In this document: positions 1 through 64,000 of the stretch, piece after piece | Layout: each line of letters starts with the position of its first letter | Position numbering within the stretch: position 1 is the first letter of the stretch | NCBI GenBank assembly: GCA_016839655.1 | Contig: JAEOTW010000158.1 | Location: 1 to 64,000 of the forward strand | Reading direction: 5' to 3' | Source of the DNA: Promethearchaeota archaeon | GTDB lineage: Archaea; Asgardarchaeota; Lokiarchaeia; Sigynarchaeales; SOKP01 | DNA length: 64,000 bases | The notes under the pieces: generated by a model | Told to the model about the DNA's origin: nothing | Database searches by the model: none | Seen by the model: only the letters and a program-made list of their open reading frames with translations | Program-made: the position numbers and the translations under genes

Positions 1-757
1 AATTGAGCATAAATATTGATGAATCTGGATCAGATTTAGACATCTTTATCTTTATAGTTTTTTCAATACCAGTCAGATCTGTGGGTGGAGGTTTATTTAA
101 TCCCATTAGCATATGATGATGAATTGCTACTGGTTTAGGTTTATCTAGTTTTTTAGCAACCTCTCTTGCCAGCATATTTACCTTTCTTTGATCTAAACCA
201 AGTTGACAAACATCAGCGGGGAGATAAAAAATGTCTGCGCACTGCATCAATGGATATAAAATTTGGGAAGCATATAATTTATCAGATTCGCTCCTCCCCA
301 TAATTTGTGTACATCGTTTTACACGTTTTAAGGTTGTTTCTATCCCTATTTTAAGTACTAATTCCCAATATTTGTCTTCTTTTACTAGATCTGAAGCATA
401 AATAAATTCGATTTTACTCAAATCCATTCCACATACTTTCCAAACTTCTATGAAAAAATCTCCTACTTTTTTAATGACTTCTAAATTACCACCAAACTTT
501 TTGTTAGCTGCTGCATGCCAATCAGCGACCAAAAACTTAAAACGTATCCCTGCTTTTGTAATTTTATTCACATTAATAGCTCTAAGGAGTCCTTGAGCAA
601 TATGAATATTTCCAGAAGGCTCAAAACCATCATAAGCGTATATTTCTTTATTATTGTCTACTTTCCATTTTATCATTTCTCTTAATTCATTTAAATCAAT
701 GATTTCTTCTCCAACTTCTTCCATTAAAGCGATTTTTTCATCTAAAGTTAAAGACAT
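1..757 (-). CDS. tyrS: Tyrosyl-tRNA synthetase, C-terminal part outside window
   Basis: Class I aminoacyl-tRNA synthetase that charges tRNA-Tyr. The start is ATG at 757 (MSLTLDEKI) and 252 codons are visible before the window edge. The signature GFEPSG lies near residues 44-49, a HIGH-equivalent HIAQG follows near 52-56, and a KMSKSDP motif lies near the edge. The central stretch with CTQIMGRSESD, YPLMQCADIF and LGLDQRKVNMLARE is, from memory, closer to plant/protist TyrRS than to typical archaeal TyrRS, which carries HLGH. A TATA-like box about 23 bases upstream suggests a leaderless transcript. The family call is certain; the eukaryote-like affinity needs a tree. Confidence 0.95.
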   Translation of the reverse strand, partial: MSLTLDEKIALMEEVGEEIIDLNELREMIKWKVDNNKEIYAYDGFEPSGNIHIAQGLLRAINVNKITKAGIRFKFLVADWHAAANKKFGGNLEVIKKVGDFFIEVWKVCGMDLSKIEFIYASDLVKEDKYWELVLKIGIETTLKRVKRCTQIMGRSESDKLYASQILYPLMQCADIFYLPADVCQLGLDQRKVNMLAREVAKKLDKPKPVAIHHHMLMGLNKPPPTDLTGIEKTIKIKMSKSDPDSSIFMLN

Positions 758-773
758 ATTATCTTTCACTAAA

Positions 774-786
774 CCTTATATAATTT
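774..786 (-). promoter_or_regulatory. TATA box of tyrS, probably leaderless
   Basis: On the minus strand the sequence reads AAATTATATAAGG, with its centre about 23 bases upstream of the tyrS ATG. Archaeal transcription usually starts about 25 bases downstream of the TATA centre, which would put the start at the A of the ATG. This is an inference from spacing only. Confidence 0.4.
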
Positions 787-840
787 AGGAAATATTTTGA
801 TTGATATAACATTTATGGAATTTAGAAATTCATTGTTAAT

Positions 841-1407
841 CTAATTGTCATTTCTTGCGAATTTTAATCGATATATACCTCCTGGAAACCATAAAACGAT
901 GCCTAATAAAGCGCCGAGAAAGAATGTAATAGGATCATTCCATAAGAAAATTTTATAGATGATTGTTATGGAAAGAACTCCAATTCCAATCAATAATCTT
1001 AGGGGATGTTTAATTTTGTTATTTATTGCTTGATGAAGGACGTAAAAAAACAGAATAATTGCATGACCACTTAAAGGGATAATTATAACATACCTAATGA
1101 AAGAAAAAATTGCTACGATAATACATTCTAATAACAATAATGTGTAGAGAATTTTATCCTCTTTCTCATTCCAGAGCCAGATCATCTCACCTATTAGAAT
1201 TCCAAAAGGGAAAAAAACGGGAATCATATATATAGGAGGTGTTAAAATACTTAGCGTTTCAATAACAGTAATAACAAATGGGTAGCCTCTAAAAGCGAAA
1301 AAAATTATTGATAGAAAAGTAATAATTAATCCAGATCCGTAAATAATAATAATTTCCCTTATTGAAGGTTTTAACTTAGCTAGTAAAGTCCTCATTTTTC
1401 TTACCAT
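841..1407 (-). CDS. Polytopic membrane protein of unknown function
   Basis: The 188-residue product is dominated by hydrophobic segments, about six predicted membrane helices, with a basic N-terminus (MVRKMRTLLAKLK) and a short basic tail. I do not recognise the family with confidence. Residues PLSGHA in the middle and a later WNDPITFFLGALLG segment loosely recall the PSGH and H-x3-D-x3-G elements of PAP2-type lipid phosphatases. However, the catalytic His of the last motif is not visible, so this is only a weak analogy. It lies between tyrS and ppdK on the same strand with 82-83 bases of AT-rich spacer on each side. The start could also be the second Met, four codons later. Confidence 0.6.
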   Translation of the reverse strand: MVRKMRTLLAKLKPSIREIIIIYGSGLIITFLSIIFFAFRGYPFVITVIETLSILTPPIYMIPVFFPFGILIGEMIWLWNEKEDKILYTLLLLECIIVAIFSFIRYVIIIPLSGHAIILFFYVLHQAINNKIKHPLRLLIGIGVLSITIIYKIFLWNDPITFFLGALLGIVLWFPGGIYRLKFARNDN

Positions 1408-1489
1408 TTAAGTATTTGAAGACTCTAATTTAAGATTTGAGAAATAATATGAAAATAAATAGCAAATTGAACAAATATAGATAATAGAC

Positions 1490-4183
1490 TTATTTTTGTC
1501 GCTCTTCAATTACAGCTTGAGCAGCAGCAATGCGTGCTACTGGAATTCTAAAAGGTGAGCAGGAAACATAATTTAATCCAATAGAATGAGCAAACTTAAT
1601 TGAGCTTGGTTCACCACCATGTTCTCCACAGACTCCTAATTTCAAATCAGGTCTCGTCTTTTTACCCAATTCAATGGCCAGTTTCATTAATTTTCCAACT
1701 CCATCTTGGTCAAGAATTTCAAATGGATTGTCGTCTAAAATTTCTTTATTTAAGTAGATTGGAAGAAATTTGCCTTCAGCATCATCTCGAGAGAAACCGA
1801 ATGTCATTTGTGTTAAATCATTTGTACCAAACGAAAAGAATTCTGCTTCAATTGCAATCTCATCAGCTGTTAGTGCGGCTCTAGGAATTTCTATCATTGT
1901 ACCAAACTTATAATCTAAATCAACATCATAGCTTTTAATTGTATCTAAGGCTACTTCCATTAATTGTGCTTTAACAAACTGCAATTCGGAAATCATTCCT
2001 ACAAGAGGGATCATTACTTCAGGGATTACATCAATTCCTTGGATTTTAAGCTCGCAAGCAGCTTGAAAGATTGCTTTTACTTGCATCTCATTGATTTCCG
2101 GCCAAACAATCCCAAGTCGGCATCCTCTGAGGCCCATCATGGGATTTTCTTCGGAAAGAGACCTAATTAAGGCAATTACTTTTTTCTTCTTCTTTATTTC
2201 ATCATCTAGTGGGCTTGTATCTAATAAAGATTTCGATAGTGCATTAGTCATTTTGAGCTCTTGACTTTCTAATAGTACTGTAGCTAATTCAGGTAAGAAT
2301 TCATGTAAAGGAGGATCTAATAAACGAATAGTTACTGGTTTGCCTTCCATAATTTTAAAGATCTCCATAAAATCTCCTTTCTGCATTGGTAATATCTTAT
2401 TAAGAGCATCTTGACGGTCTTCTGTCGTTCTTGCCATTATCATATTCTGAACTACAGGTAATCTCTCTTGTGCCATAAACATATGTTCAGTCCTTGTTAG
2501 CCCAATACCTTCAGCTCCAAATTCTATTGCTTTTCGAGCATCCATAGGAGTGTCAGCATTAGCTCTTACACCTAATGTTCTAATTTCATCTGCAATTTCT
2601 AGTAATTCTAAAAACTCACCTTTGATTTCAGGCTCAACCAATGGAACTTTACCCTCTATTATCCGTCCAGTTGTTCCATCAATCGTGATAAAGTCCCCTT
2701 CTTTTACAACCATTTCAGCAACTCTAAATTCCATATTTTCTTCATCAATTTCAACATCCTGAGCACCTACAACAGCTGGTTTACCCATTCCTCTTGCAAC
2801 TACTGCAGCATGTGAAGTTTTCCCACCAAATTGGGTTAATACACCACTTGAAGCATAAAGTCCGTGCACATCTTCGGGTTTTGTTTGAGGTCTTACAAGG
2901 ATTATCTCTTTATCTTCTTGATTTGCCATTTCCTCTGCTCTATCAGAATCAAAAATTGCTATTCCAGAAACAGCTCCTGGTGATGCGTTGATACCATGAG
3001 CTAAAACATGAACTATTGAATTCTCATCAATACTTTTAAACAATAATTTTGCTACTTTTTTTGGATCTATACTCATTATTGCTTCTTCTTTAGAGATTAA
3101 TCCTTCTTTAACCATATCAACTGCAATCTTAACAGCAGCAGAAGGTGTTCTTTTTCCATTACGAGTTTGCAAAATATTTAATTTTCTATCCTCAATTGTA
3201 AATTCTATGTCTTGCATATCTCGATAGTGTTTTTCCAGATTTTCCATAGTTTTCAGTAGTTCTTTGTATATTTTAGGAAACTCATCCTTCATTTCTTCGA
3301 GCTTTTTAGGTGTTCTTATACCAGCAACCACATCTTCTCCTTGGGCATTTGCTAAATATTCACCAAATTTAACTTTTTCTCCTGTTGAAGGATCTCTTGT
3401 AAAGGCAACTCCAGTTGCAGAATTCCAACCTTTATTTCCAAATACCATTGTTTGAATATTGACAGCTGTACCAAAATCCGGAATACTGTTAATTTTTCGA
3501 TATGTTATAGCTCTCCTATTATTCCATGATTTAAAGACTGCTTCGATTGCTAAAAATAATTGTTTGAAGGGATCTTGTGGAAAGGGAGATCCAATTTCTT
3601 TTTCATATAGTGCCTTATAGTCAGCTATAATTTTTTGTAAATCATTTACTTCTAAATCTGTATCCTGAGCATCTCGGCCGAGAGATCTCTTATATTTATC
3701 TAAAATTCTCTCGAACTTCTCATCTCCAATTCCCATACAGACATCACCGAACATTTGGATGAATCTTCTCCATGAATCATAAGCAAATCTGGGATTTTCT
3801 GTTTGCTCTGCTAACCCTAAGACACTCTCATCATTTAAACCCAGATTAAGTACTGTGTCCATCATACCCGGCATTGACATGGGTGCACCGCTCCTGACCG
3901 AGACTAGTAGAGGGTTTTTAATATCACCAAACTTCTTTCCTGTGTTTTCCTCTAATTTTTTCAGATATTCTATGACGGTTGGTTTTATAGCATTCATTAT
4001 TTTTTCAGGATTCCCAAAGTAAAGGAGACAGGCTTCAGTTGTTATTGTAAATCCCGGAGGGATAGTAAGTCCTAAATTGGTCATTTCTGCGAGATTTGCG
4101 CCTTTTCCCCCAAGGAGGTTTTTCAAATCCCTATTTCCTTCGTTAAATCCGTAGACAAATTTCTTGTTTTCAGTTGTTGTCAT
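1490..4183 (-). CDS. ppdK: Pyruvate, phosphate dikinase
   Basis: Interconverts pyruvate, ATP and phosphate with phosphoenolpyruvate, AMP and pyrophosphate, serving gluconeogenesis or pyrophosphate-linked glycolysis in the cytoplasm. The length of 897 residues is typical. The ATP-grasp N-terminus shows GGKGANLAEM (about residues 25-34). The swivelling phosphohistidine domain has GGKTSHAAVVARGMG with catalytic His at about 458. The C-terminal TIM barrel has LTRTEHMF, GTNDLTQMTFGFSRDD and GVCGEHGGEP, with the catalytic Cys near 852. All key motifs are intact. The gene stands alone with a TATA-like box 66 bases upstream. Confidence 0.98.
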   Translation of the reverse strand: MTTTENKKFVYGFNEGNRDLKNLLGGKGANLAEMTNLGLTIPPGFTITTEACLLYFGNPEKIMNAIKPTVIEYLKKLEENTGKKFGDIKNPLLVSVRSGAPMSMPGMMDTVLNLGLNDESVLGLAEQTENPRFAYDSWRRFIQMFGDVCMGIGDEKFERILDKYKRSLGRDAQDTDLEVNDLQKIIADYKALYEKEIGSPFPQDPFKQLFLAIEAVFKSWNNRRAITYRKINSIPDFGTAVNIQTMVFGNKGWNSATGVAFTRDPSTGEKVKFGEYLANAQGEDVVAGIRTPKKLEEMKDEFPKIYKELLKTMENLEKHYRDMQDIEFTIEDRKLNILQTRNGKRTPSAAVKIAVDMVKEGLISKEEAIMSIDPKKVAKLLFKSIDENSIVHVLAHGINASPGAVSGIAIFDSDRAEEMANQEDKEIILVRPQTKPEDVHGLYASSGVLTQFGGKTSHAAVVARGMGKPAVVGAQDVEIDEENMEFRVAEMVVKEGDFITIDGTTGRIIEGKVPLVEPEIKGEFLELLEIADEIRTLGVRANADTPMDARKAIEFGAEGIGLTRTEHMFMAQERLPVVQNMIMARTTEDRQDALNKILPMQKGDFMEIFKIMEGKPVTIRLLDPPLHEFLPELATVLLESQELKMTNALSKSLLDTSPLDDEIKKKKKVIALIRSLSEENPMMGLRGCRLGIVWPEINEMQVKAIFQAACELKIQGIDVIPEVMIPLVGMISELQFVKAQLMEVALDTIKSYDVDLDYKFGTMIEIPRAALTADEIAIEAEFFSFGTNDLTQMTFGFSRDDAEGKFLPIYLNKEILDDNPFEILDQDGVGKLMKLAIELGKKTRPDLKLGVCGEHGGEPSSIKFAHSIGLNYVSCSPFRIPVARIAAAQAVIEERQK

Positions 4184-4242
4184 TTTTTTTAACCAAAATC
4201 TTAATAATCATCAACTCGATAAAATACAAACAACACACTTAG

Positions 4243-4255
4243 TTTTTATATTTTA
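4243..4255 (-). promoter_or_regulatory. TATA box of ppdK
   Basis: The minus strand carries TAAAATATAAAAA centred about 66 bases upstream of the ppdK ATG, implying a leader of roughly 40 bases. No clear Shine-Dalgarno sequence precedes the ATG. It is supported only by composition and position. Confidence 0.3.
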
Positions 4256-4349
4256 CTTAGATGACTTGTATAACAATTCTTATAATAGAAAAGTATCGAT
4301 AGTGAAATAAAATTTTCGAAAATAAGACAAAGACTGAACAATTATTCAT

Positions 4350-5159
4350 TTATTTCTCATTAAAAGCATCAAGCAATTCCCAAATTCCATTTATAATGAA
4401 ATCAGGTTTATATTCAGTCTTCTCTATTGCTTGTAAAGTTGTTTCTCCTGATAAAACGCAACAAGTAGTTATTCCAGTATCGAGGCCCATTTTTATATCA
4501 GTATAAAGTCGGTCTCCAAAAATAACAGCACTTTTAGGTGAGAGATCTAATTGATTTAACTTAAAAAGAAGCATCTCTTTATTTGGTTTGCCAAAAACCT
4601 TTGGCATTCTTTCGGTAGCTTTGTATAGAAGTGCTGCAATCCCTCCTGCATCTGGAATATATCCTTTCTCAGTTGGGCATCTATTATCGAGATGTGTAGC
4701 AATATAAGGAAGTTCTTCCTTTTGAAGAAAGTAAGAAGCTTTTTCTAAACGTTCATAAGTTAATTCTTGATCAAATGCTAGCACTAAAATTTCAGGATTA
4801 TCTTCAGTTAATATGAATCCCTCACTCGTAAATTCGTTTTTAAGAGATTGAGTTCCTAATAAAAATATGTGTTTAAAATTATTTTCTTTAAGGTATTCTA
4901 ATGTAGGATGTTGAGATAAAATGATATTTTTCCGAGATATATTTAGGTTAAATTTGTTTAATTTTTTGAGGTAATCTTCAGTAGATATACTCGAATTATT
5001 TGAAAGAAAGAAGAAATTTTTGTTCTTTTTCCTCAATATATTAATCAATTCTTGAACTCCGCGGAATAAATTATCGCCTAAATAAATTGTACCATCTAAG
5101 TCAAAGAAAAAAACTTGCTTATTAGTTAATTCGAATAATTTATTGGTATGATTATTCAT
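4350..5159 (-). CDS. HAD-superfamily sugar/nitrophenyl phosphatase, NagD type
   Basis: A 269-residue HAD hydrolase of subfamily IIA. Motif I is FFDLDGTIYLGD near the N-terminus (nucleophile and general acid Asp). Motif II is FFLSNNSS, and the conserved Lys lies in VFGKPNKEM. Motif IV is FGDRLYTDIKMG. The C2-type cap sits between motifs II and III. Members dephosphorylate small phosphorylated metabolites such as phosphoglycolate, p-nitrophenyl phosphate or sugar phosphates; the exact substrate cannot be read from sequence. It is the last gene of the minus-strand run that starts with the aldehyde oxidoreductase, separated from the SCP2 gene by 63 bases, so co-transcription is possible but not certain. 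Confidence 0.88.
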   Translation of the reverse strand: MNNHTNKLFELTNKQVFFFDLDGTIYLGDNLFRGVQELINILRKKNKNFFFLSNNSSISTEDYLKKLNKFNLNISRKNIILSQHPTLEYLKENNFKHIFLLGTQSLKNEFTSEGFILTEDNPEILVLAFDQELTYERLEKASYFLQKEELPYIATHLDNRCPTEKGYIPDAGGIAALLYKATERMPKVFGKPNKEMLLFKLNQLDLSPKSAVIFGDRLYTDIKMGLDTGITTCCVLSGETTLQAIEKTEYKPDFIINGIWELLDAFNEK

Positions 5160-5222
5160 TTTAGATTTATTGCAAATTTTAAATTTAAATTATTAAGAAA
5201 AAAAAAATAGAAGTTGTGAATT

Positions 5223-5645
5223 TTAATAAAATTCAGTATCAATCATCGTAGTAGAAACTACAAGTTCTTGTGCTGCTCTAGTAGCTCTTAGAACTTTAGC
5301 CATGTCACCTTTAAGTTTAAATTTTCCGGCGAGCAAACCACGAATTGGATCCAATTCTTTCTTTAATACTTGTACCCATGCATCATAAGGTCCGGAGTAA
5401 ACATATTCCGCATCAACTTCCTCACCCTCTTCTACGATTCTAGCTCCTGTGCATTCCCCATGATATAGTCCAACAAACATCCTAATTTCATGGTCTAAAT
5501 TTCCAGAAGGCTCAACAATAAAAAGAAAATCACCTTCCCATCCATCAGGGGGAAAGCCTTCTGGTCCAGCTGCATCCTTATAATTTGGATTATCATTAAT
5601 CGCTTTTTGATATGCTTCAGCCCATTTTGGTGTTCCAAATTTCAT
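5223..5645 (-). CDS. SCP2-like sterol/lipid carrier protein
   Basis: A 140-residue single-domain protein. The C-terminal part has the SCP2 signature of a hydrophobic-basic helix region, LLAGKFKLKGDMAKVLR followed by TRAAQELV. The middle contains the beta-rich part with DAEYVYSGPYDAWVQVLK. SCP2 domains bind lipids or acyl-CoA. It lies 83 bases downstream of an acyl-CoA ligase gene on the same strand, which fits a role in presenting or sequestering fatty acyl groups. An AGTGAT sequence just upstream of the ATG may serve as ribosome binding site. The ligand is unknown. Confidence 0.8.
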   Translation of the reverse strand: MKFGTPKWAEAYQKAINDNPNYKDAAGPEGFPPDGWEGDFLFIVEPSGNLDHEIRMFVGLYHGECTGARIVEEGEEVDAEYVYSGPYDAWVQVLKKELDPIRGLLAGKFKLKGDMAKVLRATRAAQELVVSTTMIDTEFY

Positions 5646-5728
5646 TTTTTATCACTTTTATCTTATATTTTTGATATTTTTTTTATATTTTATTTAATTA
5701 AATTTTCAATAAATATTTCATTTTTCTG

Positions 5729-7441
5729 TTACTTTATTTCTCCCCTTTCCCTCATCTTAGCAATTTCTTCATCTCTGAGCTTTCTCTTAAAGAGTTTCAT
5801 AACCATTGTTAGGGGTAGATCTTTTCTAAATTCTACATACTTAGGTACCGCATAAGGTTTAACTTTAGGTTTCAAATATTCAATTATATCTTGTTCAGTA
5901 ACCTTTCCTTCGTATTCTTTATTTAGTGCTATAAATGCCTTTACTCTTTCACTACCGGGACGTTCTGGATCTGGAATTCCAATTACTCCAGCAACTTTAA
6001 CTGCGGGATGCTCATGTAGAATATCATCAATAACTCTTGAATATACCTTATTACCCGATACGTTAATCATGTCTTTGATACGGTCTTCAATATAAAAATA
6101 TCCATCTTCATCCATTCTGCCAATATCTCCCATCCGGAGCCATCCATCTTCAGTTAAGCCCTTGTTTGGTGTAGGCCAGTAACCTTTCATAACCTGCGGA
6201 CCACGCACCCAAATTTCACCAGTTTCTCCAAATGGAACCTCTTGTCCTGTTTCTGGATCTACAAGTTTTACGTCTGTGTCTGGTAACGGGACACCAACAC
6301 CAGTTTTCTTTTTTAACATTATTCCAGTTACCTTAGAAAGAGGTGAAATATTAACTGTTGCAACTCCAGTAGTTTCTGTAGCACCGTACCCTTCTCCCAT
6401 TGGAATGCCGGTTTTATTCTCAAAATGCCCAACAACCTCCTCTGGTATTGGTGCTGCCCCTGATAGATAAAAAATGGGTGATTTAGGAATATCTAAATCT
6501 AAGAATCTTATATAATGAGCAGGAACAGCAGTTACCATGAAGGGACGATATTTTTTTATTGAATCTACAATTCTAATCATATCTCTCGGATCCATTAAAA
6601 ATATTTTAAGACCCCATGATATGCTAGCGTGAATAGCAAGATGTCCATACGCATGGAAAATTGGAACACAAACTACAACAGCAGCTTTTCCAATAATCCC
6701 TGGTTTTATTGGATCCATCATCCAATGTATGGCTTGAATTACATTAGTTGTAATATTATAGTGAGTTAACATGGTACCTTTCGGAATTCCTGTTGTACCG
6801 CCTGTAAACGGTAAAAGAGCAAGATCTTCCATTGGGTTTAATTCAACTGTTTTTTCAAGAGGTTCATATTTCTCAAGTAAGTCTACTAAAGAAAAATATC
6901 CTTCAGTGGAGATTTCTTCCATTTTAGGTAATTTATAATCAGGAAATATTCTGGTTGGAGTATAAATGATGGAGTTAATTTCAACTTCATTTTTTACTTC
7001 ATTAATGCGTTCAAGACGTCTATAAGAACAAAATACTGTTTTTGTTCCACATTCTTTTATCTCATGAATTAAATCATCAGTTTTATGCAAAATACTTAAT
7101 GGAACATGCACCACTCCAATTTTTAATGCAGCATAATCTACAAAAATAAATTCTGGGCAAGAAGGTAGAACAGATACAATTTTATCTCCTTTTTTTAAAC
7201 CTAAATCTAATAAAGCATTAGCTAATTTATCAACTTTTAATTTGAGTTCTTTATATGTGATTTCTTCATCCACATAGACACATGCTATATTTTCAGGATA
7301 GTTATTAGCACTATCTTCAAGAAATTGATATATATTTATTTTTGGATAGGGTTCCATTGAATGTTTAAGCTTAAATGGCCCTACAAAATATGATTTTAAC
7401 CAAGGTTTATCTGCATATGAACTTTTTTTTTCTTCACCCAT
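5729..7441 (-). CDS. AMP-dependent acyl-CoA ligase
   Basis: An ANL-superfamily enzyme that activates a carboxylic acid with ATP and CoA to acyl-CoA. The P-loop-like motif FTGGTTGIPKGTMLTH, the GEGYGATETTG motif and the hinge region WLRMGDIGRMDEDGYFYIEDR are all present. The C-terminal LPLTMVMKLFKRKLRDEE keeps the adenylation Lys, although the usual Gly before it is Met. An upstream in-frame TTG would add four residues. I prefer the ATG at 7441 because GGTGA lies five bases before it, at 7447-7451. The gene follows the aldehyde oxidoreductase after a short gap. Substrate chain length is not determinable. Confidence 0.93.
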   Translation of the reverse strand: MGEEKKSSYADKPWLKSYFVGPFKLKHSMEPYPKINIYQFLEDSANNYPENIACVYVDEEITYKELKLKVDKLANALLDLGLKKGDKIVSVLPSCPEFIFVDYAALKIGVVHVPLSILHKTDDLIHEIKECGTKTVFCSYRRLERINEVKNEVEINSIIYTPTRIFPDYKLPKMEEISTEGYFSLVDLLEKYEPLEKTVELNPMEDLALLPFTGGTTGIPKGTMLTHYNITTNVIQAIHWMMDPIKPGIIGKAAVVVCVPIFHAYGHLAIHASISWGLKIFLMDPRDMIRIVDSIKKYRPFMVTAVPAHYIRFLDLDIPKSPIFYLSGAAPIPEEVVGHFENKTGIPMGEGYGATETTGVATVNISPLSKVTGIMLKKKTGVGVPLPDTDVKLVDPETGQEVPFGETGEIWVRGPQVMKGYWPTPNKGLTEDGWLRMGDIGRMDEDGYFYIEDRIKDMINVSGNKVYSRVIDDILHEHPAVKVAGVIGIPDPERPGSERVKAFIALNKEYEGKVTEQDIIEYLKPKVKPYAVPKYVEFRKDLPLTMVMKLFKRKLRDEEIAKMRERGEIK

Positions 7442-7446
7442 ATTTT

Positions 7447-7451
7447 TCACC
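7447..7451 (-). promoter_or_regulatory. Shine-Dalgarno site of acyl-CoA ligase
   Basis: On the minus strand GGTGA sits five bases upstream of the ATG at 7441. It decides between this ATG and the TTG four codons upstream, which would lie over the site itself. Confidence 0.6.
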
Positions 7452-7480
7452 AATAATTAAAAAAAATTGGAAATAATTAA

Positions 7481-9349
7481 TTAATAAATTATATCTATTG
7501 TCCAATCTAGACCAAGTTCTCTAAGTTTTTCCTTGGTAGGAATACCATTTTTATCCCAACCTCGAAATTCATAATAAGCGTCTAGAAGCGGGTCTAAATT
7601 AACTGTCTGTCCTTCAGCAGGGCCTTCGGGAAGAGGTTCCTCTAATAAACGAGCTGGTAGAGTATCATCTTTTCTAGATATACCTTCCCTTACATTAAAA
7701 ATTCTAGCAAGATTATATAGTCTTTCACCCGTTTTCCTAAAATCTGTTGCTGTGAATTCATAACCCAATAATTTAGATATCAATGATGCCCAATCATCCG
7801 CACTAAGAACTATCCCCATAAACTTACAACCTCCAATAGCATCAAATACACCAAATCCATCTTCTAGGTCCTTTAGAATAAATGTTTTTTCTGGGATTTC
7901 CTGAAGGGGGTCGCCTACATCAGCATCTTCAACAAGCATAAAAGGCATTGATAAAAATGCAGGTCCTTCAATCCATGCAGTAATATGGTCACCACCACGA
8001 TTTGCTGTTGCATATGCTAATCCCGTGATTTTAGCTGCTCTACTATCATATGCGGGGAGTTCTAAACCTTTCACTTGCATAGCAAATTTCATTGAGTCAT
8101 TTCCTAGTTTTTCCGCCATATTCCTAGTTCCTTCCGCCATTAAATCGCCAATACCTTCTCTGTTACTTATTTTTGGAATAAGATCAATTACTACATCAGC
8201 ATCACCAAAATTTAATTCAATTCCTCCAGTTTGTTCATTAGTTAATATTCCCTTTTGATAACATTCCATTGCAAAACTAATTGTATTTCCAGCAGAAATA
8301 GTATCAAGCCCATATTCATTACAAAGGAAATGAGCTAAAGTAATAGCCTCCAAATTGTCGACACCACACATTGTCCCTAGGGAACCTATTGACTCATATT
8401 CGGGTCCTTCTCCCTTGCTTTTATATTTTCCTTCCTTAATTTCAGCTAAACGACCACAAGCAATTGGACAAGCAAAACATGGTTTTCTTTTAGTAAGAAT
8501 AGTATCATTAATTGCTGTTCCATTTATTTTTTCTAAATTAGGAAAAACTCCAGTTTGCCAATTGTTTGTTGGTATACCACCTTTAACTCCTACTAAATCA
8601 ACCATAGTAGCTGTTCCATATACTTCAAGCGTCATTTTTAATAGACTTTGGTTCACCCAATCGTACCTTTGTTTAGCTTCTTCTTTATATTCCTCTGGAT
8701 TTGCTACTTGAATCTTAATATTACCTTTAGCTGCAAGAGCTTTTAAATTTTTGGAGCCCATTACAGCACCTACTCCGCATCTTCCTGCTGCTCGTCCCCA
8801 ATTAGGTTTATCACAATCATTCATAATTGCTGCGAATTTGACTAGTTTCTCTCCTGAAATGCCAATACAAGAAACATTAAATTTGTCTCCCAATTCTTCC
8901 TTTATAGTTTTCGTTGTATCAGATGTATTTTTACCCCAAAGATGAGAAGCATCTCTTAACTCTGCTTTTCCATCTTCAGTAACTAGATACACTGGTTTTG
9001 GAGAAATTCCTTCGAATATTACTCCATCATAACCAGATCTTTTTAGATCACGTCCCCAAAAACCAGCCGAATTTGCTTGCCCCCATATTCCCGTAAGGGG
9101 TGATTTTGTAACAACAGAGTACCTTCCTGTACTTGGTGAATTTGTGCCTGTTAATGGCCCTGTCATAAATATTAACTTGTTTTCAGATCCTAATGGATCA
9201 ATTCCTTTTGGGACTTCTTCGATAAGGTATTTTGTAGCTAACCCAGCTCCTCCTAAATATAATTTTAGAGTTTCTTCATCTGGAAATTCTTCTGTGATTT
9301 TGCCATTTGTTAAATCAATTCTCAGTATTTTACCCATATAACCGTAAAT
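7481..9349 (-). CDS. aor: Tungsten aldehyde:ferredoxin oxidoreductase, probable AUU start
   Basis: Oxidises aldehydes to carboxylic acids with ferredoxin, or the reverse, using a tungstopterin and one [4Fe-4S] cluster. Counting from the upstream GTG at 9358, the cluster ligands are C-x2-C-x3-C at residues 294, 297 and 301 (PCFACPIACGR) and Cys511 in IGGCKF. The pterin-binding regions GPLTGTNSPSTGRYSVVTKSP and AAGRCGVGAVMGSKNLKA are intact, and the length is normal. The start is unusual. The only upstream GTG overlaps a strong Shine-Dalgarno GAGGTG (9358-9363). ATT at 9349 is eight bases downstream of it and gives MYGYMGKIL, which matches the usual AOR N-terminus. The ATG at 9337 lacks such a site. 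The gene leads the operon with the acyl-CoA ligase. Confidence 0.95.
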   Translation of the reverse strand: MYGYMGKILRIDLTNGKITEEFPDEETLKLYLGGAGLATKYLIEEVPKGIDPLGSENKLIFMTGPLTGTNSPSTGRYSVVTKSPLTGIWGQANSAGFWGRDLKRSGYDGVIFEGISPKPVYLVTEDGKAELRDASHLWGKNTSDTTKTIKEELGDKFNVSCIGISGEKLVKFAAIMNDCDKPNWGRAAGRCGVGAVMGSKNLKALAAKGNIKIQVANPEEYKEEAKQRYDWVNQSLLKMTLEVYGTATMVDLVGVKGGIPTNNWQTGVFPNLEKINGTAINDTILTKRKPCFACPIACGRLAEIKEGKYKSKGEGPEYESIGSLGTMCGVDNLEAITLAHFLCNEYGLDTISAGNTISFAMECYQKGILTNEQTGGIELNFGDADVVIDLIPKISNREGIGDLMAEGTRNMAEKLGNDSMKFAMQVKGLELPAYDSRAAKITGLAYATANRGGDHITAWIEGPAFLSMPFMLVEDADVGDPLQEIPEKTFILKDLEDGFGVFDAIGGCKFMGIVLSADDWASLISKLLGYEFTATDFRKTGERLYNLARIFNVREGISRKDDTLPARLLEEPLPEGPAEGQTVNLDPLLDAYYEFRGWDKNGIPTKEKLRELGLDWTIDIIY

Positions 9350-9357
9350 TTTCTTCA

Positions 9358-9363
9358 CACCTC
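9358..9363 (-). promoter_or_regulatory. Shine-Dalgarno site of aor
   Basis: The minus strand reads GAGGTG here, the best ribosome binding site seen in the window. It is eight bases from an ATT codon and overlaps the only in-frame GTG. Confidence 0.6.
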
Positions 9364-9559
9364 AAAATATATTTTCATTTAATTTATTATTTCAAATTTC
9401 AAATAATTAAAAAATTCAATTAATTATTCTTATTCCTATAATTATAAAATGATTTCTATTTTTCAAACTAGCTAATAATTACATTTTACTTTTAGAGTTT
9501 AAATATGAATTTAGAAAACTTAAAAGAAAAAGAAAAAATATTAAAAAAACCAAATTGAA

Positions 9560-10699
9560 TTAAACACCAATTCCAATGGTATTTCCAATACCTGCAATAA
9601 TAATTTTTGAGCCTTTTATAGATCGTTTTCGAATAGCCATCTTTATTTTTTCAACGAATTTTGGAACAGACTGAGTAATAGGTCGCTTCATTGTTGTGAT
9701 AGCATCTTCTAGTGATTGCTTACATATTAATGCATCAATTGGAATTGCTTTACCTGTTGATGATTCTTCAATGTAATGCTTTTCAATTCCAATTCCTCCT
9801 ATAGCGGCTCCAACTCCAACTGCCATTGAACCCGTTTTATCTCCAGAAAGTTTTAATCCAGCATCAATCATTATTATTCTTGATATTGAATCTCCATGTT
9901 GGTCGATTAAATCCTTTATAGCCTTCCCTGGTTTTCCAACGGTGCCTCCTGGACCTTTAGCTCGAACAATATATATTGTTCTTTCTTCAAACTCCAATTC
10001 TTGGACAATTGTATCTCTTTCAACCTCATTAGCGGAAATATCATTGTTTGATACTGATCTTATGAAACTTGCAGCAACTAACGGTCCAAGACCATCTCCA
10101 ATTGGACTACCTTCTGAAAAAGCTTTCGCTGCATGATAATATGCTTTAGCCATAGTCATGATTAATCCTAATTGGTAAGAAATCTGAAGTAATAGAATCA
10201 TTGATTTTGACTTCTTTCCTAATATAAGATAGTGTCGAATTAGTCTATAAATAAAGTCAATTGCCATAGTTGCCTCTAATAGATTCTCCAAATTAGATCT
10301 TTGGACAACATCAGCATTTGGAGCTAATAATTCAACTTCTTCTTTAAACCTATTATCTCTTACGTCAACTATATGATCAAATTTAGGAATGATGCCATAT
10401 GGATCTAAAGAAACGGGAGATATAGTTATAAAAGTAAGAAAATCTTCAAGTTGAAGCATTAAATCCTTTTGGGTCTTTTTTTTATCAGCGAATCCTTTAA
10501 AATTTGTAATCATAATTTCTTTACATTCGTCATTCCATTTTTTTAATTTCTCTAGGGCAGTTTGGATTTCTTTAGATGCTTTCCATGCTTGTAGCTTTTG
10601 CCCATAAAACATAGAAATAAAAATAAGCAAGAACCATAATAAAGATATTATGAGAGAAATCGGATCTGTGCCAGTGCCTGTTTGATAAATATTATTCAA
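9560..10699 (-). CDS. DUF1512 archaeal membrane-anchored protein
   Basis: A 379-residue protein matching, by recall, the archaeal DUF1512 family of unknown function. There is one N-terminal membrane helix at about residues 14-34 (SLIISLLWFLLIFISMFYG), followed by a helical region. The C-terminal domain is Gly-rich and conserved-looking, with RAKGPGGTVGKPGKAI, MIDAGLKLSGDKTGSMAVG and a final GSKIIIAGIGNTIGIGV. The last part resembles a nucleotide- or phosphate-binding fold, but no function is established. The start is TTG at 10699, and an ATG start is not available nearby. It is divergent from the next gene. Confidence 0.8.
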   Translation of the reverse strand: MNNIYQTGTGTDPISLIISLLWFLLIFISMFYGQKLQAWKASKEIQTALEKLKKWNDECKEIMITNFKGFADKKKTQKDLMLQLEDFLTFITISPVSLDPYGIIPKFDHIVDVRDNRFKEEVELLAPNADVVQRSNLENLLEATMAIDFIYRLIRHYLILGKKSKSMILLLQISYQLGLIMTMAKAYYHAAKAFSEGSPIGDGLGPLVAASFIRSVSNNDISANEVERDTIVQELEFEERTIYIVRAKGPGGTVGKPGKAIKDLIDQHGDSISRIIMIDAGLKLSGDKTGSMAVGVGAAIGGIGIEKHYIEESSTGKAIPIDALICKQSLEDAITTMKRPITQSVPKFVEKIKMAIRKRSIKGSKIIIAGIGNTIGIGV

Positions 10700-10818
10700 C
10701 TCTTTGTTAAATTTAAAGGTTATTCTAAAATATTAACCTTCTAAACTTTTATAATAAAAAAATTTATTTATTCTTTTCGATTATAAAGCATAGAAAAGAA
10801 GATATTTCGGTATGTTCT

Positions 10819-11253
10819 ATGATTGAAGAAGAAGATGATGAGGATGTATTAAAAAAAGGGATTACCCTTAAAAGCATTTTAAAAAACCTTGCTTTAATTT
10901 TACTTATTGTAGTTGGTGTTTTATTTATATATGTTGATTTTGGATTTGATCAATTAACAAGTTGGTCAATAGGTTTTATGCTAATTTGTTTTGGAGCAAC
11001 TTTAATACAATTTCAAAAAAGTCCTGCTGAACCTGTAAGACAGACTTTGTCAATCTTAATCTGTAATTTATGTGGTCTCACTAAAGTCAGAAATTATGAA
11101 AAAGGAGACTTTGTCTTCAAGAAATTAGAGAAATGTGAGAAATGTGAGGACTTAATGGAAATAAAGCAAATTTATTCTGTAAGATTAAAAAGTTCTACTG
11201 AAAAATCTAAAACACAAGAAGACAAGAAAGAAGATTTAAAAGCTAAAAAATAG
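10819..11253 (+). CDS. Small two-helix membrane protein with a zinc-finger-like domain
   Basis: The 144-residue product starts with an acidic stretch (MIEEEDDEDV). Two membrane helices follow, at about residues 25-42 and 50-66, then a cytoplasmic domain with CNLCG and, about 20 residues later, CEKCE. This C-x2-C pair arrangement suggests a zinc ribbon. The tail is Lys/Glu-rich and probably disordered. I do not recognise the family. It lies 42 bases upstream of the PPAT gene and may be co-transcribed with it. Confidence 0.65.
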   Translation: MIEEEDDEDVLKKGITLKSILKNLALILLIVVGVLFIYVDFGFDQLTSWSIGFMLICFGATLIQFQKSPAEPVRQTLSILICNLCGLTKVRNYEKGDFVFKKLEKCEKCEDLMEIKQIYSVRLKSSTEKSKTQEDKKEDLKAKK

Positions 11254-11295
11254 ATTTAATTAATATTATTTTCTACTTTAAGTGGTGTTTTTTAG

Positions 11296-11739
11296 ATTCT
11301 CAAGAAAGTGGGATTAGGTGGAACTTTCGATCATCTACATGATGGTCATAAATTTCTCTTGAAAACAGCATTATCTGTAGCTGAATTTGTAGAGATAGGA
11401 TTAACTTCTCAAGACTTATTAAAAAATAAGCAATTTGCTTCAGAATTAGAAGATTATAATACAAGAAAAGAAAATTTAATAAATTATGTCAAATCTATCG
11501 CTGATATAAATCGAATTAACATTGTTGAGATACAAAACTGGGCAGACATGGATAAATATGCTCAAGATCCTGAATATGAAGGACTAATCGTAAGCCAGGA
11601 AACATATGAGAATGCAATAAAATTAAATGAAAATAGAGAAAAGAAAGGATTAAATCCTCTTGTTTTAGTTGTTATTCCTATTCTAAAAAATGAAGAAAAT
11701 GTTAAAATTAGTTCAACCTTAATAAGAAAGAAATTATAA
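11296..11739 (+). CDS. coaD: Archaeal phosphopantetheine adenylyltransferase, probable AUU start
   Basis: Transfers AMP from ATP to 4'-phosphopantetheine to make dephospho-CoA. The nucleotidyltransferase motif GLGGTFDHLHDGHKFLL, with the HxGH-type DGH, is at the N-terminus. The C-terminal SSTLIRKKL resembles the family's ISSTxIR motif. A TAG stop at 11293 closes the frame upstream. The only standard start is GTG at 11308, which would remove the first beta strand before GGTF and has no ribosome binding site. ATT at 11296 gives an N-terminus of ILKKVGLGGTF and follows GGTG by eight bases. I chose this ATT on homology and spacing. Confidence 0.9.
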   Translation: MLKKVGLGGTFDHLHDGHKFLLKTALSVAEFVEIGLTSQDLLKNKQFASELEDYNTRKENLINYVKSIADINRINIVEIQNWADMDKYAQDPEYEGLIVSQETYENAIKLNENREKKGLNPLVLVVIPILKNEENVKISSTLIRKKL

Positions 11740-12143
11740 GACAAAAAAACTTTCATAGATACGTTTACAACAATCACCTAATAGGAAGGTTTTTTAGGTA
11801 TTAAGAATACAATATCCATATCTGAAATGAATTCTTGAGAAGATAAATATGAAGTTAAACTCTCAGAGTACTAAATTTTGTTCAATTTATGATCAAGATT
11901 CATTTTTATTTACATTCTTTATTTTGCCAAGGGAATAAAAATTTTGAATTAAACTACTTCTCTTGGCTGCGGATTTTTATTTTTAGGTATTATTTAAAAG
12001 CAAAATTTTTTGGGTGAAAAGAGATAAAAGATCCTTCTAATTCAAGATAGGGCTATTTGGAATGATTAAATTCACGAAAGATTTAAATAGATTAGAGATT
12101 TTAAAAGATATAATAGAAAAGTAAAATTTTATTGCTGAAGATC
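11740..12143. other. AT-rich intergenic region upstream of pheS
   Basis: No tRNA, repeat or recognisable RNA was found. The last part holds a TATA-like box and a 20-codon open frame (12062-12124) whose composition gives no sign of attenuation control. The first bases after the PPAT stop contain an A-run and no clear terminator. Confidence 0.5.
12081..12089 (+). promoter_or_regulatory. TATA box of pheS operon
   Basis: ATTTAAATA lies about 58 bases upstream of the pheS ATG, implying a leader of about 30 bases. It is supported by sequence and position only. Confidence 0.3.
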
Positions 12144-13679
12144 ATGACTGTTAAACTTAGAAAGCAGACTATAGAAATATTAAAAGAGTTAAAGAAAAGG
12201 TCAGGTGAGGTATTAGCGAAGGATCTAGCAAGTGAATTAAAGGTTGATTACATTATTCTTATGTCAACGATTAATGATTTGATAGAGAATGATTTGGGGG
12301 GTTTTGAAGAAGAGGAAATTTATCAGATTTCTTTAAATGATGAAGGAATAAATTATTTAACAAATGGACTTCCTGAGCGTCAATTAGTTAATATTTTGTT
12401 GGAACATGATATCAGGGAAATAAGTATAGATGATTTGCTTAAAAGATCAAAATTAAAACCAAGTATTTTTTATATTGGAATTTCAAATCTAAAAAAAAAC
12501 CGATGGATTGCTCAAAGTAAAGCTTCTGGAGAAAATAAATTATACTTAACAGTAGAAGATTTTCCTCAAACTGAAATTGAAAGATTTCTTCAAAATTTCG
12601 AAGAAAGTACCACGATCAGTTATTCTACGCTATCAAAAAATGAAATAAAACAACTAGATAAGTTAAATAAAAGAAAATTGATTAAAAAAACGCGGAAAAC
12701 TCAAAGAACATTACATCTAACAGATAAGGGAAAAAAAATCGCATTATCTAAAATTGAGGAACTTAAACAGGTCAGCCAGATTACTCCAGATATGCTAAGT
12801 TTAGGAACTTGGAAGAATTATGAACTAAAACCTTTTGATGTGTCTAAACCAGGGCCATTATTAAAAGCAGGGAAAATTCACCCTATGATCAAATTAATAA
12901 ATGAAATAAGAGAAATATTTTTATCAATGGGATTTATAGAAATCAGGGGCCCTATAATTGAAAGTGCTTTTTATAACTTTGATGCATTATTCCAACCACA
13001 AGATCATCCCGCCCGAGAAATGCAAGATACATTTTATTTAAACAATCCAAAAACGGCAAAATTACCTGAAAGTGATAGAGTTAAAGCAGTGAAAGAAACT
13101 CATGAAAATGGAGGTGATTCAGGTTCTCAAGGATGGGGTTATGACTGGGATATAAACGAAGCTAAAAAAACGGTCTTAAGAACACATACAACGGCAACTA
13201 CAATAAGACGGTTAGCAGAATTTTGTAGGAATAATGAAGAAGTACCAGTAAAAGTATTTTGTATAGACAGGGTTTTTCGAAATGAAAAATTAGACAGATC
13301 TCATTTAGCAGAATTTACTCAAGTTGAGGGAATAGTTATTGATGATGGGGCAACTCTTTGTGATTTAATTGGGTTACTATCAGAATTCTATAGAAAACTG
13401 GGCTTTAAAAAGATTATAACAAGACCAGGATTCTTTCCATATACAGAACCCAGTATGGAAGTTTCAGTATATTATGATAAATTAGGTGAGTGGCTAGAGA
13501 TGGGCGGTTCAGGTATTTTTAGACCAGAAGTTACCTACCCTTGGGGAATCAAGGATCCAACACGAGTTTTAGCTTGGGGACAAGGACTTGAAAGAATAGC
13601 AATGTTATATTTTGGAAGAAAAGATATTAGAGATTTATATATAAATCCAATAAAATGGTTGAGGAGTCAATCATATTAA
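12144..13679 (+). CDS. pheS: Phenylalanyl-tRNA synthetase alpha subunit
   Basis: Catalytic alpha subunit of the archaeal/eukaryal-type heterotetrameric PheRS, which attaches Phe to tRNA-Phe. The N-terminal roughly 220 residues are winged-helix-like tRNA-binding modules. The class II catalytic core follows, with QPQDHPAREMQDTFY, motif 2 in FRNEKLDRSHLAEFTQVEG and motif 3 in AWGQGLERIAMLYFG. The length is about 511 residues. A TTG 12 bases upstream is also open, but ATG at 12144 (MTVKLRKQT) is the natural start. pheT follows after 17 bases, so the two subunits are co-transcribed. Confidence 0.97.
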   Translation: MTVKLRKQTIEILKELKKRSGEVLAKDLASELKVDYIILMSTINDLIENDLGGFEEEEIYQISLNDEGINYLTNGLPERQLVNILLEHDIREISIDDLLKRSKLKPSIFYIGISNLKKNRWIAQSKASGENKLYLTVEDFPQTEIERFLQNFEESTTISYSTLSKNEIKQLDKLNKRKLIKKTRKTQRTLHLTDKGKKIALSKIEELKQVSQITPDMLSLGTWKNYELKPFDVSKPGPLLKAGKIHPMIKLINEIREIFLSMGFIEIRGPIIESAFYNFDALFQPQDHPAREMQDTFYLNNPKTAKLPESDRVKAVKETHENGGDSGSQGWGYDWDINEAKKTVLRTHTTATTIRRLAEFCRNNEEVPVKVFCIDRVFRNEKLDRSHLAEFTQVEGIVIDDGATLCDLIGLLSEFYRKLGFKKIITRPGFFPYTEPSMEVSVYYDKLGEWLEMGGSGIFRPEVTYPWGIKDPTRVLAWGQGLERIAMLYFGRKDIRDLYINPIKWLRSQSY

Positions 13680-13696
13680 AACGGAAGTGATAAAAA

Positions 13697-15388
13697 TTGC
13701 CTACATTAGATTTAAAACTTGAACGATTAGAGAAACTAGTTGGAAAGAAATTGGATATTAAAGATCTAGAATATGATTTGCAATGGATAGGTTTAGATTT
13801 AGAGGATATAAATGAGGAAGAACAAAAAATCAAAGTTGAATATAATCCAAATAGACCAGACTTTTCTAGTCCAGAAGGAATTGCGAGGGCACTTAAGGGA
13901 TACTATGAAATTGAATTAGGATTACCCTCATTTAAAATTATACCCGGAGCTATTGAATTAAATGTTGATCCGAGTGTCAATAAAGTTAGGCCTTATATTG
14001 TGGGTGGAGTTATTAGAGATATTGATTTAGATGAAGATGAAGTTGGAACATTAATGACTATTCAAGAACACCTACATTGGGCAGTTGGGAGGGATAGAAA
14101 AAAAGTAGCAATTGGTGTTCATGATCTTGATAAAATTACTCCTCCCTATAGATACACTGCAGTTAAACCAGATTCAGTAAGTTTTGTACCTTTACACGGT
14201 GATGGGTATCCGATGAACTTAGAAGAAATTCTGCTATTGCATGAGAAAGGCATAGAATACGCTCATATATTAGAAGGAAAAGAATTGTACCCCATAATTT
14301 TTGATAGTAATGAGGAGGTTCTGTCTTTTCCACCCGTAATAAATGGTGTTCTAACAACAGTTACAGAAGAAACAAAAAATTTATTCTTAGATTTGACTGG
14401 AACAGATATTAAAGCCATAAATTTGGCTTTAAATATTTTATCAACGACTTTAGCGGATATGGGTGCAAAGATCGAAAGCATTAAAGTAAATTATCAGAAA
14501 GGAAATCAATATATTACTCCTAATCTGAATCCTGAAAAATGGAAGGTTGGGATTGATTATGTGAATAATTATATAGGAACAAATTTATCACTTAAGGAAA
14601 TGATTAAATGTTTTAATAAAGTGAGGTTAGATGCTAAACAATCAAATGCAAAAGGATATTTGGATGTCAGGGTACCACCTTTTAGAGGAGATATTATGCA
14701 TATAGTTGATTTAACTGAAGAGTGCGCTATAGGATTTGGATATGATAAACTACCAAAAACAATTAGCGAAGGTGGTATTGGAGGTTATCATCCTATTCAG
14801 ATATTTTCAAATAAAATTCGTACCATAATGATTGGTGCTGGATATTTAGAAGTCTTAAATTTTATATTAACTAATTCTGAGAAGCATTATAATTATATGA
14901 GGCAAGAATTTAAAGAATTAGAGAATATTCAGATTTTAAATCCGGTTTCAAAAGAATATGACACAACAAGAACAAAGATATTACCAAAGTTATTAGAAAC
15001 TATATTAAACAATCGTTCTGAAGAAAAACCTATAAGGATTTTTGAAGTTGGCGATGTAATTTTATTAGATAAAAGTGAAGAAACTGGTTCAAAAAGGGAA
15101 GTTCATCTCTCCGCTGCTACTTATTATGAGAATGCAGATTTTACAGAGATAAGATCAACATTAGATTTTATTATGACCTCACTTGGTTATGATAAAGATT
15201 ATGAAGTTAAAGCTGATAAAAATCCTAGCTATATCAATGGTCGGTTTGGTAAGATTTATTTAAAGAATGCTTGTATTGGAGAAATTGGTGAAATTAATCC
15301 AGAGATATTAATGAATTTCAAATTGGAATTCCCCGTTGCTGCCCTAGAACTCAATTTTCAGCAACTTTTTGATGAAATGCAAATTTAG
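13697..15388 (+). CDS. pheT: Phenylalanyl-tRNA synthetase beta subunit
   Basis: Beta subunit of archaeal PheRS, 563 residues, the shorter archaeal/eukaryal architecture without the bacterial EMAP-like domain. It begins with MPTLDLKLERLEKLVGKKL and contains the B3/B4 region (VGGVIRDIDLDEDEVG, then MTIQEHLHWAVGRDRKKVAIGVHDLDK). The B5 region has VRVPPFRGDIMHIVDLTEECAIGFGYDKLP, and the catalytic-like core closes the protein. The start codon is TTG, preceded by GGAAGTGA seven bases upstream. It is read directly after pheS and before a chorismate mutase. Confidence 0.97.
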   Translation: MPTLDLKLERLEKLVGKKLDIKDLEYDLQWIGLDLEDINEEEQKIKVEYNPNRPDFSSPEGIARALKGYYEIELGLPSFKIIPGAIELNVDPSVNKVRPYIVGGVIRDIDLDEDEVGTLMTIQEHLHWAVGRDRKKVAIGVHDLDKITPPYRYTAVKPDSVSFVPLHGDGYPMNLEEILLLHEKGIEYAHILEGKELYPIIFDSNEEVLSFPPVINGVLTTVTEETKNLFLDLTGTDIKAINLALNILSTTLADMGAKIESIKVNYQKGNQYITPNLNPEKWKVGIDYVNNYIGTNLSLKEMIKCFNKVRLDAKQSNAKGYLDVRVPPFRGDIMHIVDLTEECAIGFGYDKLPKTISEGGIGGYHPIQIFSNKIRTIMIGAGYLEVLNFILTNSEKHYNYMRQEFKELENIQILNPVSKEYDTTRTKILPKLLETILNNRSEEKPIRIFEVGDVILLDKSEETGSKREVHLSAATYYENADFTEIRSTLDFIMTSLGYDKDYEVKADKNPSYINGRFGKIYLKNACIGEIGEINPEILMNFKLEFPVAALELNFQQLFDEMQI

Positions 15389-15420
15389 TAAAATTTTACA
15401 GATGTTAAAGATGAATATCA

Positions 15421-15681
15421 ATGGAAAAAATTGAGAAATTAAGGAAAGAAATTGATAGGACTGATGATAAAATCATTGATTTGTTAAACGAACGAGCAGA
15501 AATTGTTGTGAAAATCGGAATTCTTAAAAAAAACTTGAATGTAGATGTGAATCAACCACAGAGAGAAACTGAAATTCTTGATAGATTAAAAAAGAGAGCA
15601 TTAACATTAAAAAGTACAAATATTGAAGCAATATGGAAGGAAATTATGATTGCATGTAAACTTATCCAAGACAATATATGA
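15421..15681 (+). CDS. aroQ: Chorismate mutase, monofunctional AroQ type
   Basis: Rearranges chorismate to prephenate, the branch step toward Phe and Tyr. The 86-residue all-helical protein has the AroQ pattern LRKEIDRTDDKIIDLLNER, then VVKIGILKK and QRETEILDRLKK. Conserved Arg, Lys and Glu side chains fall in the expected order for the active site of the intertwined dimer. It lies 32 bases behind pheT, so synthesis of the Phe precursor and charging of Phe may be co-expressed. There are no fused dehydratase or regulatory domains. Confidence 0.92.
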   Translation: MEKIEKLRKEIDRTDDKIIDLLNERAEIVVKIGILKKNLNVDVNQPQRETEILDRLKKRALTLKSTNIEAIWKEIMIACKLIQDNI

Positions 15682-15845
15682 TTTAAAGGTTGCTCTATTA
15701 AAAATTAGGATAATAGGAGTAAAATATTATACTATTTGTTTTAAGATATATAATTCATTTTTATGAAATTGGATTTTTATATTAATAAAAACAACTTCAT
15801 AAATTCTTCCCTAAGATTCTAATTTTAGAAAGTTTTTTACTTAGC

Positions 15846-15857
15846 AAAATATATAAG
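15846..15857 (+). promoter_or_regulatory. TATA box of RNase PH gene
   Basis: AAAATATATAAG is centred about 80 bases before the ATG at 15933. It is a good match to an archaeal TATA box in a 250-base intergenic stretch. Confidence 0.4.
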
Positions 15858-15932
15858 ATCTTATTCTATTGAATTTAACTAAAAATTCTAATAGCATATA
15901 CTTAAAATTTTTTATTGAAAGAGATATTTAAA

Positions 15933-16649
15933 ATGCCTGGGAATATAAGATTTGATGGACGGAAATTTGATGAAATAAGAAAAACTACCATAGAAAGAAA
16001 CTATCTTAAATATCCTGAGGGTTCTGTTTTAGTAATTCAAGGAATCACGAAAATTATTGTTACAGCATCGGTAATAGAATCTGTGCCGCGATTTTTAGTA
16101 GATACTGGAACTGGGTGGATTACTGCGGAGTATTCGATGCTACCTAGAGCTACACAAATAAGAAATCAAAGAGAGATATATAAAGGTAGAACATTTGAGA
16201 TTCAAAGATTAATTGGACGCAGTATTCGAGCAGCCTTCAATTATGAAAAACTTGGAGAGAGGACTATTAGAATTGATTGTGATGTAATTCAAGCTGATGG
16301 AGGAACGAGGTGTGCTTCAATTACAGGAGCATTCGTAGCAGTTTTTGATGCGATAAACTACCTTTACAACGAGCAACTGATATATGAATTTCCAGATTAT
16401 AAAGTAATGGGTGCAATTTCCCTAGGGATAAAAAATGATCAAATCCTCTTAGACTTAGATTATAGTGAAGACTCTAAAGTCGATGTAGATTTTAATTTAG
16501 TCATGAATGAAAATTCAGAAATTATTGAAATCCAAGGAACTGCTGAAGGTGCTACGTTTAATAAGGATAAATTGAATGAGATAATGACTATCGGAGAAAA
16601 AGGTATATTAGAATTAATTAAAATTCAAAAACAAGTATTAAATTTATAA
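15933..16649 (+). CDS. rph: Bacterial-type ribonuclease PH
   Basis: Phosphorolytic 3'-to-5' exoribonuclease. The pattern is that of bacterial RNase PH and not of the archaeal exosome subunit Rrp41: GWITAEYSMLPRATQ, FEIQRLIGRSIRAAF, LGERTIRIDCDVIQADGGTR, and a late LLDLDYSEDSKVDVDFNLVM with the conserved Asp pair, then EIQGTAEGATF. The loop before FEIQRLIGR is about four residues shorter than usual (YKGRTFEIQ). I chose ATG at 15933 (MPGNIRFDGRKF) over a TTG six codons upstream because it matches the family N-terminus. Horizontal transfer is possible. Confidence 0.93.
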   Translation: MPGNIRFDGRKFDEIRKTTIERNYLKYPEGSVLVIQGITKIIVTASVIESVPRFLVDTGTGWITAEYSMLPRATQIRNQREIYKGRTFEIQRLIGRSIRAAFNYEKLGERTIRIDCDVIQADGGTRCASITGAFVAVFDAINYLYNEQLIYEFPDYKVMGAISLGIKNDQILLDLDYSEDSKVDVDFNLVMNENSEIIEIQGTAEGATFNKDKLNEIMTIGEKGILELIKIQKQVLNL

Positions 16650-16694
16650 GATTTAAATAGATTTGCAGTTCCATTGTCAACTTGTTTAGTTTAT

Positions 16695-18164
16695 CTATTT
16701 ATAATCTAAAATATTAATAGCTTTGAGAATCTTTGATTGTTCTTCATTTGAATCATAAGACTTTTTTAGATGGTATTCTAATATTCCTCTAAATTCATCA
16801 GTTTTTTCAGGATAATTCATTATTAAATTTTTTTTCTCAAATGGATCAGATTTCAAATTAAATAGAAATTCCATATCATTTTCTTCATCAAATATATATT
16901 TCCATTCTTTTCTTCGAATTGCCATCAACACATTTCCTTCCTTCCTATTTCTTTTCATGAGTCCATTCTTTTGATAACATTCTGAAATTACTATATCAGT
17001 TCTTTTTAATTTATCACCCTTTAGTAAAGGTATTATGCTCTTTCCTTGGAAGGTATCAGGAATTTCAATTCCAAAATAATCTAATATTGTTGGAGCAAGA
17101 TCGATAAGTTGTACTGTATCTGTTAAATTATGTTTAATAGGAGTTTTTCCTAATTCCACGATAATTAAAGGAATCTTTAGTACTTCCTCATACACGCTCC
17201 CTTGATGTCCAAAAATTGAGTGTTCATAAAAACTTTCCCCATGATCTGCAGTAATGATAACTAGACAATCTTTTTTGAATCTTTGTGAAATAATATTTAA
17301 GATTCTCTCTAAATTTTCATCGACAAAATTAATTTCACTATCATAAAGGATTTTTAGATCTTCTATCATCTTATCGCTTTTATTGATTTTGCTCAGGTTT
17401 GAATAGACCTTATTTGTTAAGAATTCTCTTTCAGAGATATTGAAATCACTTTTTCTAAATTTTAATACATTATGGGTTGGAGGATTATAAGGACTATGAA
17501 CATCCATGAAATGTGCCCAAATAAAAAAAGGTTCTTTAATTGCATTGAGAAGTTTTTTTAATTTATTAGCTATATAAGGAGCATTATAGGCGATTGGAGT
17601 AAAAGGTAATAACATATCAGTTATGAATGGTAATTTTCTTCGAAGCCAGGATTTTATTCTATTAAATCCCTTCAATCGAAACAAGAGAAATTTAAAGAAA
17701 TTCTTATAATTTAAAATTTTTTTCACATAATAAATTAAGATTCTTTTAATCCCAAAAGTTCCGTTCTTCATGGGATCGCCTTTAAATCTTAGACCATCCA
17801 TAAAAATATCGAATCCGCGATCAAAATTAAAAGATCTCCCTAAATTTGGATTACTGTGTATAGAATAAGTAAAAATTTTATTTTCTTGTAGGAGTTGAGG
17901 AAATGAAAGCTTTTGTAAAGGTAAAGGGCTATAACCTAGATCTAAAAAAGGCAAAATTGATGTAAATAGAGAAGAAAAAGCGGTAGGTGTTTCAGGTCCA
18001 TTTGTAATTGCGTTCGAAAAAGTTGTTCCTTTCTTCGCAAATTCTTCTATATGTGGGGTGGTATTTCTATTATAACCATATGAGTTTAGATGATCAGGTC
18101 GTAATGCATCTATTGTTATTAATACTACGGCTTTTCTCAGCTTTGTCTGAAAGTCATTGCTCAT
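16695..18164 (-). CDS. Sulfatase-fold (alkaline phosphatase superfamily) hydrolase or transferase
   Basis: The 489-residue protein shows the superfamily metal-site motifs VVLITIDALRPDHLNSYGY (Asp19) and VIITADHGESFYEHSIFGHQG (Asp-His pair). The sulfatase C/S-x-P-x-R nucleophile motif is replaced by ETPTAFSSLFTS, so a Thr near 59-61 rather than formylglycine is the likely nucleophile. This points to phosphodiester or phosphoglycerol/phosphoethanolamine chemistry rather than sulfate ester hydrolysis. There is no signal peptide and no obvious membrane helix. It sits at the edge of the glycan island, convergent with rph. Confidence 0.8.
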   Translation of the reverse strand: MSNDFQTKLRKAVVLITIDALRPDHLNSYGYNRNTTPHIEEFAKKGTTFSNAITNGPETPTAFSSLFTSILPFLDLGYSPLPLQKLSFPQLLQENKIFTYSIHSNPNLGRSFNFDRGFDIFMDGLRFKGDPMKNGTFGIKRILIYYVKKILNYKNFFKFLLFRLKGFNRIKSWLRRKLPFITDMLLPFTPIAYNAPYIANKLKKLLNAIKEPFFIWAHFMDVHSPYNPPTHNVLKFRKSDFNISEREFLTNKVYSNLSKINKSDKMIEDLKILYDSEINFVDENLERILNIISQRFKKDCLVIITADHGESFYEHSIFGHQGSVYEEVLKIPLIIVELGKTPIKHNLTDTVQLIDLAPTILDYFGIEIPDTFQGKSIIPLLKGDKLKRTDIVISECYQKNGLMKRNRKEGNVLMAIRRKEWKYIFDEENDMEFLFNLKSDPFEKKNLIMNYPEKTDEFRGILEYHLKKSYDSNEEQSKILKAINILDYK

Positions 18165-18248
18165 TGAAAAAAATAATGAAGGTATTTAAATAAAATTTTG
18201 GAATAAAAGCAAATAGCGTATTCTAATATATAGATATAATTAAAAATG

Positions 18249-19400
18249 TTAATGAGCTTCAATTCCTAATTGTTCTGGATGTTCTTGGAAGTATTTGACA
18301 CCTTCTTTAATAATATCAACTATAGATCTTAATGGTCTCCATCCAATATCATTTATAATTTTGTCATTTCTACCTATTAATAAAGGCACTTCACTCGGAC
18401 GTAATCTATTTTTATCTATAAAAACGTCAGCAGAGATATTGAATATTTTTTTTGCTAATTCAACATAGTTTGCTATTGTTATTCCTTTACCAGAACATAC
18501 ATTATAGGGTTCCCCAAACTTTTTTTTTTCACTTACCAATATATATGCCTTTACAGTATCTTTAACATGAGTGTAGTCCCTAATAGCATTAGGATTTCCT
18601 ATAATAATATTTTTTCTTTTATTTCCTAAAATTTCAACGACTTGTCTGTGTACAACGCTGGTAACAAACTGAATGCCTCTACGGGGGCCTTCATGGTTAA
18701 ATCCTCGCGTGATCACACTTGGAACTCCGTAGGAATTATGATAAAGCCATGCTATTTGTTCTGTAGCACATTTTGAAATCCCATATATACTTCTAGGGCG
18801 AAAGGGATTTTTCTTTATATCTTCAGTAACCGGGACTTCATTTGGATCGACTAAACCATATTGTTCACTACTACAAGCAACTTGAATACTGTCAAAATCA
18901 CTATTGTGTCTTCTTGCTGCTTCAAAAAGTTTTACGGTTCCTATTATATTATTATGAGCTACTCTCGCTGGTTCTCTAAATGAAGTTGGTATAAATGATT
19001 CAGCAGCAAGATGAAATACAGCGTTAGGTTCTATTTGCTCAAAGATTCCGAATATTCTTTCCGCACTTGTAATATCTGCTTCATGTAACAAAATTCTACC
19101 TCTTAAATGCTCAATATTTTCGTGCATTGGGACCGCATGTCTACGAATGGTTCCATGAACTTCACAACCTAGATCCAGTAATTCCTCTGCTAAATGACTT
19201 CCCGCGAAACCACTTATACCTGTAATTAAAACTCGCTTCTCTTCCCAATAATTCTTATTTGGTGTAGCAGATTTTCTATTTTTGAACATCTCTAGGTATT
19301 CAGTAATTTTTGAGGGATTGATTATAAATCCTTGATTTTCAAGTTCTTTAACACGTGGGTTTTCTTCAATTGCTTTCTCAATTGGTATAAGATTATTCAT
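18249..19400 (-). CDS. GDP-mannose 4,6-dehydratase-like SDR enzyme
   Basis: Extended SDR nucleotide-sugar dehydratase. The NAD(P) motif GISGFAGSHLAEELL starts near residue 60, after an unusual N-terminal extension of about 50 residues. The catalytic region has ACSSEQYG and YGISK (Tyr-x3-Lys). FNHEGPRRGIQFVTS and IRDYTHVKDTVKAY match the GDP-mannose dehydratase group. Probable product is a 4-keto-6-deoxy-sugar nucleotide, either GDP-mannose- or GDP-heptose-derived. The substrate is inferred and not proven. It is transcribed away from the glycosyltransferase at 19.6 kb. Confidence 0.82.
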   Translation of the reverse strand: MNNLIPIEKAIEENPRVKELENQGFIINPSKITEYLEMFKNRKSATPNKNYWEEKRVLITGISGFAGSHLAEELLDLGCEVHGTIRRHAVPMHENIEHLRGRILLHEADITSAERIFGIFEQIEPNAVFHLAAESFIPTSFREPARVAHNNIIGTVKLFEAARRHNSDFDSIQVACSSEQYGLVDPNEVPVTEDIKKNPFRPRSIYGISKCATEQIAWLYHNSYGVPSVITRGFNHEGPRRGIQFVTSVVHRQVVEILGNKRKNIIIGNPNAIRDYTHVKDTVKAYILVSEKKKFGEPYNVCSGKGITIANYVELAKKIFNISADVFIDKNRLRPSEVPLLIGRNDKIINDIGWRPLRSIVDIIKEGVKYFQEHPEQLGIEAH

Positions 19401-19627
19401 AGTTCTAGAAATATTTACTAAATTTTTAAGTTATTTATTAATTTTTAATCAAATTCTTATTAATTTATACTTATCTTTGAGTAAAAATAATCAATATATC
19501 TTTTATCTTAAATATCCCTATTAATTAATGAGAAAAATTTTATGTCAAACAGGTAAGATTAAAATTAAATTTAATAAAGATTTCTAAAAAACAATTAAAT
19601 GATTCTACTAAAAAAATATTACAAATA

Positions 19628-20806
19628 ATGGTTAAAGTTCTTATTGTTTCCCCGTTAGCCCTTGAAAATGGTAGAGGGGGAGAGATTTCATCTATGGAAT
19701 TAGCAGCTGGGCTAAATAAGTATTATAGTACTTCTTTTGTACATACAAACATCTTTACTGGTAAAAAATTATTATCAAGAGATGTGATTGATTCTAAATT
19801 AGATGGCGTTAAAATAATAACTCGAATGAAATTTGCTACATTTAATATTTCAAATTTGGTATTTACATTTCCTTATCTTTGGAATTTGAAAAATATTTAT
19901 GGTATTGTAAAAAAAAATGATGTTATTTATACATCTTGTTCTACTTTTAAACAAAATTTCATGTTTATGCTTTTTAGTTTATTACATAGACGTGGAAGAT
20001 ATATAATAGGATATAGAAAGCCATTACATAGTGATAAGCTTTTTTCTTTATATAATATAAAATATAGACTTTCAATCCTCTTCTTTTCTTTATTCAAAAA
20101 AAGATTTTACCACCATGCTTTATCAAAAACTGCAAAGAAGTTTTTAGATAAGTTTTATAATTCTAAGAGAGTAATACATATAACTCACGGAATTGATCTA
20201 ATTTCATATAAAGATGATTTATTCCAAGCGAAATCCCCTGATATTTTAAAATTTATCTATATAGGGTATCTTGACGATATTCATAAGGGAGTTAGTGTTT
20301 TGGGGGATGGGATAGATGAATTTCTGAAAAAACATAATAATTTGAAAGTTCTATTTGAATTTTGTGGTATGGGTCCTTTAGAATCAAAAATAAAAGCATT
20401 AGAACAGAAATATCCTAAAAATGTAAAATTTCATGGTTATATAAGGAATGATTTGGTGCCAACATTTTATAAGAAAAGTGATATTTATCTATTTACATCT
20501 AGAGTTGAGCCATTTCCACGAGCTTTAATGGAAGCTTTAGGAGGAGGACTTTTAGTTATCTGTAGTAAAACAATAGGATCTATTGAACTACTAAAAAGGA
20601 AGGAGTTCGCCTTTTTTTTGGAAAATTTGAATAAATTCTCAATAAAAGAGAGGATTCTAGAATTATACAATCTCTGGCAAAAAGATCCAATACAATTTCA
20701 TGAATTACAAAAAAAAGCTAAATCATATGTTTTTGATAATTACTCCTTTTCCAAAGAATTAGCAATTTTTAAGGATTTAATTAATAGAATTAAAGAAAAC
20801 AAATAG
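19628..20806 (+). CDS. GT4-family glycosyltransferase
   Basis: A 392-residue retaining glycosyltransferase of GT-B fold. The N-terminal acceptor domain opens with VKVLIVSPLALENGRGGEISSMELA, containing the Gly-rich loop. The C-terminal nucleotide-sugar domain has FIYIGYLDDIHKGVSVL, VKFHGYIRNDLVPTFYKKSD, and the E-x7-E element EPFPRALMEALGGG. It is cytoplasmic with no membrane segments and probably extends a lipid-linked glycan. Sugar specificity is unknown. An AT-rich region of 226 bases separates it from the divergent dehydratase gene and should hold both promoters. Confidence 0.88.
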   Translation: MVKVLIVSPLALENGRGGEISSMELAAGLNKYYSTSFVHTNIFTGKKLLSRDVIDSKLDGVKIITRMKFATFNISNLVFTFPYLWNLKNIYGIVKKNDVIYTSCSTFKQNFMFMLFSLLHRRGRYIIGYRKPLHSDKLFSLYNIKYRLSILFFSLFKKRFYHHALSKTAKKFLDKFYNSKRVIHITHGIDLISYKDDLFQAKSPDILKFIYIGYLDDIHKGVSVLGDGIDEFLKKHNNLKVLFEFCGMGPLESKIKALEQKYPKNVKFHGYIRNDLVPTFYKKSDIYLFTSRVEPFPRALMEALGGGLLVICSKTIGSIELLKRKEFAFFLENLNKFSIKERILELYNLWQKDPIQFHELQKKAKSYVFDNYSFSKELAIFKDLINRIKENK

Positions 20807-20844
20807 TAATGAAAATTGTGCATTATTATTAAGAAATAATGCTT

Positions 20845-21519
20845 TTATATTACTTTTTTACCAATAGTTATTGTATCTAAACTACTTTTAATGGGCCACC
20901 CTAATAATTTTTTTAAAAAGGTTAGTATAAAACGAAAAAATTGTTGTGGTTTCTTAAAACTTTTAATTAAATTTTTTGAATATTCAGAAAAACCCATTAA
21001 TGCTTCGGGGGGGCAAGATTTACCTAGTATAATGTTTCTAAATCCTCTTTTCCTTAATTTTACACGTTCTAAAGAGTCACAAACACTTAATAATACCTTT
21101 AAGTCCACTTCTTCATAAAGAGCTTTCATACCTTCTGGATAAATTCTCCAGCAATCATAAGGACTTTTATGGAATGGATAACTAACTGGATTTATAGTTA
21201 TAATCAGTCCTCCTTTTTTACACACTCTTGAAAGTTCCTTAATCCAAATCCAAACCTTTCTTACATGTTCAATAACTTGACCAGAAAGTACAATATCATA
21301 ACTATTATCTTCGATTGGGAATTTATATTCATTAATCGCAAGATATGTTAACTTATCATTAGGAAATAAATCGATTGTATCCCAACTTATTGAATTACTT
21401 TTAACACTTTTTTTATAAGTAGAAGGAAAACCATTTGGTCCAATTTCTAATACTTTCAGATTATTTTTAAAATATCGTTTCGCATATTTTTCAAAAAGTA
21501 GTAAACTATTTATGTGCAT
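20845..21519 (-). CDS. Class I SAM-dependent methyltransferase
   Basis: 224 residues. Motif I is KVLEIGPNGFPSTY, motif II-III lies in DTIDLFPNDKLTYLAINEYKFPIED, and NSYDIVLSGQVIEHVRKVWIW is the typical motif IV-V region of Methyltransf_11-type enzymes. GGLIITINPVSYPFHKSPYDC follows. Family members in glycan clusters often methylate sugars. The gene is convergent with the preceding glycosyltransferase. The target is unknown. Confidence 0.85.
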   Translation of the reverse strand: MHINSLLLFEKYAKRYFKNNLKVLEIGPNGFPSTYKKSVKSNSISWDTIDLFPNDKLTYLAINEYKFPIEDNSYDIVLSGQVIEHVRKVWIWIKELSRVCKKGGLIITINPVSYPFHKSPYDCWRIYPEGMKALYEEVDLKVLLSVCDSLERVKLRKRGFRNIILGKSCPPEALMGFSEYSKNLIKSFKKPQQFFRFILTFLKKLLGWPIKSSLDTITIGKKVI

Positions 21520-21797
21520 AATTATAATGCTCCTTTTTTCATTCTTTTCTCTTTCAAAATTTCATAACTGAACATTTTTTTTTACTCAATTAAGTGAGTT
21601 AATCTTAATTTCATCTATAAATTTCTCTATTTTTAATTTAAAATTTAGAAGATATCCGATTATATTAAATTTTAATATTTGAATATTTGAAAAATTAATA
21701 AAAGAATTAATAACTTTTTTTTGTTAGTTAATTATAAGACCTAAAAAAGTAACAGATTTTATGGATTTTAGTATTTATTATTTAAATTGGCTAACAA

Positions 21798-22892
21798 ATG
21801 ATACTGTTAAAAATTCTATCAGAATATCTTACACGTATACAGCTTGTTCTACAGAAATTACATCTTACACTTTTTAAGAAATTAAATAACAAAATTGTAA
21901 TTAAATTAAAATTTATATCAATCAGTCAATATCTTATCTCAAAATTTCATATTAAATTAATGGATAATCGTTATTTTCATGTGAAATTAATTCATATTCA
22001 AAATAAAGGATACAACTTAAGAGGCAGTATTTCATATCATTTTTCAAAAAGAATTGTAGAATATATAATAAACAATAATATTGCAATTGAAGAATTTATT
22101 GAAGAATTAGATCCATTTAGCAAGGATTTAGTAAAAAGTGTTATAAAAAGGATGTTCTATATATATACTCACACTTTAATTAATTTGAAAGAATTACTAA
22201 CTCCTAAAGAAATCAATATGAGGACAGATATAATGAATGTCATTTCCTCTGTTCGAAATAATGTTAAGTTACCTTATAATAGATATGAAGCTTCAATCTT
22301 TTATTATGACTGTGGATTAAAGTTATTGCCTTCAGAAACTATAAAATTTTTAGAAAATAAAGATTTCATCGATGCTGGTGCTTTTATAGGGGATTCTGCT
22401 GCTATTTTTGAGAAAAATTATAATTCACGTAAAATTTATGCATTTGAACCAGAAGTTGAAAATTATAAACTTCTTGTAAAAACGATTAAAGAGAATAATT
22501 TACAAAGAGTTATCCCAATTAACAAAGCAATTGGAGATAAGCATGGTATATTGAAAATAAAAACTGGGAGAGGGGCTTCAAACATCTCAAAGAAAGGCGA
22601 TTTATCCGTAGAAATTGAAAAAGTTGATGAGATTACAGATCAGATGAATTTAGATGTAGGTTTAATCAAAATGGATATTGAAGGGTATGCTTTAAATGCA
22701 TTAAAAGGTGCTGAAAAAACAATAAAAACATTTTCTCCAGTTTTATTGATTTCTATTTATCATAATGGGGAAGAATTCTTTGAATCAATGGAATATATCA
22801 GAATGATTAATCCGAAGTATAAATTTATTATCAGAAAGCTAGACCCCTTATCTCTCGTATTAGAAACTACCTTAATTGGATGGGTAGAATAA
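21798..22892 (+). CDS. FkbM-family methyltransferase
   Basis: A 364-residue protein with a C-terminal FkbM domain at about residues 190-350. FIDAGAFIGDSAAIFEKNY is motif I, KIYAFEPEVENYKLLVKTIKE follows, and VGLIKMDIEGYALNALKGAE is the FkbM hallmark. The basic, hydrophobic N-terminal roughly 150 residues are not recognisable and may help bind an acceptor. FkbM enzymes O-methylate sugars and polyketides; here glycan methylation is the natural guess. Flanking spacers are AT-rich and hold no other gene. Confidence 0.87.
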   Translation: MILLKILSEYLTRIQLVLQKLHLTLFKKLNNKIVIKLKFISISQYLISKFHIKLMDNRYFHVKLIHIQNKGYNLRGSISYHFSKRIVEYIINNNIAIEEFIEELDPFSKDLVKSVIKRMFYIYTHTLINLKELLTPKEINMRTDIMNVISSVRNNVKLPYNRYEASIFYYDCGLKLLPSETIKFLENKDFIDAGAFIGDSAAIFEKNYNSRKIYAFEPEVENYKLLVKTIKENNLQRVIPINKAIGDKHGILKIKTGRGASNISKKGDLSVEIEKVDEITDQMNLDVGLIKMDIEGYALNALKGAEKTIKTFSPVLLISIYHNGEEFFESMEYIRMINPKYKFIIRKLDPLSLVLETTLIGWVE

Positions 22893-22999
22893 GGATAAAT
22901 TAGAAATTGTTTTAAGTCCTTTTGTTACTTTATCATAAAAAACATTCATCCTTGTTTATATCCAAATTTAATTAATTGTTTTTGATAGAATACTATTTT

Positions 23000-23908
23000 T
23001 CATTTCAATTGAGTTGTTATAACCCAATTTATAAAAAATGGGAAATAGTATTGCCATAGCTTATTTTTTATAGATTTAATAAATGGTGAATCCCAAAACC
23101 TTTTTTTAAATTTTTTCATAAGCTTTGTTTCAATAAAAATTAATATCCTAGAAATAAAATATCTCTCTTCCTTTAGATAGAGAATGCCTCTTTGGGGAAA
23201 CCAAACTCTCTCTTCTTCTCGATTATTTAAATATTTTATAATTGAATTTATTTTATTCCTTTCCAACTTCAATAAATCATGTCCATGGAATACTTTTATC
23301 TTATTTTTAACATATGATGAAAAAGGTAATCTAAAATTATATTCTGAGGGCAATTTAAAAGTAGAAACTTTTGTTGTATAGATTGCCTCTCTTAAAGCTG
23401 GTTGATCATCTGAGATCTTCATTACTTTATATTTTTTATCCCAAAATTCTAAGAATTGACTAGTTCTTTTATTCTTTTTAAAAGCAACTAGACCTCCATT
23501 AAAAAGCGGAGAATTAAGTTTCTTGAATTTTCTATTTTTATAAGGGATATAAGCCAATGTTAAATCAAATTCGTCTAAAATGTTAAATATTTCTGAAATT
23601 TCATCTGTTACTACAATATCACAATCTAAGTAAAGTGTTTTTTTATACGGACTATTCTTTAAAGAATAAATTTTATCTGCAAAACTATATTGAGGATTTT
23701 CAATTAAATGAATTGAATCAAATAATTCATTATTTATTTTTGCAAGAAATTTTTCTTCTGTAAAAATAGAAACATTGCAATTTCTATTATATTTTTTTAA
23801 AAATTCTAATGAAATTACTAACTCATCTAAAAATAATTCTTTACCTGTTGCACAGTATATAACACCACTATCCAAAGAATTAGATGTAGATCTTCCTTTA
23901 ATTGACAT
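23000..23908 (-). CDS. GT-A-fold nucleotide-sugar transferase
   Basis: 302 residues. TLYLDCDIVVTDEISEIF provides the DxD metal-binding motif after an N-terminal Rossmann-like part (VIYCATGKELFLDELVISLEFL). LFNGGLVAFKKNKRTSQFLEFW and DDQPALREAIY are typical of GT8/GT77-like transferases, followed by VFHGHD near the C-terminus. The C-terminal 60 residues are basic and aromatic, probably membrane-associating. It lies between the FkbM methyltransferase and another glycosyltransferase. Sugar and acceptor are unknown. Confidence 0.8.
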   Translation of the reverse strand: MSIKGRSTSNSLDSGVIYCATGKELFLDELVISLEFLKKYNRNCNVSIFTEEKFLAKINNELFDSIHLIENPQYSFADKIYSLKNSPYKKTLYLDCDIVVTDEISEIFNILDEFDLTLAYIPYKNRKFKKLNSPLFNGGLVAFKKNKRTSQFLEFWDKKYKVMKISDDQPALREAIYTTKVSTFKLPSEYNFRLPFSSYVKNKIKVFHGHDLLKLERNKINSIIKYLNNREEERVWFPQRGILYLKEERYFISRILIFIETKLMKKFKKRFWDSPFIKSIKNKLWQYYFPFFINWVITTQLK

Positions 23909-24145
23909 ACTAATAAATAATTATTTTTCAATTCTATTTAAACTTCCTTTTAGAAAAATCAAAAAATATACAAATTTTTAGAAGCTCCAAAACTTAGTAG
24001 TTGATTTAAATTTTAATTACTGTTATTTTTTGGAAGATTTTAGAATATTTAAGAGATTAACCTCAAAGCTTACAAGTCCAAGAATTATTTTTATGAAAAT
24101 TAGCCATGAATTAGCTATATAAGTTACGATAATGCAAGATATGTG

Positions 24146-25345
24146 TTATTTTTTGAGAAATCTTTTCATCAGTTTAATATATTTACCAAAATGCTCATGG
24201 AATGAAAAGATTTTAGCAGCCCAAAGAGAAATCTCTTTTCGATTGATATTGTTATATATATTTAGGAAATCTTTGAATTTTTTAGTTAATTCTTCATCAT
24301 CTTTGATATTATTTAAGACAATTCCATACGAGGTCTTCTGCAATTTTTCAGAGAAGTCAGCTATACCAAAACCTGTTAAAACAGGTAAGCCACAGCAAAG
24401 ATATTCTCCAAACTTACCGGGAGCTGCAACATGATTTAATGGATGATTATCTCTTAAAATAATACCTAAATCTGATGCATTATGGTAATTAGGTATCTCC
24501 TCATTTGGGACTGAAAATCTTAGGATTAGATCATCTGGATTTATATTATGTTTATGAAAAAAATCATATAAAATGGGTTTGTCATTTTCTCTAGTAATAA
24601 TTATCATCACAGTATTTGGTTTGAGATTTTTTATTAACTTATAAACCTCTAAGGTTCTTGAAATGTTTTGCCAACTAAAATAAACGCTTCCTACATAACT
24701 TAAGACAAATTTTGATTCTACACCTAATTTTTTTCTAAAACTTTCTCTAATTTCTGGATTATACTTAAACCTATTTGCATCACATCCAGTTGTTAATGAT
24801 GTTAATTTTGACTCATTCAATGAATATCTAGACATATATAATTTCTTTAAATTCTCAGATACACAAATTATATGGTCTGCTTTTGTAATAGAGTTATGGT
24901 ATCTTTTTAATATGAAATCCTTATCATTCAGAACAGGGTAAAAATTTTCTTTATAAGGATTTTTTTCTAAATACTCAAATTCATATTCAATATCGCCCTC
25001 ACTTTCTATTATATATGTAAACTTGTGTCCAATTATTTTTTTTAATTTTTCGAAAAAGAATGTACCCCTTTTTCTGATTTGAACAATAGTATATTTATTC
25101 AACAAAAATTGGAGGAAAAGAAAGAACCATGATATAATTTTATCTAACTTTTTGAAACAAGGAATGAATATAAACTCTTTTCTCCTTAATTTTTGGTCTA
25201 GTTGAAAAAATTCTCTAAAACTTATAGTCGTTAGCAAATAAATAGGTAAACCATTTTTTCTTGCTTCTAATATCCAACCAATATAAATGTGTAAATGAGC
25301 ACTTAGACCTCTTGGGCAAAAATAAAAAATTTTCTTTTTTCTCAA
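24146..25345 (-). CDS. GT4-family glycosyltransferase
   Basis: A 399-residue GT-B enzyme. FYFCPRGLSAHLHIYIGWILEA starts the acceptor domain. ADHIICVSENLKKLYMSRY and TTGCDANRFKYNPEIRE, then FVLSYVGSVYFSWQNISRTLEVY, mark the transition to the donor domain. APGKFGEYLCCGLPVLTGFG is the donor phosphate-binding region. The start is TTG at 25345 with GGAG upstream. The spacer to the upstream GT2 gene on the same strand is 48 bases, so a two-gene operon is likely. Confidence 0.87.
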   Translation of the reverse strand: MRKKKIFYFCPRGLSAHLHIYIGWILEARKNGLPIYLLTTISFREFFQLDQKLRRKEFIFIPCFKKLDKIISWFFLFLQFLLNKYTIVQIRKRGTFFFEKLKKIIGHKFTYIIESEGDIEYEFEYLEKNPYKENFYPVLNDKDFILKRYHNSITKADHIICVSENLKKLYMSRYSLNESKLTSLTTGCDANRFKYNPEIRESFRKKLGVESKFVLSYVGSVYFSWQNISRTLEVYKLIKNLKPNTVMIIITRENDKPILYDFFHKHNINPDDLILRFSVPNEEIPNYHNASDLGIILRDNHPLNHVAAPGKFGEYLCCGLPVLTGFGIADFSEKLQKTSYGIVLNNIKDDEELTKKFKDFLNIYNNINRKEISLWAAKIFSFHEHFGKYIKLMKRFLKK

Positions 25346-25393
25346 CTATCTTCTCCTTTTTTAAATATATGATCTAGTAAAAATCTACCATAT

Positions 25394-26608
25394 TCAGATG
25401 TCAATGTTTTTTCTTTCTTTATACTTCTTACGATAAAATAAAAGTTCAAAAGCTACTAAAATTTTCACACAAGCTTCAAGGTAAATATAGAATACTAATT
25501 TAAGATAAAATTTCAAGCTCAGTTTTACATAAAATTCCTCATTTTTCATAATTTTATTATAAAAAACGCATTTTCTAATTCTCATTAAATATTGATTGAA
25601 GAGAATAAGAATTCCTAAGAAAAATAGATAATTATTAAAAACAATTAAAAATGGGAACAGGAATAAATATATAGCTAAGATTAGCATTATTAAGAACTTA
25701 ATTAATTGAAAGATTTTTCTTCTTTTATATAAAGTCATTAACCAATTTTGACTCCATCTTGCTAATTGAGAAATCTCATCTTTTAAAATTGGTGAAAATT
25801 GAAAGCTAGCAATTCCATTTTCTAATAAAGTATGGATTTTAAAACCATTCTCAATTAAAAATGAACCTATTACAGCATTATCATCGGCTAATTTTTTTGT
25901 TGGAAATTCTTTAATAACCTCAATCACATGGTATTTAAAGCCAGTACTAGGTCCAATGTTTTTGCTAAGACTTTCATTAAATCTAAATTCGATCATCCTG
26001 TTAATATAGAGGTACTTGACCGAATCACTATTCATTAAAGATTTATGAGGCCTAAGTGTGGAAACAACTACATCTTTTTTACAATTTACTAAATGATAGA
26101 TTTTATATAAGAATGTTTGGTCAGTAAAAAAAATGTCGGCGTCAGTTAAAAAGATGAGGCCTTCATTGACAAACTTAAGACTATCATTAATAGCCTTTAT
26201 TTTTCCTTCACCTTCTTTTTGCTTCAAAATTATAAAATTATCATATTTTCTGAAAGATTCGCAAATATCAATAGTTTCCTTATTTCCTCCACCATTAACA
26301 ATTATTTTTATTTTGGGATAATTTATATCCCGAAGTGCTGTTAAAATTTTCCTCAAGTTTTCCTTCTCTTTCCAAGCGGGAATTATAACACTAACTAGTG
26401 GTTTTTCTTCGAGATCTTCCAATGATATATGATTCACTTTAAGTTTTTTAATGTTTTTAACGTACTTTTGATCCCTTGAAAAATATAAAATCAAATGAAT
26501 GATTAGAATGACAACAAATAATAAAATAAGAAATTGAATGGAAAAAATAATGTCTAAACAAATAGTAATAAAGTTAAAAAACTGTTCAATTAAATTCATA
26601 AAAAGCAA
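25394..26608 (-). CDS. Membrane GT2-family glycosyltransferase
   Basis: A 404-residue integral membrane enzyme resembling hyaluronan synthase or ceramide glucosyltransferase types. One membrane helix lies at about residues 15-40. The GT-A domain follows, with VSVIIPAWKEKENLRKIL, NGGGNKETIDIC and FLTDADIFF (DxD). LADDNAVIGSFLIENG and SQLARWSQNW stand in for the ED and Q-x2-RW motifs. Two to three membrane helices follow at about 300-345 and 370-390. It probably adds a sugar to polyprenyl phosphate or polymerises at the membrane. The product is unknown. Confidence 0.87.
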   Translation of the reverse strand: MLFMNLIEQFFNFITICLDIIFSIQFLILLFVVILIIHLILYFSRDQKYVKNIKKLKVNHISLEDLEEKPLVSVIIPAWKEKENLRKILTALRDINYPKIKIIVNGGGNKETIDICESFRKYDNFIILKQKEGEGKIKAINDSLKFVNEGLIFLTDADIFFTDQTFLYKIYHLVNCKKDVVVSTLRPHKSLMNSDSVKYLYINRMIEFRFNESLSKNIGPSTGFKYHVIEVIKEFPTKKLADDNAVIGSFLIENGFKIHTLLENGIASFQFSPILKDEISQLARWSQNWLMTLYKRRKIFQLIKFLIMLILAIYLFLFPFLIVFNNYLFFLGILILFNQYLMRIRKCVFYNKIMKNEEFYVKLSLKFYLKLVFYIYLEACVKILVAFELLFYRKKYKERKNIDI

Positions 26609-26751
26609 TTTAGTTTACATTTTTTAAATTCATTATTGTAATAAGTGGGAAATTATTTAATATGTTTATCATCATATTAAAATCATTTTCTTGTTTTGCA
26701 TCTTTTTAAATTGTACAAATCTAATTAATTAAAATTTTAGATGGATTTAAA

Positions 26752-27831
26752 TTAATGAAGGAATTTCTTATAGAGATTTTTTGTCTTTTCTCCATCCCAA
26801 TATAGATTTAACGCATAATTAAAATTATACTTACCCATATTAACTAATTTATCTTTATTTTCTATAGCTTGCTCTAAGGTTTTTCTTAATCCATTACTAT
26901 CATTTCGTCTGTAAAGAAAAGCACCATTAATATTTAATTTATCAATAATACACCCCATTTTGGGAGCTATAATCGGTTTACCAAATCCCATACTTACAAG
27001 TAATTCTCCAGAACTAAGTACTTCCCGATAGGGCATTACTAGTATATCAGCGGCATTCATATAAATTTGGATTTTGTGATCAGGGATATACTCAAATTTA
27101 AAAATTATATTTTTGGATTTTTTAGATATTTCTAGCAAATTATTTTTAATCATATCATTCAAGGGTTTTCCAATAATCATTAATTTAATGTTATCACTAA
27201 AATTCAATTTTTGAAATGCTCTTAACAAATTATTTACACCCTTATATGGTCGTATCCTCCCAAAATGTAAAAAAACAAAATCCTCCATATCTAATTTTAG
27301 AGTTTGGCGTGCTTGTTGTTTAGAGATTGAATTATTATAAAAAGAAGTATAATTTCCTTGAGGGAGTACATGGATTTTTGTTTCAGTAATTGCAAATTCT
27401 TTTTGAACTTCTGCTTTTGCTTGATTGCAGTGAACAATTATTGCATCTACTTTTTTAGCAAAGTGTTTTCTTACAAATTTCTCAAGTTTAGGATGAAATA
27501 ACTCATGACTATATAAATTATGTATTGTCCAAATGATTCTCAAATGGAAAAGAAATTTTGCTAGATTAAAATCAATTAAAAATAATATAGATTTTATTAG
27601 AGCTTTTAACTTATATTTTGTTTTGAAACCAGCTAAAGACTGAATCCAATGTATATGGATAATTCTTATCTTGCTCCTTAGGACTTCTTTAAAAATAGGA
27701 ATAGAAAAAAATGGAGATTTCTCATTTGAATAAAAAACCACTTTTACGCCTGCTTCTTTAAGAGCTCTTTCTAAAAGTGTGAGATGATAATCTCCAGGAT
27801 TCTTATTTGGAATCATTAATATCTTAATCAT
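26752..27831 (-). CDS. GT4-family glycosyltransferase
   Basis: A 359-residue GT-B protein. KILMIPNKNPGDYHLTLLERAL opens the first domain, which includes HIHWIQSLAG and IIWTIHNLYSHE. VFLHFGRIRPYKGVNNLLRAF begins the donor domain, and VMPYREVLSSGELLVSMGFGKPIIA is the E-containing donor-binding loop. No membrane segment is present. It is transcribed away from the methyltransferase at 28.0 kb across a 216-base AT-rich spacer. The sugar is unknown. Confidence 0.88.
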   Translation of the reverse strand: MIKILMIPNKNPGDYHLTLLERALKEAGVKVVFYSNEKSPFFSIPIFKEVLRSKIRIIHIHWIQSLAGFKTKYKLKALIKSILFLIDFNLAKFLFHLRIIWTIHNLYSHELFHPKLEKFVRKHFAKKVDAIIVHCNQAKAEVQKEFAITETKIHVLPQGNYTSFYNNSISKQQARQTLKLDMEDFVFLHFGRIRPYKGVNNLLRAFQKLNFSDNIKLMIIGKPLNDMIKNNLLEISKKSKNIIFKFEYIPDHKIQIYMNAADILVMPYREVLSSGELLVSMGFGKPIIAPKMGCIIDKLNINGAFLYRRNDSNGLRKTLEQAIENKDKLVNMGKYNFNYALNLYWDGEKTKNLYKKFLH

Positions 27832-28047
27832 AGCAACTCTCTTTTTATAAAAATTTTAAAAAAAAATATTTATACTATTAATATAATATATCTGGGGAAT
27901 TTAATTTTCTCTTATAAAACTCAGTTTGATAGACTTTTAATATTTATTTGATAATTATAACTTTTTATCAATCCACATAAATACGAAAATTCTTATTTTT
28001 CTTTATTTAAACAAAATTATTAGATAAATAATTAACATCCAAACCTA

Positions 28048-28872
28048 ATGAAGTTTAAAAGATTATCTTCTAGAATTGAACGATTATATGAATACAAAAT
28101 TTCTAAAATTGAACGTGGTACTCTTATAAAATTTCATATTTTTTATAAGAATTATTTAAGATTGATTTCAGGTTTTAATTTTTCTTCACTAATCCCTACT
28201 AATATAAAATGGATGAATACAACATTAAAAAAAAGACAACAAGTCGAAGAATCAATTAATATAATTGAAAAATCAAAACTAATTCCTCATCCAAATGTCC
28301 CAGAAAAAAATTGGGACTCATTAATTGCTTTAAATATTATATTACAAAATACCAGAACCTCAGCAAAGATTTTAGATGCAGGTGGTCAAATTAATTCAAT
28401 TATTTTAACTTGGCTTTATCTTCTTGGATACTCTAATTTAAAATGTATAAATTTAAGTTTTGAGAATAGGATTAATAGAGGTAAAATTGAATTTATTCCG
28501 GGTGATTTAACAAGAACTCCGTATCCGGATAATTATTTTGATGTTATCACATGTTTAAGTGTTATTGAACATGGTGTTAATGAAGAGCAGTACTTTGAAG
28601 AGATGTATAGAATTCTAAAAAATGGTGGTTTATTAATTACATCAACTGATTATTGGGAAACAAAAATAGAAACTCAAAATAAATTTGCGTATGGAAAACC
28701 AGTATATATCTATGATAAAAATTCAATTCAAAATTTACTAAACATGGCAAACAATTACGGTTTTAAATTATTCTTTACTCAAATGGACTATAATTGTCAA
28801 GATAAGGTAGTTGCTTGGAAAAGATTTAATTTACACTTTACATATATAATATTTTGCCTACAAAAAAAATAA
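28048..28872 (+). CDS. Class I SAM-dependent methyltransferase
   Basis: 274 residues. The C-terminal two thirds form a Methyltransf_11-like domain: SAKILDAGGQINSIILTWL (motif I, slightly degenerate), IEFIPGDLTRTPYPDNYFDVITCLSVIEHG (motifs III-IV), and YRILKNGGLLITSTDYW. The N-terminal 100 residues are basic and helical. It lies upstream of the nucleotidyltransferase-repeat gene, separated by 130 bases. Probably methylates a sugar. Confidence 0.82.
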   Translation: MKFKRLSSRIERLYEYKISKIERGTLIKFHIFYKNYLRLISGFNFSSLIPTNIKWMNTTLKKRQQVEESINIIEKSKLIPHPNVPEKNWDSLIALNIILQNTRTSAKILDAGGQINSIILTWLYLLGYSNLKCINLSFENRINRGKIEFIPGDLTRTPYPDNYFDVITCLSVIEHGVNEEQYFEEMYRILKNGGLLITSTDYWETKIETQNKFAYGKPVYIYDKNSIQNLLNMANNYGFKLFFTQMDYNCQDKVVAWKRFNLHFTYIIFCLQKK

Positions 28873-29002
28873 ATTTTGGATAAGTGGGTTTATAAATACT
28901 AATTAGAAGTGTTTTTATTTCCAATGCAATTTTTATTATTTAGATTTCATTTTTATTGTTAGTCTGTCTCTAAAATACTTAATTTAATGTTAATCAAAAA
29001 TT

Positions 29003-31372
29003 ATGTCCGAAGATATTCTTTATAAAATCTCTTTCAAAATATTTAATCTTTTAAACATTTATCTTAATGAGGTAGAACGGAAGTTTCCTTTAAATTCTTT
29101 TACATTTCTGCGATTAAAAAGAACTCCTAAGTCTAGTATTGAGAAGCTCCTCAGAGAATTTAAAAATATCATTAGAGATGAAAAATTATTCAAATATTTT
29201 GATTTTGCAGGAAAAAGTACAATAGAAGAATATCTTTTGGCTACTTTCAATGGATATGAAAAATTTGTAAAATCCTATGATACTAAATTTGAAATAAAAT
29301 ACTTCAGATCATCTGATTTAAAACATGCAGATCTTAGTAATTTATATGGGATTTGTGGTGAGGAAAATGAGTTAATTAGTTTAATACGATATCTCTATCA
29401 TGTTAAGAATTTTTTCAAATTGGTTTTGATAAATGGAAGTATTGGATCGAGAGATTATAAACCCGGTTGGAGCGATATTGACATATTTATTATTCTCAAA
29501 ATGAATACTATTAGTTCTAAAAAAGATTTACGTAAATTAAGAAAAATAACATTAAAAATAAGAAGATATTTGATGAATTATAGTCTTTTTCAGGATCATG
29601 GGGTCTTTTATTCAACAGAATATCATATGTACTCAAATTACAATGAATTTTTTCCTATCCCTTGTTTGAAGACAGGACAAATAATAACTGACATGGAGGA
29701 GTTCCAATTGAAATCGCCTTTAGATATGAGTTCTGCTTTAAATTATTTTTCACGAATATATAAAAGTGCAAAGAATCTTTATCTTAATTCAAAAACCAAA
29801 AAACTAGATCTTTATTCTCAAGTGTTATTATTTCATAGAATTTTCTCTTTTCCTTTTTCATTTTTGCAATGTGTAGGAGTAAATGTAGGTAAAAAAGAGT
29901 CATTTGCATTGATAACAACTAAGTTTGATCAACTTTTTCCTAATGTATCTGATTTTTATAATTCAGTTAATCGATTTTATATTGATTGGAATGTGAATAG
30001 CCTGCACACATATAAAATTCGTAAATACTTAGGTTCAATTTTTTCTATTAAGTTTTTAAATGTGCTCTTTTTGCGTAAAGAAAAAGAAGTCATAAGAAGA
30101 ATATATCAATATTATAATGAGTTTTACAAGAATGGACTAATAGCAAAGTTCAATGAATATTTAGACATTGCTAATAATTATCTAGAACAAAATAATCCAT
30201 TATATTTTAACAAAGCATTACCGTTTTTGAAAATCGATTTTTATAAAACATGCATAAGAAAAATTGAAATTGTTTTCTCTAAGTACAATCAAATTATTTC
30301 AGTATATAAATTTGGTTCGATTGAAGCCCCGGGAAATTCGGATATAGATCTTATATTTATTATTAAAAATAATATTCCCTTTTATGATACTATCCAAACT
30401 TTATTTTACTCTCATTTCTCTCCTGAGGAGCGATATGTAGTTTTTCAACATAAACCATTTGTAATTCCTGAAAATCTTTCTGGTTATATTAATTATATAC
30501 TACCTTGTAATAATTTGCAAAAAATCTATGGAAAAGATATTATATTTAAAGAAGTATCAGATCCTTATGTAAAGCTATATATTTTAATTGAATTGATAAT
30601 TTTCTCTTCTCCAAGACGATTTCCAAAGGTAGCTATAAAGTTTGAAAAGATTAGAGAATTTCTGCAAATAATTAATACTATAAAATTTCTAATTAAAATG
30701 TATAATAATGTAACAAATCAATTCAATTTTGTATCAAATATTGATTTCCAACCAGCAATAAATAAATTGAAAAAAAACAATGAAATCCGGAAAGATATGT
30801 ATAATTACGAATTGGGTAAATTGAAAGAACATATTAATGAATCTTATTCGATTTTATCAAATCTATTATTTAAAATGAAAATTTCTCTCTCTAAATTTAT
30901 TGAAAAACAAGTATTAAATGAAAAATTCATCCATTGGAAAGAAAAATATCCTGTTTTAAAATTAGGGAGTTATTTGTTTCTTACAGATAATACAAAAATC
31001 ATAAAGACTAATAATTTGAAGTTTAAACAGAATATCTATAATCCATGGTCATTATATTTTTTCTTTCAACAATCTCATTTTCTTAAATTTAATTTTTATA
31101 AAGGTGTGAGAAAGCGTAATAATATTTTAATTAAATATCTTAATTATACTTTAAAATTTAATAATGGATTAAACTTGTATGTTCCATTTTGGTTCGATAT
31201 CAGTATAAAAATAAGATTTATTCAAAAAATTTGGAAGCTCATTCCAATATCCTTAAAAAAAAAATTTTTTATATACTTTACATCTTTTCGCATTATAGAC
31301 AGAATTATGGAGAAAATAACCAAACTAATATTATTTCTATCTAAGACAATTAGAAAAATAATTCAATATTAA
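29003..31372 (+). CDS. Protein with two nucleotidyltransferase motifs, unknown function
   Basis: A 789-residue protein I cannot assign to a described family. It carries two separate polymerase-beta-type nucleotidyltransferase signatures. The first is GS at 145-146 followed by SDIDIF (Asp158, Asp160); the second is FGS at 437-439 followed by NSDIDLIF (Asp447, Asp449). Each looks like a competent GS-x(n)-DxD metal site. The rest is rich in Phe, Tyr, Lys and Asn with basic patches and no clear membrane helix. The stop is 12 bases before the next gene, a capsule-synthesis-like protein, which implies a shared operon and a glycan-related role. An alternative is a toxin-like or RNA-modifying nucleotidyltransferase. 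Confidence 0.7.
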   Translation: MSEDILYKISFKIFNLLNIYLNEVERKFPLNSFTFLRLKRTPKSSIEKLLREFKNIIRDEKLFKYFDFAGKSTIEEYLLATFNGYEKFVKSYDTKFEIKYFRSSDLKHADLSNLYGICGEENELISLIRYLYHVKNFFKLVLINGSIGSRDYKPGWSDIDIFIILKMNTISSKKDLRKLRKITLKIRRYLMNYSLFQDHGVFYSTEYHMYSNYNEFFPIPCLKTGQIITDMEEFQLKSPLDMSSALNYFSRIYKSAKNLYLNSKTKKLDLYSQVLLFHRIFSFPFSFLQCVGVNVGKKESFALITTKFDQLFPNVSDFYNSVNRFYIDWNVNSLHTYKIRKYLGSIFSIKFLNVLFLRKEKEVIRRIYQYYNEFYKNGLIAKFNEYLDIANNYLEQNNPLYFNKALPFLKIDFYKTCIRKIEIVFSKYNQIISVYKFGSIEAPGNSDIDLIFIIKNNIPFYDTIQTLFYSHFSPEERYVVFQHKPFVIPENLSGYINYILPCNNLQKIYGKDIIFKEVSDPYVKLYILIELIIFSSPRRFPKVAIKFEKIREFLQIINTIKFLIKMYNNVTNQFNFVSNIDFQPAINKLKKNNEIRKDMYNYELGKLKEHINESYSILSNLLFKMKISLSKFIEKQVLNEKFIHWKEKYPVLKLGSYLFLTDNTKIIKTNNLKFKQNIYNPWSLYFFFQQSHFLKFNFYKGVRKRNNILIKYLNYTLKFNNGLNLYVPFWFDISIKIRFIQKIWKLIPISLKKKFFIYFTSFRIIDRIMEKITKLILFLSKTIRKIIQY

Positions 31373-31384
31373 AACAGGATTAGA

Positions 31385-33022
31385 ATGAATAGAAGAAATC
31401 AAAACAAGTGGGATTATCAAAAATTAGTTTATAATATAAAACGTAATGCATATTTTTTCTTTAAATACAGGTTTTACAAAAAAGAATATAAGCACTTACA
31501 AAATTTATTTAGAAAAGTTGAAAGACAAAATTTATTGAAAAAAACTATTGTTTTCAATACTGTAAGAAGTCTTAAATCCATTTATGATTATGAGTTTTTC
31601 ATGGGAAAAATTTTAGCCAAAAATGGGGCAAAAGTAGTAATTCTCTTGGATGATGGTATTTTAAAACATTGGGATACAACAAAAAAAAATAATATCCATA
31701 ATCTCAATAAAATTAAGAAATACCAACTTAATCTTTTTCCAAATTTCAATTTTAGAAATAAAGTTAAGAATTTTTTAACTAAGAAGGTACTTAATAACGC
31801 ATTAAAAATATATGACGATAAAAATATAGAATTTATTTATTATAGTGATATTTTTAATAAGAAAAACCTTAATATTAAAAACTGGCAAGAATTAAAAAAA
31901 TTTGCTGAATCATCCACTAGTAGGTTTTTCATGACAAGTGAATTGGATTATAATAATACCTTTATTAAATATTATTATGACTTATCTTTAAAGAACGCCG
32001 TTCTAAGTAGAAATGTTGGAGAATTTATATTAAATAACTTAAAACCAGACTTTTTCATAACTTCACATGGAATTTATTCAACATGGGGACCTGCATATGA
32101 ATTTTTAAAGAAGAGAGGAATAAATTGCCTTGTTTTTGTAGCTTCTTTTACTCATTCACTAAATTATAAAAATTCCTATATAGTAGATACAAAGGCTCAA
32201 ACTCTTTCTAGAAGTAATTTTTGGAAATCATATAAGAACAAGGTAGTGACCTCAGAGATGAAGAAAAAAGTCGAAGAATATTTTGCATTGAGATTGAATT
32301 ATCAAATAGAGGATACAAAATTCCTGTATAAAGGAAAATTAAGTATTTTTAAAATAGACAAAGAAAATGGTTGTAAATATCATATTGGAATGTTTCCTAA
32401 TGTTATATGGGATGGCAATATCAAAGATCGTCATAATGTATTTAATGGATTAGTCGAATGGTTAATCTCAACAATTGATTATGTTAAAACTAATGAAGAT
32501 ATTAAATTATATATTAAATCCCATCCTTCAGAAATTACTGTTTTAAAGGGATCAGCGAGAATTGTTGATATTTTAAATAATTATATCGAGATAAAAAAAG
32601 TCAAAAATGTTATATTAATTCCACCTGAAAAAATGATTAATACATATGAATTTATTAAAAATTTGGATTTAGGGATTGTTTATGATGGATTCCTAGGAAT
32701 GGAAATGCCATATATGAAAATTCCTACTATCATTTCTGTTAAAAATGGCTTTTCATCTATTGAAGGTGGAAATTTTTCTATTAATAATAAAGACGAATAT
32801 TTCTATTATTTAGATAATCTTAATAAAGTCATAAATGAATTTAAAGAAAATTATGAACAAAAATATTATGATAACATTGTAAGATATCTATATTGGTATC
32901 TTTATGAACTTCCCATAAAAATTCCAACAATATCTAAAAAATCTCGTTCTATAACAAATTTATTACAATTAAAAAAAGAAGATTTAGTATTAGAGAAAAA
33001 AATCATTAATCTGTTTTATTAA
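31385..33022 (+). CDS. Capsule-polysaccharide-synthesis-like (GT-B) protein
   Basis: 545 residues, not confidently assigned. The N-terminal region resembles a Rossmann-like acceptor domain (TIVFNTVRSLKSIYDYEFFMGKILAKNGAKVV). The middle has DFFITSHGIYSTWGPAYEFLKKRG. The C-terminal domain has KLYIKSHPSE, VILIPPEKMINTYEFIKNLDLGIVYDG and MPYMKIPTIIS, the order seen in KpsS/KpsC-like or CDP-glycerol-type GT-B proteins. It follows the double-nucleotidyltransferase gene by 12 bases. A glycosyl- or phosphoglycosyltransferase role is plausible. Confidence 0.6.
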   Translation: MNRRNQNKWDYQKLVYNIKRNAYFFFKYRFYKKEYKHLQNLFRKVERQNLLKKTIVFNTVRSLKSIYDYEFFMGKILAKNGAKVVILLDDGILKHWDTTKKNNIHNLNKIKKYQLNLFPNFNFRNKVKNFLTKKVLNNALKIYDDKNIEFIYYSDIFNKKNLNIKNWQELKKFAESSTSRFFMTSELDYNNTFIKYYYDLSLKNAVLSRNVGEFILNNLKPDFFITSHGIYSTWGPAYEFLKKRGINCLVFVASFTHSLNYKNSYIVDTKAQTLSRSNFWKSYKNKVVTSEMKKKVEEYFALRLNYQIEDTKFLYKGKLSIFKIDKENGCKYHIGMFPNVIWDGNIKDRHNVFNGLVEWLISTIDYVKTNEDIKLYIKSHPSEITVLKGSARIVDILNNYIEIKKVKNVILIPPEKMINTYEFIKNLDLGIVYDGFLGMEMPYMKIPTIISVKNGFSSIEGGNFSINNKDEYFYYLDNLNKVINEFKENYEQKYYDNIVRYLYWYLYELPIKIPTISKKSRSITNLLQLKKEDLVLEKKIINLFY

Positions 33023-33187
33023 AATTAATATAACATTAATTTAATAAAATTAGGATAAATATTGATATATTTTGGATTAAAAAATTTTTACGATATATGA
33101 TATAATCAAAATTGTTGAAAATAATCCAGATATTATGGATTTAAATAAACATATAGAATGAAGAAAATAGTAAAATTTGGTTATTCA

Positions 33188-33691
33188 CTAATCCTCCTTT
33201 ACCACTTTTAATTTAAATGTCTCTTTATCTTCTTCATAAACTCTAAAACCAGATTTTTTATAAGCCTTCAGGGCACTAATATTTTGCTTATGGACACCCA
33301 AGTTTATTTCTTCTAATCCTAACTTATCATAACTATACTGTATTAATGTATTTAAAGCTTCAGTTCCAAAACCTTGATTCCAATATTTTTTTTCTCCAAT
33401 TAAAATGCCTAAAGTTGCAATATTTTCTATAAAATTAATTGGTTCTAATTTTATATTACCTATATGACTATTATCATTTTTTAAATAAATGCCAAGAAAT
33501 AAACAGTTTGGATCATCATATCTTTTCACTATATAATCTTTTAATTCTTCCATAGTTATTTCTTTTGATTCTAAATATTTATTTACTTCTTTATTATTGA
33601 TCCAAGAACAATATTGCTCTGAAGCATCGCTTTCTAAAAGAGGTCTTAAATAAATTCTTGATGCTGTTATCTTTATCCTTGACTTATTCAT
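33188..33691 (-). CDS. GNAT acetyltransferase, RimJ/PseH-like
   Basis: A 167-residue GNAT-fold enzyme. IYLRPLLESDASEQYCSWINNKEV is the N-terminal pattern of RimJ/RimL-type proteins. ATLGILIGEKKYWNQGFGTEALNTLI contains the acetyl-CoA pyrophosphate-binding Q-x-x-GFGT loop, and ALKAYKKSGFR is the late motif. It neighbours a nonulosonic acid gene cluster on the opposite strand and may acetylate an amino sugar, as PseH does. A protein target cannot be excluded. Confidence 0.83.
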   Translation of the reverse strand: MNKSRIKITASRIYLRPLLESDASEQYCSWINNKEVNKYLESKEITMEELKDYIVKRYDDPNCLFLGIYLKNDNSHIGNIKLEPINFIENIATLGILIGEKKYWNQGFGTEALNTLIQYSYDKLGLEEINLGVHKQNISALKAYKKSGFRVYEEDKETFKLKVVKED

Positions 33692-33798
33692 TTTAAATTT
33701 TTTCTGGTTATTAATTAAGAGTTTTTTTCTATACTATATATAATAAAAGCTATAAAAGATTTTAATTATTAGGAGGATGAATAAGAGTTTATTAAAAA

Positions 33799-34719
33799 AT
33801 GGATATCTCAAAAATAACACTTGGAACAGCACAAATTGGTTTGGACTATGGAATTGCTAATTTTAGGGGAAAACCAAGTTATGCGAAAGCTATAGAAATA
33901 TTAAAATATTCATGGGAGCATGGAATTAATACTTTTGATACATCCCCAGTTTATGGAAATAGCGAGGAAATAATCGGGGCTTTTATCGCTCCTAAGGAAA
34001 AAAAGAATTTTAGGAATTTAATGGTTGTCTCTAAATTGCCTAAAATTGAAGATATAAAAGATGTACCTTATGATCTTCTTTATTCTAAGATAAAGAATCG
34101 GGTTATTCAATCTCTAAGGACATTAAATATTGAAAAATTTCCAATTTATCTAATCCATCATGCGCCAAATGCTTTTATTGAAGACGGGATCATTGTTAAA
34201 TGTTTAAATCAAATTAAAGAAGAAAACTTAATTGATCGGATAGGAATATCTATTTATAATCCCAATGAAGCTAAGGCTTCTTTAAAATTAAAAGAAATTG
34301 ATGTTATTCAAGTTCCTATAAATATTTTTGATCTACGTTTAATTGAAACTGGGCTTCTAAAAAAGCTAAAAAAGCAAAACTACTTAATTTTTGCCAGGAG
34401 CGTCTATCTTCAAGGATTATTTTTTAGAGATCCAGAAACATTGCCAAAAAACTTAGATATTGCTAAAGAATGCTTAATAAGACTTTGGGAGATTAGTAAA
34501 GAATTTAAAATTAAAATTGCTAATATAGCTTTATTATTTGTAAGGGATATTCCAGAAATTGATAGTTTGGTAATTGGTGCAGAAAAAATGGAACAAGTGG
34601 AGGACAACTTAAAAATAATAAAGGAGGATGCTTTAGATCATGATTTACACCAATTAATAAGGGAGGAGTTCTCTGAAATTCCTGAAATAATAATAAATCC
34701 TTCTTTTTGGAATCAATAA
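33799..34719 (+). CDS. Aldo/keto reductase of the nonulosonic acid cluster
   Basis: A 306-residue (beta/alpha)8 NAD(P)H oxidoreductase. The catalytic tetrad is visible: Asp and Tyr in FDTSPVYGNSEEIIG, Lys in VVSKLP and His in YLIHHAPN. GISIYNPNEAKASL and the late VIGAEKMEQVEDNL form the cofactor-binding end. It is the first plus-strand gene of a run that continues through PIG-L. Comparable reductases occur beside SpsF-like and HemL-like genes in bacterial nonulosonic acid clusters. A stop in frame just upstream fixes ATG at 33799, although the strong AGGAGG lies 22 bases before it. Confidence 0.85.
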   Translation: MDISKITLGTAQIGLDYGIANFRGKPSYAKAIEILKYSWEHGINTFDTSPVYGNSEEIIGAFIAPKEKKNFRNLMVVSKLPKIEDIKDVPYDLLYSKIKNRVIQSLRTLNIEKFPIYLIHHAPNAFIEDGIIVKCLNQIKEENLIDRIGISIYNPNEAKASLKLKEIDVIQVPINIFDLRLIETGLLKKLKKQNYLIFARSVYLQGLFFRDPETLPKNLDIAKECLIRLWEISKEFKIKIANIALLFVRDIPEIDSLVIGAEKMEQVEDNLKIIKEDALDHDLHQLIREEFSEIPEIIINPSFWNQ

Positions 34720-34761
34720 ATCAAAAAAAATTAATATTATAAAATAACTATAATCTTTCAA

Positions 34762-35544
34762 ATGAATGTTATGAAAAAAATACTAATTATTTGTCAAGCA
34801 AGATTTGGGTCCACTCGTCTTCCTGGTAAGGTTCTTAAGAAAGTTGGAGATAGAGAACTTTTATGGTACGAAATTAAAAGATTACAGTTAGTTAAAACGC
34901 AAAATACTATTATATTAGCAACAACTAAAACAGAAAAAGATAAAGAAATAATGTATTTTGCGAATAATAATAATATCAATTGCTTTTTAGGTAGTGAGGA
35001 TGACGTCCTCGATAGATTTTATCAAGCTGCAAAAGAGTATAACGGTGATATAATAGTTAGAATAACTGGTGATTGTCCGTTAATAGATCCTGATGTTATT
35101 GATCAAGCAATAAATATCTTTTTAGAGGGAGATTATGATTATGTTTCAAATGTTGAAGAAAATAAAGAAACTTATCCCGATGGATTAGATGTAGAAGTTT
35201 TTTCATTTCAAGCATTAGAAAGAGCACATCGCGAAGCTAAATGGCAATCTGAAAGAGAACATGTAACCCCTTATATCAGAAAAAATTCGGATAAATTTTC
35301 TCTAAAGCACTTTAGGAATAAAGAGGATCTCTCAAGCTTCCGATTAACTGTTGATACACCTGAGGATTATGAATTCTTATCGTATATCATAAATAATTTC
35401 AAAGATAAGTGGGACAAATTCAGAATGTATGATATAATTGATTATTTAAAAGAAAATCTACCCTTGTTAAAAATAAACGCTCAATATGAACGAAATGAGG
35501 GTTATTTAAAATCAATAAGAGAAGATAAAATTGTTAAAAATTAA
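34762..35544 (+). CDS. spsF: CMP-sugar cytidylyltransferase, SpsF type
   Basis: 260 residues. The N-terminal ILIICQARFGSTRLPGKVL is the hallmark of SpsF/PseF/NeuA-type cytidylyltransferases, with the Arg and Lys that bind CTP. IVRITGDCPLIDPDVID holds the metal-binding Asp. REHVTPYIRKN and FRLTVDTPEDYEFL follow. It probably activates a nonulosonic acid with CTP. Translation may start at either ATG 34762 or the second ATG 34771. It is read with the downstream aminotransferase and neuB genes. Confidence 0.9.
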   Translation: MNVMKKILIICQARFGSTRLPGKVLKKVGDRELLWYEIKRLQLVKTQNTIILATTKTEKDKEIMYFANNNNINCFLGSEDDVLDRFYQAAKEYNGDIIVRITGDCPLIDPDVIDQAINIFLEGDYDYVSNVEENKETYPDGLDVEVFSFQALERAHREAKWQSEREHVTPYIRKNSDKFSLKHFRNKEDLSSFRLTVDTPEDYEFLSYIINNFKDKWDKFRMYDIIDYLKENLPLLKINAQYERNEGYLKSIREDKIVKN

Positions 35545-35550
35545 AAAAAC

Positions 35551-35557
35551 AGGGTGA
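35551..35557 (+). promoter_or_regulatory. Shine-Dalgarno site of the class III aminotransferase
   Basis: AGGGTGA precedes ATT 35564 by six bases and is the only ribosome binding site near the true N-terminus. It lies just behind the SpsF stop. Confidence 0.55.
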
Positions 35558-35563
35558 ATAAGT

Positions 35564-36874
35564 ATTAATTGTGAGAAAGGTATTTCTTTATGGAATAAAG
35601 CTAAAAGATTAATTCCTGGTGGATCCCAACTTTTAACTAAGCGTTCTGAAATGTTTCTACCAGATCAGTGGCCTTCATATTTTGATAAAGCAAAAGGTTG
35701 CGAAATCTGGGATTTAGACGGAAACCATTATTATGACATGACTGTTATGGGTGTAGGAGCATGCACACTAGGATATGCTGATGATGATGTAAATAAGGCT
35801 GTGATAGAAGTAGTTAAAGATGGTTCTATGTCTACTTTAAATAGTCCTGAGGATGTTGAACTTGCTGAATTGTTATTAAAAATACACCCTTGGGCAGAAG
35901 CTGCTCGTTATGCTCGTACTGGTGGCGAAATCATGGCAATTGCCGTCAGAATTGCACGTGCTTACACCAAAAGAGATAAAGTTGCTTTTTGTGGATATCA
36001 TGGATGGCATGATTGGTATTTATCAAGTAATTTAGATAATAATGCAAATCTAGATGGTCATCTCTTACCTGGACTCGATCCAAATGGTGTTCCCAGAGGT
36101 TTAATAAAAACAGCTTTACCGTTTGAGTATAATAAAATAGAGCAATTGGAGTCTATTATTAAAGAGAATGATATTGGGGTTATAGTTCTTGAGCCAATAA
36201 GGCACCAAGAACCAAAAAATAACTTTCTTCAAAGAATTAGAGAAATTGCTGATGATATTGGAGCAATCTTAATTATTGATGAGATCACTGCTGGTTGGCG
36301 GTTAACTTGTGGAGGGGCTCATTTACTCTATGATGTTAATCCAGATATGATGGTTACAGCTAAAGCAGTTAGTAATGGATATCCTATGGCAGCAGTTATT
36401 GGTAAAGCAGAATTAATGGATGCTTCACAAACAAGTTTTATTAGTAGTACTTACTGGACCGAAAGGATTGGTCCTGCTGCTGCTATAGCAACAATCAATA
36501 AAATGCAAAAAGTGAACTTACCTGCTTATTTAGACAAAATAGGTGCATTAATCGGTAAAAACTGGGAAGAGCTAGCGAATAAACACAGTCTAAATTTTTC
36601 AATCTTACCACCCAATGCCTTAGTTACATTTACTATCGATTATGAAAATGCTCTTGAAATTAAGACCCTTTATACGCAAGAGATGCTTAAGAGAGGGTAT
36701 CTTGCTGCAACAAGTGTATATGTTAGCTATGCTCATACTGAGGAAATAGTGAATAAATACATGAAAGATGTTGATGAAGTGTTTGGAATTATAAAAATAG
36801 CGATTGAGCAAAAAACCGTAAGGAAACTCCTTAAAGGTCCAACTGTTCATAGTGGATTCCAAAGATTAACATAA
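35564..36874 (+). CDS. Class III aminotransferase (glutamate-1-semialdehyde aminomutase-like), AUU start
   Basis: PLP enzyme. GHVDxIL-like and Lys-containing regions are represented by IIDEITAGWRLTCGGAHLLY and DMMVTAKAVSNGYPMAAVIGK, the latter carrying the Schiff-base Lys. In this cluster such proteins are thought to act on a sugar-derived keto group rather than on glutamate semialdehyde. ATG at 35651 would cut off the conserved N-terminus, because the codons before it encode ISLWNKAKRLIPGGSQLLTK, the usual start of the family. No ATG, GTG or TTG exists between the TGA at 35555 and 35651. ATT at 35564 follows GGGTGA with six to seven bases and is the best start. Confidence 0.88.
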   Translation: MNCEKGISLWNKAKRLIPGGSQLLTKRSEMFLPDQWPSYFDKAKGCEIWDLDGNHYYDMTVMGVGACTLGYADDDVNKAVIEVVKDGSMSTLNSPEDVELAELLLKIHPWAEAARYARTGGEIMAIAVRIARAYTKRDKVAFCGYHGWHDWYLSSNLDNNANLDGHLLPGLDPNGVPRGLIKTALPFEYNKIEQLESIIKENDIGVIVLEPIRHQEPKNNFLQRIREIADDIGAILIIDEITAGWRLTCGGAHLLYDVNPDMMVTAKAVSNGYPMAAVIGKAELMDASQTSFISSTYWTERIGPAAAIATINKMQKVNLPAYLDKIGALIGKNWEELANKHSLNFSILPPNALVTFTIDYENALEIKTLYTQEMLKRGYLAATSVYVSYAHTEEIVNKYMKDVDEVFGIIKIAIEQKTVRKLLKGPTVHSGFQRLT

Positions 36875-36903
36875 AGATTATTAAAAAATAAGAAAGATAA
36901 AAA

Positions 36904-37947
36904 ATGAAAGATATAATAATAGGTAATAAAAAGATTGGAGAAAATCAACCCACTTTTATAATTGCTGAAGCCGGTTCTAATCATAATCGTGATTTAGAAC
37001 AAGCTAAAAAATTAATTGAGATTGCCGCAGAATCTGAAGCAGACGCTGTAAAGTTTCAAACTTATTCTGCAGAAACTATGTATTCTAAAAAAACTGTTAC
37101 ACCTGATTATCTTGAAGGAAAGATAGAACAAAAATCCGTATGGCAATTAATTAAAGATATTGAACTTCCAAGGGAATGGCAAGGTGAATTAGCGGATTTC
37201 GCTAAATCTCATGGATTGATCTTCCTCTCTACACCTTTTGACTATCAAGCTATTAAAGAGTTAGAAGAATTGAATGTTCTTGCTTATAAAGTTGCCTCTT
37301 TTGAAATAGTGGACTTACAATTTCTAAAAGAGATTGCTAAAACAAAAAAGCCAATTATTTTATCCACTGGAATGGCAAGTATGGGTGATATTGAGGATGC
37401 AGTAAATGCTATAAAAGAAATTGGTGATATCGATATAGCTTTACTTCATTGCGCTATAAACTATCCGCCACCAATTGAAGATTTAAATTTAAGGGTAATT
37501 AAGACGTTAGCAAAAGCATTTCAAGTTCCCGTAGGATTCTCTGATCATACAATGAGTACATATCTACCATCAATTTGTGTGACTCTTGGAGCATGTATTA
37601 TTGAGAAACATTACACTGTTAGTAGATCATTAAAAGGGCCAGATCATAAATTTGCTTTAGAACCTAAGGAATTAAAACTCATGATTAAAAATATTAGAGA
37701 AACTGAAACTGCTTTAGGTAGTTCTATAAAAAAAATAGCAGAATCAGAAAAGAACTTGTATAAACTCGCTAGGAGGAGTGTTATTGCAGCAAAAAAAATT
37801 CCCGCAGGAAAAGTAATAGAAAAATCTGATCTTATTATAAAACGTCCTGGTTATGGAATTCCTCCAAAATTTCTTGATATAATAGTAGGTCGAGAGGCTA
37901 GAAAAGATATAGACGAAGATGACATAATTACTTGGGATATGATATAA
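36904..37947 (+). CDS. neuB: NeuB-family nonulosonic acid synthase
   Basis: Condenses a hexosamine derivative with phosphoenolpyruvate to make a nine-carbon sialic, legionaminic or pseudaminic acid. The TIM-barrel part has FIIAEAGSNHNRDLEQAKKL, DAVKFQTYSAE and VGFSDHTMS, with His residues in EKHYT that bind metal and substrate. A C-terminal SAF (antifreeze-like) domain starts at about residue 285 (RRSVIAAKKIPAGKVI). The length of 347 is typical. Which nonulosonic acid is made cannot be told from this gene alone. The next gene overlaps its stop codon by one base. Confidence 0.95.
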   Translation: MKDIIIGNKKIGENQPTFIIAEAGSNHNRDLEQAKKLIEIAAESEADAVKFQTYSAETMYSKKTVTPDYLEGKIEQKSVWQLIKDIELPREWQGELADFAKSHGLIFLSTPFDYQAIKELEELNVLAYKVASFEIVDLQFLKEIAKTKKPIILSTGMASMGDIEDAVNAIKEIGDIDIALLHCAINYPPPIEDLNLRVIKTLAKAFQVPVGFSDHTMSTYLPSICVTLGACIIEKHYTVSRSLKGPDHKFALEPKELKLMIKNIRETETALGSSIKKIAESEKNLYKLARRSVIAAKKIPAGKVIEKSDLIIKRPGYGIPPKFLDIIVGREARKDIDEDDIITWDMI

Positions 37948-38720
37948 TGATTAAGAATATTAAGATTGGAATTAAGATTTCCACAGAAAATTTTAACTTA
38001 CTTGATGAAATTTATGAGAATCTTGATATTATTGATTATACAGAGATCTCAATAAAGCCCAACTTTAAAACTGATGATTTAAATAAAATTAGAGAAGTAA
38101 AATTGCCATATGCTATACATCTACCCAATTCTAATTTTGGAATTGATTTTGGTGAAGTAAATTATGAAGAAAATAATTCAAAATTTTTGAAAAATGTGAA
38201 TCTGAACAAGGATTTATTTAAAACTTTAAATCCTATTTGTTACATAATACACCCAGAATCAGGAGATCAAGCTTATTCAATAATGAATCTTAAGAAAATT
38301 GGTCTAAAACCTTTAGCAATTGAAAATATGCCAATAAAAGGTATACGCGGAGAAAAACTAGTAGGTTATGATATCAATACTCTGGAATTGTTCTTTAAGG
38401 AAATACAAGATTTAGAGTTATGTTTTGATATAAACCATGCAATTAAAGCTGCTACTACAAAAAAGGAAGATTATCTTGAATTTATTAGAAATTTTTTAAA
38501 TTTCAGAAAGCCAATTTTATTTCATATTGCCAGCGGTGACTTAAATGTGGAATTTGACGACCATCTTCATTTGGATGAAGGAGACTATAATATAACTAAA
38601 ATAAAGAGAATTTTATTAGAATTTGAAGAAATTGTTCGTTTAACTTTTGAAACCCCTCGAAGCGTTAAAAATTCTATTAAGGAAGACTTAACAAATATAA
38701 ATATCTTCATTAAATCCTAA
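37947..38720 (+). CDS. TIM-barrel sugar isomerase/epimerase-like protein
   Basis: About 257 residues, AP endonuclease 2/xylose isomerase-like barrel. Candidate metal ligands appear in the correct order: His in YIIHPESGD, Glu in AIENMP, Asp and His in CFDINHA, His in ILFHIASGD, Asp-His in FDDHLHLDEGDY and Glu in LTFETP. The start is ATG 37947 (TAATG overlap with neuB), which gives tight translational coupling. A TTG 15 bases upstream is also open but less likely. Similar proteins accompany NeuB in some bacterial clusters; the reaction is not established. Confidence 0.82.
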   Translation: MIKNIKIGIKISTENFNLLDEIYENLDIIDYTEISIKPNFKTDDLNKIREVKLPYAIHLPNSNFGIDFGEVNYEENNSKFLKNVNLNKDLFKTLNPICYIIHPESGDQAYSIMNLKKIGLKPLAIENMPIKGIRGEKLVGYDINTLELFFKEIQDLELCFDINHAIKAATTKKEDYLEFIRNFLNFRKPILFHIASGDLNVEFDDHLHLDEGDYNITKIKRILLEFEEIVRLTFETPRSVKNSIKEDLTNINIFIKS

Positions 38721-38737
38721 AATTATGTGTTGAAACC

Positions 38738-39196
38738 TTGGATATAGATTATAATAAGATTGGTGTAATTCCCGCAGAAATTGATAATGAAAATCACAAA
38801 AAAGGGATATTAAAAGTATTTAATGAAAATATTAAATATTTTCATTTGACAAAGGAATCAGTTTCTTATGAAGATCATTCTAAATGGTGGTCACAAGCTT
38901 TTAATAATGAAATCATTTATGTAATAATTTATGAGCAAATGGTAACTGGATACATTAGATTAACAAAATTTAAAACAGACACTAAAGAAGAGAATGAAAT
39001 TAGTATTGCATTATCAAAAAAATTTCAAAAATCAGGCCTTGGCTCACATGCCTACCAAATATTTGAAAAAAAGATGAAAAAGATTGGAATTAGCAAAATA
39101 ATAGCAAATACTGAAAATGATAATGTATTAGGTCAAAAATTTTTTGAAAAAAACAAATTCAAAAAGAAAGATTACAGATATGTAAAGATTATTTAA
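38738..39196 (+). CDS. GNAT acetyltransferase, PseH-like
   Basis: A 152-residue GNAT protein. EDHSKWWSQAFNNEIIYVIIYEQMVTGYIRL is the pattern of PseH-type amino-sugar N-acetyltransferases, and the acetyl-CoA loop is KKFQKSGLGSHAY. ENDNVLGQKFFEKNKF is the late motif. The start is TTG at 38738, 17 bases after the preceding stop. It is likely to acetylate the 4-amino group of the UDP- or free sugar that NeuB then uses. A second GNAT lies at 33.2 kb. Confidence 0.85.
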   Translation: MDIDYNKIGVIPAEIDNENHKKGILKVFNENIKYFHLTKESVSYEDHSKWWSQAFNNEIIYVIIYEQMVTGYIRLTKFKTDTKEENEISIALSKKFQKSGLGSHAYQIFEKKMKKIGISKIIANTENDNVLGQKFFEKNKFKKKDYRYVKII

Positions 39197-39236
39197 AATA
39201 ATATATTAAATGGATTAAAGGAGTTTTTAATTAAAA

Positions 39237-39935
39237 ATGCAAAAATTTCTAATTGTTACCATTAAATCTTGGAATATTGATAATTTCAATAAATACACTA
39301 AAAACTGGGAAGGAGAGTGGTATTTAATTTCTAAGAAGGAAGATTTTTCTTTAGATAATGTTGATAAAGTTAATCCTAATAAGATATTTTTTGTTCACTG
39401 GTCATGGATAATTCCTAAGGAAATATTTGAGAAATATGAATGCATTTTATTCCACATGACGGACTTACCATATGGTAGAGGCGGAAGTCCAATGCAAAAC
39501 TTAATCCTTAGAGGACAATATGACACTAAAATCTCTGCCTTAAGAGTAGTGCAAGAATTAGATGCAGGTGATATTTATTTAAAGAAATCATTAAATATAG
39601 AGCATGGAACTGCAGAGGAAATCTTTACTAAAGCTTCAGATATTATCTATAAAATGATTGAAGAGATACTAACCAAAGACTTAAAACCAAAACCACAAGA
39701 AGGAGAGATTGTTGAGTTTTTGAGAAGGAAACCAGAGGAGGGTAATTTAAAAGATCTTAATAACCTTAAAAAAATTTATGATTATATAAGAATGTTGGAT
39801 GGTGAAGGATATCCTCCAGCATTTTTCGAGTTTAATGATATAAAATATGAATTTTTCAGACCGAAATTGAAAAGTAATAAACTAGAAGCAAGAGTAATTA
39901 TTAAAAAAAAAGATGAGCTGAATAATGAGAAATAA
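39237..39935 (+). CDS. Formyltransferase-family protein for amino-sugar formylation
   Basis: 232 residues of the 10-formyltetrahydrofolate-dependent Formyl_trans_N fold. ILFHMTDLPYGRGGSPMQNLI contains the catalytic His and the following loop, and ELDAGDIY holds the catalytic Asp. The usual Asn-x-His is degenerate (CILFH), so activity is likely but not proven. The C-terminus (ILTKDLKPKPQEG onward) is a short Formyl_trans_C-like region. It lies between the GNAT and PIG-L genes and probably formylates an amino group freed by the deacetylase. Its stop overlaps the PIG-L start by 11 bases. Confidence 0.83.
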   Translation: MQKFLIVTIKSWNIDNFNKYTKNWEGEWYLISKKEDFSLDNVDKVNPNKIFFVHWSWIIPKEIFEKYECILFHMTDLPYGRGGSPMQNLILRGQYDTKISALRVVQELDAGDIYLKKSLNIEHGTAEEIFTKASDIIYKMIEEILTKDLKPKPQEGEIVEFLRRKPEEGNLKDLNNLKKIYDYIRMLDGEGYPPAFFEFNDIKYEFFRPKLKSNKLEARVIIKKKDELNNEK

Positions 39936-40611
39936 TAAAGTCTTGATTGTAGCTGCACATCCTGATGATGAAGTTTTAGGATGTGGTGGGACAATAGCAA
40001 AATTAGCATCTGATAATGAAATACACGCATTAATTCTAGTTGATAGAATTACTTCTCGAAAATTAGATATTCCCGAGTCTGAATTAAAGGAATTAAGAGA
40101 TACAACCTCTAATGCTCATAAACTCTTAAAAATTAAAGAAACCTATTTTGAAAATTTTCCAGATAATAGTTTTGATAAGCTGCCTTTATTGGATTTAGTA
40201 AAAAAAGTGGATGAGTATATTACTAAAATAAAGCCAGATATAATTTTCACACACCATCATGCAGATTTAAATATTGACCATAGAATGACTTTTCAAGCAG
40301 TTTTAACCTGTTGTAGACCACAACCAAATTTTAAACACCCCGATATTTATAGTTTTGAGATTCCCTCTTCCACTGAATGGCAAGTTTTAAGTGGAGAAAA
40401 TGTATTTAAACCTAATATCTTTATAGATATTTCAGATACAATTGAGAAAAAGTTAAAAGCTTTAGAAATTTATAAAGCAGAAATGAGAGATTATCCTCAT
40501 TCAAGATCTTTAGAAGGTGTAAAGTTGATGGCCCAAGATTGGGGTAGAAAAGTTGGAAAACGATATATCGAAGCTTTTGAATTAATTAGAAGTATAAAAA
40601 ACAAATTATAG
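39925..40611 (+). CDS. PIG-L family N-deacetylase
   Basis: A zinc-dependent N-acetyl-sugar deacetylase of 228 residues. The AHPDDEVLGCGG motif (His, two Asp) near residue 12 and FTHHHADLNIDHRMT supply the zinc ligands and catalytic residues. LmbE/PIG-L proteins deacetylate N-acetyl sugars. Together with the upstream formyltransferase this suggests a deacetylation then formylation step on the nonulosonic acid. It is convergent with the aminotransferase on the other strand. Confidence 0.9.
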   Translation: MRNNKVLIVAAHPDDEVLGCGGTIAKLASDNEIHALILVDRITSRKLDIPESELKELRDTTSNAHKLLKIKETYFENFPDNSFDKLPLLDLVKKVDEYITKIKPDIIFTHHHADLNIDHRMTFQAVLTCCRPQPNFKHPDIYSFEIPSSTEWQVLSGENVFKPNIFIDISDTIEKKLKALEIYKAEMRDYPHSRSLEGVKLMAQDWGRKVGKRYIEAFELIRSIKNKL

Positions 40612-40623
40612 AAATCGGAGATT

Positions 40624-41817
40624 TTATTTCTTATAATATTTTAATACTTTTTCTAATGCATTTATTACATCATATACATCCGCATCACTCATTTTAGGAA
40701 AAAGAGGAATTGTTAATAGCCTAGGAAATAACCATTCCACATTTGGTAGGATGCCTCTTTTTAAACCAAATTTTTCTTGGTAATAAGAATGATAATGAAC
40801 AGGTATATAATGGACATTAACACCAATATTTTCTTCCCTTAAAGCCTTAAATATATAGTCTCTATCTACTTTTAACTTCTCTACTTCTAATTGTATGACA
40901 TATAAGTGCCATGAGTGTTTAATATTTTTCTTAACGTATGGAATCTTTATTCCTTCAATACCACTTAATTTCCTGTTATACAGATTCACAATTTCCCTTC
41001 TTCGATTTTGAAATGATTCTAATTTTTCCAGTTGATGAATTCCTAAACAGGCATGAAGTTCACTTAGATTATATCGAAATCCTAGATATTGCATATCATA
41101 ATAAAAACCACCCTCTTTTCCAAATCTTTTAACCGCGTCTCTCGAAATTCCATGAGTACGAAACGTCAATAATTTTTTATATAATTCTTCGTTATTAGTT
41201 GTAACAATGCCCCCTTCTGCTGTTGTAATGTTTTTTACGGGATGAAAACTAAAAATTGTTAAATCGCTAACATTTCCTATTTTTTTACCCTTATATTCTG
41301 CATCTATTGCATGAGCAGCATCTTCGATGACGTACAGATTATTTTCTTCAGCGACTTCAGTTATTTCATCCATATCACAAGGTTGACCTGTAAAGTGAAC
41401 AGGAATTATTGCTTTTGTTTTTGGTGTGATCTTTTTTCTAATTTCATTTGGATCAATATTGTACGTATTATTTTTAATATCTGCAAAAATAGGTGTACCA
41501 CCTCGGTATACAACGCAATTTGCAGATGCTACAAAAGTTAAAGGTGTTGTAATAACTTCATCTCCAGGTTTAATATTAATACTCGAAGTAGACACATGCA
41601 ATGCTGCTGTTCCAGAATTTACTGCTACAGCATATTTAGATCCTTTAAATTTTTTAAATCTTTCTTCAAAAAGTCTCATTTTGGGACCTGTTGTTATCCA
41701 ATTAGACTTTAAAGAATCAATAACCTCATTTATTTCTTTCTCATTTAACCACTGCTTACCATACGGAAGAAAATCTTCTCTTATAGGTTTGCCTCCTTCT
41801 ATAGCTGGTTTTTCCAT
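40624..41817 (-). CDS. DegT/DnrJ/EryC1 aminotransferase (PseC/ArnB-like)
   Basis: A PLP-dependent sugar aminotransferase of 397 residues. YAVAVNSGTAALHVS, VIEDAAHAIDAEYKGKKIG and SFHPVKNITTAEGG, with the Schiff-base Lys, are all present. It probably transaminates UDP-4-keto-6-deoxy sugar, as PseC does, after the PseB-like dehydratase upstream. ATG at 41817 overlaps the TGA of the epimerase (TGATG), which implies coupling. A TTG one codon upstream is the less likely start. Confidence 0.92.
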   Translation of the reverse strand: MEKPAIEGGKPIREDFLPYGKQWLNEKEINEVIDSLKSNWITTGPKMRLFEERFKKFKGSKYAVAVNSGTAALHVSTSSINIKPGDEVITTPLTFVASANCVVYRGGTPIFADIKNNTYNIDPNEIRKKITPKTKAIIPVHFTGQPCDMDEITEVAEENNLYVIEDAAHAIDAEYKGKKIGNVSDLTIFSFHPVKNITTAEGGIVTTNNEELYKKLLTFRTHGISRDAVKRFGKEGGFYYDMQYLGFRYNLSELHACLGIHQLEKLESFQNRRREIVNLYNRKLSGIEGIKIPYVKKNIKHSWHLYVIQLEVEKLKVDRDYIFKALREENIGVNVHYIPVHYHSYYQEKFGLKRGILPNVEWLFPRLLTIPLFPKMSDADVYDVINALEKVLKYYKK

Positions 41818-42767
41818 CAAATATTCATCTCATTTTCTAAAATCCATTTTTCCAATTTTGTTATACCTTTTTTCAAGGATGTTTTTGGTTCCCAATTAAG
41901 TAATATTTTTGCTTTTGAATTATCACAGACTAATTTCATTATTTCACTCTGAGGATGATGGTGTTTAACGTGTTCAATTCGATTTTTATCATTTACAATC
42001 AACATTGCTAATTCACTAATTGAAATATCTGTTCCAGTTCCTGCATTTATAACTTCTCCAATACATCTCTTACATTCTAAGGCTTTCACTATAAAATCAG
42101 CACAGTCTTCAACATAAAGTAGATCTCTCGTTTGTGTACCATCTCCATAAATTTGCAATTTTTTATTTTCGAGTTTATTTTTAATAAAAATGGAAACAAC
42201 TCCACCGTCCATATTAGTTTTTTGAAATGGACCATAAGTATTGAATGGTCGGAGAATTATAATAGGCAAATTAAAACCATAGTAATATGATAATGCTAAT
42301 TCTTCTGCTGCTAATTTTGTTCCTGCATATGGAGATGTAGGTCTTATGGGATGAGTTTCTGAAATAGCTATATTTGAATTAGCTAAATCATAAACCATGC
42401 AGGTTCCAACTAAACAAATCTTTGTATTTACCTTACGCGCTGCTTCTAATATATTATATGTTCCAATTACATTATTTTCGAACGACCGTTCTGGAAAATC
42501 CAAGCTTTCTTGAACATTTATTTGAGCTGCAAGATGAATACAACTTGAAAATTTGAATTTAGCAAATAAATCTTCAATAAATTTTGTATCTCTAATATCG
42601 TTGAATGAAATTTCTTTCAAATGAGGGTTGTCTTTAAATTCCATAATATTTTCTCTTTTGCAATTGCTTAAATTATCCATAATAATAATATCTTTTTTTC
42701 CTTCTAGCAACTTTTTAGCAACCCATCTTCCAATGAAACCAGCACCTCCAGTGATTAAAATAACCAT
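41817..42767 (-). CDS. NAD-dependent epimerase/dehydratase
   Basis: A 316-residue extended SDR nucleotide-sugar enzyme. LITGGAGFIGRWVAKKLL binds NAD, MVYDLANSN and SPYAGTKLAAEELAL hold the Ser/Thr and Tyr-x3-Lys elements, and RPFNTYGPFQ is the substrate loop. It is closest in style to UDP-glucose/GlcNAc 4-epimerases and dTDP-sugar enzymes, but the exact epimerisation is not clear. It sits between the PseB-like gene (16 bases) and the PseC-like gene (1-base overlap). Confidence 0.87.
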   Translation of the reverse strand: MVILITGGAGFIGRWVAKKLLEGKKDIIIMDNLSNCKRENIMEFKDNPHLKEISFNDIRDTKFIEDLFAKFKFSSCIHLAAQINVQESLDFPERSFENNVIGTYNILEAARKVNTKICLVGTCMVYDLANSNIAISETHPIRPTSPYAGTKLAAEELALSYYYGFNLPIIILRPFNTYGPFQKTNMDGGVVSIFIKNKLENKKLQIYGDGTQTRDLLYVEDCADFIVKALECKRCIGEVINAGTGTDISISELAMLIVNDKNRIEHVKHHHPQSEIMKLVCDNSKAKILLNWEPKTSLKKGITKLEKWILENEMNI

Positions 42768-42783
42768 TTATGAAATCCCTTTT

Positions 42784-43812
42784 CTATATTATATTATTTT
42801 TTATTAAAAATTGCTTTATTTCTTTTTTTGAAAGAAATGGACCCCTATTAGAATTAATTGGCATTGATCCATCAAATTTCCTGATACCACGATATTCATT
42901 AATTTCAATTTTTGTAGAAACTTCTGTTAATTGAGGGAAAATTACATACATATCGTCAATTACATAAGTTCTTTCTGATTCTTCGATAGAAAATAACTCT
43001 TCATATAATTTTTCTCCAGCAAACATACCAATTTCCTTAATTTGTATCATTTCTGCCCTCTTATTATATTTTTCAGCAAAATAATCAATTAAAACTTCAA
43101 TCAAATCAACAACTTTAATAGTATTCATTTTAAGAACAAAGACTTCACCGCCTTGCGATATTTCTGATGTTTTTAAAATCAATTTTAAAGCCGTATTTAT
43201 ATCCATAATATATCTTGTCATATCACTATGAGTTAAAGTAATTGGAATATCATTCTTAACTTGATTTTCTATTAAAGGAATTAATGATCCCCTGGATCCA
43301 AGTACGTTACCAAACCTTACTGAATAAAATATTGTTCTAGCATCTCCTTTATAATAATTTGCGGCAGTTATTAATTTTTCACCAAGTAATTTTGTTACCC
43401 CCATTGTATTACAAGGGGTAGCTGCTTTATCTGTACTAGTAAAAATAACTTTTTCTAGATTATAATCAATGCTAATTTCAATTAAATTCTGAAGTCCTAA
43501 TACATTTGTTTTTATTGCTTCAAAAGGATTATATTCACATGCAACTACATGCTTCAATGCTGCTAAATGAAACAAGACATCAGTATTATTCATTGCTCTT
43601 TTTAATCTTTCCTTATCTCTTATGTCTCCGATAAAAAATCTTAACTTCTTCTCTGGATCTCTGATCTCATTTTTGAGAATATGTTGTTTAGTTTCATCTC
43701 TACTAAGAATTCTAATTACATTTGGAGAATAATTTTCTAAAAGATATTGAACGAGCACTGTTCCAACTGTACCTGTTCCTCCAGTTATTAATATATTTTG
43801 TCCATCGAGCAT
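42784..43812 (-). CDS. PseB/CapD-like UDP-GlcNAc 4,6-dehydratase
   Basis: A 342-residue polysaccharide-biosynthesis SDR enzyme. ILITGGTGTVGTVLVQYLL, LFHLAALKHVVACEYNPFEAIKTN and VIFTSTDKAATPCNTMGVTKLLGE define the family. Met takes the place of the SDR active-site Tyr in CNTMGVTK, as in PseB-type inverting dehydratases. SVRFGNVLGSRGSLIPL follows. It is expected to make UDP-2-acetamido-2,6-dideoxy-4-keto-hexose for the aminotransferase downstream. It is the third gene of the ABC-exporter operon. Flagellar or glycan use cannot be told apart from sequence. Confidence 0.9.
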   Translation of the reverse strand: MLDGQNILITGGTGTVGTVLVQYLLENYSPNVIRILSRDETKQHILKNEIRDPEKKLRFFIGDIRDKERLKRAMNNTDVLFHLAALKHVVACEYNPFEAIKTNVLGLQNLIEISIDYNLEKVIFTSTDKAATPCNTMGVTKLLGEKLITAANYYKGDARTIFYSVRFGNVLGSRGSLIPLIENQVKNDIPITLTHSDMTRYIMDINTALKLILKTSEISQGGEVFVLKMNTIKVVDLIEVLIDYFAEKYNKRAEMIQIKEIGMFAGEKLYEELFSIEESERTYVIDDMYVIFPQLTEVSTKIEINEYRGIRKFDGSMPINSNRGPFLSKKEIKQFLIKNNII

Positions 43813-43879
43813 TTTAATTTTCTTTTTTTTTTCTTGTTATATATTTGTACAATTTAATAATGATTTAATTCTTTTTAAT

Positions 43880-44797
43880 TTAAAATAATTTTAAGAACAA
43901 TTCTTCAATTGATATACTTTCTTCCTCTACTCTAAATACAGGATATTTGCTTAGTATTTTTAGTAAATTATTTAGACGTTCCCTTTTATTTAGGTATGTG
44001 ATTATCCCTGTTGGAGTTTCTTCGGTATCATTTAAAAACTCTTGCTGATCTAACTCTAGTTTTAGGCTATCTCTGGGTTGATTAATTTCAATATTAAATT
44101 TGATTCCTTTATGAATTATTTTTCTAAGTTCTTCTTGAGTACCAATTTTTATGATCTTTCCCTTATCGATAAAGGCAATTCGATCGCAAACTCTTTCAAC
44201 TACAGTCATATTATGACTTGTTAAAAATATCGTTTTTTCCAATTTTTTCAATTTATCTATGATTAAGTTTGTTGTTTTTACATCTAAACCAAGGGTCGGT
44301 TCATCTAAGAATAAAATTTCAGGATTAATTAATAATATTCTACATAATGCTAGTTTTACTTTCATACCTGTAGAATATCTATTCACATACTCATTAAGCC
44401 ACTTGGTTAAATCAAATTCTTCAGCAACTTTCTGAATTTTTTCTTTATAATTTGCAATCTCATATATTTTGCAGAAAAACTTTAAATTAGCATAACCTGT
44501 TGCTTTATTGTATAACATATCACTTCCCAACATTAAACCAATTTTAGGTTTAATCAAATTTGGTTTTTTTAGTAAGTTAATGCCATTAACAGTAGCATAG
44601 CCACTAGTTGGATTTAATAAAGTTGTTAAAATAGATACTAACGTTGTTTTTCCAGCACCATTTGGACCTAAAAGGCCAAATTTTTCTTGTTTTTTTACAC
44701 TAAAATTTATTTTATCTAACGCTACAATTTTGGCTTTCCGACCTTTTAATTTATAGGTTTTAGATAAATCGAATGTTTCTATAACAGATTGAGTCAT
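43880..44797 (-). CDS. ABC-2 exporter ATP-binding protein
   Basis: 305 residues. Walker A is GPNGAGKTT at about residues 44-52, the signature is RYSTGMKVKLAL, Walker B is PEILFLDEPTLGLD, and the switch His is in FLTSHNMTVVE. The C-terminal 80 residues resemble the extra domain of CcmA/Nod-type ABC-2 ATPases, not the carbohydrate-binding C-terminal domain of Wzt. It follows the permease gene by eight bases and should energise it. Export of a glycan or lipid-linked sugar is inferred from location. Confidence 0.92.
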   Translation of the reverse strand: MTQSVIETFDLSKTYKLKGRKAKIVALDKINFSVKKQEKFGLLGPNGAGKTTLVSILTTLLNPTSGYATVNGINLLKKPNLIKPKIGLMLGSDMLYNKATGYANLKFFCKIYEIANYKEKIQKVAEEFDLTKWLNEYVNRYSTGMKVKLALCRILLINPEILFLDEPTLGLDVKTTNLIIDKLKKLEKTIFLTSHNMTVVERVCDRIAFIDKGKIIKIGTQEELRKIIHKGIKFNIEINQPRDSLKLELDQQEFLNDTEETPTGIITYLNKRERLNNLLKILSKYPVFRVEEESISIEELFLKLF

Positions 44798-44805
44798 TTT
44801 GATTC

Positions 44806-45624
44806 TTACCCCGAAACACCAAATTTTTTATATATTTTATTAAATAAAATTACACCTGCAATTGGAAAGATTACTAAAGATGTTCCAAAAATCAAAAAAT
44901 GAAAAGGATGTGAACTTAATGTTAATATGATATTATTTTCAATCCAAGTCAATCTTATTATATCAATAAAATAATAAATTGGGTTCAAACTTATTATATT
45001 TTGGATTTCTTGTGGAAATAAATCAAAGGGATAAGTTATACAACTTGCCCAAAAAATTAAACTGATGATAAAGTTGAGAATTGCCATTATGCCTTCATTG
45101 GATAATGCAAAAATTCCTATACTTAGACCAATTCCAGCAAACATTAATGTGATACTGAAAAACATAAATAAGATACTTATTAAGGTGATAAATGATATTG
45201 GAAATAGTATATAAATAATGATGAAGAGAGTTATAAAACCAAAAGAAATTATAAATAATTCCGATAGAATGTAACCTGCTAATAAGTAGAACCGATTAAA
45301 TGGAGCGGTAATTAAAGCAGGAAAAGTTTTCCAATATTTTTCCAAAGTTAGCTGATAGGTCATTCTAGGTATTATTCTTCTCAATAACATAATATTATAA
45401 CCTATAAAAACAAAAACAATAAAATTTGATTCATTCCAAGGTCCAAAATCAGTTGCAAGGGAAAAGAATCTATTTAATACAATAATAGGCATTATAATTG
45501 TGATTATTGGAGAAATTGAAACAACAGCTAATTGTAACTTGTATCTTAATTGCATTTGAATGTTTTTTTCCGCTATGGCAGTAGTCTTTAGTAAAATACG
45601 GCGTATTGTTTTAAAGAATTTCAT
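44806..45624 (-). CDS. ABC-2 type permease
   Basis: A 272-residue membrane protein with about six helices, at roughly residues 33-50, 68-85, 115-137, 142-172, 178-200 and 240-258. The N-terminus is a cytoplasmic amphipathic stretch, as in ABC-2 permeases, and FNRFYLLAGYILSELFII lies at the third helix. It pairs with the ATPase immediately downstream. It is the first gene of the operon that continues through the PseB- and PseC-like genes, so exporter and sugar synthesis are co-transcribed. Confidence 0.88.
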   Translation of the reverse strand: MKFFKTIRRILLKTTAIAEKNIQMQLRYKLQLAVVSISPIITIIMPIIVLNRFFSLATDFGPWNESNFIVFVFIGYNIMLLRRIIPRMTYQLTLEKYWKTFPALITAPFNRFYLLAGYILSELFIISFGFITLFIIIYILFPISFITLISILFMFFSITLMFAGIGLSIGIFALSNEGIMAILNFIISLIFWASCITYPFDLFPQEIQNIISLNPIYYFIDIIRLTWIENNIILTLSSHPFHFLIFGTSLVIFPIAGVILFNKIYKKFGVSG

Positions 45625-45834
45625 TGTAATAATTATAATTATTAAAGTCTAATAAACTTATGATAGATTTTTATGACAAACTTAATTATTCTGAATTTAC
45701 AATTGATCTTTTTTAGATTAGTATCTTAAAAATTAATTATATTTAGAAGATAATGATAATTTGGATAAAATAATGATTTCAATATTCTTTATTGTTTTTG
45801 AATTAATAACCTTTTTTAATTACATTTAACTATA

Positions 45835-45854
45835 TTTAATTAATTATAATTAAA
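45835..45854. repeat. 8-bp inverted repeat before the ribbon-helix-helix gene
   Basis: TTTAATTA and TAATTAAA are separated by ATTA and end one base before the ATG of the ribbon-helix-helix gene. The position is suited to autoregulation or start-site occlusion. The AT-rich background makes chance occurrence plausible. Confidence 0.3.
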
Positions 45855-45855
45855 A

Positions 45856-46110
45856 ATGTTATATCAACCTATGAATGACGAAGAACATAAAGTTGAATAT
45901 ACCACTGTATCCATACCAAAACCTCTTGCAGATAAGATTAAAAATCGCATGAAAGGTACTGGGTTTTCTTCAGTATCAAGTTATGTTACATACGTTTTAA
46001 GACAAGTTTTATCTTCAATTGAAGAAGAGGAGCGATCAAAACAAGCATTTACGAAGGAAGAAGAAGAAAAAGTAAAACAGAGACTAAGAGATTTGGGGTA
46101 TATTGACTAA
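45856..46110 (+). CDS. Small ribbon-helix-helix DNA-binding protein
   Basis: An 84-residue protein. VEYTTVSIPKPLADKIKNRM forms the beta-strand and first helix, and SVSSYVTYVLRQVLSSIEE the second helix, of a CopG/MetJ-like dimer. The C-terminal part is acidic and helical. Translation may begin at ATG 45856 or at ATG 45871 (MNDEEHKV). It lies 52 bases upstream of the ATP sulfurylase gene and may regulate it or be its co-transcribed partner. An inverted repeat abuts its start. Confidence 0.75.
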   Translation: MLYQPMNDEEHKVEYTTVSIPKPLADKIKNRMKGTGFSSVSSYVTYVLRQVLSSIEEEERSKQAFTKEEEEKVKQRLRDLGYID

Positions 46111-46162
46111 GAAGATTAATAAAAAATAGAGATAATACTGATAATTTTTAGAGGAAACTAAA

Positions 46163-47311
46163 ATGATACAGCCTCATGGTGGTAATTTAATTAATAAAAA
46201 TTTGCCAAAAGTTGAAAAAGAGAGAATCCAAAGAGAAATTGATGAATTTGAAACAATTACAGTAAATCCCCAAACAATAAAAGTAATTAAGAACATTGGT
46301 TTTGGAGTTTTTAGCCCATTAGAAGGATTTATGAATGAAAATAATTATAAATTTGTTCTTGAACACATGTACTTAGAAAATAATGTTGCTTGGCCTTTTC
46401 CAATTGTATTGGATATTTCGGAAACATTAGCGAAAGCCCTCAAAATTGATGATAGAGTCATATTAACAGACCCAACAGAAAAACCAATTGCTCTTATGGA
46501 TATAGAAGATATATATAGTTATGATAAGAAAGTATTTGCTAAAACAGTTTATGGAACATTAGATCGTGATCATCCAGGGGTAGATTCTGTATATCGCATG
46601 AAAGAAAGGTTAATTGGGGGAGAAATTTTTATTATTAATGAACCTGCATCTGTATTTCCCGAATTGGATCTAAAACCTATAGAGACAAGAGTACTATTTA
46701 AACAAAAGAAGTGGGACAGAGTAGTGGCCTTTCAAACGAGAAATCCTCCTCATCTTGGTCATGAATATGTACAAAAAGCAGGATTAACATATGTAGATGG
46801 TATTTTTATTAATCCCGTGATTGGTATGAAGAAAGTTGGAGATTTCTTAGATGAAGTAATAATAAAATCCTATCAAGCCCTAATTGATGAGTATTACCCC
46901 AAAGATAGAGTTGTGTTAAGTACATTTGAAACTGAAATGAGATATGCAGGCCCTAAAGAAGCTATTTTCCATGCGATAGCTAGAAAGAATTTTGGATGTG
47001 ATCACATAATAATTGGACGAGACCATGCAGGAGTGGGTGATTATTATGGTCCTTACGATGCTCATAAAATTTTTGAACACTTCCCTGATCTTGGTATTGA
47101 ACCAATCAAATTCCGGTCATTTTCAAAATGTGACAAATGTAATTCAATAGTAAATGATAAAATTTGCCCACATCCGCCAAAAATGCAAAATTTTTTCGCA
47201 GGTAGAGAAATACGAAATGCATTAAGGTCAGGAAAATCTCCAAGTTCAGAAGTAATGCGCCCTGAAGTAGCTAAAATTATTCTGGAATATAATAATCCAT
47301 TCGTCTCTTAA
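46163..47311 (+). CDS. sat: ATP sulfurylase
   Basis: Makes adenosine 5'-phosphosulfate from ATP and sulfate. The 382-residue single-domain enzyme has FQTRNPPHLGHEYVQK (Q-x-RNPPHxGH), IIGRDHAGVGDYYGPYDA and MRPEV. The late CDKCNSIVNDKICPHPP is a zinc-binding loop seen in archaeal and some bacterial enzymes. APS kinase follows two genes later, so the aim is PAPS rather than dissimilatory reduction. An RHH gene lies upstream, and a T-run follows the stop. Confidence 0.96.
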   Translation: MIQPHGGNLINKNLPKVEKERIQREIDEFETITVNPQTIKVIKNIGFGVFSPLEGFMNENNYKFVLEHMYLENNVAWPFPIVLDISETLAKALKIDDRVILTDPTEKPIALMDIEDIYSYDKKVFAKTVYGTLDRDHPGVDSVYRMKERLIGGEIFIINEPASVFPELDLKPIETRVLFKQKKWDRVVAFQTRNPPHLGHEYVQKAGLTYVDGIFINPVIGMKKVGDFLDEVIIKSYQALIDEYYPKDRVVLSTFETEMRYAGPKEAIFHAIARKNFGCDHIIIGRDHAGVGDYYGPYDAHKIFEHFPDLGIEPIKFRSFSKCDKCNSIVNDKICPHPPKMQNFFAGREIRNALRSGKSPSSEVMRPEVAKIILEYNNPFVS

Positions 47312-47320
47312 TTTTTTTTT
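47312..47320 (+). terminator. T9 run after sat
   Basis: Nine consecutive T follow the sat stop codon at once. Archaeal termination often uses T-tracts. Because the next gene starts 34 bases later, it could also be a weak internal attenuator. Confidence 0.35.
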
Positions 47321-47354
47321 AAATTTCAATAAAATAAATCATAATACATATAAA

Positions 47355-48743
47355 ATGAATCAAAATAGTAGAAAATTAATTGTTATAGGATTAGATTGTG
47401 CTACACCAAGAACTCTATTTGAGGAATTTATAGACGATTGCCCTAATATAAAAAAAATGATTGAGCAGGGTGTTTATGGTAAGTTAAGAACATGTAACCC
47501 CCCTATTACTATTCCTGCTTGGATGGTGATGTCCACAGGTAAAAAAGCGGGAACTTTAGGTTTATATGGATTTAGACACAGAAAAAAGAATTCTTATGAT
47601 GACTATTGGATTGCAACATCTTATAAAATAAAGGAACCAAAAATTTGGGATATTATAGGAAAGAAAGGTCTTAAATCCTGCATTTTAGGACTACCTCCAA
47701 CCTATCCTGTTCAAAAAATAGAAGGCTATTTGGTTTCTGGTTTTATCACTCCTGATATAGATTCTGAATATACATATCCCCCTGAATTAAAAGAAGAAAT
47801 TAAAGAACACATTGGAAAATATATTTTAGATGCTAATTTTAGAGTAGAAGATAAAAAAATCTTATTGAAAGAAATATATGAAATGACAAGGGTTCAATTT
47901 AAAACTATAAAATATTTGATGCAAAATAAGGAATGGGATTATTTTAATTTTGTAATTATAGGTTTAGATAGATTTCATCATGCTTTTTGGAAGTATTATG
48001 ATAAAAACCATATTAAATACGAACCTGGTAATAAGTTTGAAGGAGAAATGAAAAAATATTATCAATTTCTTGATCAAGAAATTGGAGAAATTTTAGATTT
48101 GCTTGATGAAAATACAATCACGATGATCGTATCAGATCATGGTGCAAAAGCAATGAAAGGTTTAGTATGTGTAAATATGGCACTTGAAGAATTGGGCTTA
48201 TTAAAATTCAAAGCTAAGCCAAAGCCAGGAACAAGATTAGCAGATGCCGATATAGATTGGTCCAATACATATGCATGGGGCTGGGGAGGGTATTATGCGA
48301 GAATTTTTCTTAATCTTAAAGGAAGAGAACCTCACGGTATCATCAAAGAAAAAGATTATGAAAAAATTCGAGAAAATGTCATTAATAAGCTAAAATCAAT
48401 AAAAGATAATAATGGAAATTCAATGAATACAATTATTTTCAAACCGGAAGAATTATTTGAGGTTTTAAATGGAGATCCACCTGACCTAATGGTCTATTTC
48501 GACGATTTAAATTGGAGATCTGCCGGAACAGTTGGATATGAATCAATGTATTTAGATGAAAATGATACTGGTCCTGATGACGCAGTTCACGATTGGTTTG
48601 GAGTATATATTATTCATGACCCTAGTTATACATCTGGAAAAAATTTAGGAGTCAAGAATATACTTGATATTGCTCCTACTTCTTTGAAAATATTAGGCGT
48701 TGAAGTGCCTAGAGATATGGAAGGTAATATTATAGATATTTAA
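47355..48743 (+). CDS. Alkaline-phosphatase-superfamily phosphodiesterase
   Basis: A 462-residue type I phosphodiesterase/nucleotide pyrophosphatase-like enzyme. Asp14 lies in VIGLDCATPR, the probable nucleophile Thr52 in PPITIPAWMVMSTGKK, and further metal ligands in LDRFHHAFWK, MIVSDHGAKAMKG and DAVHDWFGVY. No signal peptide or membrane helix is seen, so it is intracellular. It lies between sat and cysC, with 43- and 17-base gaps. This suggests a role in PAP/PAPS or sulfated-intermediate turnover, but the substrate is unproven. Confidence 0.85.
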   Translation: MNQNSRKLIVIGLDCATPRTLFEEFIDDCPNIKKMIEQGVYGKLRTCNPPITIPAWMVMSTGKKAGTLGLYGFRHRKKNSYDDYWIATSYKIKEPKIWDIIGKKGLKSCILGLPPTYPVQKIEGYLVSGFITPDIDSEYTYPPELKEEIKEHIGKYILDANFRVEDKKILLKEIYEMTRVQFKTIKYLMQNKEWDYFNFVIIGLDRFHHAFWKYYDKNHIKYEPGNKFEGEMKKYYQFLDQEIGEILDLLDENTITMIVSDHGAKAMKGLVCVNMALEELGLLKFKAKPKPGTRLADADIDWSNTYAWGWGGYYARIFLNLKGREPHGIIKEKDYEKIRENVINKLKSIKDNNGNSMNTIIFKPEELFEVLNGDPPDLMVYFDDLNWRSAGTVGYESMYLDENDTGPDDAVHDWFGVYIIHDPSYTSGKNLGVKNILDIAPTSLKILGVEVPRDMEGNIIDI

Positions 48744-48760
48744 AAAAAAATTGAAAAGAA

Positions 48761-49303
48761 ATGGAACATAAAGGATTTACGTTATGGTTTACAGGGCTTC
48801 CTTGTTCAGGTAAAAGTGTCCTTGCAGATGCTGTTGCTGAAGAATTAAAAATGAAAGGAATGAAAGTGGAACGACTAGATGGAGATATTGTTAGGAGGAG
48901 TTTAACTAAAGATCTTGGTTTCTCTGAAGAAGATCGGAATATGAATATTGAAAGGGTTACATTTGTTGCAAAATTATTGACTAGAAATGGAGTTGCTGTA
49001 CTAGCATCCTTTGTATCACCTTATAATAAGATTAGAGCATACTCTAGAAAAGAGATTGGAAATTACATTCTTGTATATGTGAAATGTTCTCTTCAAGAAT
49101 GCGAAAATCGAGATGTTAAAGGAATGTATGCAAAAGCTAGAGCTGGCGAAATAAATGATTTTACTGGGATCGATCATCCTTTTGAAGAACCTGATTCTGC
49201 GGATATAATTGTTGAGACAGATAAGCAAACGGTTGAGGAAAGTAAAGATATTATGTTAAAAGCTTTACTTCAAATGGGATATTTACCTAATAAAAATAAA
49301 TAA
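48761..49303 (+). CDS. cysC: Adenylylsulfate kinase
   Basis: Phosphorylates APS to PAPS, the sulfate donor for sulfotransferases. 180 residues: the P-loop is GLPCSGKS at residues 12-19, LDGDIVRRSLTKDLGFSEEDRNMNIER binds APS, and VKCSLQECENRDVKGMYAKARAGEI, GIDHPFEEPDSAD follow as in all CysC. It is co-directional with sat and the phosphodiesterase gene. No sulfotransferase is seen in the window. Confidence 0.96.
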   Translation: MEHKGFTLWFTGLPCSGKSVLADAVAEELKMKGMKVERLDGDIVRRSLTKDLGFSEEDRNMNIERVTFVAKLLTRNGVAVLASFVSPYNKIRAYSRKEIGNYILVYVKCSLQECENRDVKGMYAKARAGEINDFTGIDHPFEEPDSADIIVETDKQTVEESKDIMLKALLQMGYLPNKNK

Positions 49304-49337
49304 AGATAAATTTTTACTTTAGGAAGAATCAAAAAAA

Positions 49338-50267
49338 TTAACTAACAATTTTTTTTATTTGTTTTATTAACTCTTGTTTATTTAGTCTATAATGATTTAG
49401 CACAATTTCTCTTTTTCCTGATTGGGCAAATAAATTATCTATTCCAACTACTTTTATGATTTTGGCAAATTTATTTGATACTATTCTTGCAATTATGCTT
49501 CCAAAACCACAATATGTATTATGTTCTTCCAATACAATAATATACTTAATATTTTTAATTTCATCAAATAGAGCCTCTTCGTCTATTGGTTTAATTGTTG
49601 GAAGGTTTATTACTTTTATCGAAGTATTGAATTCATTTTCAATACTCGAAACTGATTCAAAAGCTAGCACACTACCATAGCCAGTACCGATTAAACAAAT
49701 ATCTTTTCCTTCTTTTATTACATCAGGTTTTCCAATTTGAAAATGATAATTTTCATTATGTATCTTAGGAAATGAATCTCTTGGCAATCTGATATAAAAA
49801 GGTCCTTCTGTATTAAATGCATACTCTAATATTTTAATTAACTCAAGATTATCTGATGGCACGATAACTGTTAAATTTGGTAAAGAGGTCATCAAACTAA
49901 AATCCTCCAATGCATTATGGGTACTACCATCTTCTCCTACAATCCCTCCATGGGTTGTAATTATTTTTACGTTCAAATTATCATGACAAGCAAATCTAAT
50001 AAATTCCCATGCTCTCCCAGTTGTAAAAATTGAGAACCCGCTTACTATTGGAATTTTTCCAGAGATAGCAAAACCTAATGCAACCCCCATCATATTCTGT
50101 TCAGCAATTCCCATATTAAAGAATCGGGAAGGGAATTCCTTAGCAAATTTGTTTGTTCGTGTAGATGCTGATAGATCAGCGTCTAGAACAATAACATTAT
50201 TATTTTTATGACCTTCTTTAACTAAAAAGTTTCCAAATGTATCTCTAAGTTTAAGTTCTTGATTCAA
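49338..50267 (-). CDS. Transketolase C-terminal subunit
   Basis: The 309-residue PYR and C-terminal half of a split transketolase: FFNMGIAEQNMMGVALGFA (with the catalytic Glu that activates thiamine diphosphate), TTHGGIVGEDGSTHNALEDF and VIVPSDNLELIKILEYA. It starts with TTG at 50267, at the end of the N-terminal subunit, preceded by GAGGGGG. It moves two-carbon units among sugar phosphates. It is the last gene of an eight-gene operon. Confidence 0.93.
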   Translation of the reverse strand: MNQELKLRDTFGNFLVKEGHKNNNVIVLDADLSASTRTNKFAKEFPSRFFNMGIAEQNMMGVALGFAISGKIPIVSGFSIFTTGRAWEFIRFACHDNLNVKIITTHGGIVGEDGSTHNALEDFSLMTSLPNLTVIVPSDNLELIKILEYAFNTEGPFYIRLPRDSFPKIHNENYHFQIGKPDVIKEGKDICLIGTGYGSVLAFESVSSIENEFNTSIKVINLPTIKPIDEEALFDEIKNIKYIIVLEEHNTYCGFGSIIARIVSNKFAKIIKVVGIDNLFAQSGKREIVLNHYRLNKQELIKQIKKIVS

Positions 50268-51122
50268 TTAATTCCCCCTCAGTATTTCTTCTTTAATACT
50301 GTCAAGTTCTTTAAGTGCAATATTGTATTCTTCATTATTTGGTGCTCTCCCATGGAATTCCCGAGTGTGTTGCATAAAAGATACTTCAGATCCTTTAATA
50401 AGATATGAAACAATAACTTTAGGTTTTCCGATTACAGATTTAGAACGTTTAAATCCTTGTAACACATCTTTTAAATTTGATCCGTCAACTTCAATAACTT
50501 CCCAACCAAATGCTTTCCATTTTTCCACTAATGGCTCTAAAGCCATTATCTCTTCAGTTGATCCATCTATTTGCAAACCATTACGATCTATGATTACGAT
50601 TAAATTATCTAATTTAAAATGATTAGCTGACATGGCAGCTTCCCAAATTGCACCCTCATTTAATTCTCCATCACCTACTAAAACATAAATAAACTTGTCA
50701 GAATTATCTAATTTGGCTGAAAGTGCACATCCAACTCCAATAGATAATCCCATACCTAAAGATCCCGTAGATATTTCTATTCCAACTTCTGGGTTTTTTA
50801 CTGGATGACCTTGTAGTTTAGAATCAAATTCTCTTAGAGTAAATAATTCTTCTCTATTTATAAATCCAAATTTTGAAAGAACTGCATATAATGCAGGTGC
50901 TGCATGACCCTTACTTAATATGAAAATATCTCTTCCTTCCCAAGTAGGATTTTGATAATTTATCCTCATAATATTATTATATAGAAGATAAATGATATTA
51001 ACACATGATAGAGACCCACCTGGGTGCCCCGATTGGGCCTTATATATCATTTTCAAAATATCTTTTTTGATATCTATAATATCAACTAAGATTTTTTGTT
51101 CAATTTCTTTTGATAATTCCAT
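50268..51122 (-). CDS. Transketolase N-terminal subunit
   Basis: The 284-residue thiamine-diphosphate-binding half. AQSGHPGGSLSCVNIIYLLY is the N-terminal motif. VGDGELNEGAIWEAAMSANHFKLDNLIVIIDRNG holds the GDG-x(25-30)-N diphosphate/Mg motif, and KPKVIVSYLIKGSEVSFMQ follows. It stops directly next to the C-terminal subunit start. Split transketolases are common in archaea. Here the enzyme probably supplies sedoheptulose-7-phosphate or pentose phosphates to the heptose genes upstream. Confidence 0.94.
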   Translation of the reverse strand: MELSKEIEQKILVDIIDIKKDILKMIYKAQSGHPGGSLSCVNIIYLLYNNIMRINYQNPTWEGRDIFILSKGHAAPALYAVLSKFGFINREELFTLREFDSKLQGHPVKNPEVGIEISTGSLGMGLSIGVGCALSAKLDNSDKFIYVLVGDGELNEGAIWEAAMSANHFKLDNLIVIIDRNGLQIDGSTEEIMALEPLVEKWKAFGWEVIEVDGSNLKDVLQGFKRSKSVIGKPKVIVSYLIKGSEVSFMQHTREFHGRAPNNEEYNIALKELDSIKEEILRGN

Positions 51123-51138
51123 TCTAATAATTACTTTA

Positions 51139-52140
51139 CTAGGTTAAATTAGATTTATTGGATAATATGTAATTTTTAAGTTTTTCTTGACTATAGAATT
51201 CTACAGGAGGTAGAGATGCAGCAAGAGCAGCAGCATAGAGAGCGATATTTACACCATCTATTGTAGGTATTTTAGACGCATGTGATAAACCTAAAACAGC
51301 CATAACAACGCTTCCTACTGCTACATAACTTCTTACTGGTTGTTGTAATATCGGTTGTATTTTTTCTATTTTGTCATTTTCTTTTGAAAAAAGAAACGAC
51401 TCTAACTCTAAATAATTCAAAAGTACATTTTTAGATTTAGATGCATTCAATATTCTTTTTCCCGCTATGGTAACACTAGTTTCGTTGCAACAGTCAATTG
51501 AAAAGGTATCTAAGGCTTTCTGAAGATTAATTTTTATTAATTCTACATTTTCATATAGGTAATAATTTGTCATAGTAGGACGAGCGATTATAGGGATATT
51601 TTTATAGTGCTCTTCCAAAAAACGTAATAACTCTTGTATAAATTGATCATTAAAGATTCCCCCCAATCCATAATCTAAAATTAATATCGCTCCGATATCC
51701 TGAGAACTATTAGCTATTAGATCCTTGAATTTTTCTCGTATTGATTGAGATATATCACTATTGTAATCTGTTTCCAACCTTAATAAGTGTTGGTTCATTG
51801 CTTTTATCCTGGTAATCTGAGGTGTTTTAATTTTCTCATTAACAAGAATCCCAGAAATCTGAAGATTTAGTTCTTTAATTTTCTTTAGAAAAAATTCCCC
51901 TTCAAAATCATTCCCAATAATTGTACATACTTCAGGAATGCCACCTAATGATTGAATAAATTGGAGAACAAGCCCAATAGCTCCAATATAAGTATTGCTA
52001 TTTTCTATTTTTACATTTGGGACAGGTGCATCTGGAGAAATCCTATCTGTAAAACCAAAAATATACTTATCTATTAATGCATCTCCAATGACTAAAACTT
52101 TCTTCTTATTCCATTTAGAAATTTCATCAATAAGAACCAT
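51139..52140 (-). CDS. Degenerate HldE/RfaE-like PfkB-family protein
   Basis: 333 residues resembling the kinase half of HldE (D-glycero-D-manno-heptose-7-phosphate kinase): VLVIGDALIDKYIFGFTDRISPDAPVPNVKIE at the N-terminus. The catalytic GAGD motif is AVGS (residues 274-277), so the Asp base is Ser277 and the first Gly is Ala. The Gly-Gly-Ala-Asn substrate loop is also altered (YIGAIGLVLQFIQSLGG). The fold is likely kept but phosphotransfer is not expected. It could be a regulatory or scaffolding subunit within the heptose operon. HddA in the same operon provides a live kinase. Confidence 0.82.
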   Translation of the reverse strand: MVLIDEISKWNKKKVLVIGDALIDKYIFGFTDRISPDAPVPNVKIENSNTYIGAIGLVLQFIQSLGGIPEVCTIIGNDFEGEFFLKKIKELNLQISGILVNEKIKTPQITRIKAMNQHLLRLETDYNSDISQSIREKFKDLIANSSQDIGAILILDYGLGGIFNDQFIQELLRFLEEHYKNIPIIARPTMTNYYLYENVELIKINLQKALDTFSIDCCNETSVTIAGKRILNASKSKNVLLNYLELESFLFSKENDKIEKIQPILQQPVRSYVAVGSVVMAVLGLSHASKIPTIDGVNIALYAAALAASLPPVEFYSQEKLKNYILSNKSNLT

Positions 52141-52149
52141 AATTTTGCC

Positions 52150-52806
52150 TTATTTTTTTAATTCTCTCTGTAATTTTTCCCAATCTTTAAGAAATGCGTC
52201 TAAACCTTGATCTGTGTTAGGGTGTTTGAACATTTTTTCTAACACAGAAAATGGAATAGTGGCAATATGTGCTCCTATTTTAGCAGATTCAATAACATGT
52301 CTAGTGTTTCTTACCGAAGCTACAATTAGTTCAGATTTGAAATCGTATGCATTCAAAATGTCCATACATTCCCAGAGAAAATCAATTTCATTCTGACCAT
52401 TATCCATCAGTCTTCCAATAAAGGGACTTATATAAGAAGCACCAGCTTTAGCTGCAATTAAAACTTGATTTTGTGAGAACACAAGAGTAACGTTGGTTTT
52501 TATACCTTCCGATTCAAGTAGTTTAACAGCTTTTATACCATCCTTAGTAAAAGGAATTTTGATTACTATATTCGATGCAATTTTAGCTAATTCCCGTGCT
52601 TCATTAACCATTTTTTCCGTGGTTAATCCGATAACTTCTCCACTTACAGGCCCATCAACGATTTCACAGATTTTCTTCAATTGATCCATGGGATCTGCCC
52701 CTTCCTTTGCTAATAACGTTGGATTAGTAGTCACTCCATCTATTATTCCAAGTTCCTGCATTTCTGTAATCTGATCCAAATTAGCAGTGTCTATAAAAAA
52801 TTTCAT
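52150..52806 (-). CDS. tal: Transaldolase / fructose-6-phosphate aldolase family
   Basis: A 218-residue small transaldolase (TalC/MipB type). [31 protein letters not shown] is the start signature. Schiff-base Lys lies in [38 protein letters not shown] follows, and [11 protein letters not shown] is represented by [13 protein letters not shown]. It should transfer dihydroxyacetone units to give sedoheptulose-7-phosphate, the GmhA substrate. It follows gmhB on the same strand. Confidence 0.93.
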
Positions 52807-52849
52807 ATTTCTTCACGATTAATTTTGGTGATTATAATAATTATTTGTT

Positions 52850-53398
52850 TTATATATTTATAGCAAATTCTTTTAAGTTTTTGAATATCATATCCGGTAT
52901 TATAGAGCCAATCTTTTTTTGTTCCTCCTTACCATAACCTGTTAAGACTAATACTGTTTTACAATTTGCTGCTTGACCAGTTTGAATGTCATTTAGTGTA
53001 TCTCCAATCACATAAGATTGGGTTAAATCAATATTATATTTTAATTTAGCTTTTAAAATCATTCCCGGATTTGGCTTCCTGCATCCACATGAACCAGTAA
53101 AGTCAGGGTGATGAGGACAATAATAAATATCATCAAGTTCAACACCATTTTGGATTAAATTATTAATCATTTTTTTATGTATCGCTTTAAGGGTTTCTTC
53201 GGTAAAATAACCTCGTGCTATACCAGCCTGATTAGTAATTATAATAAGTAGATATGTTTTTTGCTTAAGAATTTTCAATGCTTCAATTGAACCTTCAATA
53301 AATTCAAACATTTCTGGATTAGAAAGATAACTGACCTCCTTATTTATAACACCATCTCGATCTAAGAAAATTGCTTTATTTTTTTCACTCATTTTCAT
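52850..53398 (-). CDS. gmhB: D-glycero-D-manno-heptose-1,7-bisphosphate phosphatase
   Basis: A 182-residue HAD phosphatase: IFLDRDGVINKEVSYL is motif I, IIITNQAGIARGYF is motif II, and CPHHPDFTGSCGCRKPNPGM is the zinc loop of GmhB with the conserved Lys. YVIGDTLNDIQTGQAANC is motif IV. Removal of the 7-phosphate gives heptose-1-phosphate. The start overlaps the end of rpe by 14 bases (a second ATG lies two codons downstream). HisB-N is the main alternative, but context favours GmhB. Confidence 0.9.
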   Translation of the reverse strand: MKMSEKNKAIFLDRDGVINKEVSYLSNPEMFEFIEGSIEALKILKQKTYLLIIITNQAGIARGYFTEETLKAIHKKMINNLIQNGVELDDIYYCPHHPDFTGSCGCRKPNPGMILKAKLKYNIDLTQSYVIGDTLNDIQTGQAANCKTVLVLTGYGKEEQKKIGSIIPDMIFKNLKEFAINI

Positions 53399-54020
53399 CA
53401 GAATACTTAAGTAACTTAATGATTTTGTTCGGATCTTCAGCTTTTAAAATTGTACTAGCACTTGTTAAGATATCTGTGTTTTTTAATTGCTTAGCATTTG
53501 TTAAATCTATTCCCCCATCAATATCAATAATAAAATCATATTTTTTCTTATATTGAGATAAAATATTTACTTTTTCTATAGAAGCATTTATAAATTTTTG
53601 ACCTGACCAACCAGGTAGAACACTCATTATCAAAACTAGATCAATTTTGTTTAGATATGGAATGATATCATTAACATTAGTCTTTGGATTAATAGCAACA
53701 CCCACTTGTTTATTATAAGTCTTTACTTCTTTTATGATATCAGTAAGTTTATTATTACTTTCAAAATGAAATAAGAATATATCAATAAAATTAATAATTT
53801 TTTTAATATACTCAAAAGGGTTAACCACCATTAGATGTGCAATTATAGGTGTATCGAAAGATTCTTTTATTTTCTTAAAAACATCCAGATTATTACATTC
53901 ATTATTTACAAAAAAACCGTCCATGAAATCTATATGAATGTAATCATAACCTTCTAATCCTTTTAATATGTCCACTGTAAAATCTTCAATAGCGTGAATT
54001 GATATTGCAATTTTTTTCAT
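53385..54020 (-). CDS. rpe: Ribulose-phosphate 3-epimerase
   Basis: A 211-residue TIM barrel: KKIAISIHAIEDFTVDIL, YIHIDFMDGFFVNN, IIAHLMVVNPFEYIKK, VLIMSVLPGWSGQKF and FIIDIDGGIDLTNAK. His and Asp metal ligands in HID, DFMDG, AHLM and IDGG are kept. I chose ATG 54020, ten bases after the gmhA stop, over the Met 11 codons upstream inside gmhA. It interconverts ribulose- and xylulose-5-phosphate for the transketolase reaction in the same operon. Confidence 0.9.
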   Translation of the reverse strand: MKKIAISIHAIEDFTVDILKGLEGYDYIHIDFMDGFFVNNECNNLDVFKKIKESFDTPIIAHLMVVNPFEYIKKIINFIDIFLFHFESNNKLTDIIKEVKTYNKQVGVAINPKTNVNDIIPYLNKIDLVLIMSVLPGWSGQKFINASIEKVNILSQYKKKYDFIIDIDGGIDLTNAKQLKNTDILTSASTILKAEDPNKIIKLLKYSDENE

Positions 54021-54030
54021 GAAAAATCGA

Positions 54031-54597
54031 TTACTTGAAAAGTTCTTTTTCAACTAAATAACAAATAATATGACCTACTGTTATGTGACCTTCTTGAATT
54101 CGGGGAGTATCTGTTGAGGGTATCTTTAAACATATATCTGCTATTTCTTCGATTTTATTTTGTTTCTGGCCAGTAAAACCAATTGTTATTGCTCCTTTCT
54201 CTTGAGCTTTTAATAGACCTTTTATCACGTTAGGAGAATTTCCAGAAGTACTTAATCCAATAGCTATATCTCCCTTCTCGACAAATGATGATACCTGTCT
54301 TTCAAATACTAAGTCATAACCAAAATCATTAGCTATGGCTGTAAGTACAGAAGTATTAGTATGGAATGCTAAGGAGGGAAGCGATTCCCGATCTTTATAA
54401 AATTTTCCCACAAATTCAGCAGCGATGTGTTGGGCATCAGCAGCACTACCTCCGTTGCCGAAAAGAACAACTTTCTTCTTATTATTATAGGCATTTATTA
54501 TTTCTTTTGATACTTTCGATATAACAGGAGCTAAGTTTTTTATAGCTTCTTTAACCTTAATACTTTCTTCTAAAATTGAAATGATTTCATTTTCCAT
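54031..54597 (-). CDS. gmhA: Sedoheptulose-7-phosphate isomerase
   Basis: 188-residue SIS-domain isomerase: VVLFGNGGSAADAQHIAAEFVGKFYKDRESLPSLAF is the classic GmhA start, then LTAIANDFGYDLVFERQV, IGLSTSGNSPNVIKGL and a late EGHITVGHIICYLVE with metal-binding Glu and His. It converts sedoheptulose-7-phosphate to D-glycero-D-manno-heptose-7-phosphate. It is preceded by hddA in the same operon. Confidence 0.95.
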   Translation of the reverse strand: MENEIISILEESIKVKEAIKNLAPVISKVSKEIINAYNNKKKVVLFGNGGSAADAQHIAAEFVGKFYKDRESLPSLAFHTNTSVLTAIANDFGYDLVFERQVSSFVEKGDIAIGLSTSGNSPNVIKGLLKAQEKGAITIGFTGQKQNKIEEIADICLKIPSTDTPRIQEGHITVGHIICYLVEKELFK

Positions 54598-54628
54598 TTT
54601 CTTATCTCTTAAACTAATTAACTAATCT

Positions 54629-55651
54629 TTAATTTAATTTCCAAACTTCAAGTCCCTTAGGATTAAAATGAAAATTAACAATTGTACCACCAATTTTTTC
54701 TAATTCTTGAATCACTATATATTTTTTATTAGGATCTGAGAATAGTAATAGATGTCCTCCTCCTCCAGCACCTAATAATTTTCCTCCTAGAACCCCAAAT
54801 TTTCTTGAAGTAATATAGAAATTTTCAATGTTTCGATTAGAAATTTTATCACTTAAACTCTTTTTTGCAATCCACCCTTCATGTAGAAGATTTCCAAATT
54901 CATTTAATTGATCTATATTATTAAATTCTATAATTTTTCTCATAGACTGAGCAACATCTTTTAAATCTTGCATAGCTTCAACAAAAATTTTTTTTTCAAC
55001 TTCATATCCCTTTAATACCTCATCTTGGATATTAGAAGAAAAATGAGAACCTCCAACATAGCATAGGATTAAACGAAATTGAAGCTCGTTAATCATTTCT
55101 TGGCTAGTCTCTATTGGAATTAAATTAATTTTATCTGTAAATTCGATAAAATTAAAGCCCCCACAGGCTGCAGCAAATTGATCTTGATATCCTCCTTTCT
55201 GCTTTAATTCAATTCGTTCAACATCATAAGCTTTTTGAGCGATTTCATAATTGGAAAGTCCTAAACTATAAAATTTATTTAATGCCCCTATTAACGCAAC
55301 ACATAAAGAAGAAGAACCCCCCATTCCTGATCCCGCAGGAAGTTCTGAATGAAATGTAATATCAAATCCATCCTTTATTTTCAAAACATTAAAAATACCT
55401 TTGAAAAGTTCATAGTCAGTAGAATAGTCTGAATCTCCAATCTCAAAAATGAAATTTCTTTTGAGATTAATTGAATATATACCTACTTTTTTGTCAATCC
55501 TTGGTTTTAAGGTAATGTATACATGACGATCTATTGTAGTACTTATTACACATCCTCCATGCTCCGTACAATATGGAGCCATGTCTGTTCCTCCGCCACC
55601 AAAACTGACGCGAAATGGTGCTTTTGAACGAATTATCATATCTTTTTCCAT
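54629..55651 (-). CDS. hddA: D-glycero-D-manno-heptose-7-phosphate kinase
   Basis: A 340-residue GHMP kinase. RSKAPFRVSFGGGGTDMAPYCTEHGG is the HddA N-terminal motif, ELPAGSGMGGSSSLCVALIGAL is the ATP-binding GHMP loop, and LGGKLLGAGGGGHLLLF is the C-terminal motif. HddA phosphorylates the 1-position to give heptose-1,7-bisphosphate, the GmhB substrate. It is the first gene of the eight-gene minus-strand operon. A divergent epimerase gene starts 177 bases away. Confidence 0.92.
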   Translation of the reverse strand: MEKDMIIRSKAPFRVSFGGGGTDMAPYCTEHGGCVISTTIDRHVYITLKPRIDKKVGIYSINLKRNFIFEIGDSDYSTDYELFKGIFNVLKIKDGFDITFHSELPAGSGMGGSSSLCVALIGALNKFYSLGLSNYEIAQKAYDVERIELKQKGGYQDQFAAACGGFNFIEFTDKINLIPIETSQEMINELQFRLILCYVGGSHFSSNIQDEVLKGYEVEKKIFVEAMQDLKDVAQSMRKIIEFNNIDQLNEFGNLLHEGWIAKKSLSDKISNRNIENFYITSRKFGVLGGKLLGAGGGGHLLLFSDPNKKYIVIQELEKIGGTIVNFHFNPKGLEVWKLN

Positions 55652-55828
55652 TGGTGGTAAAATTTGGTTATATCAAATTCTTTCATGTTAAATCGTTAAA
55701 AAATTTGATTATTATTTAATTAAATTCAGTAAATAATCTGTATAATATTCCTCATTTATCATATTCTTTAATTTCGATAAAAACTTATGAACAATTAAAA
55801 TATCGAAAAATAGTAGTAACATCAATAC

Positions 55829-56962
55829 ATGACAAAAAAGGTTCTGGTAACTGGTGGAGCAGGTTTTATTGGTTCACATTTAGTTGATAACCTCATTGAA
55901 AAAAAGATTTATAAAGTAAGTATACTGGACAATCTAGAAGAACAAGTCCATGGAAAAGTTGATAGCCCTCCTTCCTATCTTGATAAAGAATCTGAATTTT
56001 TCCGAGGTTCGGTGACAGATTATGAAAGATTTGAGAAATTAGTGAAAGAGCATGAAATAATTGTTCATTTGGCAGCTAGTGTAGGTGTTGGACAGTCAAT
56101 GTATCAAATAAAAAAATACATTGATAACAATATACAAGGTTTAGGAAACTTGTTAGATATCTTAGTAAATTGTGAACATAATGTAAAAAAAGTAGTTATA
56201 GCATCATCTAACACCGTATATGGAGAAGCTAAATCAAAATGTAATAAATGTGGAATAATATTCCCAAAATTAAGAACTTTAGAACAATTAAAGCAAAAAG
56301 ATTGGGAGCTAAATTGCCCCGAATGTGAATCCAAAGTTAAACCTCTTCTAACAGATGAAAATTCACCATTAAATCCTAGTTCAATTTACGCATTCTCTAA
56401 ACAAGCTCAAGAAAAATTGAGTCTTATGATAGGTAACACTTATGGGATTAATACAACAATACTAAGATTTTTTCTAGTTTATGGTACAAGACAAGCCCTT
56501 TCAAATCCATATACAGGAGTCTGTTCAATATTCAGTACTCGAGCATTGCATGGAAAACACCCTATAATTTTTGAAGATGGGAATCAAACACGGGATTTTG
56601 TGAATGTAAATGATGTTTGTCAAGCCTTAATTCTTGCTATGGAAAAAAATGGTGCAAATGGTGAAATTTTTAATGTAGGTACCGGCATTCCAATTACAAT
56701 AAAAGAAGTAGCTGAAACTATTTCCAAAAAAATTAATCCAGAATTAACACCCATATATACAGAACAATTTAGAATTGGTGATATCAGACATTGTGTAGCA
56801 GATATTTCTAAAATCCGTAATAAACTAGGCTATTCCCCTGAATTTACTTTTGACGAAGGAATTGATGATTTAATAGATTGGATAAAACTTCAAAAAACCT
56901 TAATCCAAGAATCTTCTCATAAAGCTATGCAAGAACTAGAAGAAAAAGGATTATTAAAATAG
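55829..56962 (+). CDS. NAD-dependent epimerase with zinc-ribbon insertion (dTDP-rhamnose 4-epimerase-like)
   Basis: 377-residue SDR enzyme. KKVLVTGGAGFIGSHLVDNL binds NAD. The active site lies in SSNTVYGEAK and SIYAFSKQAQEKL (Tyr-x3-Lys). Between them is an insertion with CNKCG and CPECE, a likely zinc ribbon that, to my recollection, marks the dTDP-L-rhamnose 4-epimerase group. FLVYGTRQALSNPYTG and RDFVNVNDVCQALILAM follow. The sugar is inferred from the family. The next SDR gene begins 32 bases downstream. Confidence 0.85.
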   Translation: MTKKVLVTGGAGFIGSHLVDNLIEKKIYKVSILDNLEEQVHGKVDSPPSYLDKESEFFRGSVTDYERFEKLVKEHEIIVHLAASVGVGQSMYQIKKYIDNNIQGLGNLLDILVNCEHNVKKVVIASSNTVYGEAKSKCNKCGIIFPKLRTLEQLKQKDWELNCPECESKVKPLLTDENSPLNPSSIYAFSKQAQEKLSLMIGNTYGINTTILRFFLVYGTRQALSNPYTGVCSIFSTRALHGKHPIIFEDGNQTRDFVNVNDVCQALILAMEKNGANGEIFNVGTGIPITIKEVAETISKKINPELTPIYTEQFRIGDIRHCVADISKIRNKLGYSPEFTFDEGIDDLIDWIKLQKTLIQESSHKAMQELEEKGLLK

Positions 56963-56994
56963 AAAAATTGAATTTATAATATTTAGAATATAAA

Positions 56995-58038
56995 ATGGAT
57001 AAAATTCTTATTACAGGAGCAAATGGTTTTATAGGATCTCATCTTATCGATTTCTGTATTGAAAGAAATAAGATAATATTCGGTGTAGAGAGACCAAATC
57101 AATTTTATAGAAATTTATCTCATTACACAGATGGAAAAACAGAATTTTCGGACACAGAAAAATTTATAGCTTTCAATGAAAACATTGAAATTAAAACTAA
57201 TAATAAAAATTTAAGATTATTGGAATGTGACATAAAAAATGCTCAGCTTTTAGATAAAATAATCAGAGAAATTAAACCTACGCTTATATTTCATTTTGGA
57301 GCACAACCTTTAGTGATGCCATCATGGGAAGATCCTATAGATACTATCGAAACGAATGTTATAGGTACTATTAATGTTTTTGAAGCGATTAAAAAACATG
57401 ATATTAAAACAAGAATTATATTGGCTTGCAGTAGTGCTGAATATGGGACAACAACATCATTGAACAGACCATTAAGAGAATCTGATCCATTATTAGCTAT
57501 ACATCCTTATGGTATAAGTAAAATAGCAGCTGAATTACTTGCTCGTCAATATTTTATTAATTTTGGAATTGAAATTATCAATCTTAGGTTTTTCAATCAA
57601 ACAGGTCCAAGAAGGAGAGGAGATGCAACATCTGATTTTATTAAAAAAGTAGCCCAAATTGAATTAAGTTTATCAGATCCTGTAATTGAGGTAGGAAATC
57701 TTGAACCTTATAGAGATTTTACAGGGATAAAGGATTCACTTAAAGCAATTTGGTTAGCAGCAATAAAAGGAACACCTGGAGAAACTTATAATATCTGTTC
57801 TAGTAAAAAGCTTCAAATACGCCGAATTTTGGATATAGCACTAAGCTTTACTTCAAAAGAAATTGAGGTAAAGGAAAACACAAAAAAAAAATTACGAAGA
57901 ACAGATGAAGATGTTATACTTGGTGATAACACAAAGATTCGAACTGAACTAGGATGGGATATTTCAATTCCTATAGAAGATACTCTCAAGGAAATGTTTG
58001 ATTATTGGATTGAATATTACAAAAGAGATTTTAAGTAG
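56995..58038 (+). CDS. GDP-sugar 4,6-dehydratase-like SDR enzyme
   Basis: 347 residues: ILITGANGFIGSHLIDFCIER binds NAD(P), IFHFGAQPLVMPSWEDPIDTIETN follows, the catalytic region is CSSAEYGTTTS and HPYGISKIAAELLAR (Tyr-x3-Lys), and FFNQTGPRRRGDATSDFIKK is the GDP-mannose dehydratase-type loop. It may act on GDP-mannose or, given the neighbouring heptose operon, on GDP-heptose. The end of the gene is convergent with ileS, with 12 bases between the two stops. Confidence 0.85.
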   Translation: MDKILITGANGFIGSHLIDFCIERNKIIFGVERPNQFYRNLSHYTDGKTEFSDTEKFIAFNENIEIKTNNKNLRLLECDIKNAQLLDKIIREIKPTLIFHFGAQPLVMPSWEDPIDTIETNVIGTINVFEAIKKHDIKTRIILACSSAEYGTTTSLNRPLRESDPLLAIHPYGISKIAAELLARQYFINFGIEIINLRFFNQTGPRRRGDATSDFIKKVAQIELSLSDPVIEVGNLEPYRDFTGIKDSLKAIWLAAIKGTPGETYNICSSKKLQIRRILDIALSFTSKEIEVKENTKKKLRRTDEDVILGDNTKIRTELGWDISIPIEDTLKEMFDYWIEYYKRDFK

Positions 58039-58050
58039 AAATAGAGAGAA

Positions 58051-61000
58051 TTATTCTTTCTTAAAATTAAATGTAATAGTTTTTATAGAATCTTCACTTA
58101 TTTTGGTGTTACAATAGGGGCAGTTAACATCTTTTTGTTTTTTCAATTTAGAAACAAGATTATCTCTTAATGAAGCAGAGCACTCTTTATTAGGACATAT
58201 GTTTAATTTACCAAAAATTTTACCATTTTCTGCTTTAAGATCGTTGGTTTCTACTTGAAAACTTTTAGCTGTAACTTTCTCTACAATATTTTCTTTGTTC
58301 TGTTCAATATATTCTTTTAAATAATCAGTATTTGTTCCAAAACTTAATATTATTGATTCACCAACTTTATACTTATTTTTCTTTCGAGAAAATTGAATAT
58401 TTCTAATTAATTCACTGACAACTCTTTCAGCTAATAATTCACCATCCAAACTTATATCTAGATATATGTTGCAAAATTTTGTCTCTGCCTTAAGTAATCT
58501 GTCTGAACATTTCACTGATTTAAGAATATTTAATTTTTTAACATTTCCAAGATTTTGGATCACTTCTGGAAAATTAATTTCAGGCATTCCCTCTTTTGGT
58601 TCAATAATTAGTTCCTTATTAGGCCACCTTAATCTTAAGTTATTTTCAACTTTCAAAGCTCTTAAATGTTCTATTAAATCCCTTGTAAAATCCATCTGTT
58701 CCTCAAGTTTAAGATCAATTTCTTTTTCATTAAAGTCAGGCCAATCATGCAGGTGAATACTCTGTGTATATTCTGACTTTATATATGGTTTAAACATTTT
58801 GAGATATAGTTCTTCAGAGATCATAGGGTTAATAGGTGCTAATAATAAGAGGATTTTGTAGAGAGCATCATATAGAACTTTCATTATTACTAATTTATTT
58901 GTATCTTCTGAATAAAGATCTAATTTTTCCCGATTAAGTAGGATATACCATCTACTAATATCGTTAACAATAAGATCTCTGACCTCTCCAGGTATCCAAG
59001 GTAAGTGATAATCTTCTGCGAGTTCTGAAACTCTCTTAATCGTTGATTCCACCCTTGAAATGACCCATTTATCTAATCTACTTAGTGATTTTATATCATA
59101 TTTAACTTTAGAGGGATTAAAATCAGCTAATTGATATTTACCATTCGCGTAAACATAGACATTCCAAATAGTATTTAGGATCTTATAAGTATCAGCATAT
59201 TCCTTAACATTGAAGTTAAAATCACGACCAGGCTGAGTTACTCCTATCGCATAAAACCTAAATGTTTCAATTCCTTTAATATCTGAATATTTCTTGTTTC
59301 TTTCTAGTTCTTTGATAGTTCCATCTATTATATCTTCAGGCAATATTGTAGTTCCCTTAGATTTACTCATCTTCATTTTATCTCTCAATGTCCATCCATG
59401 CATATAACACGCATTGTAATTTTTTCTTCCTGAAGAAACCATTGCACTATTTAAAAGACTGTTAAACCATCCCCGGATTTGATCTTTGCCTTCTAGTATA
59501 AAGTCTAATGGTTCCCAAGTATTAAAATGACTTTCTCCATCATATACTTCTTGAGCAGCCCAAACAACTGAACCTGAGTCTAACCAGACGTCTAAAATGT
59601 CGTTTATTCTCTTTTTAGTACCTTTTTTGCATTTTTTGCATTTCCATGTAACTTTATCTATCCATGGTCGATGCAGATCATCCGGAATTTCACCCGTAAG
59701 CTCTTTTAACTCCTTACCAGAGCCTATTACAATAATATCTTCACATTCTTTATTATCACATATCCATACACTTAATGGTATTCCCCAAAATCGCTGTCTC
59801 GAAATACACCAATCCTTTAGAGTGGATAACCAGCTTTTAAACCATCGATTACCTGCCCAATCTGGGACCCAATATATTTCTTCATTTTTCTCAAGAAGTT
59901 GAGGTACAAGACTTTCTGTTCGGAAAAACCATTGTTCTGTAGCGCGGTAAACTAATTTAGAATCGCATCGCCAGCAATGAGCATATTCGTGTTCTATTTC
60001 ACTAGTATGAATTAAAGTCCCTTTATCCTTTAAGATTTTTAAAATCTCTTCGTTTGCATCGAATACAAATTTACCCTTAAATTTCCCTGCTTCATCCGTA
60101 TAAAGCCCATTGATATCTACTGGATTAAATACTGGTATATTATTAGCTACACCCACTTCGAAATCTTCAGGTCCATGTCCAGGAGCCGTATGAACTAAAC
60201 CAACCCCCTCTGATGCTGAAACATATTCTTCAGAAAGAATTATAGTATGAACTTTTTCACTTTGTTTTGCTAATTCATTTTGGTAAGGAACTTCATCTAA
60301 TAAAGGATGGATGTATTTTTTTCCTTCTAATTGTTCTCCGTAATAGTCTTCCACAATTTTATATTTATAGCCTAACTCCCCAGAAATTAGGTGTGTTATC
60401 GAATTTTTTGATAATATCCAATATTCTTTTAGATCCTCAATAAATACTTTAGCATACTCAGCAATCGGATTTACCATAATAGCAGAGTTAGCAACCAATG
60501 TCCAAGGCGTAGTAGTCCAAATAATAAAATAAGTATCATCGATATCTTCTGATTTTATTTTTAAGAATAAACTAGTGTCTATAATATTTTTATATTCATG
60601 TTCATGCTTAGCTAAAGCAGTTGCACATCGAGGGCAACAGTTTAGAGGGCGATAAAATTTATAGAGTAAATTGTTTTCCCAAGCTTTCTTCAATGTCCAC
60701 CAAATTCCCTCTATGTAACTGTTTCTAAATGTAATATAAGGATTATCCCAGTCCCAGAAATAGCACCCCAATCGTTTAAATTGTTCATTCATTATTGCTA
60801 GATTTTTTAAAGCAAACTCTTTACAATTCACTATAAACTTATCTATTCCATAATTTTGTATCTCTTGTTTGTTCTTAATGCCTAATTCTTTTTCCATTTG
60901 AACTTCGATAGGTAATCCATGTGTATCATAGCCAGGAGTATCATTGACTTTATAACCTTTCATTCGTTTATATTTTATTAAGTAGTCCTTCAAGATCTTA

Positions 61001-61188
61001 TTCCAGGCAGTCCCTAAATGAATAGACCCAGTAGTATATGGTGGACCATCAATAAATCGCCATTTTTCTTTTCCTTCTTCTTTTTTCCTAATTAAAGAGT
61101 ATATATCCTCTTCTTTCCAATATTTTAATATGTTTTCTTCTAAATCTGCTAAATTCAGTCTTTTTTCTAGTTCTTCCACGAAAATCAT
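58051..61188 (-). CDS. ileS: Isoleucyl-tRNA synthetase
   Basis: Class I synthetase of 1045 residues that charges tRNA-Ile. The HIGH motif is HLGT at residues 57-60 (PPYTTGSIHLGTAWNK), and KMSKSKG lies near residue 605. The editing CP1 domain sits between about 190 and 400, with YDTHGLPIE before it and GPGHGPEDFEVG-like VHTAPGHGPEDFEVG in it. CRPLNCCPRCATALAKHE is the internal zinc motif. The C-terminus ends with CPNKEC and CPYCNTK, a second zinc ribbon. All motifs are intact. Confidence 0.98.
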   Translation of the reverse strand: MIFVEELEKRLNLADLEENILKYWKEEDIYSLIRKKEEGKEKWRFIDGPPYTTGSIHLGTAWNKILKDYLIKYKRMKGYKVNDTPGYDTHGLPIEVQMEKELGIKNKQEIQNYGIDKFIVNCKEFALKNLAIMNEQFKRLGCYFWDWDNPYITFRNSYIEGIWWTLKKAWENNLLYKFYRPLNCCPRCATALAKHEHEYKNIIDTSLFLKIKSEDIDDTYFIIWTTTPWTLVANSAIMVNPIAEYAKVFIEDLKEYWILSKNSITHLISGELGYKYKIVEDYYGEQLEGKKYIHPLLDEVPYQNELAKQSEKVHTIILSEEYVSASEGVGLVHTAPGHGPEDFEVGVANNIPVFNPVDINGLYTDEAGKFKGKFVFDANEEILKILKDKGTLIHTSEIEHEYAHCWRCDSKLVYRATEQWFFRTESLVPQLLEKNEEIYWVPDWAGNRWFKSWLSTLKDWCISRQRFWGIPLSVWICDNKECEDIIVIGSGKELKELTGEIPDDLHRPWIDKVTWKCKKCKKGTKKRINDILDVWLDSGSVVWAAQEVYDGESHFNTWEPLDFILEGKDQIRGWFNSLLNSAMVSSGRKNYNACYMHGWTLRDKMKMSKSKGTTILPEDIIDGTIKELERNKKYSDIKGIETFRFYAIGVTQPGRDFNFNVKEYADTYKILNTIWNVYVYANGKYQLADFNPSKVKYDIKSLSRLDKWVISRVESTIKRVSELAEDYHLPWIPGEVRDLIVNDISRWYILLNREKLDLYSEDTNKLVIMKVLYDALYKILLLLAPINPMISEELYLKMFKPYIKSEYTQSIHLHDWPDFNEKEIDLKLEEQMDFTRDLIEHLRALKVENNLRLRWPNKELIIEPKEGMPEINFPEVIQNLGNVKKLNILKSVKCSDRLLKAETKFCNIYLDISLDGELLAERVVSELIRNIQFSRKKNKYKVGESIILSFGTNTDYLKEYIEQNKENIVEKVTAKSFQVETNDLKAENGKIFGKLNICPNKECSASLRDNLVSKLKKQKDVNCPYCNTKISEDSIKTITFNFKKE

Positions 61189-61493
61189 CTAATGAAAATG
61201 TGAATGTATATTATAAGAAGCTCAGATTAAAAAATTTAATTAATTCATCTAAAAACTTATATATAGAGACTTTAATTTTAAGAATATTGTAAAATCATTC
61301 AGTAGAACGCCCTATTTAGGAATTAGGGATTAATACTATTCAGAATTCAGAGAGATAAAATGATTTTATGATTTTTTCTAATTATTTAAAATGTGAATCC
61401 AAATCTATAAAATTTAATTCTACTAAGACTACTTTTAAGTTCTGTTAAAATTTTAAATGTAGAGAATAAATTCAAACCGTATATAATTATTTA
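61189..61493. other. Intergenic region between ileS and the RWD/RING gene
   Basis: 305 AT-rich bases upstream of ileS contain one strong TATA box and an imperfect inverted repeat around CCCTATTTAGGAATTAGGG (61309-61327). No tRNA, gene or riboswitch-like structure was found. The repeat might help terminate the upstream gene. Confidence 0.4.
61256..61266 (-). promoter_or_regulatory. TATA box of ileS
   Basis: CTATATATAAG on the minus strand is centred about 73 bases before the ileS ATG, giving an estimated leader of about 48 bases. It is a strong TATA match in an intergenic gap. Confidence 0.4.
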
Positions 61494-63149
61494 CTATCTT
61501 AAACAGAAACCACATTTTCCAAATGATTTTATAGTCTGTTCCCAACAATGATTATGGTATGCTCGATTACAATGTGGGCATTCTGTATGGCAGTTGTCAT
61601 CTCCAGCTATTTTTTTAGTACAACTAGGACATTCTATTTTGTGACATATAACACATGAAACTACAGATACTTCGAATATTTTTTTAGAAATTAAATTAAA
61701 TAAATCAACAAGATAACTAAAAGGGGTCCATTCTTTAAAAAAATCATTGAATGAAGCATGTAAATCATTTTTTATTTTTTCATGAGCTTCAAGTTCAAAT
61801 TCATTTATTACTTTCACTTCAGGCATTTTCATTGGATAATCTATAGGTAAATTAATCTGAAATTTAAAAGTGAGATCTTCTGTTTTCATTTTACCCCTCA
61901 TCTCAACGTGCAAATTTGCTGATAATGGGTCAAACTTTATATTTTTATAATGATCTTTTAATAGATCAATTTCAAAATTAATCCTTGAATTTTTATCTAC
62001 TAACCAGGATATTTCTCTCACAAGTTCTACTGGTTCGGTTTCATTTTTTATCCAACTTTGATAAGCATTTAACTCTTCAGTAGGTTTTTTAATTATTTCT
62101 TGTAATCCCGTATCCAACTCAATATTGGGAGGATTTGGATAAGGTTCCAAGTCAATTTCCATTATATATTCTCTAAAACCATATGTAAGTAAAACTACTT
62201 TCAATTTAGTTAAGCTATTAGGAATCTTTTCGCACTGATATTCGCCAGAGATTTTTTTTGACTGTATCTCGATTTCTTTTATAAAATATAGTTTCTTTTC
62301 TAATTTACGCAAAATATCTACGATATGCACTGGCTTTTTAGGATCCCAATTTTTTAAAATGTCGATAGTTTCATAAGGATCTCCTAATATATTTTTAATT
62401 TCATCTGGAAATGTTATATCTGGTTTTTTTGGATAATTCATGAAATCAATTGTAATTATAAATGTTCTTGTAAGAGTTATAGTAATGTACACATTGATAA
62501 ATGCCCCCCTAGAGTCAGGTTGATCATAAGCATATTCTTGTTGAATTAAACTTAATTCGGTATTGATTAAAACATCTAAGGTTTCATTTTCTTCTATTAT
62601 ATGGTCACTAGAGGGTGTAATGGGTTCAAAATCTGAATTAAGATCTTGTGAGGAACTAATTGGTGGTTTTTCAGCAAAAAATAGATCATCCGCTAAATCT
62701 GAAGTAGCAATATATTCATCATATGGAAAATCTGGAGGATAGGCATTTAAATCGGGTGTAATAAACTCTTCTTTTTCAGAAGCGGTTTTATCAAGATGTT
62801 TTTCTCCAAGTTTTTTTGCTTCTTCTTCTATATTTTTTTCTGAAGCCTTTAAAGCACTTTGAATTTTAGACTTTAACTCATCAACAATATCTAATACAGT
62901 AGAGTTCGGTGTCCAATTAATTAAATAATTTAAATCGAAAATACCTAATAATTCATTTATTTCTTTATGATAAATCATCTGTGGGAGAGAATTTGGAAAT
63001 TGATTATCAAATTTTATTTCTAATTCATATTTTATTTCTGAAGTTTCATATACATAGCCATACAAATGAGTTATATTTCCCGAAACCATCCAAAAAGAAT
63101 ATTTTTTTGCGATTTTTTGAGCTTCAATTAATATTCTTTGTCTATCCAT
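61494..63149 (-). CDS. Protein with four UBC/RWD-like repeats and a RING-like zinc module
   Basis: About 551 residues. Four successive units look like the ubiquitin-conjugating (UBC)/RWD fold, at about 10-100, 215-292, 298-395 and 400-495. Each has a strand-rich part, a P-x2-P-like turn (FPNSLPQMIY, YPKKPDITF, YPNPPNIEL, YPMKMPEVKV), a W-x-P or W segment and an amphipathic helix. None has a Cys at the E2 active-site position, so they are probably non-catalytic. An acidic linker spans about 105-200. The C-terminus has C499, C502, C507, C510, C520, C524, C527, H532, C535, C546 and C549, ending YHNHCWEQ and CGFC, which matches the bacterial/archaeal RING-like (Prok-RING) pattern. ATG 63149 is chosen over GTG 63158. 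A scaffold or E3-like role in an Asgard ubiquitin system is inferred. Confidence 0.75.
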   Translation of the reverse strand: MDRQRILIEAQKIAKKYSFWMVSGNITHLYGYVYETSEIKYELEIKFDNQFPNSLPQMIYHKEINELLGIFDLNYLINWTPNSTVLDIVDELKSKIQSALKASEKNIEEEAKKLGEKHLDKTASEKEEFITPDLNAYPPDFPYDEYIATSDLADDLFFAEKPPISSSQDLNSDFEPITPSSDHIIEENETLDVLINTELSLIQQEYAYDQPDSRGAFINVYITITLTRTFIITIDFMNYPKKPDITFPDEIKNILGDPYETIDILKNWDPKKPVHIVDILRKLEKKLYFIKEIEIQSKKISGEYQCEKIPNSLTKLKVVLLTYGFREYIMEIDLEPYPNPPNIELDTGLQEIIKKPTEELNAYQSWIKNETEPVELVREISWLVDKNSRINFEIDLLKDHYKNIKFDPLSANLHVEMRGKMKTEDLTFKFQINLPIDYPMKMPEVKVINEFELEAHEKIKNDLHASFNDFFKEWTPFSYLVDLFNLISKKIFEVSVVSCVICHKIECPSCTKKIAGDDNCHTECPHCNRAYHNHCWEQTIKSFGKCGFCLR

Positions 63150-63180
63150 AAAAGTCACATTAAAACAAATAATTGTTATT

Positions 63181-63189
63181 CTTTATAAA
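63181..63189 (-). promoter_or_regulatory. TATA box of the RWD/RING gene
   Basis: TTTATAAAG on the minus strand lies about 37 bases upstream of ATG 63149, so transcription may begin about 10 bases before the ATG. Confidence 0.4.
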
Positions 63190-63429
63190 AAAAATATACT
63201 CTTTTCTTAAATTTATTTGTACATAATAAATATTTTAAGAGGAAATTTACTAATCAAATAATTTCAATTGTTTTTTCATCATTAATTTCAAATGGTATTA
63301 CTTTAATTTTTGAATTATTCCTTCGAAAATAGCAAATAAAACGGTTTTAGATTATTAGAATAAAGGAATTTTTAAATATTAAAATACTTTTATAAAAAAT
63401 AATCGATTTCGAATGAGGTCTTCCTACTG

Positions 63430-64000
63430 ATTAGCAATAATATATATGATGGATGGAGATGTCCTATATGTGATAACAAAGAAATTTTAATAGTTAGAAA
63501 AAATATGTGGAATTTTTCTATATTTTTTAAAAAATATCTGATAACCTGTAAAGGATGTAAAGCATCTAGCATGTATCCTATGCCAAAAAACAAAGAATTG
63601 GAAGAGATAAACAACTCTTACTGGACTAAATATCAAAATATTGATAAAAAATATGAAGATGTAGCGAAAATTAGAGCTCTTTCGGGAATAAAATATATAA
63701 AGAAATTTTCAAATCAACAAATATTTAATCAAATCCTAGATATCGGATCTGGATTTGGACATATGATTGATGTCTTAAAGGAACAGCAGGTAAAATCTTA
63801 TAAATATTATGCTGTTGAAAATGATAAGTTAGCTAATAATGCCCTATATTCTAAAGGTACTGAAATTGTTTATCCAAATATTAATGCTGTTGATTTAAAG
63901 AATTTTTCATTAGTAATTCTCTCTCACATCATTGAGCATCTTTCTAATCCTAAAGAGTTTCTAACCATCACAAAAACTTTTTTAAAAAAAAAAGGAATTA
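63430..64000 (+). CDS. SAM-dependent methyltransferase with N-terminal zinc finger, C-terminal part outside window
   Basis: The frame opens at a TAA stop (63400) and runs past the window end. The N-terminus has a C-x2-C pair (RCPICDNKE) and, about 27 residues on, CKGCKASSM, a zinc ribbon seen in some sugar C-methyltransferases. The SAM motif QILDIGSGFGHMIDVLKE follows, and LVILSHIIEHLSNPKEF is the catalytic-region helix. No ATG, GTG or TTG lies upstream of the first Cys pair. GAGGT at 63415-63419 precedes ATT 63430 by ten bases and CTG 63427 by seven. I use ATT 63430 (SNNIYDGWRCPIC), with CTG as an alternative. Confidence 0.8.
   Translation, partial: MSNNIYDGWRCPICDNKEILIVRKNMWNFSIFFKKYLITCKGCKASSMYPMPKNKELEEINNSYWTKYQNIDKKYEDVAKIRALSGIKYIKKFSNQQIFNQILDIGSGFGHMIDVLKEQQVKSYKYYAVENDKLANNALYSKGTEIVYPNINAVDLKNFSLVILSHIIEHLSNPKEFLTITKTFLKKKGI

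Follow-up and report, generated by a model that had tools for sequence, protein, structure and literature searches.

RBX1, RBX2 and APC11 are small cullin or APC/C partners, and Ltn1, the ribosome quality-control E3, is a long protein built of repeats, with one RWD domain. In FANCL, the E2-like domain binds ubiquitin, the double RWD binds the substrate and the RING, which lacks a third-zinc insertion, binds the E2. According to excerpts of the respective sources, FANCL is composed of an E2-like fold, a double RWD and a RING (PMC4543658), and BRE (BRCC45, BABAM2) is a UEV-RWD-UEV tandem (PMC7692841). An archaeal RING E3 already studied, srfp of Caldiarchaeum, is encoded in a ubiquitin operon; it differs from the protein described here in being a small RING finger protein, and the excerpted text does not mention fused UBC/RWD domains (PMC5654768). 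Asgard UEV and Vps23 proteins have an E2 fold without the catalytic Cys and bind ubiquitin, but as excerpted their UEV is joined to ESCRT-I parts and not to a RING (PMC9192718).

The gene described here (61494..63149, minus strand) lies in a window of 64,000 nucleotides, the whole stretch of DNA that was analysed, and encodes 551 residues, counted from the ATG at 63149. An in-frame GTG 9 bases upstream would give a longer open reading frame (61494-63158, minus strand) with three additional residues. The ATG was taken as the start because the family alignment favours it, and the gene span proposed in an earlier sequence-only reading is that of this frame. Among the NCBIfam profiles no family covered the 551-residue protein, and a hit to adenine phosphoribosyltransferase (16.3 bits, cut-off 243) was dismissed as chance. 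Coordinates of all features are given in Table 1.

Table 1. Features of the protein and their positions in the window.
Feature	Residues	Position	Strand	Description and basis
D1	1-108	62826..63149	minus	E2-like (UEV-like) domain without catalytic Cys
Linker	109-188	62586..62825	minus	predicted disordered; length varies across the family
D2	189-303	62241..62585	minus	RWD-type repeat; model and profile comparison
D3	276-400	61950..62324	minus	RWD-type repeat; helix 276-303 common to D2
D4	373-500	61650..62033	minus	UBC/RWD/UEV-like domain; helix 373-400 common to D3
RING	499-551	61497..61655	minus	profile, model, structural matches, ligand conservation
Putative third zinc site	C507, C510, C520, H534	61548..61631	minus	analogy to RBX1

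The protein is a member of a conserved Asgard family. With an E limit of 1e-3, a protein search yielded 319 homologues, and among the 120 matches listed all named ones were from Asgard archaea, with database names that give nothing functional beyond 'ubiquitin-protein ligase' or 'E2 variant'. A family-profile match of some kind was present in 73 of 227 genomes of the phylum, often to D2 or D3 only, and a RING-bearing match in 39 of 227. Additional paralogues that bear a RING are encoded alongside family members in the same genomes. A divergent four-unit form bears the name Sigynarchaeota in the databases, while a short form of about 420 residues, named Helarchaeota, consists of D2-D3-D4 and the RING and lacks D1. 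Multidomain E2 homologues are mentioned in Helarchaeota and Sigynarchaeota and, as far as excerpts of that source go, may include members of this multi-RWD RING family (PMC11354881); the excerpted text of PMC10936438 names no such protein. In open-licence PubMed Central, preprints excluded, we found no paper linking Asgard archaea with the RWD domain or FANCL, and no title on an Asgard multi-RWD RING protein.

Several single loci were also noted. A truncated copy of the N-terminal part of the gene lies upstream of the full gene in one locus (L076:5078-5446). One family protein (P0167; L073, G162:C270) is publicly labelled Bathyarchaeota, probably from a mislabelled bin of an Asgard-phylum genome. 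In L063 (590-1249) a D2-like stretch, found by family-profile match, is fused to a Prok-JAB domain (27.9 bits, cut-off 25), and D2-like matches within proteins of similar length were seen in many of the genomes searched.

An AlphaFold model of the full protein (mean pLDDT 68.1, pTM 0.52) contained four units, each made of a helix, three to four strands and further helices. D2 and D3 share a helix (276-303) that closes the former and opens the latter, and D3 and D4 share another (373-400) in the same way. Residues 107-205 were unstructured and the zinc part was of low confidence in this model. When the units were compared with one another by hhalign, scores of 82.8 (D1-D2), 67.8 (D1-D3), 56.1 (D1-D4), 108.6 (D2-D3) and 34.9 (D2-D4) were obtained. 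The best score of the four units against 29 windows of other proteins was 18.7, and since the unit-unit scores exceed this control the repeat similarity was judged to be above chance. Without the shared helices the scores were 84.7 (D2-D3), 59.1 (D1-D2), 55.3 (D1-D4), 46.3 (D1-D3) and 24.3 (D2-D4), whereas D3-D4 (17.6) was at the control level, which for these trimmed cuts is taken from the longer, untrimmed windows. Against catalytic E2s, D1 scored 53.9 and D4 38.4, while D2 and D3 (17.2 and 8.5) stayed at control level. As judged from sequence profiles, this comparison shows D1, D2 and D3 to be repeats of one another, and it is D1 and D4 that it links with catalytic E2s.

In Pfam searches the whole protein scored 31.4 bits with UQ_con and 30.2 with RWD, above the respective cut-offs of 27 and 22.8. 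The D4 piece alone reached the RWD cut-off (24.1 vs 22.8), the D1 piece alone remained below that of UQ_con (19.3 vs 27), and separate D2 and D3 pieces gave no relevant match. None of the units qualifies as a catalytic E2, as an active-site Cys is kept in none of them. In the alignments of D1, D2 and D4 every column contained at most 20% Cys, and the single Cys-rich column of D3 (residue 306, 57% of 188) lies at the start of the unit and not at the E2 active site. The UBC/RWD fold was recovered from the model for D1, D3 and D4; for D2 it was assigned solely from the resemblance of its profile to those of D1 and D3 and from the order of its secondary structure. AlphaFold units and hhalign therefore agree with the four tandem UBC/RWD-like repeats without active-site Cys that had been proposed from the sequence, at the positions given there.

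The C-terminal module contains 12 Cys/His ligands (C499, C502, C507, C510, C520, C524, C527, H532, H534, C535, C546 and C549) and is the best conserved part of the protein. Across 41 non-identical RING segments, taken from the window and the fetched loci, ten of the twelve positions were invariant, C524 was kept in 40 and H534 in 37, the four exceptions at H534 being three Cys and one Ser (L039). In the alignment to RBX1, the ligand spacing (C-x2-C, C-x2-C, C, C-x2-C, H-x-H-C, C-x2-C) falls into a register that covers the cysteines and the histidine which we take to be the third-zinc ligands of RBX1. Where RBX1 has C-x-H and an Asp, the protein has C524-x2-C527 and C549, respectively. The ligand pattern fits the three-zinc spacing of the RBX1 type, with a putative assignment of the zincs. 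A profile of the zinc module matched Pirh2 (E 3.5e-4), RBX1 (E 5.5e-4) and RBX2 among PDB sequences. In a column-shuffle control the ligands alone retained about half of the RBX1 score, and the real score was attained in 1 of 100 trials for RBX1 and in 0 of 100 for Pirh2.

A separate model of 79 residues covering the zinc module had a pLDDT of 77.3. Its Foldseek matches all lay above E 0.05; of the 50 structural matches listed, 42 were RING/U-box ligases or complexes containing them, including an APC/C chain, and eight were spliceosome chains, presumably reflecting the Prp19 U-box. The C-terminus is modelled as a RING, with a cross-brace in the predicted structure. Curated Pfam cut-offs were not reached for zf-RING_2 (15.1 vs 27.3 bits), Prok-RING_1 (16.1 vs 29.1), zf-rbx1 (12.1 vs 31) or zf-ANAPC11 (11.5 vs 25). 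Also counting against the RING reading are RH_dom matches in just as many members and E2-contact positions of a partly atypical kind. A PHD or zinc-ribbon identity, suggested by scattered weak Pfam matches, found no counterpart among the structural matches listed and was rejected. Fold, profile and structural matches thus bear out a RING-like module, not an unrelated ribbon. The RING-type kind assigned to the cluster in the sequence-only reading stands, but the pattern written there lacked the specific three-zinc RBX1 spacing.

Structural comparison of the full model by Foldseek placed chain L of the Fanconi core complex, which we take to be FANCL, at rank 1 (E 1.1e-6; 376 columns, 373-residue chain). 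The low TM-scores of this match (0.20 and 0.26) are expected if the domains are oriented differently. Chain e of the RQC complex, presumably Ltn1, was matched by both the full model and the RING model. In layout the protein resembles FANCL, for which the excerpts give a non-catalytic E2-like fold, tandem RWD domains and a C-terminal RING in that order (PMC4543658), but it has four units, or three in the short form, where FANCL has an E2-like domain and a double RWD. With RBX1, RBX2 and APC11 it shares the extra CxxC, Cys and His in the ligand spacing, while its RING is fused to RWD domains. FANCL gave no significant sequence match to the Asgard protein; FANCL_d1 was found in two of 24 members (best E 0.043) and FANCL_C was reported in none of the 24. 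Plain FANCL orthology was set aside, as sequence support is absent. We do not claim membership in the FANCL or RBX1 family, and the likeness would be one of layout and zinc pattern. FANCL is nevertheless an already described family whose layout comes close, one that the sequence-only reading did not know of.

The main rival reading, to which we give a modest chance, is a scaffold without ligase activity, similar to BRE/BRCC45 or a UEV adaptor, in which the tandem E2-like domains would bind JAMM proteins, E2 or ubiquitin, the RING having a structural role only. Chain C of the BRCA1-A complex (6gvw) was the second Foldseek match of the full model. Three members preselected for a BRE tag gave 25.9, 24.8 and 30.7 bits with Pfam BRE, so that two of three reached the cut-off of 25.8; for the window protein no BRE match was reported. 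The scaffold reading would also suit the fusion of a D2-like stretch to a JAMM-type domain in L063, the partly non-canonical E2-contact positions of the RING, and the ubiquitin binding of Asgard UEV proteins as excerpted (PMC9192718). However, BRE has no RING, and here the RING is the most conserved part, with a hydrophobic residue at 501 in 40 of 41 segments and a basic one at 551 in 34 of 41.

Further support for a role in a ubiquitin-like pathway is provided by the gene neighbourhood of the three-domain form. In three genomes (G090, L066; G091, L068; G089, L081) an E1-like ThiF gene directly follows the family gene on the same strand, and in G090 E2 and JAMM genes come after it. A fourth genome with this form (G088, L080) has no adjoining E1 gene. 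Overall, an E1 gene adjoins the family gene at 3 of the 33 loci where the latter was called; L074 was left uncounted because a longer overlapping open reading frame hid its family gene. Two genomes of Lokiarchaea have the same E1 and E2 types together (L011, L012; phmmer E 7.9e-83 and 1.4e-80 for E2, 2.7e-130 and 9.3e-128 for E1). On shared contigs, the E2 lies 2 kb (G090, with the E1 between), 27 kb (G094), 33 kb (G001), 38 kb (G007), about 137 kb (G122) and about 202 kb (G116) from the family gene. Among 227 genomes, 33 had both, 6 the family only, 30 the E2 only and 158 neither (p 1.9e-16). Within a block of 83 genomes (33/6/30/14) p was 0.067, which indicates that the co-occurrence follows lineage, and the protein is missing from 30 of the 63 genomes carrying the linked E2 type. 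Several ubiquitin-type cassettes were seen in the Lokiarchaeal genome G001: across L013, L014 and L015, Ub-like, E1 and E2 genes occur twice, a JAMM-like gene is also present in L013, and L015 comprises JAMM, E1 and E2.

The adjoining E1 genes would also suit a regulator of E1-E2 transfer that is not an E3, with E2-like domains that would either sit on the E1 or pair with the linked E2 in the manner of a UEV. D1 and D4, being related to E2s and lacking the Cys, agree with such a function, but the conserved RING is left unexplained and we regard this reading as highly improbable. Least probable of all is a membrane-traffic scaffold with a Rubicon-homology-like zinc module that binds small GTPases: at an E limit of 1, RH_dom matched 27 of the 41 members (best 1.7e-4), and of the 24 full-length members it matched 19 (best 6.2e-4), but the match is limited to the last 65 or so of 206 profile positions, stays below the curated Pfam cut-off (17.5 vs 28.1 bits), and has no Rubicon title beside it among the 60 PDB sequence and 50 structural matches listed, an absence that speaks against this reading without being conclusive.

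An isoleucyl-tRNA-synthetase-like gene, at 58051-61188 of the window, is the next same-strand gene in all ten loci L001-L010, with an opposite-strand open reading frame in between in one of them. Functional coupling to this neighbour was set aside, since it has no evident ubiquitin link despite the strong conservation. Elsewhere in the window, sulfate adenylyltransferase and adenylyl-sulfate kinase genes exceed their cut-offs (46163-49303), and L071 and L079 have similar gene strings close to the family gene. A heptose-pathway-like gene run (51139-55651), here in an archaeon, contains GmhB above its cut-off (206 bits vs 178) and HddA-like kinase, GmhA-like isomerase and RfaE-domain-I-like kinase genes below theirs. 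At 34762-37947 a NeuB/PseI-like synthase (PseI 340.6 bits, cut-off 340.25) adjoins KDO-cytidylyltransferase-like and aminotransferase-like genes in a cluster of the nonulosonic acid type.

Taken together, the tandem non-catalytic E2/RWD domains, the C-terminal RING fold and the E1-E2-JAMM adjacency of the three-domain form make the protein a probable candidate for a RING-type E3, or for the scaffold or RING-bearing subunit of one, in an Asgard ubiquitin-like pathway. The sequence-only reading had suggested a scaffold or E3-like protein, for which the gene linkage of the related short form offers independent support. As such an E3, the RING would bind a charged E2, most likely of the linked type, and promote transfer, with the three-zinc spacing stabilising the RING as in RBX1. 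D1, D4 or both may hold ubiquitin or E2, and the helix-linked D2-D3-D4 arm may position the substrate, by analogy to FANCL. A bolder scenario, which we consider improbable, is that a FANCL-type multi-RWD RING ligase with an RBX1-type three-zinc RING evolved already in Asgard archaea as the dedicated E3 of their own E1-E2-JAMM pathway, and that the eukaryotic tandem RWD scaffolds of ligases and deubiquitinase complexes (FANCL, BRE) descend from that stock.

In this protein of Lokiarchaeia-type archaea four inactive E2-like domains precede a RING, an arrangement familiar elsewhere mainly from eukaryotic ubiquitin ligases. The protein is a concrete, soluble-looking candidate for the reconstitution of an Asgard E1-E2-E3 cascade with the linked E1 and E2. 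If the assignment is true, a large FANCL-like ligase-like protein in Asgard archaea would mean that a complex multi-domain E3 architecture preceded eukaryotes.
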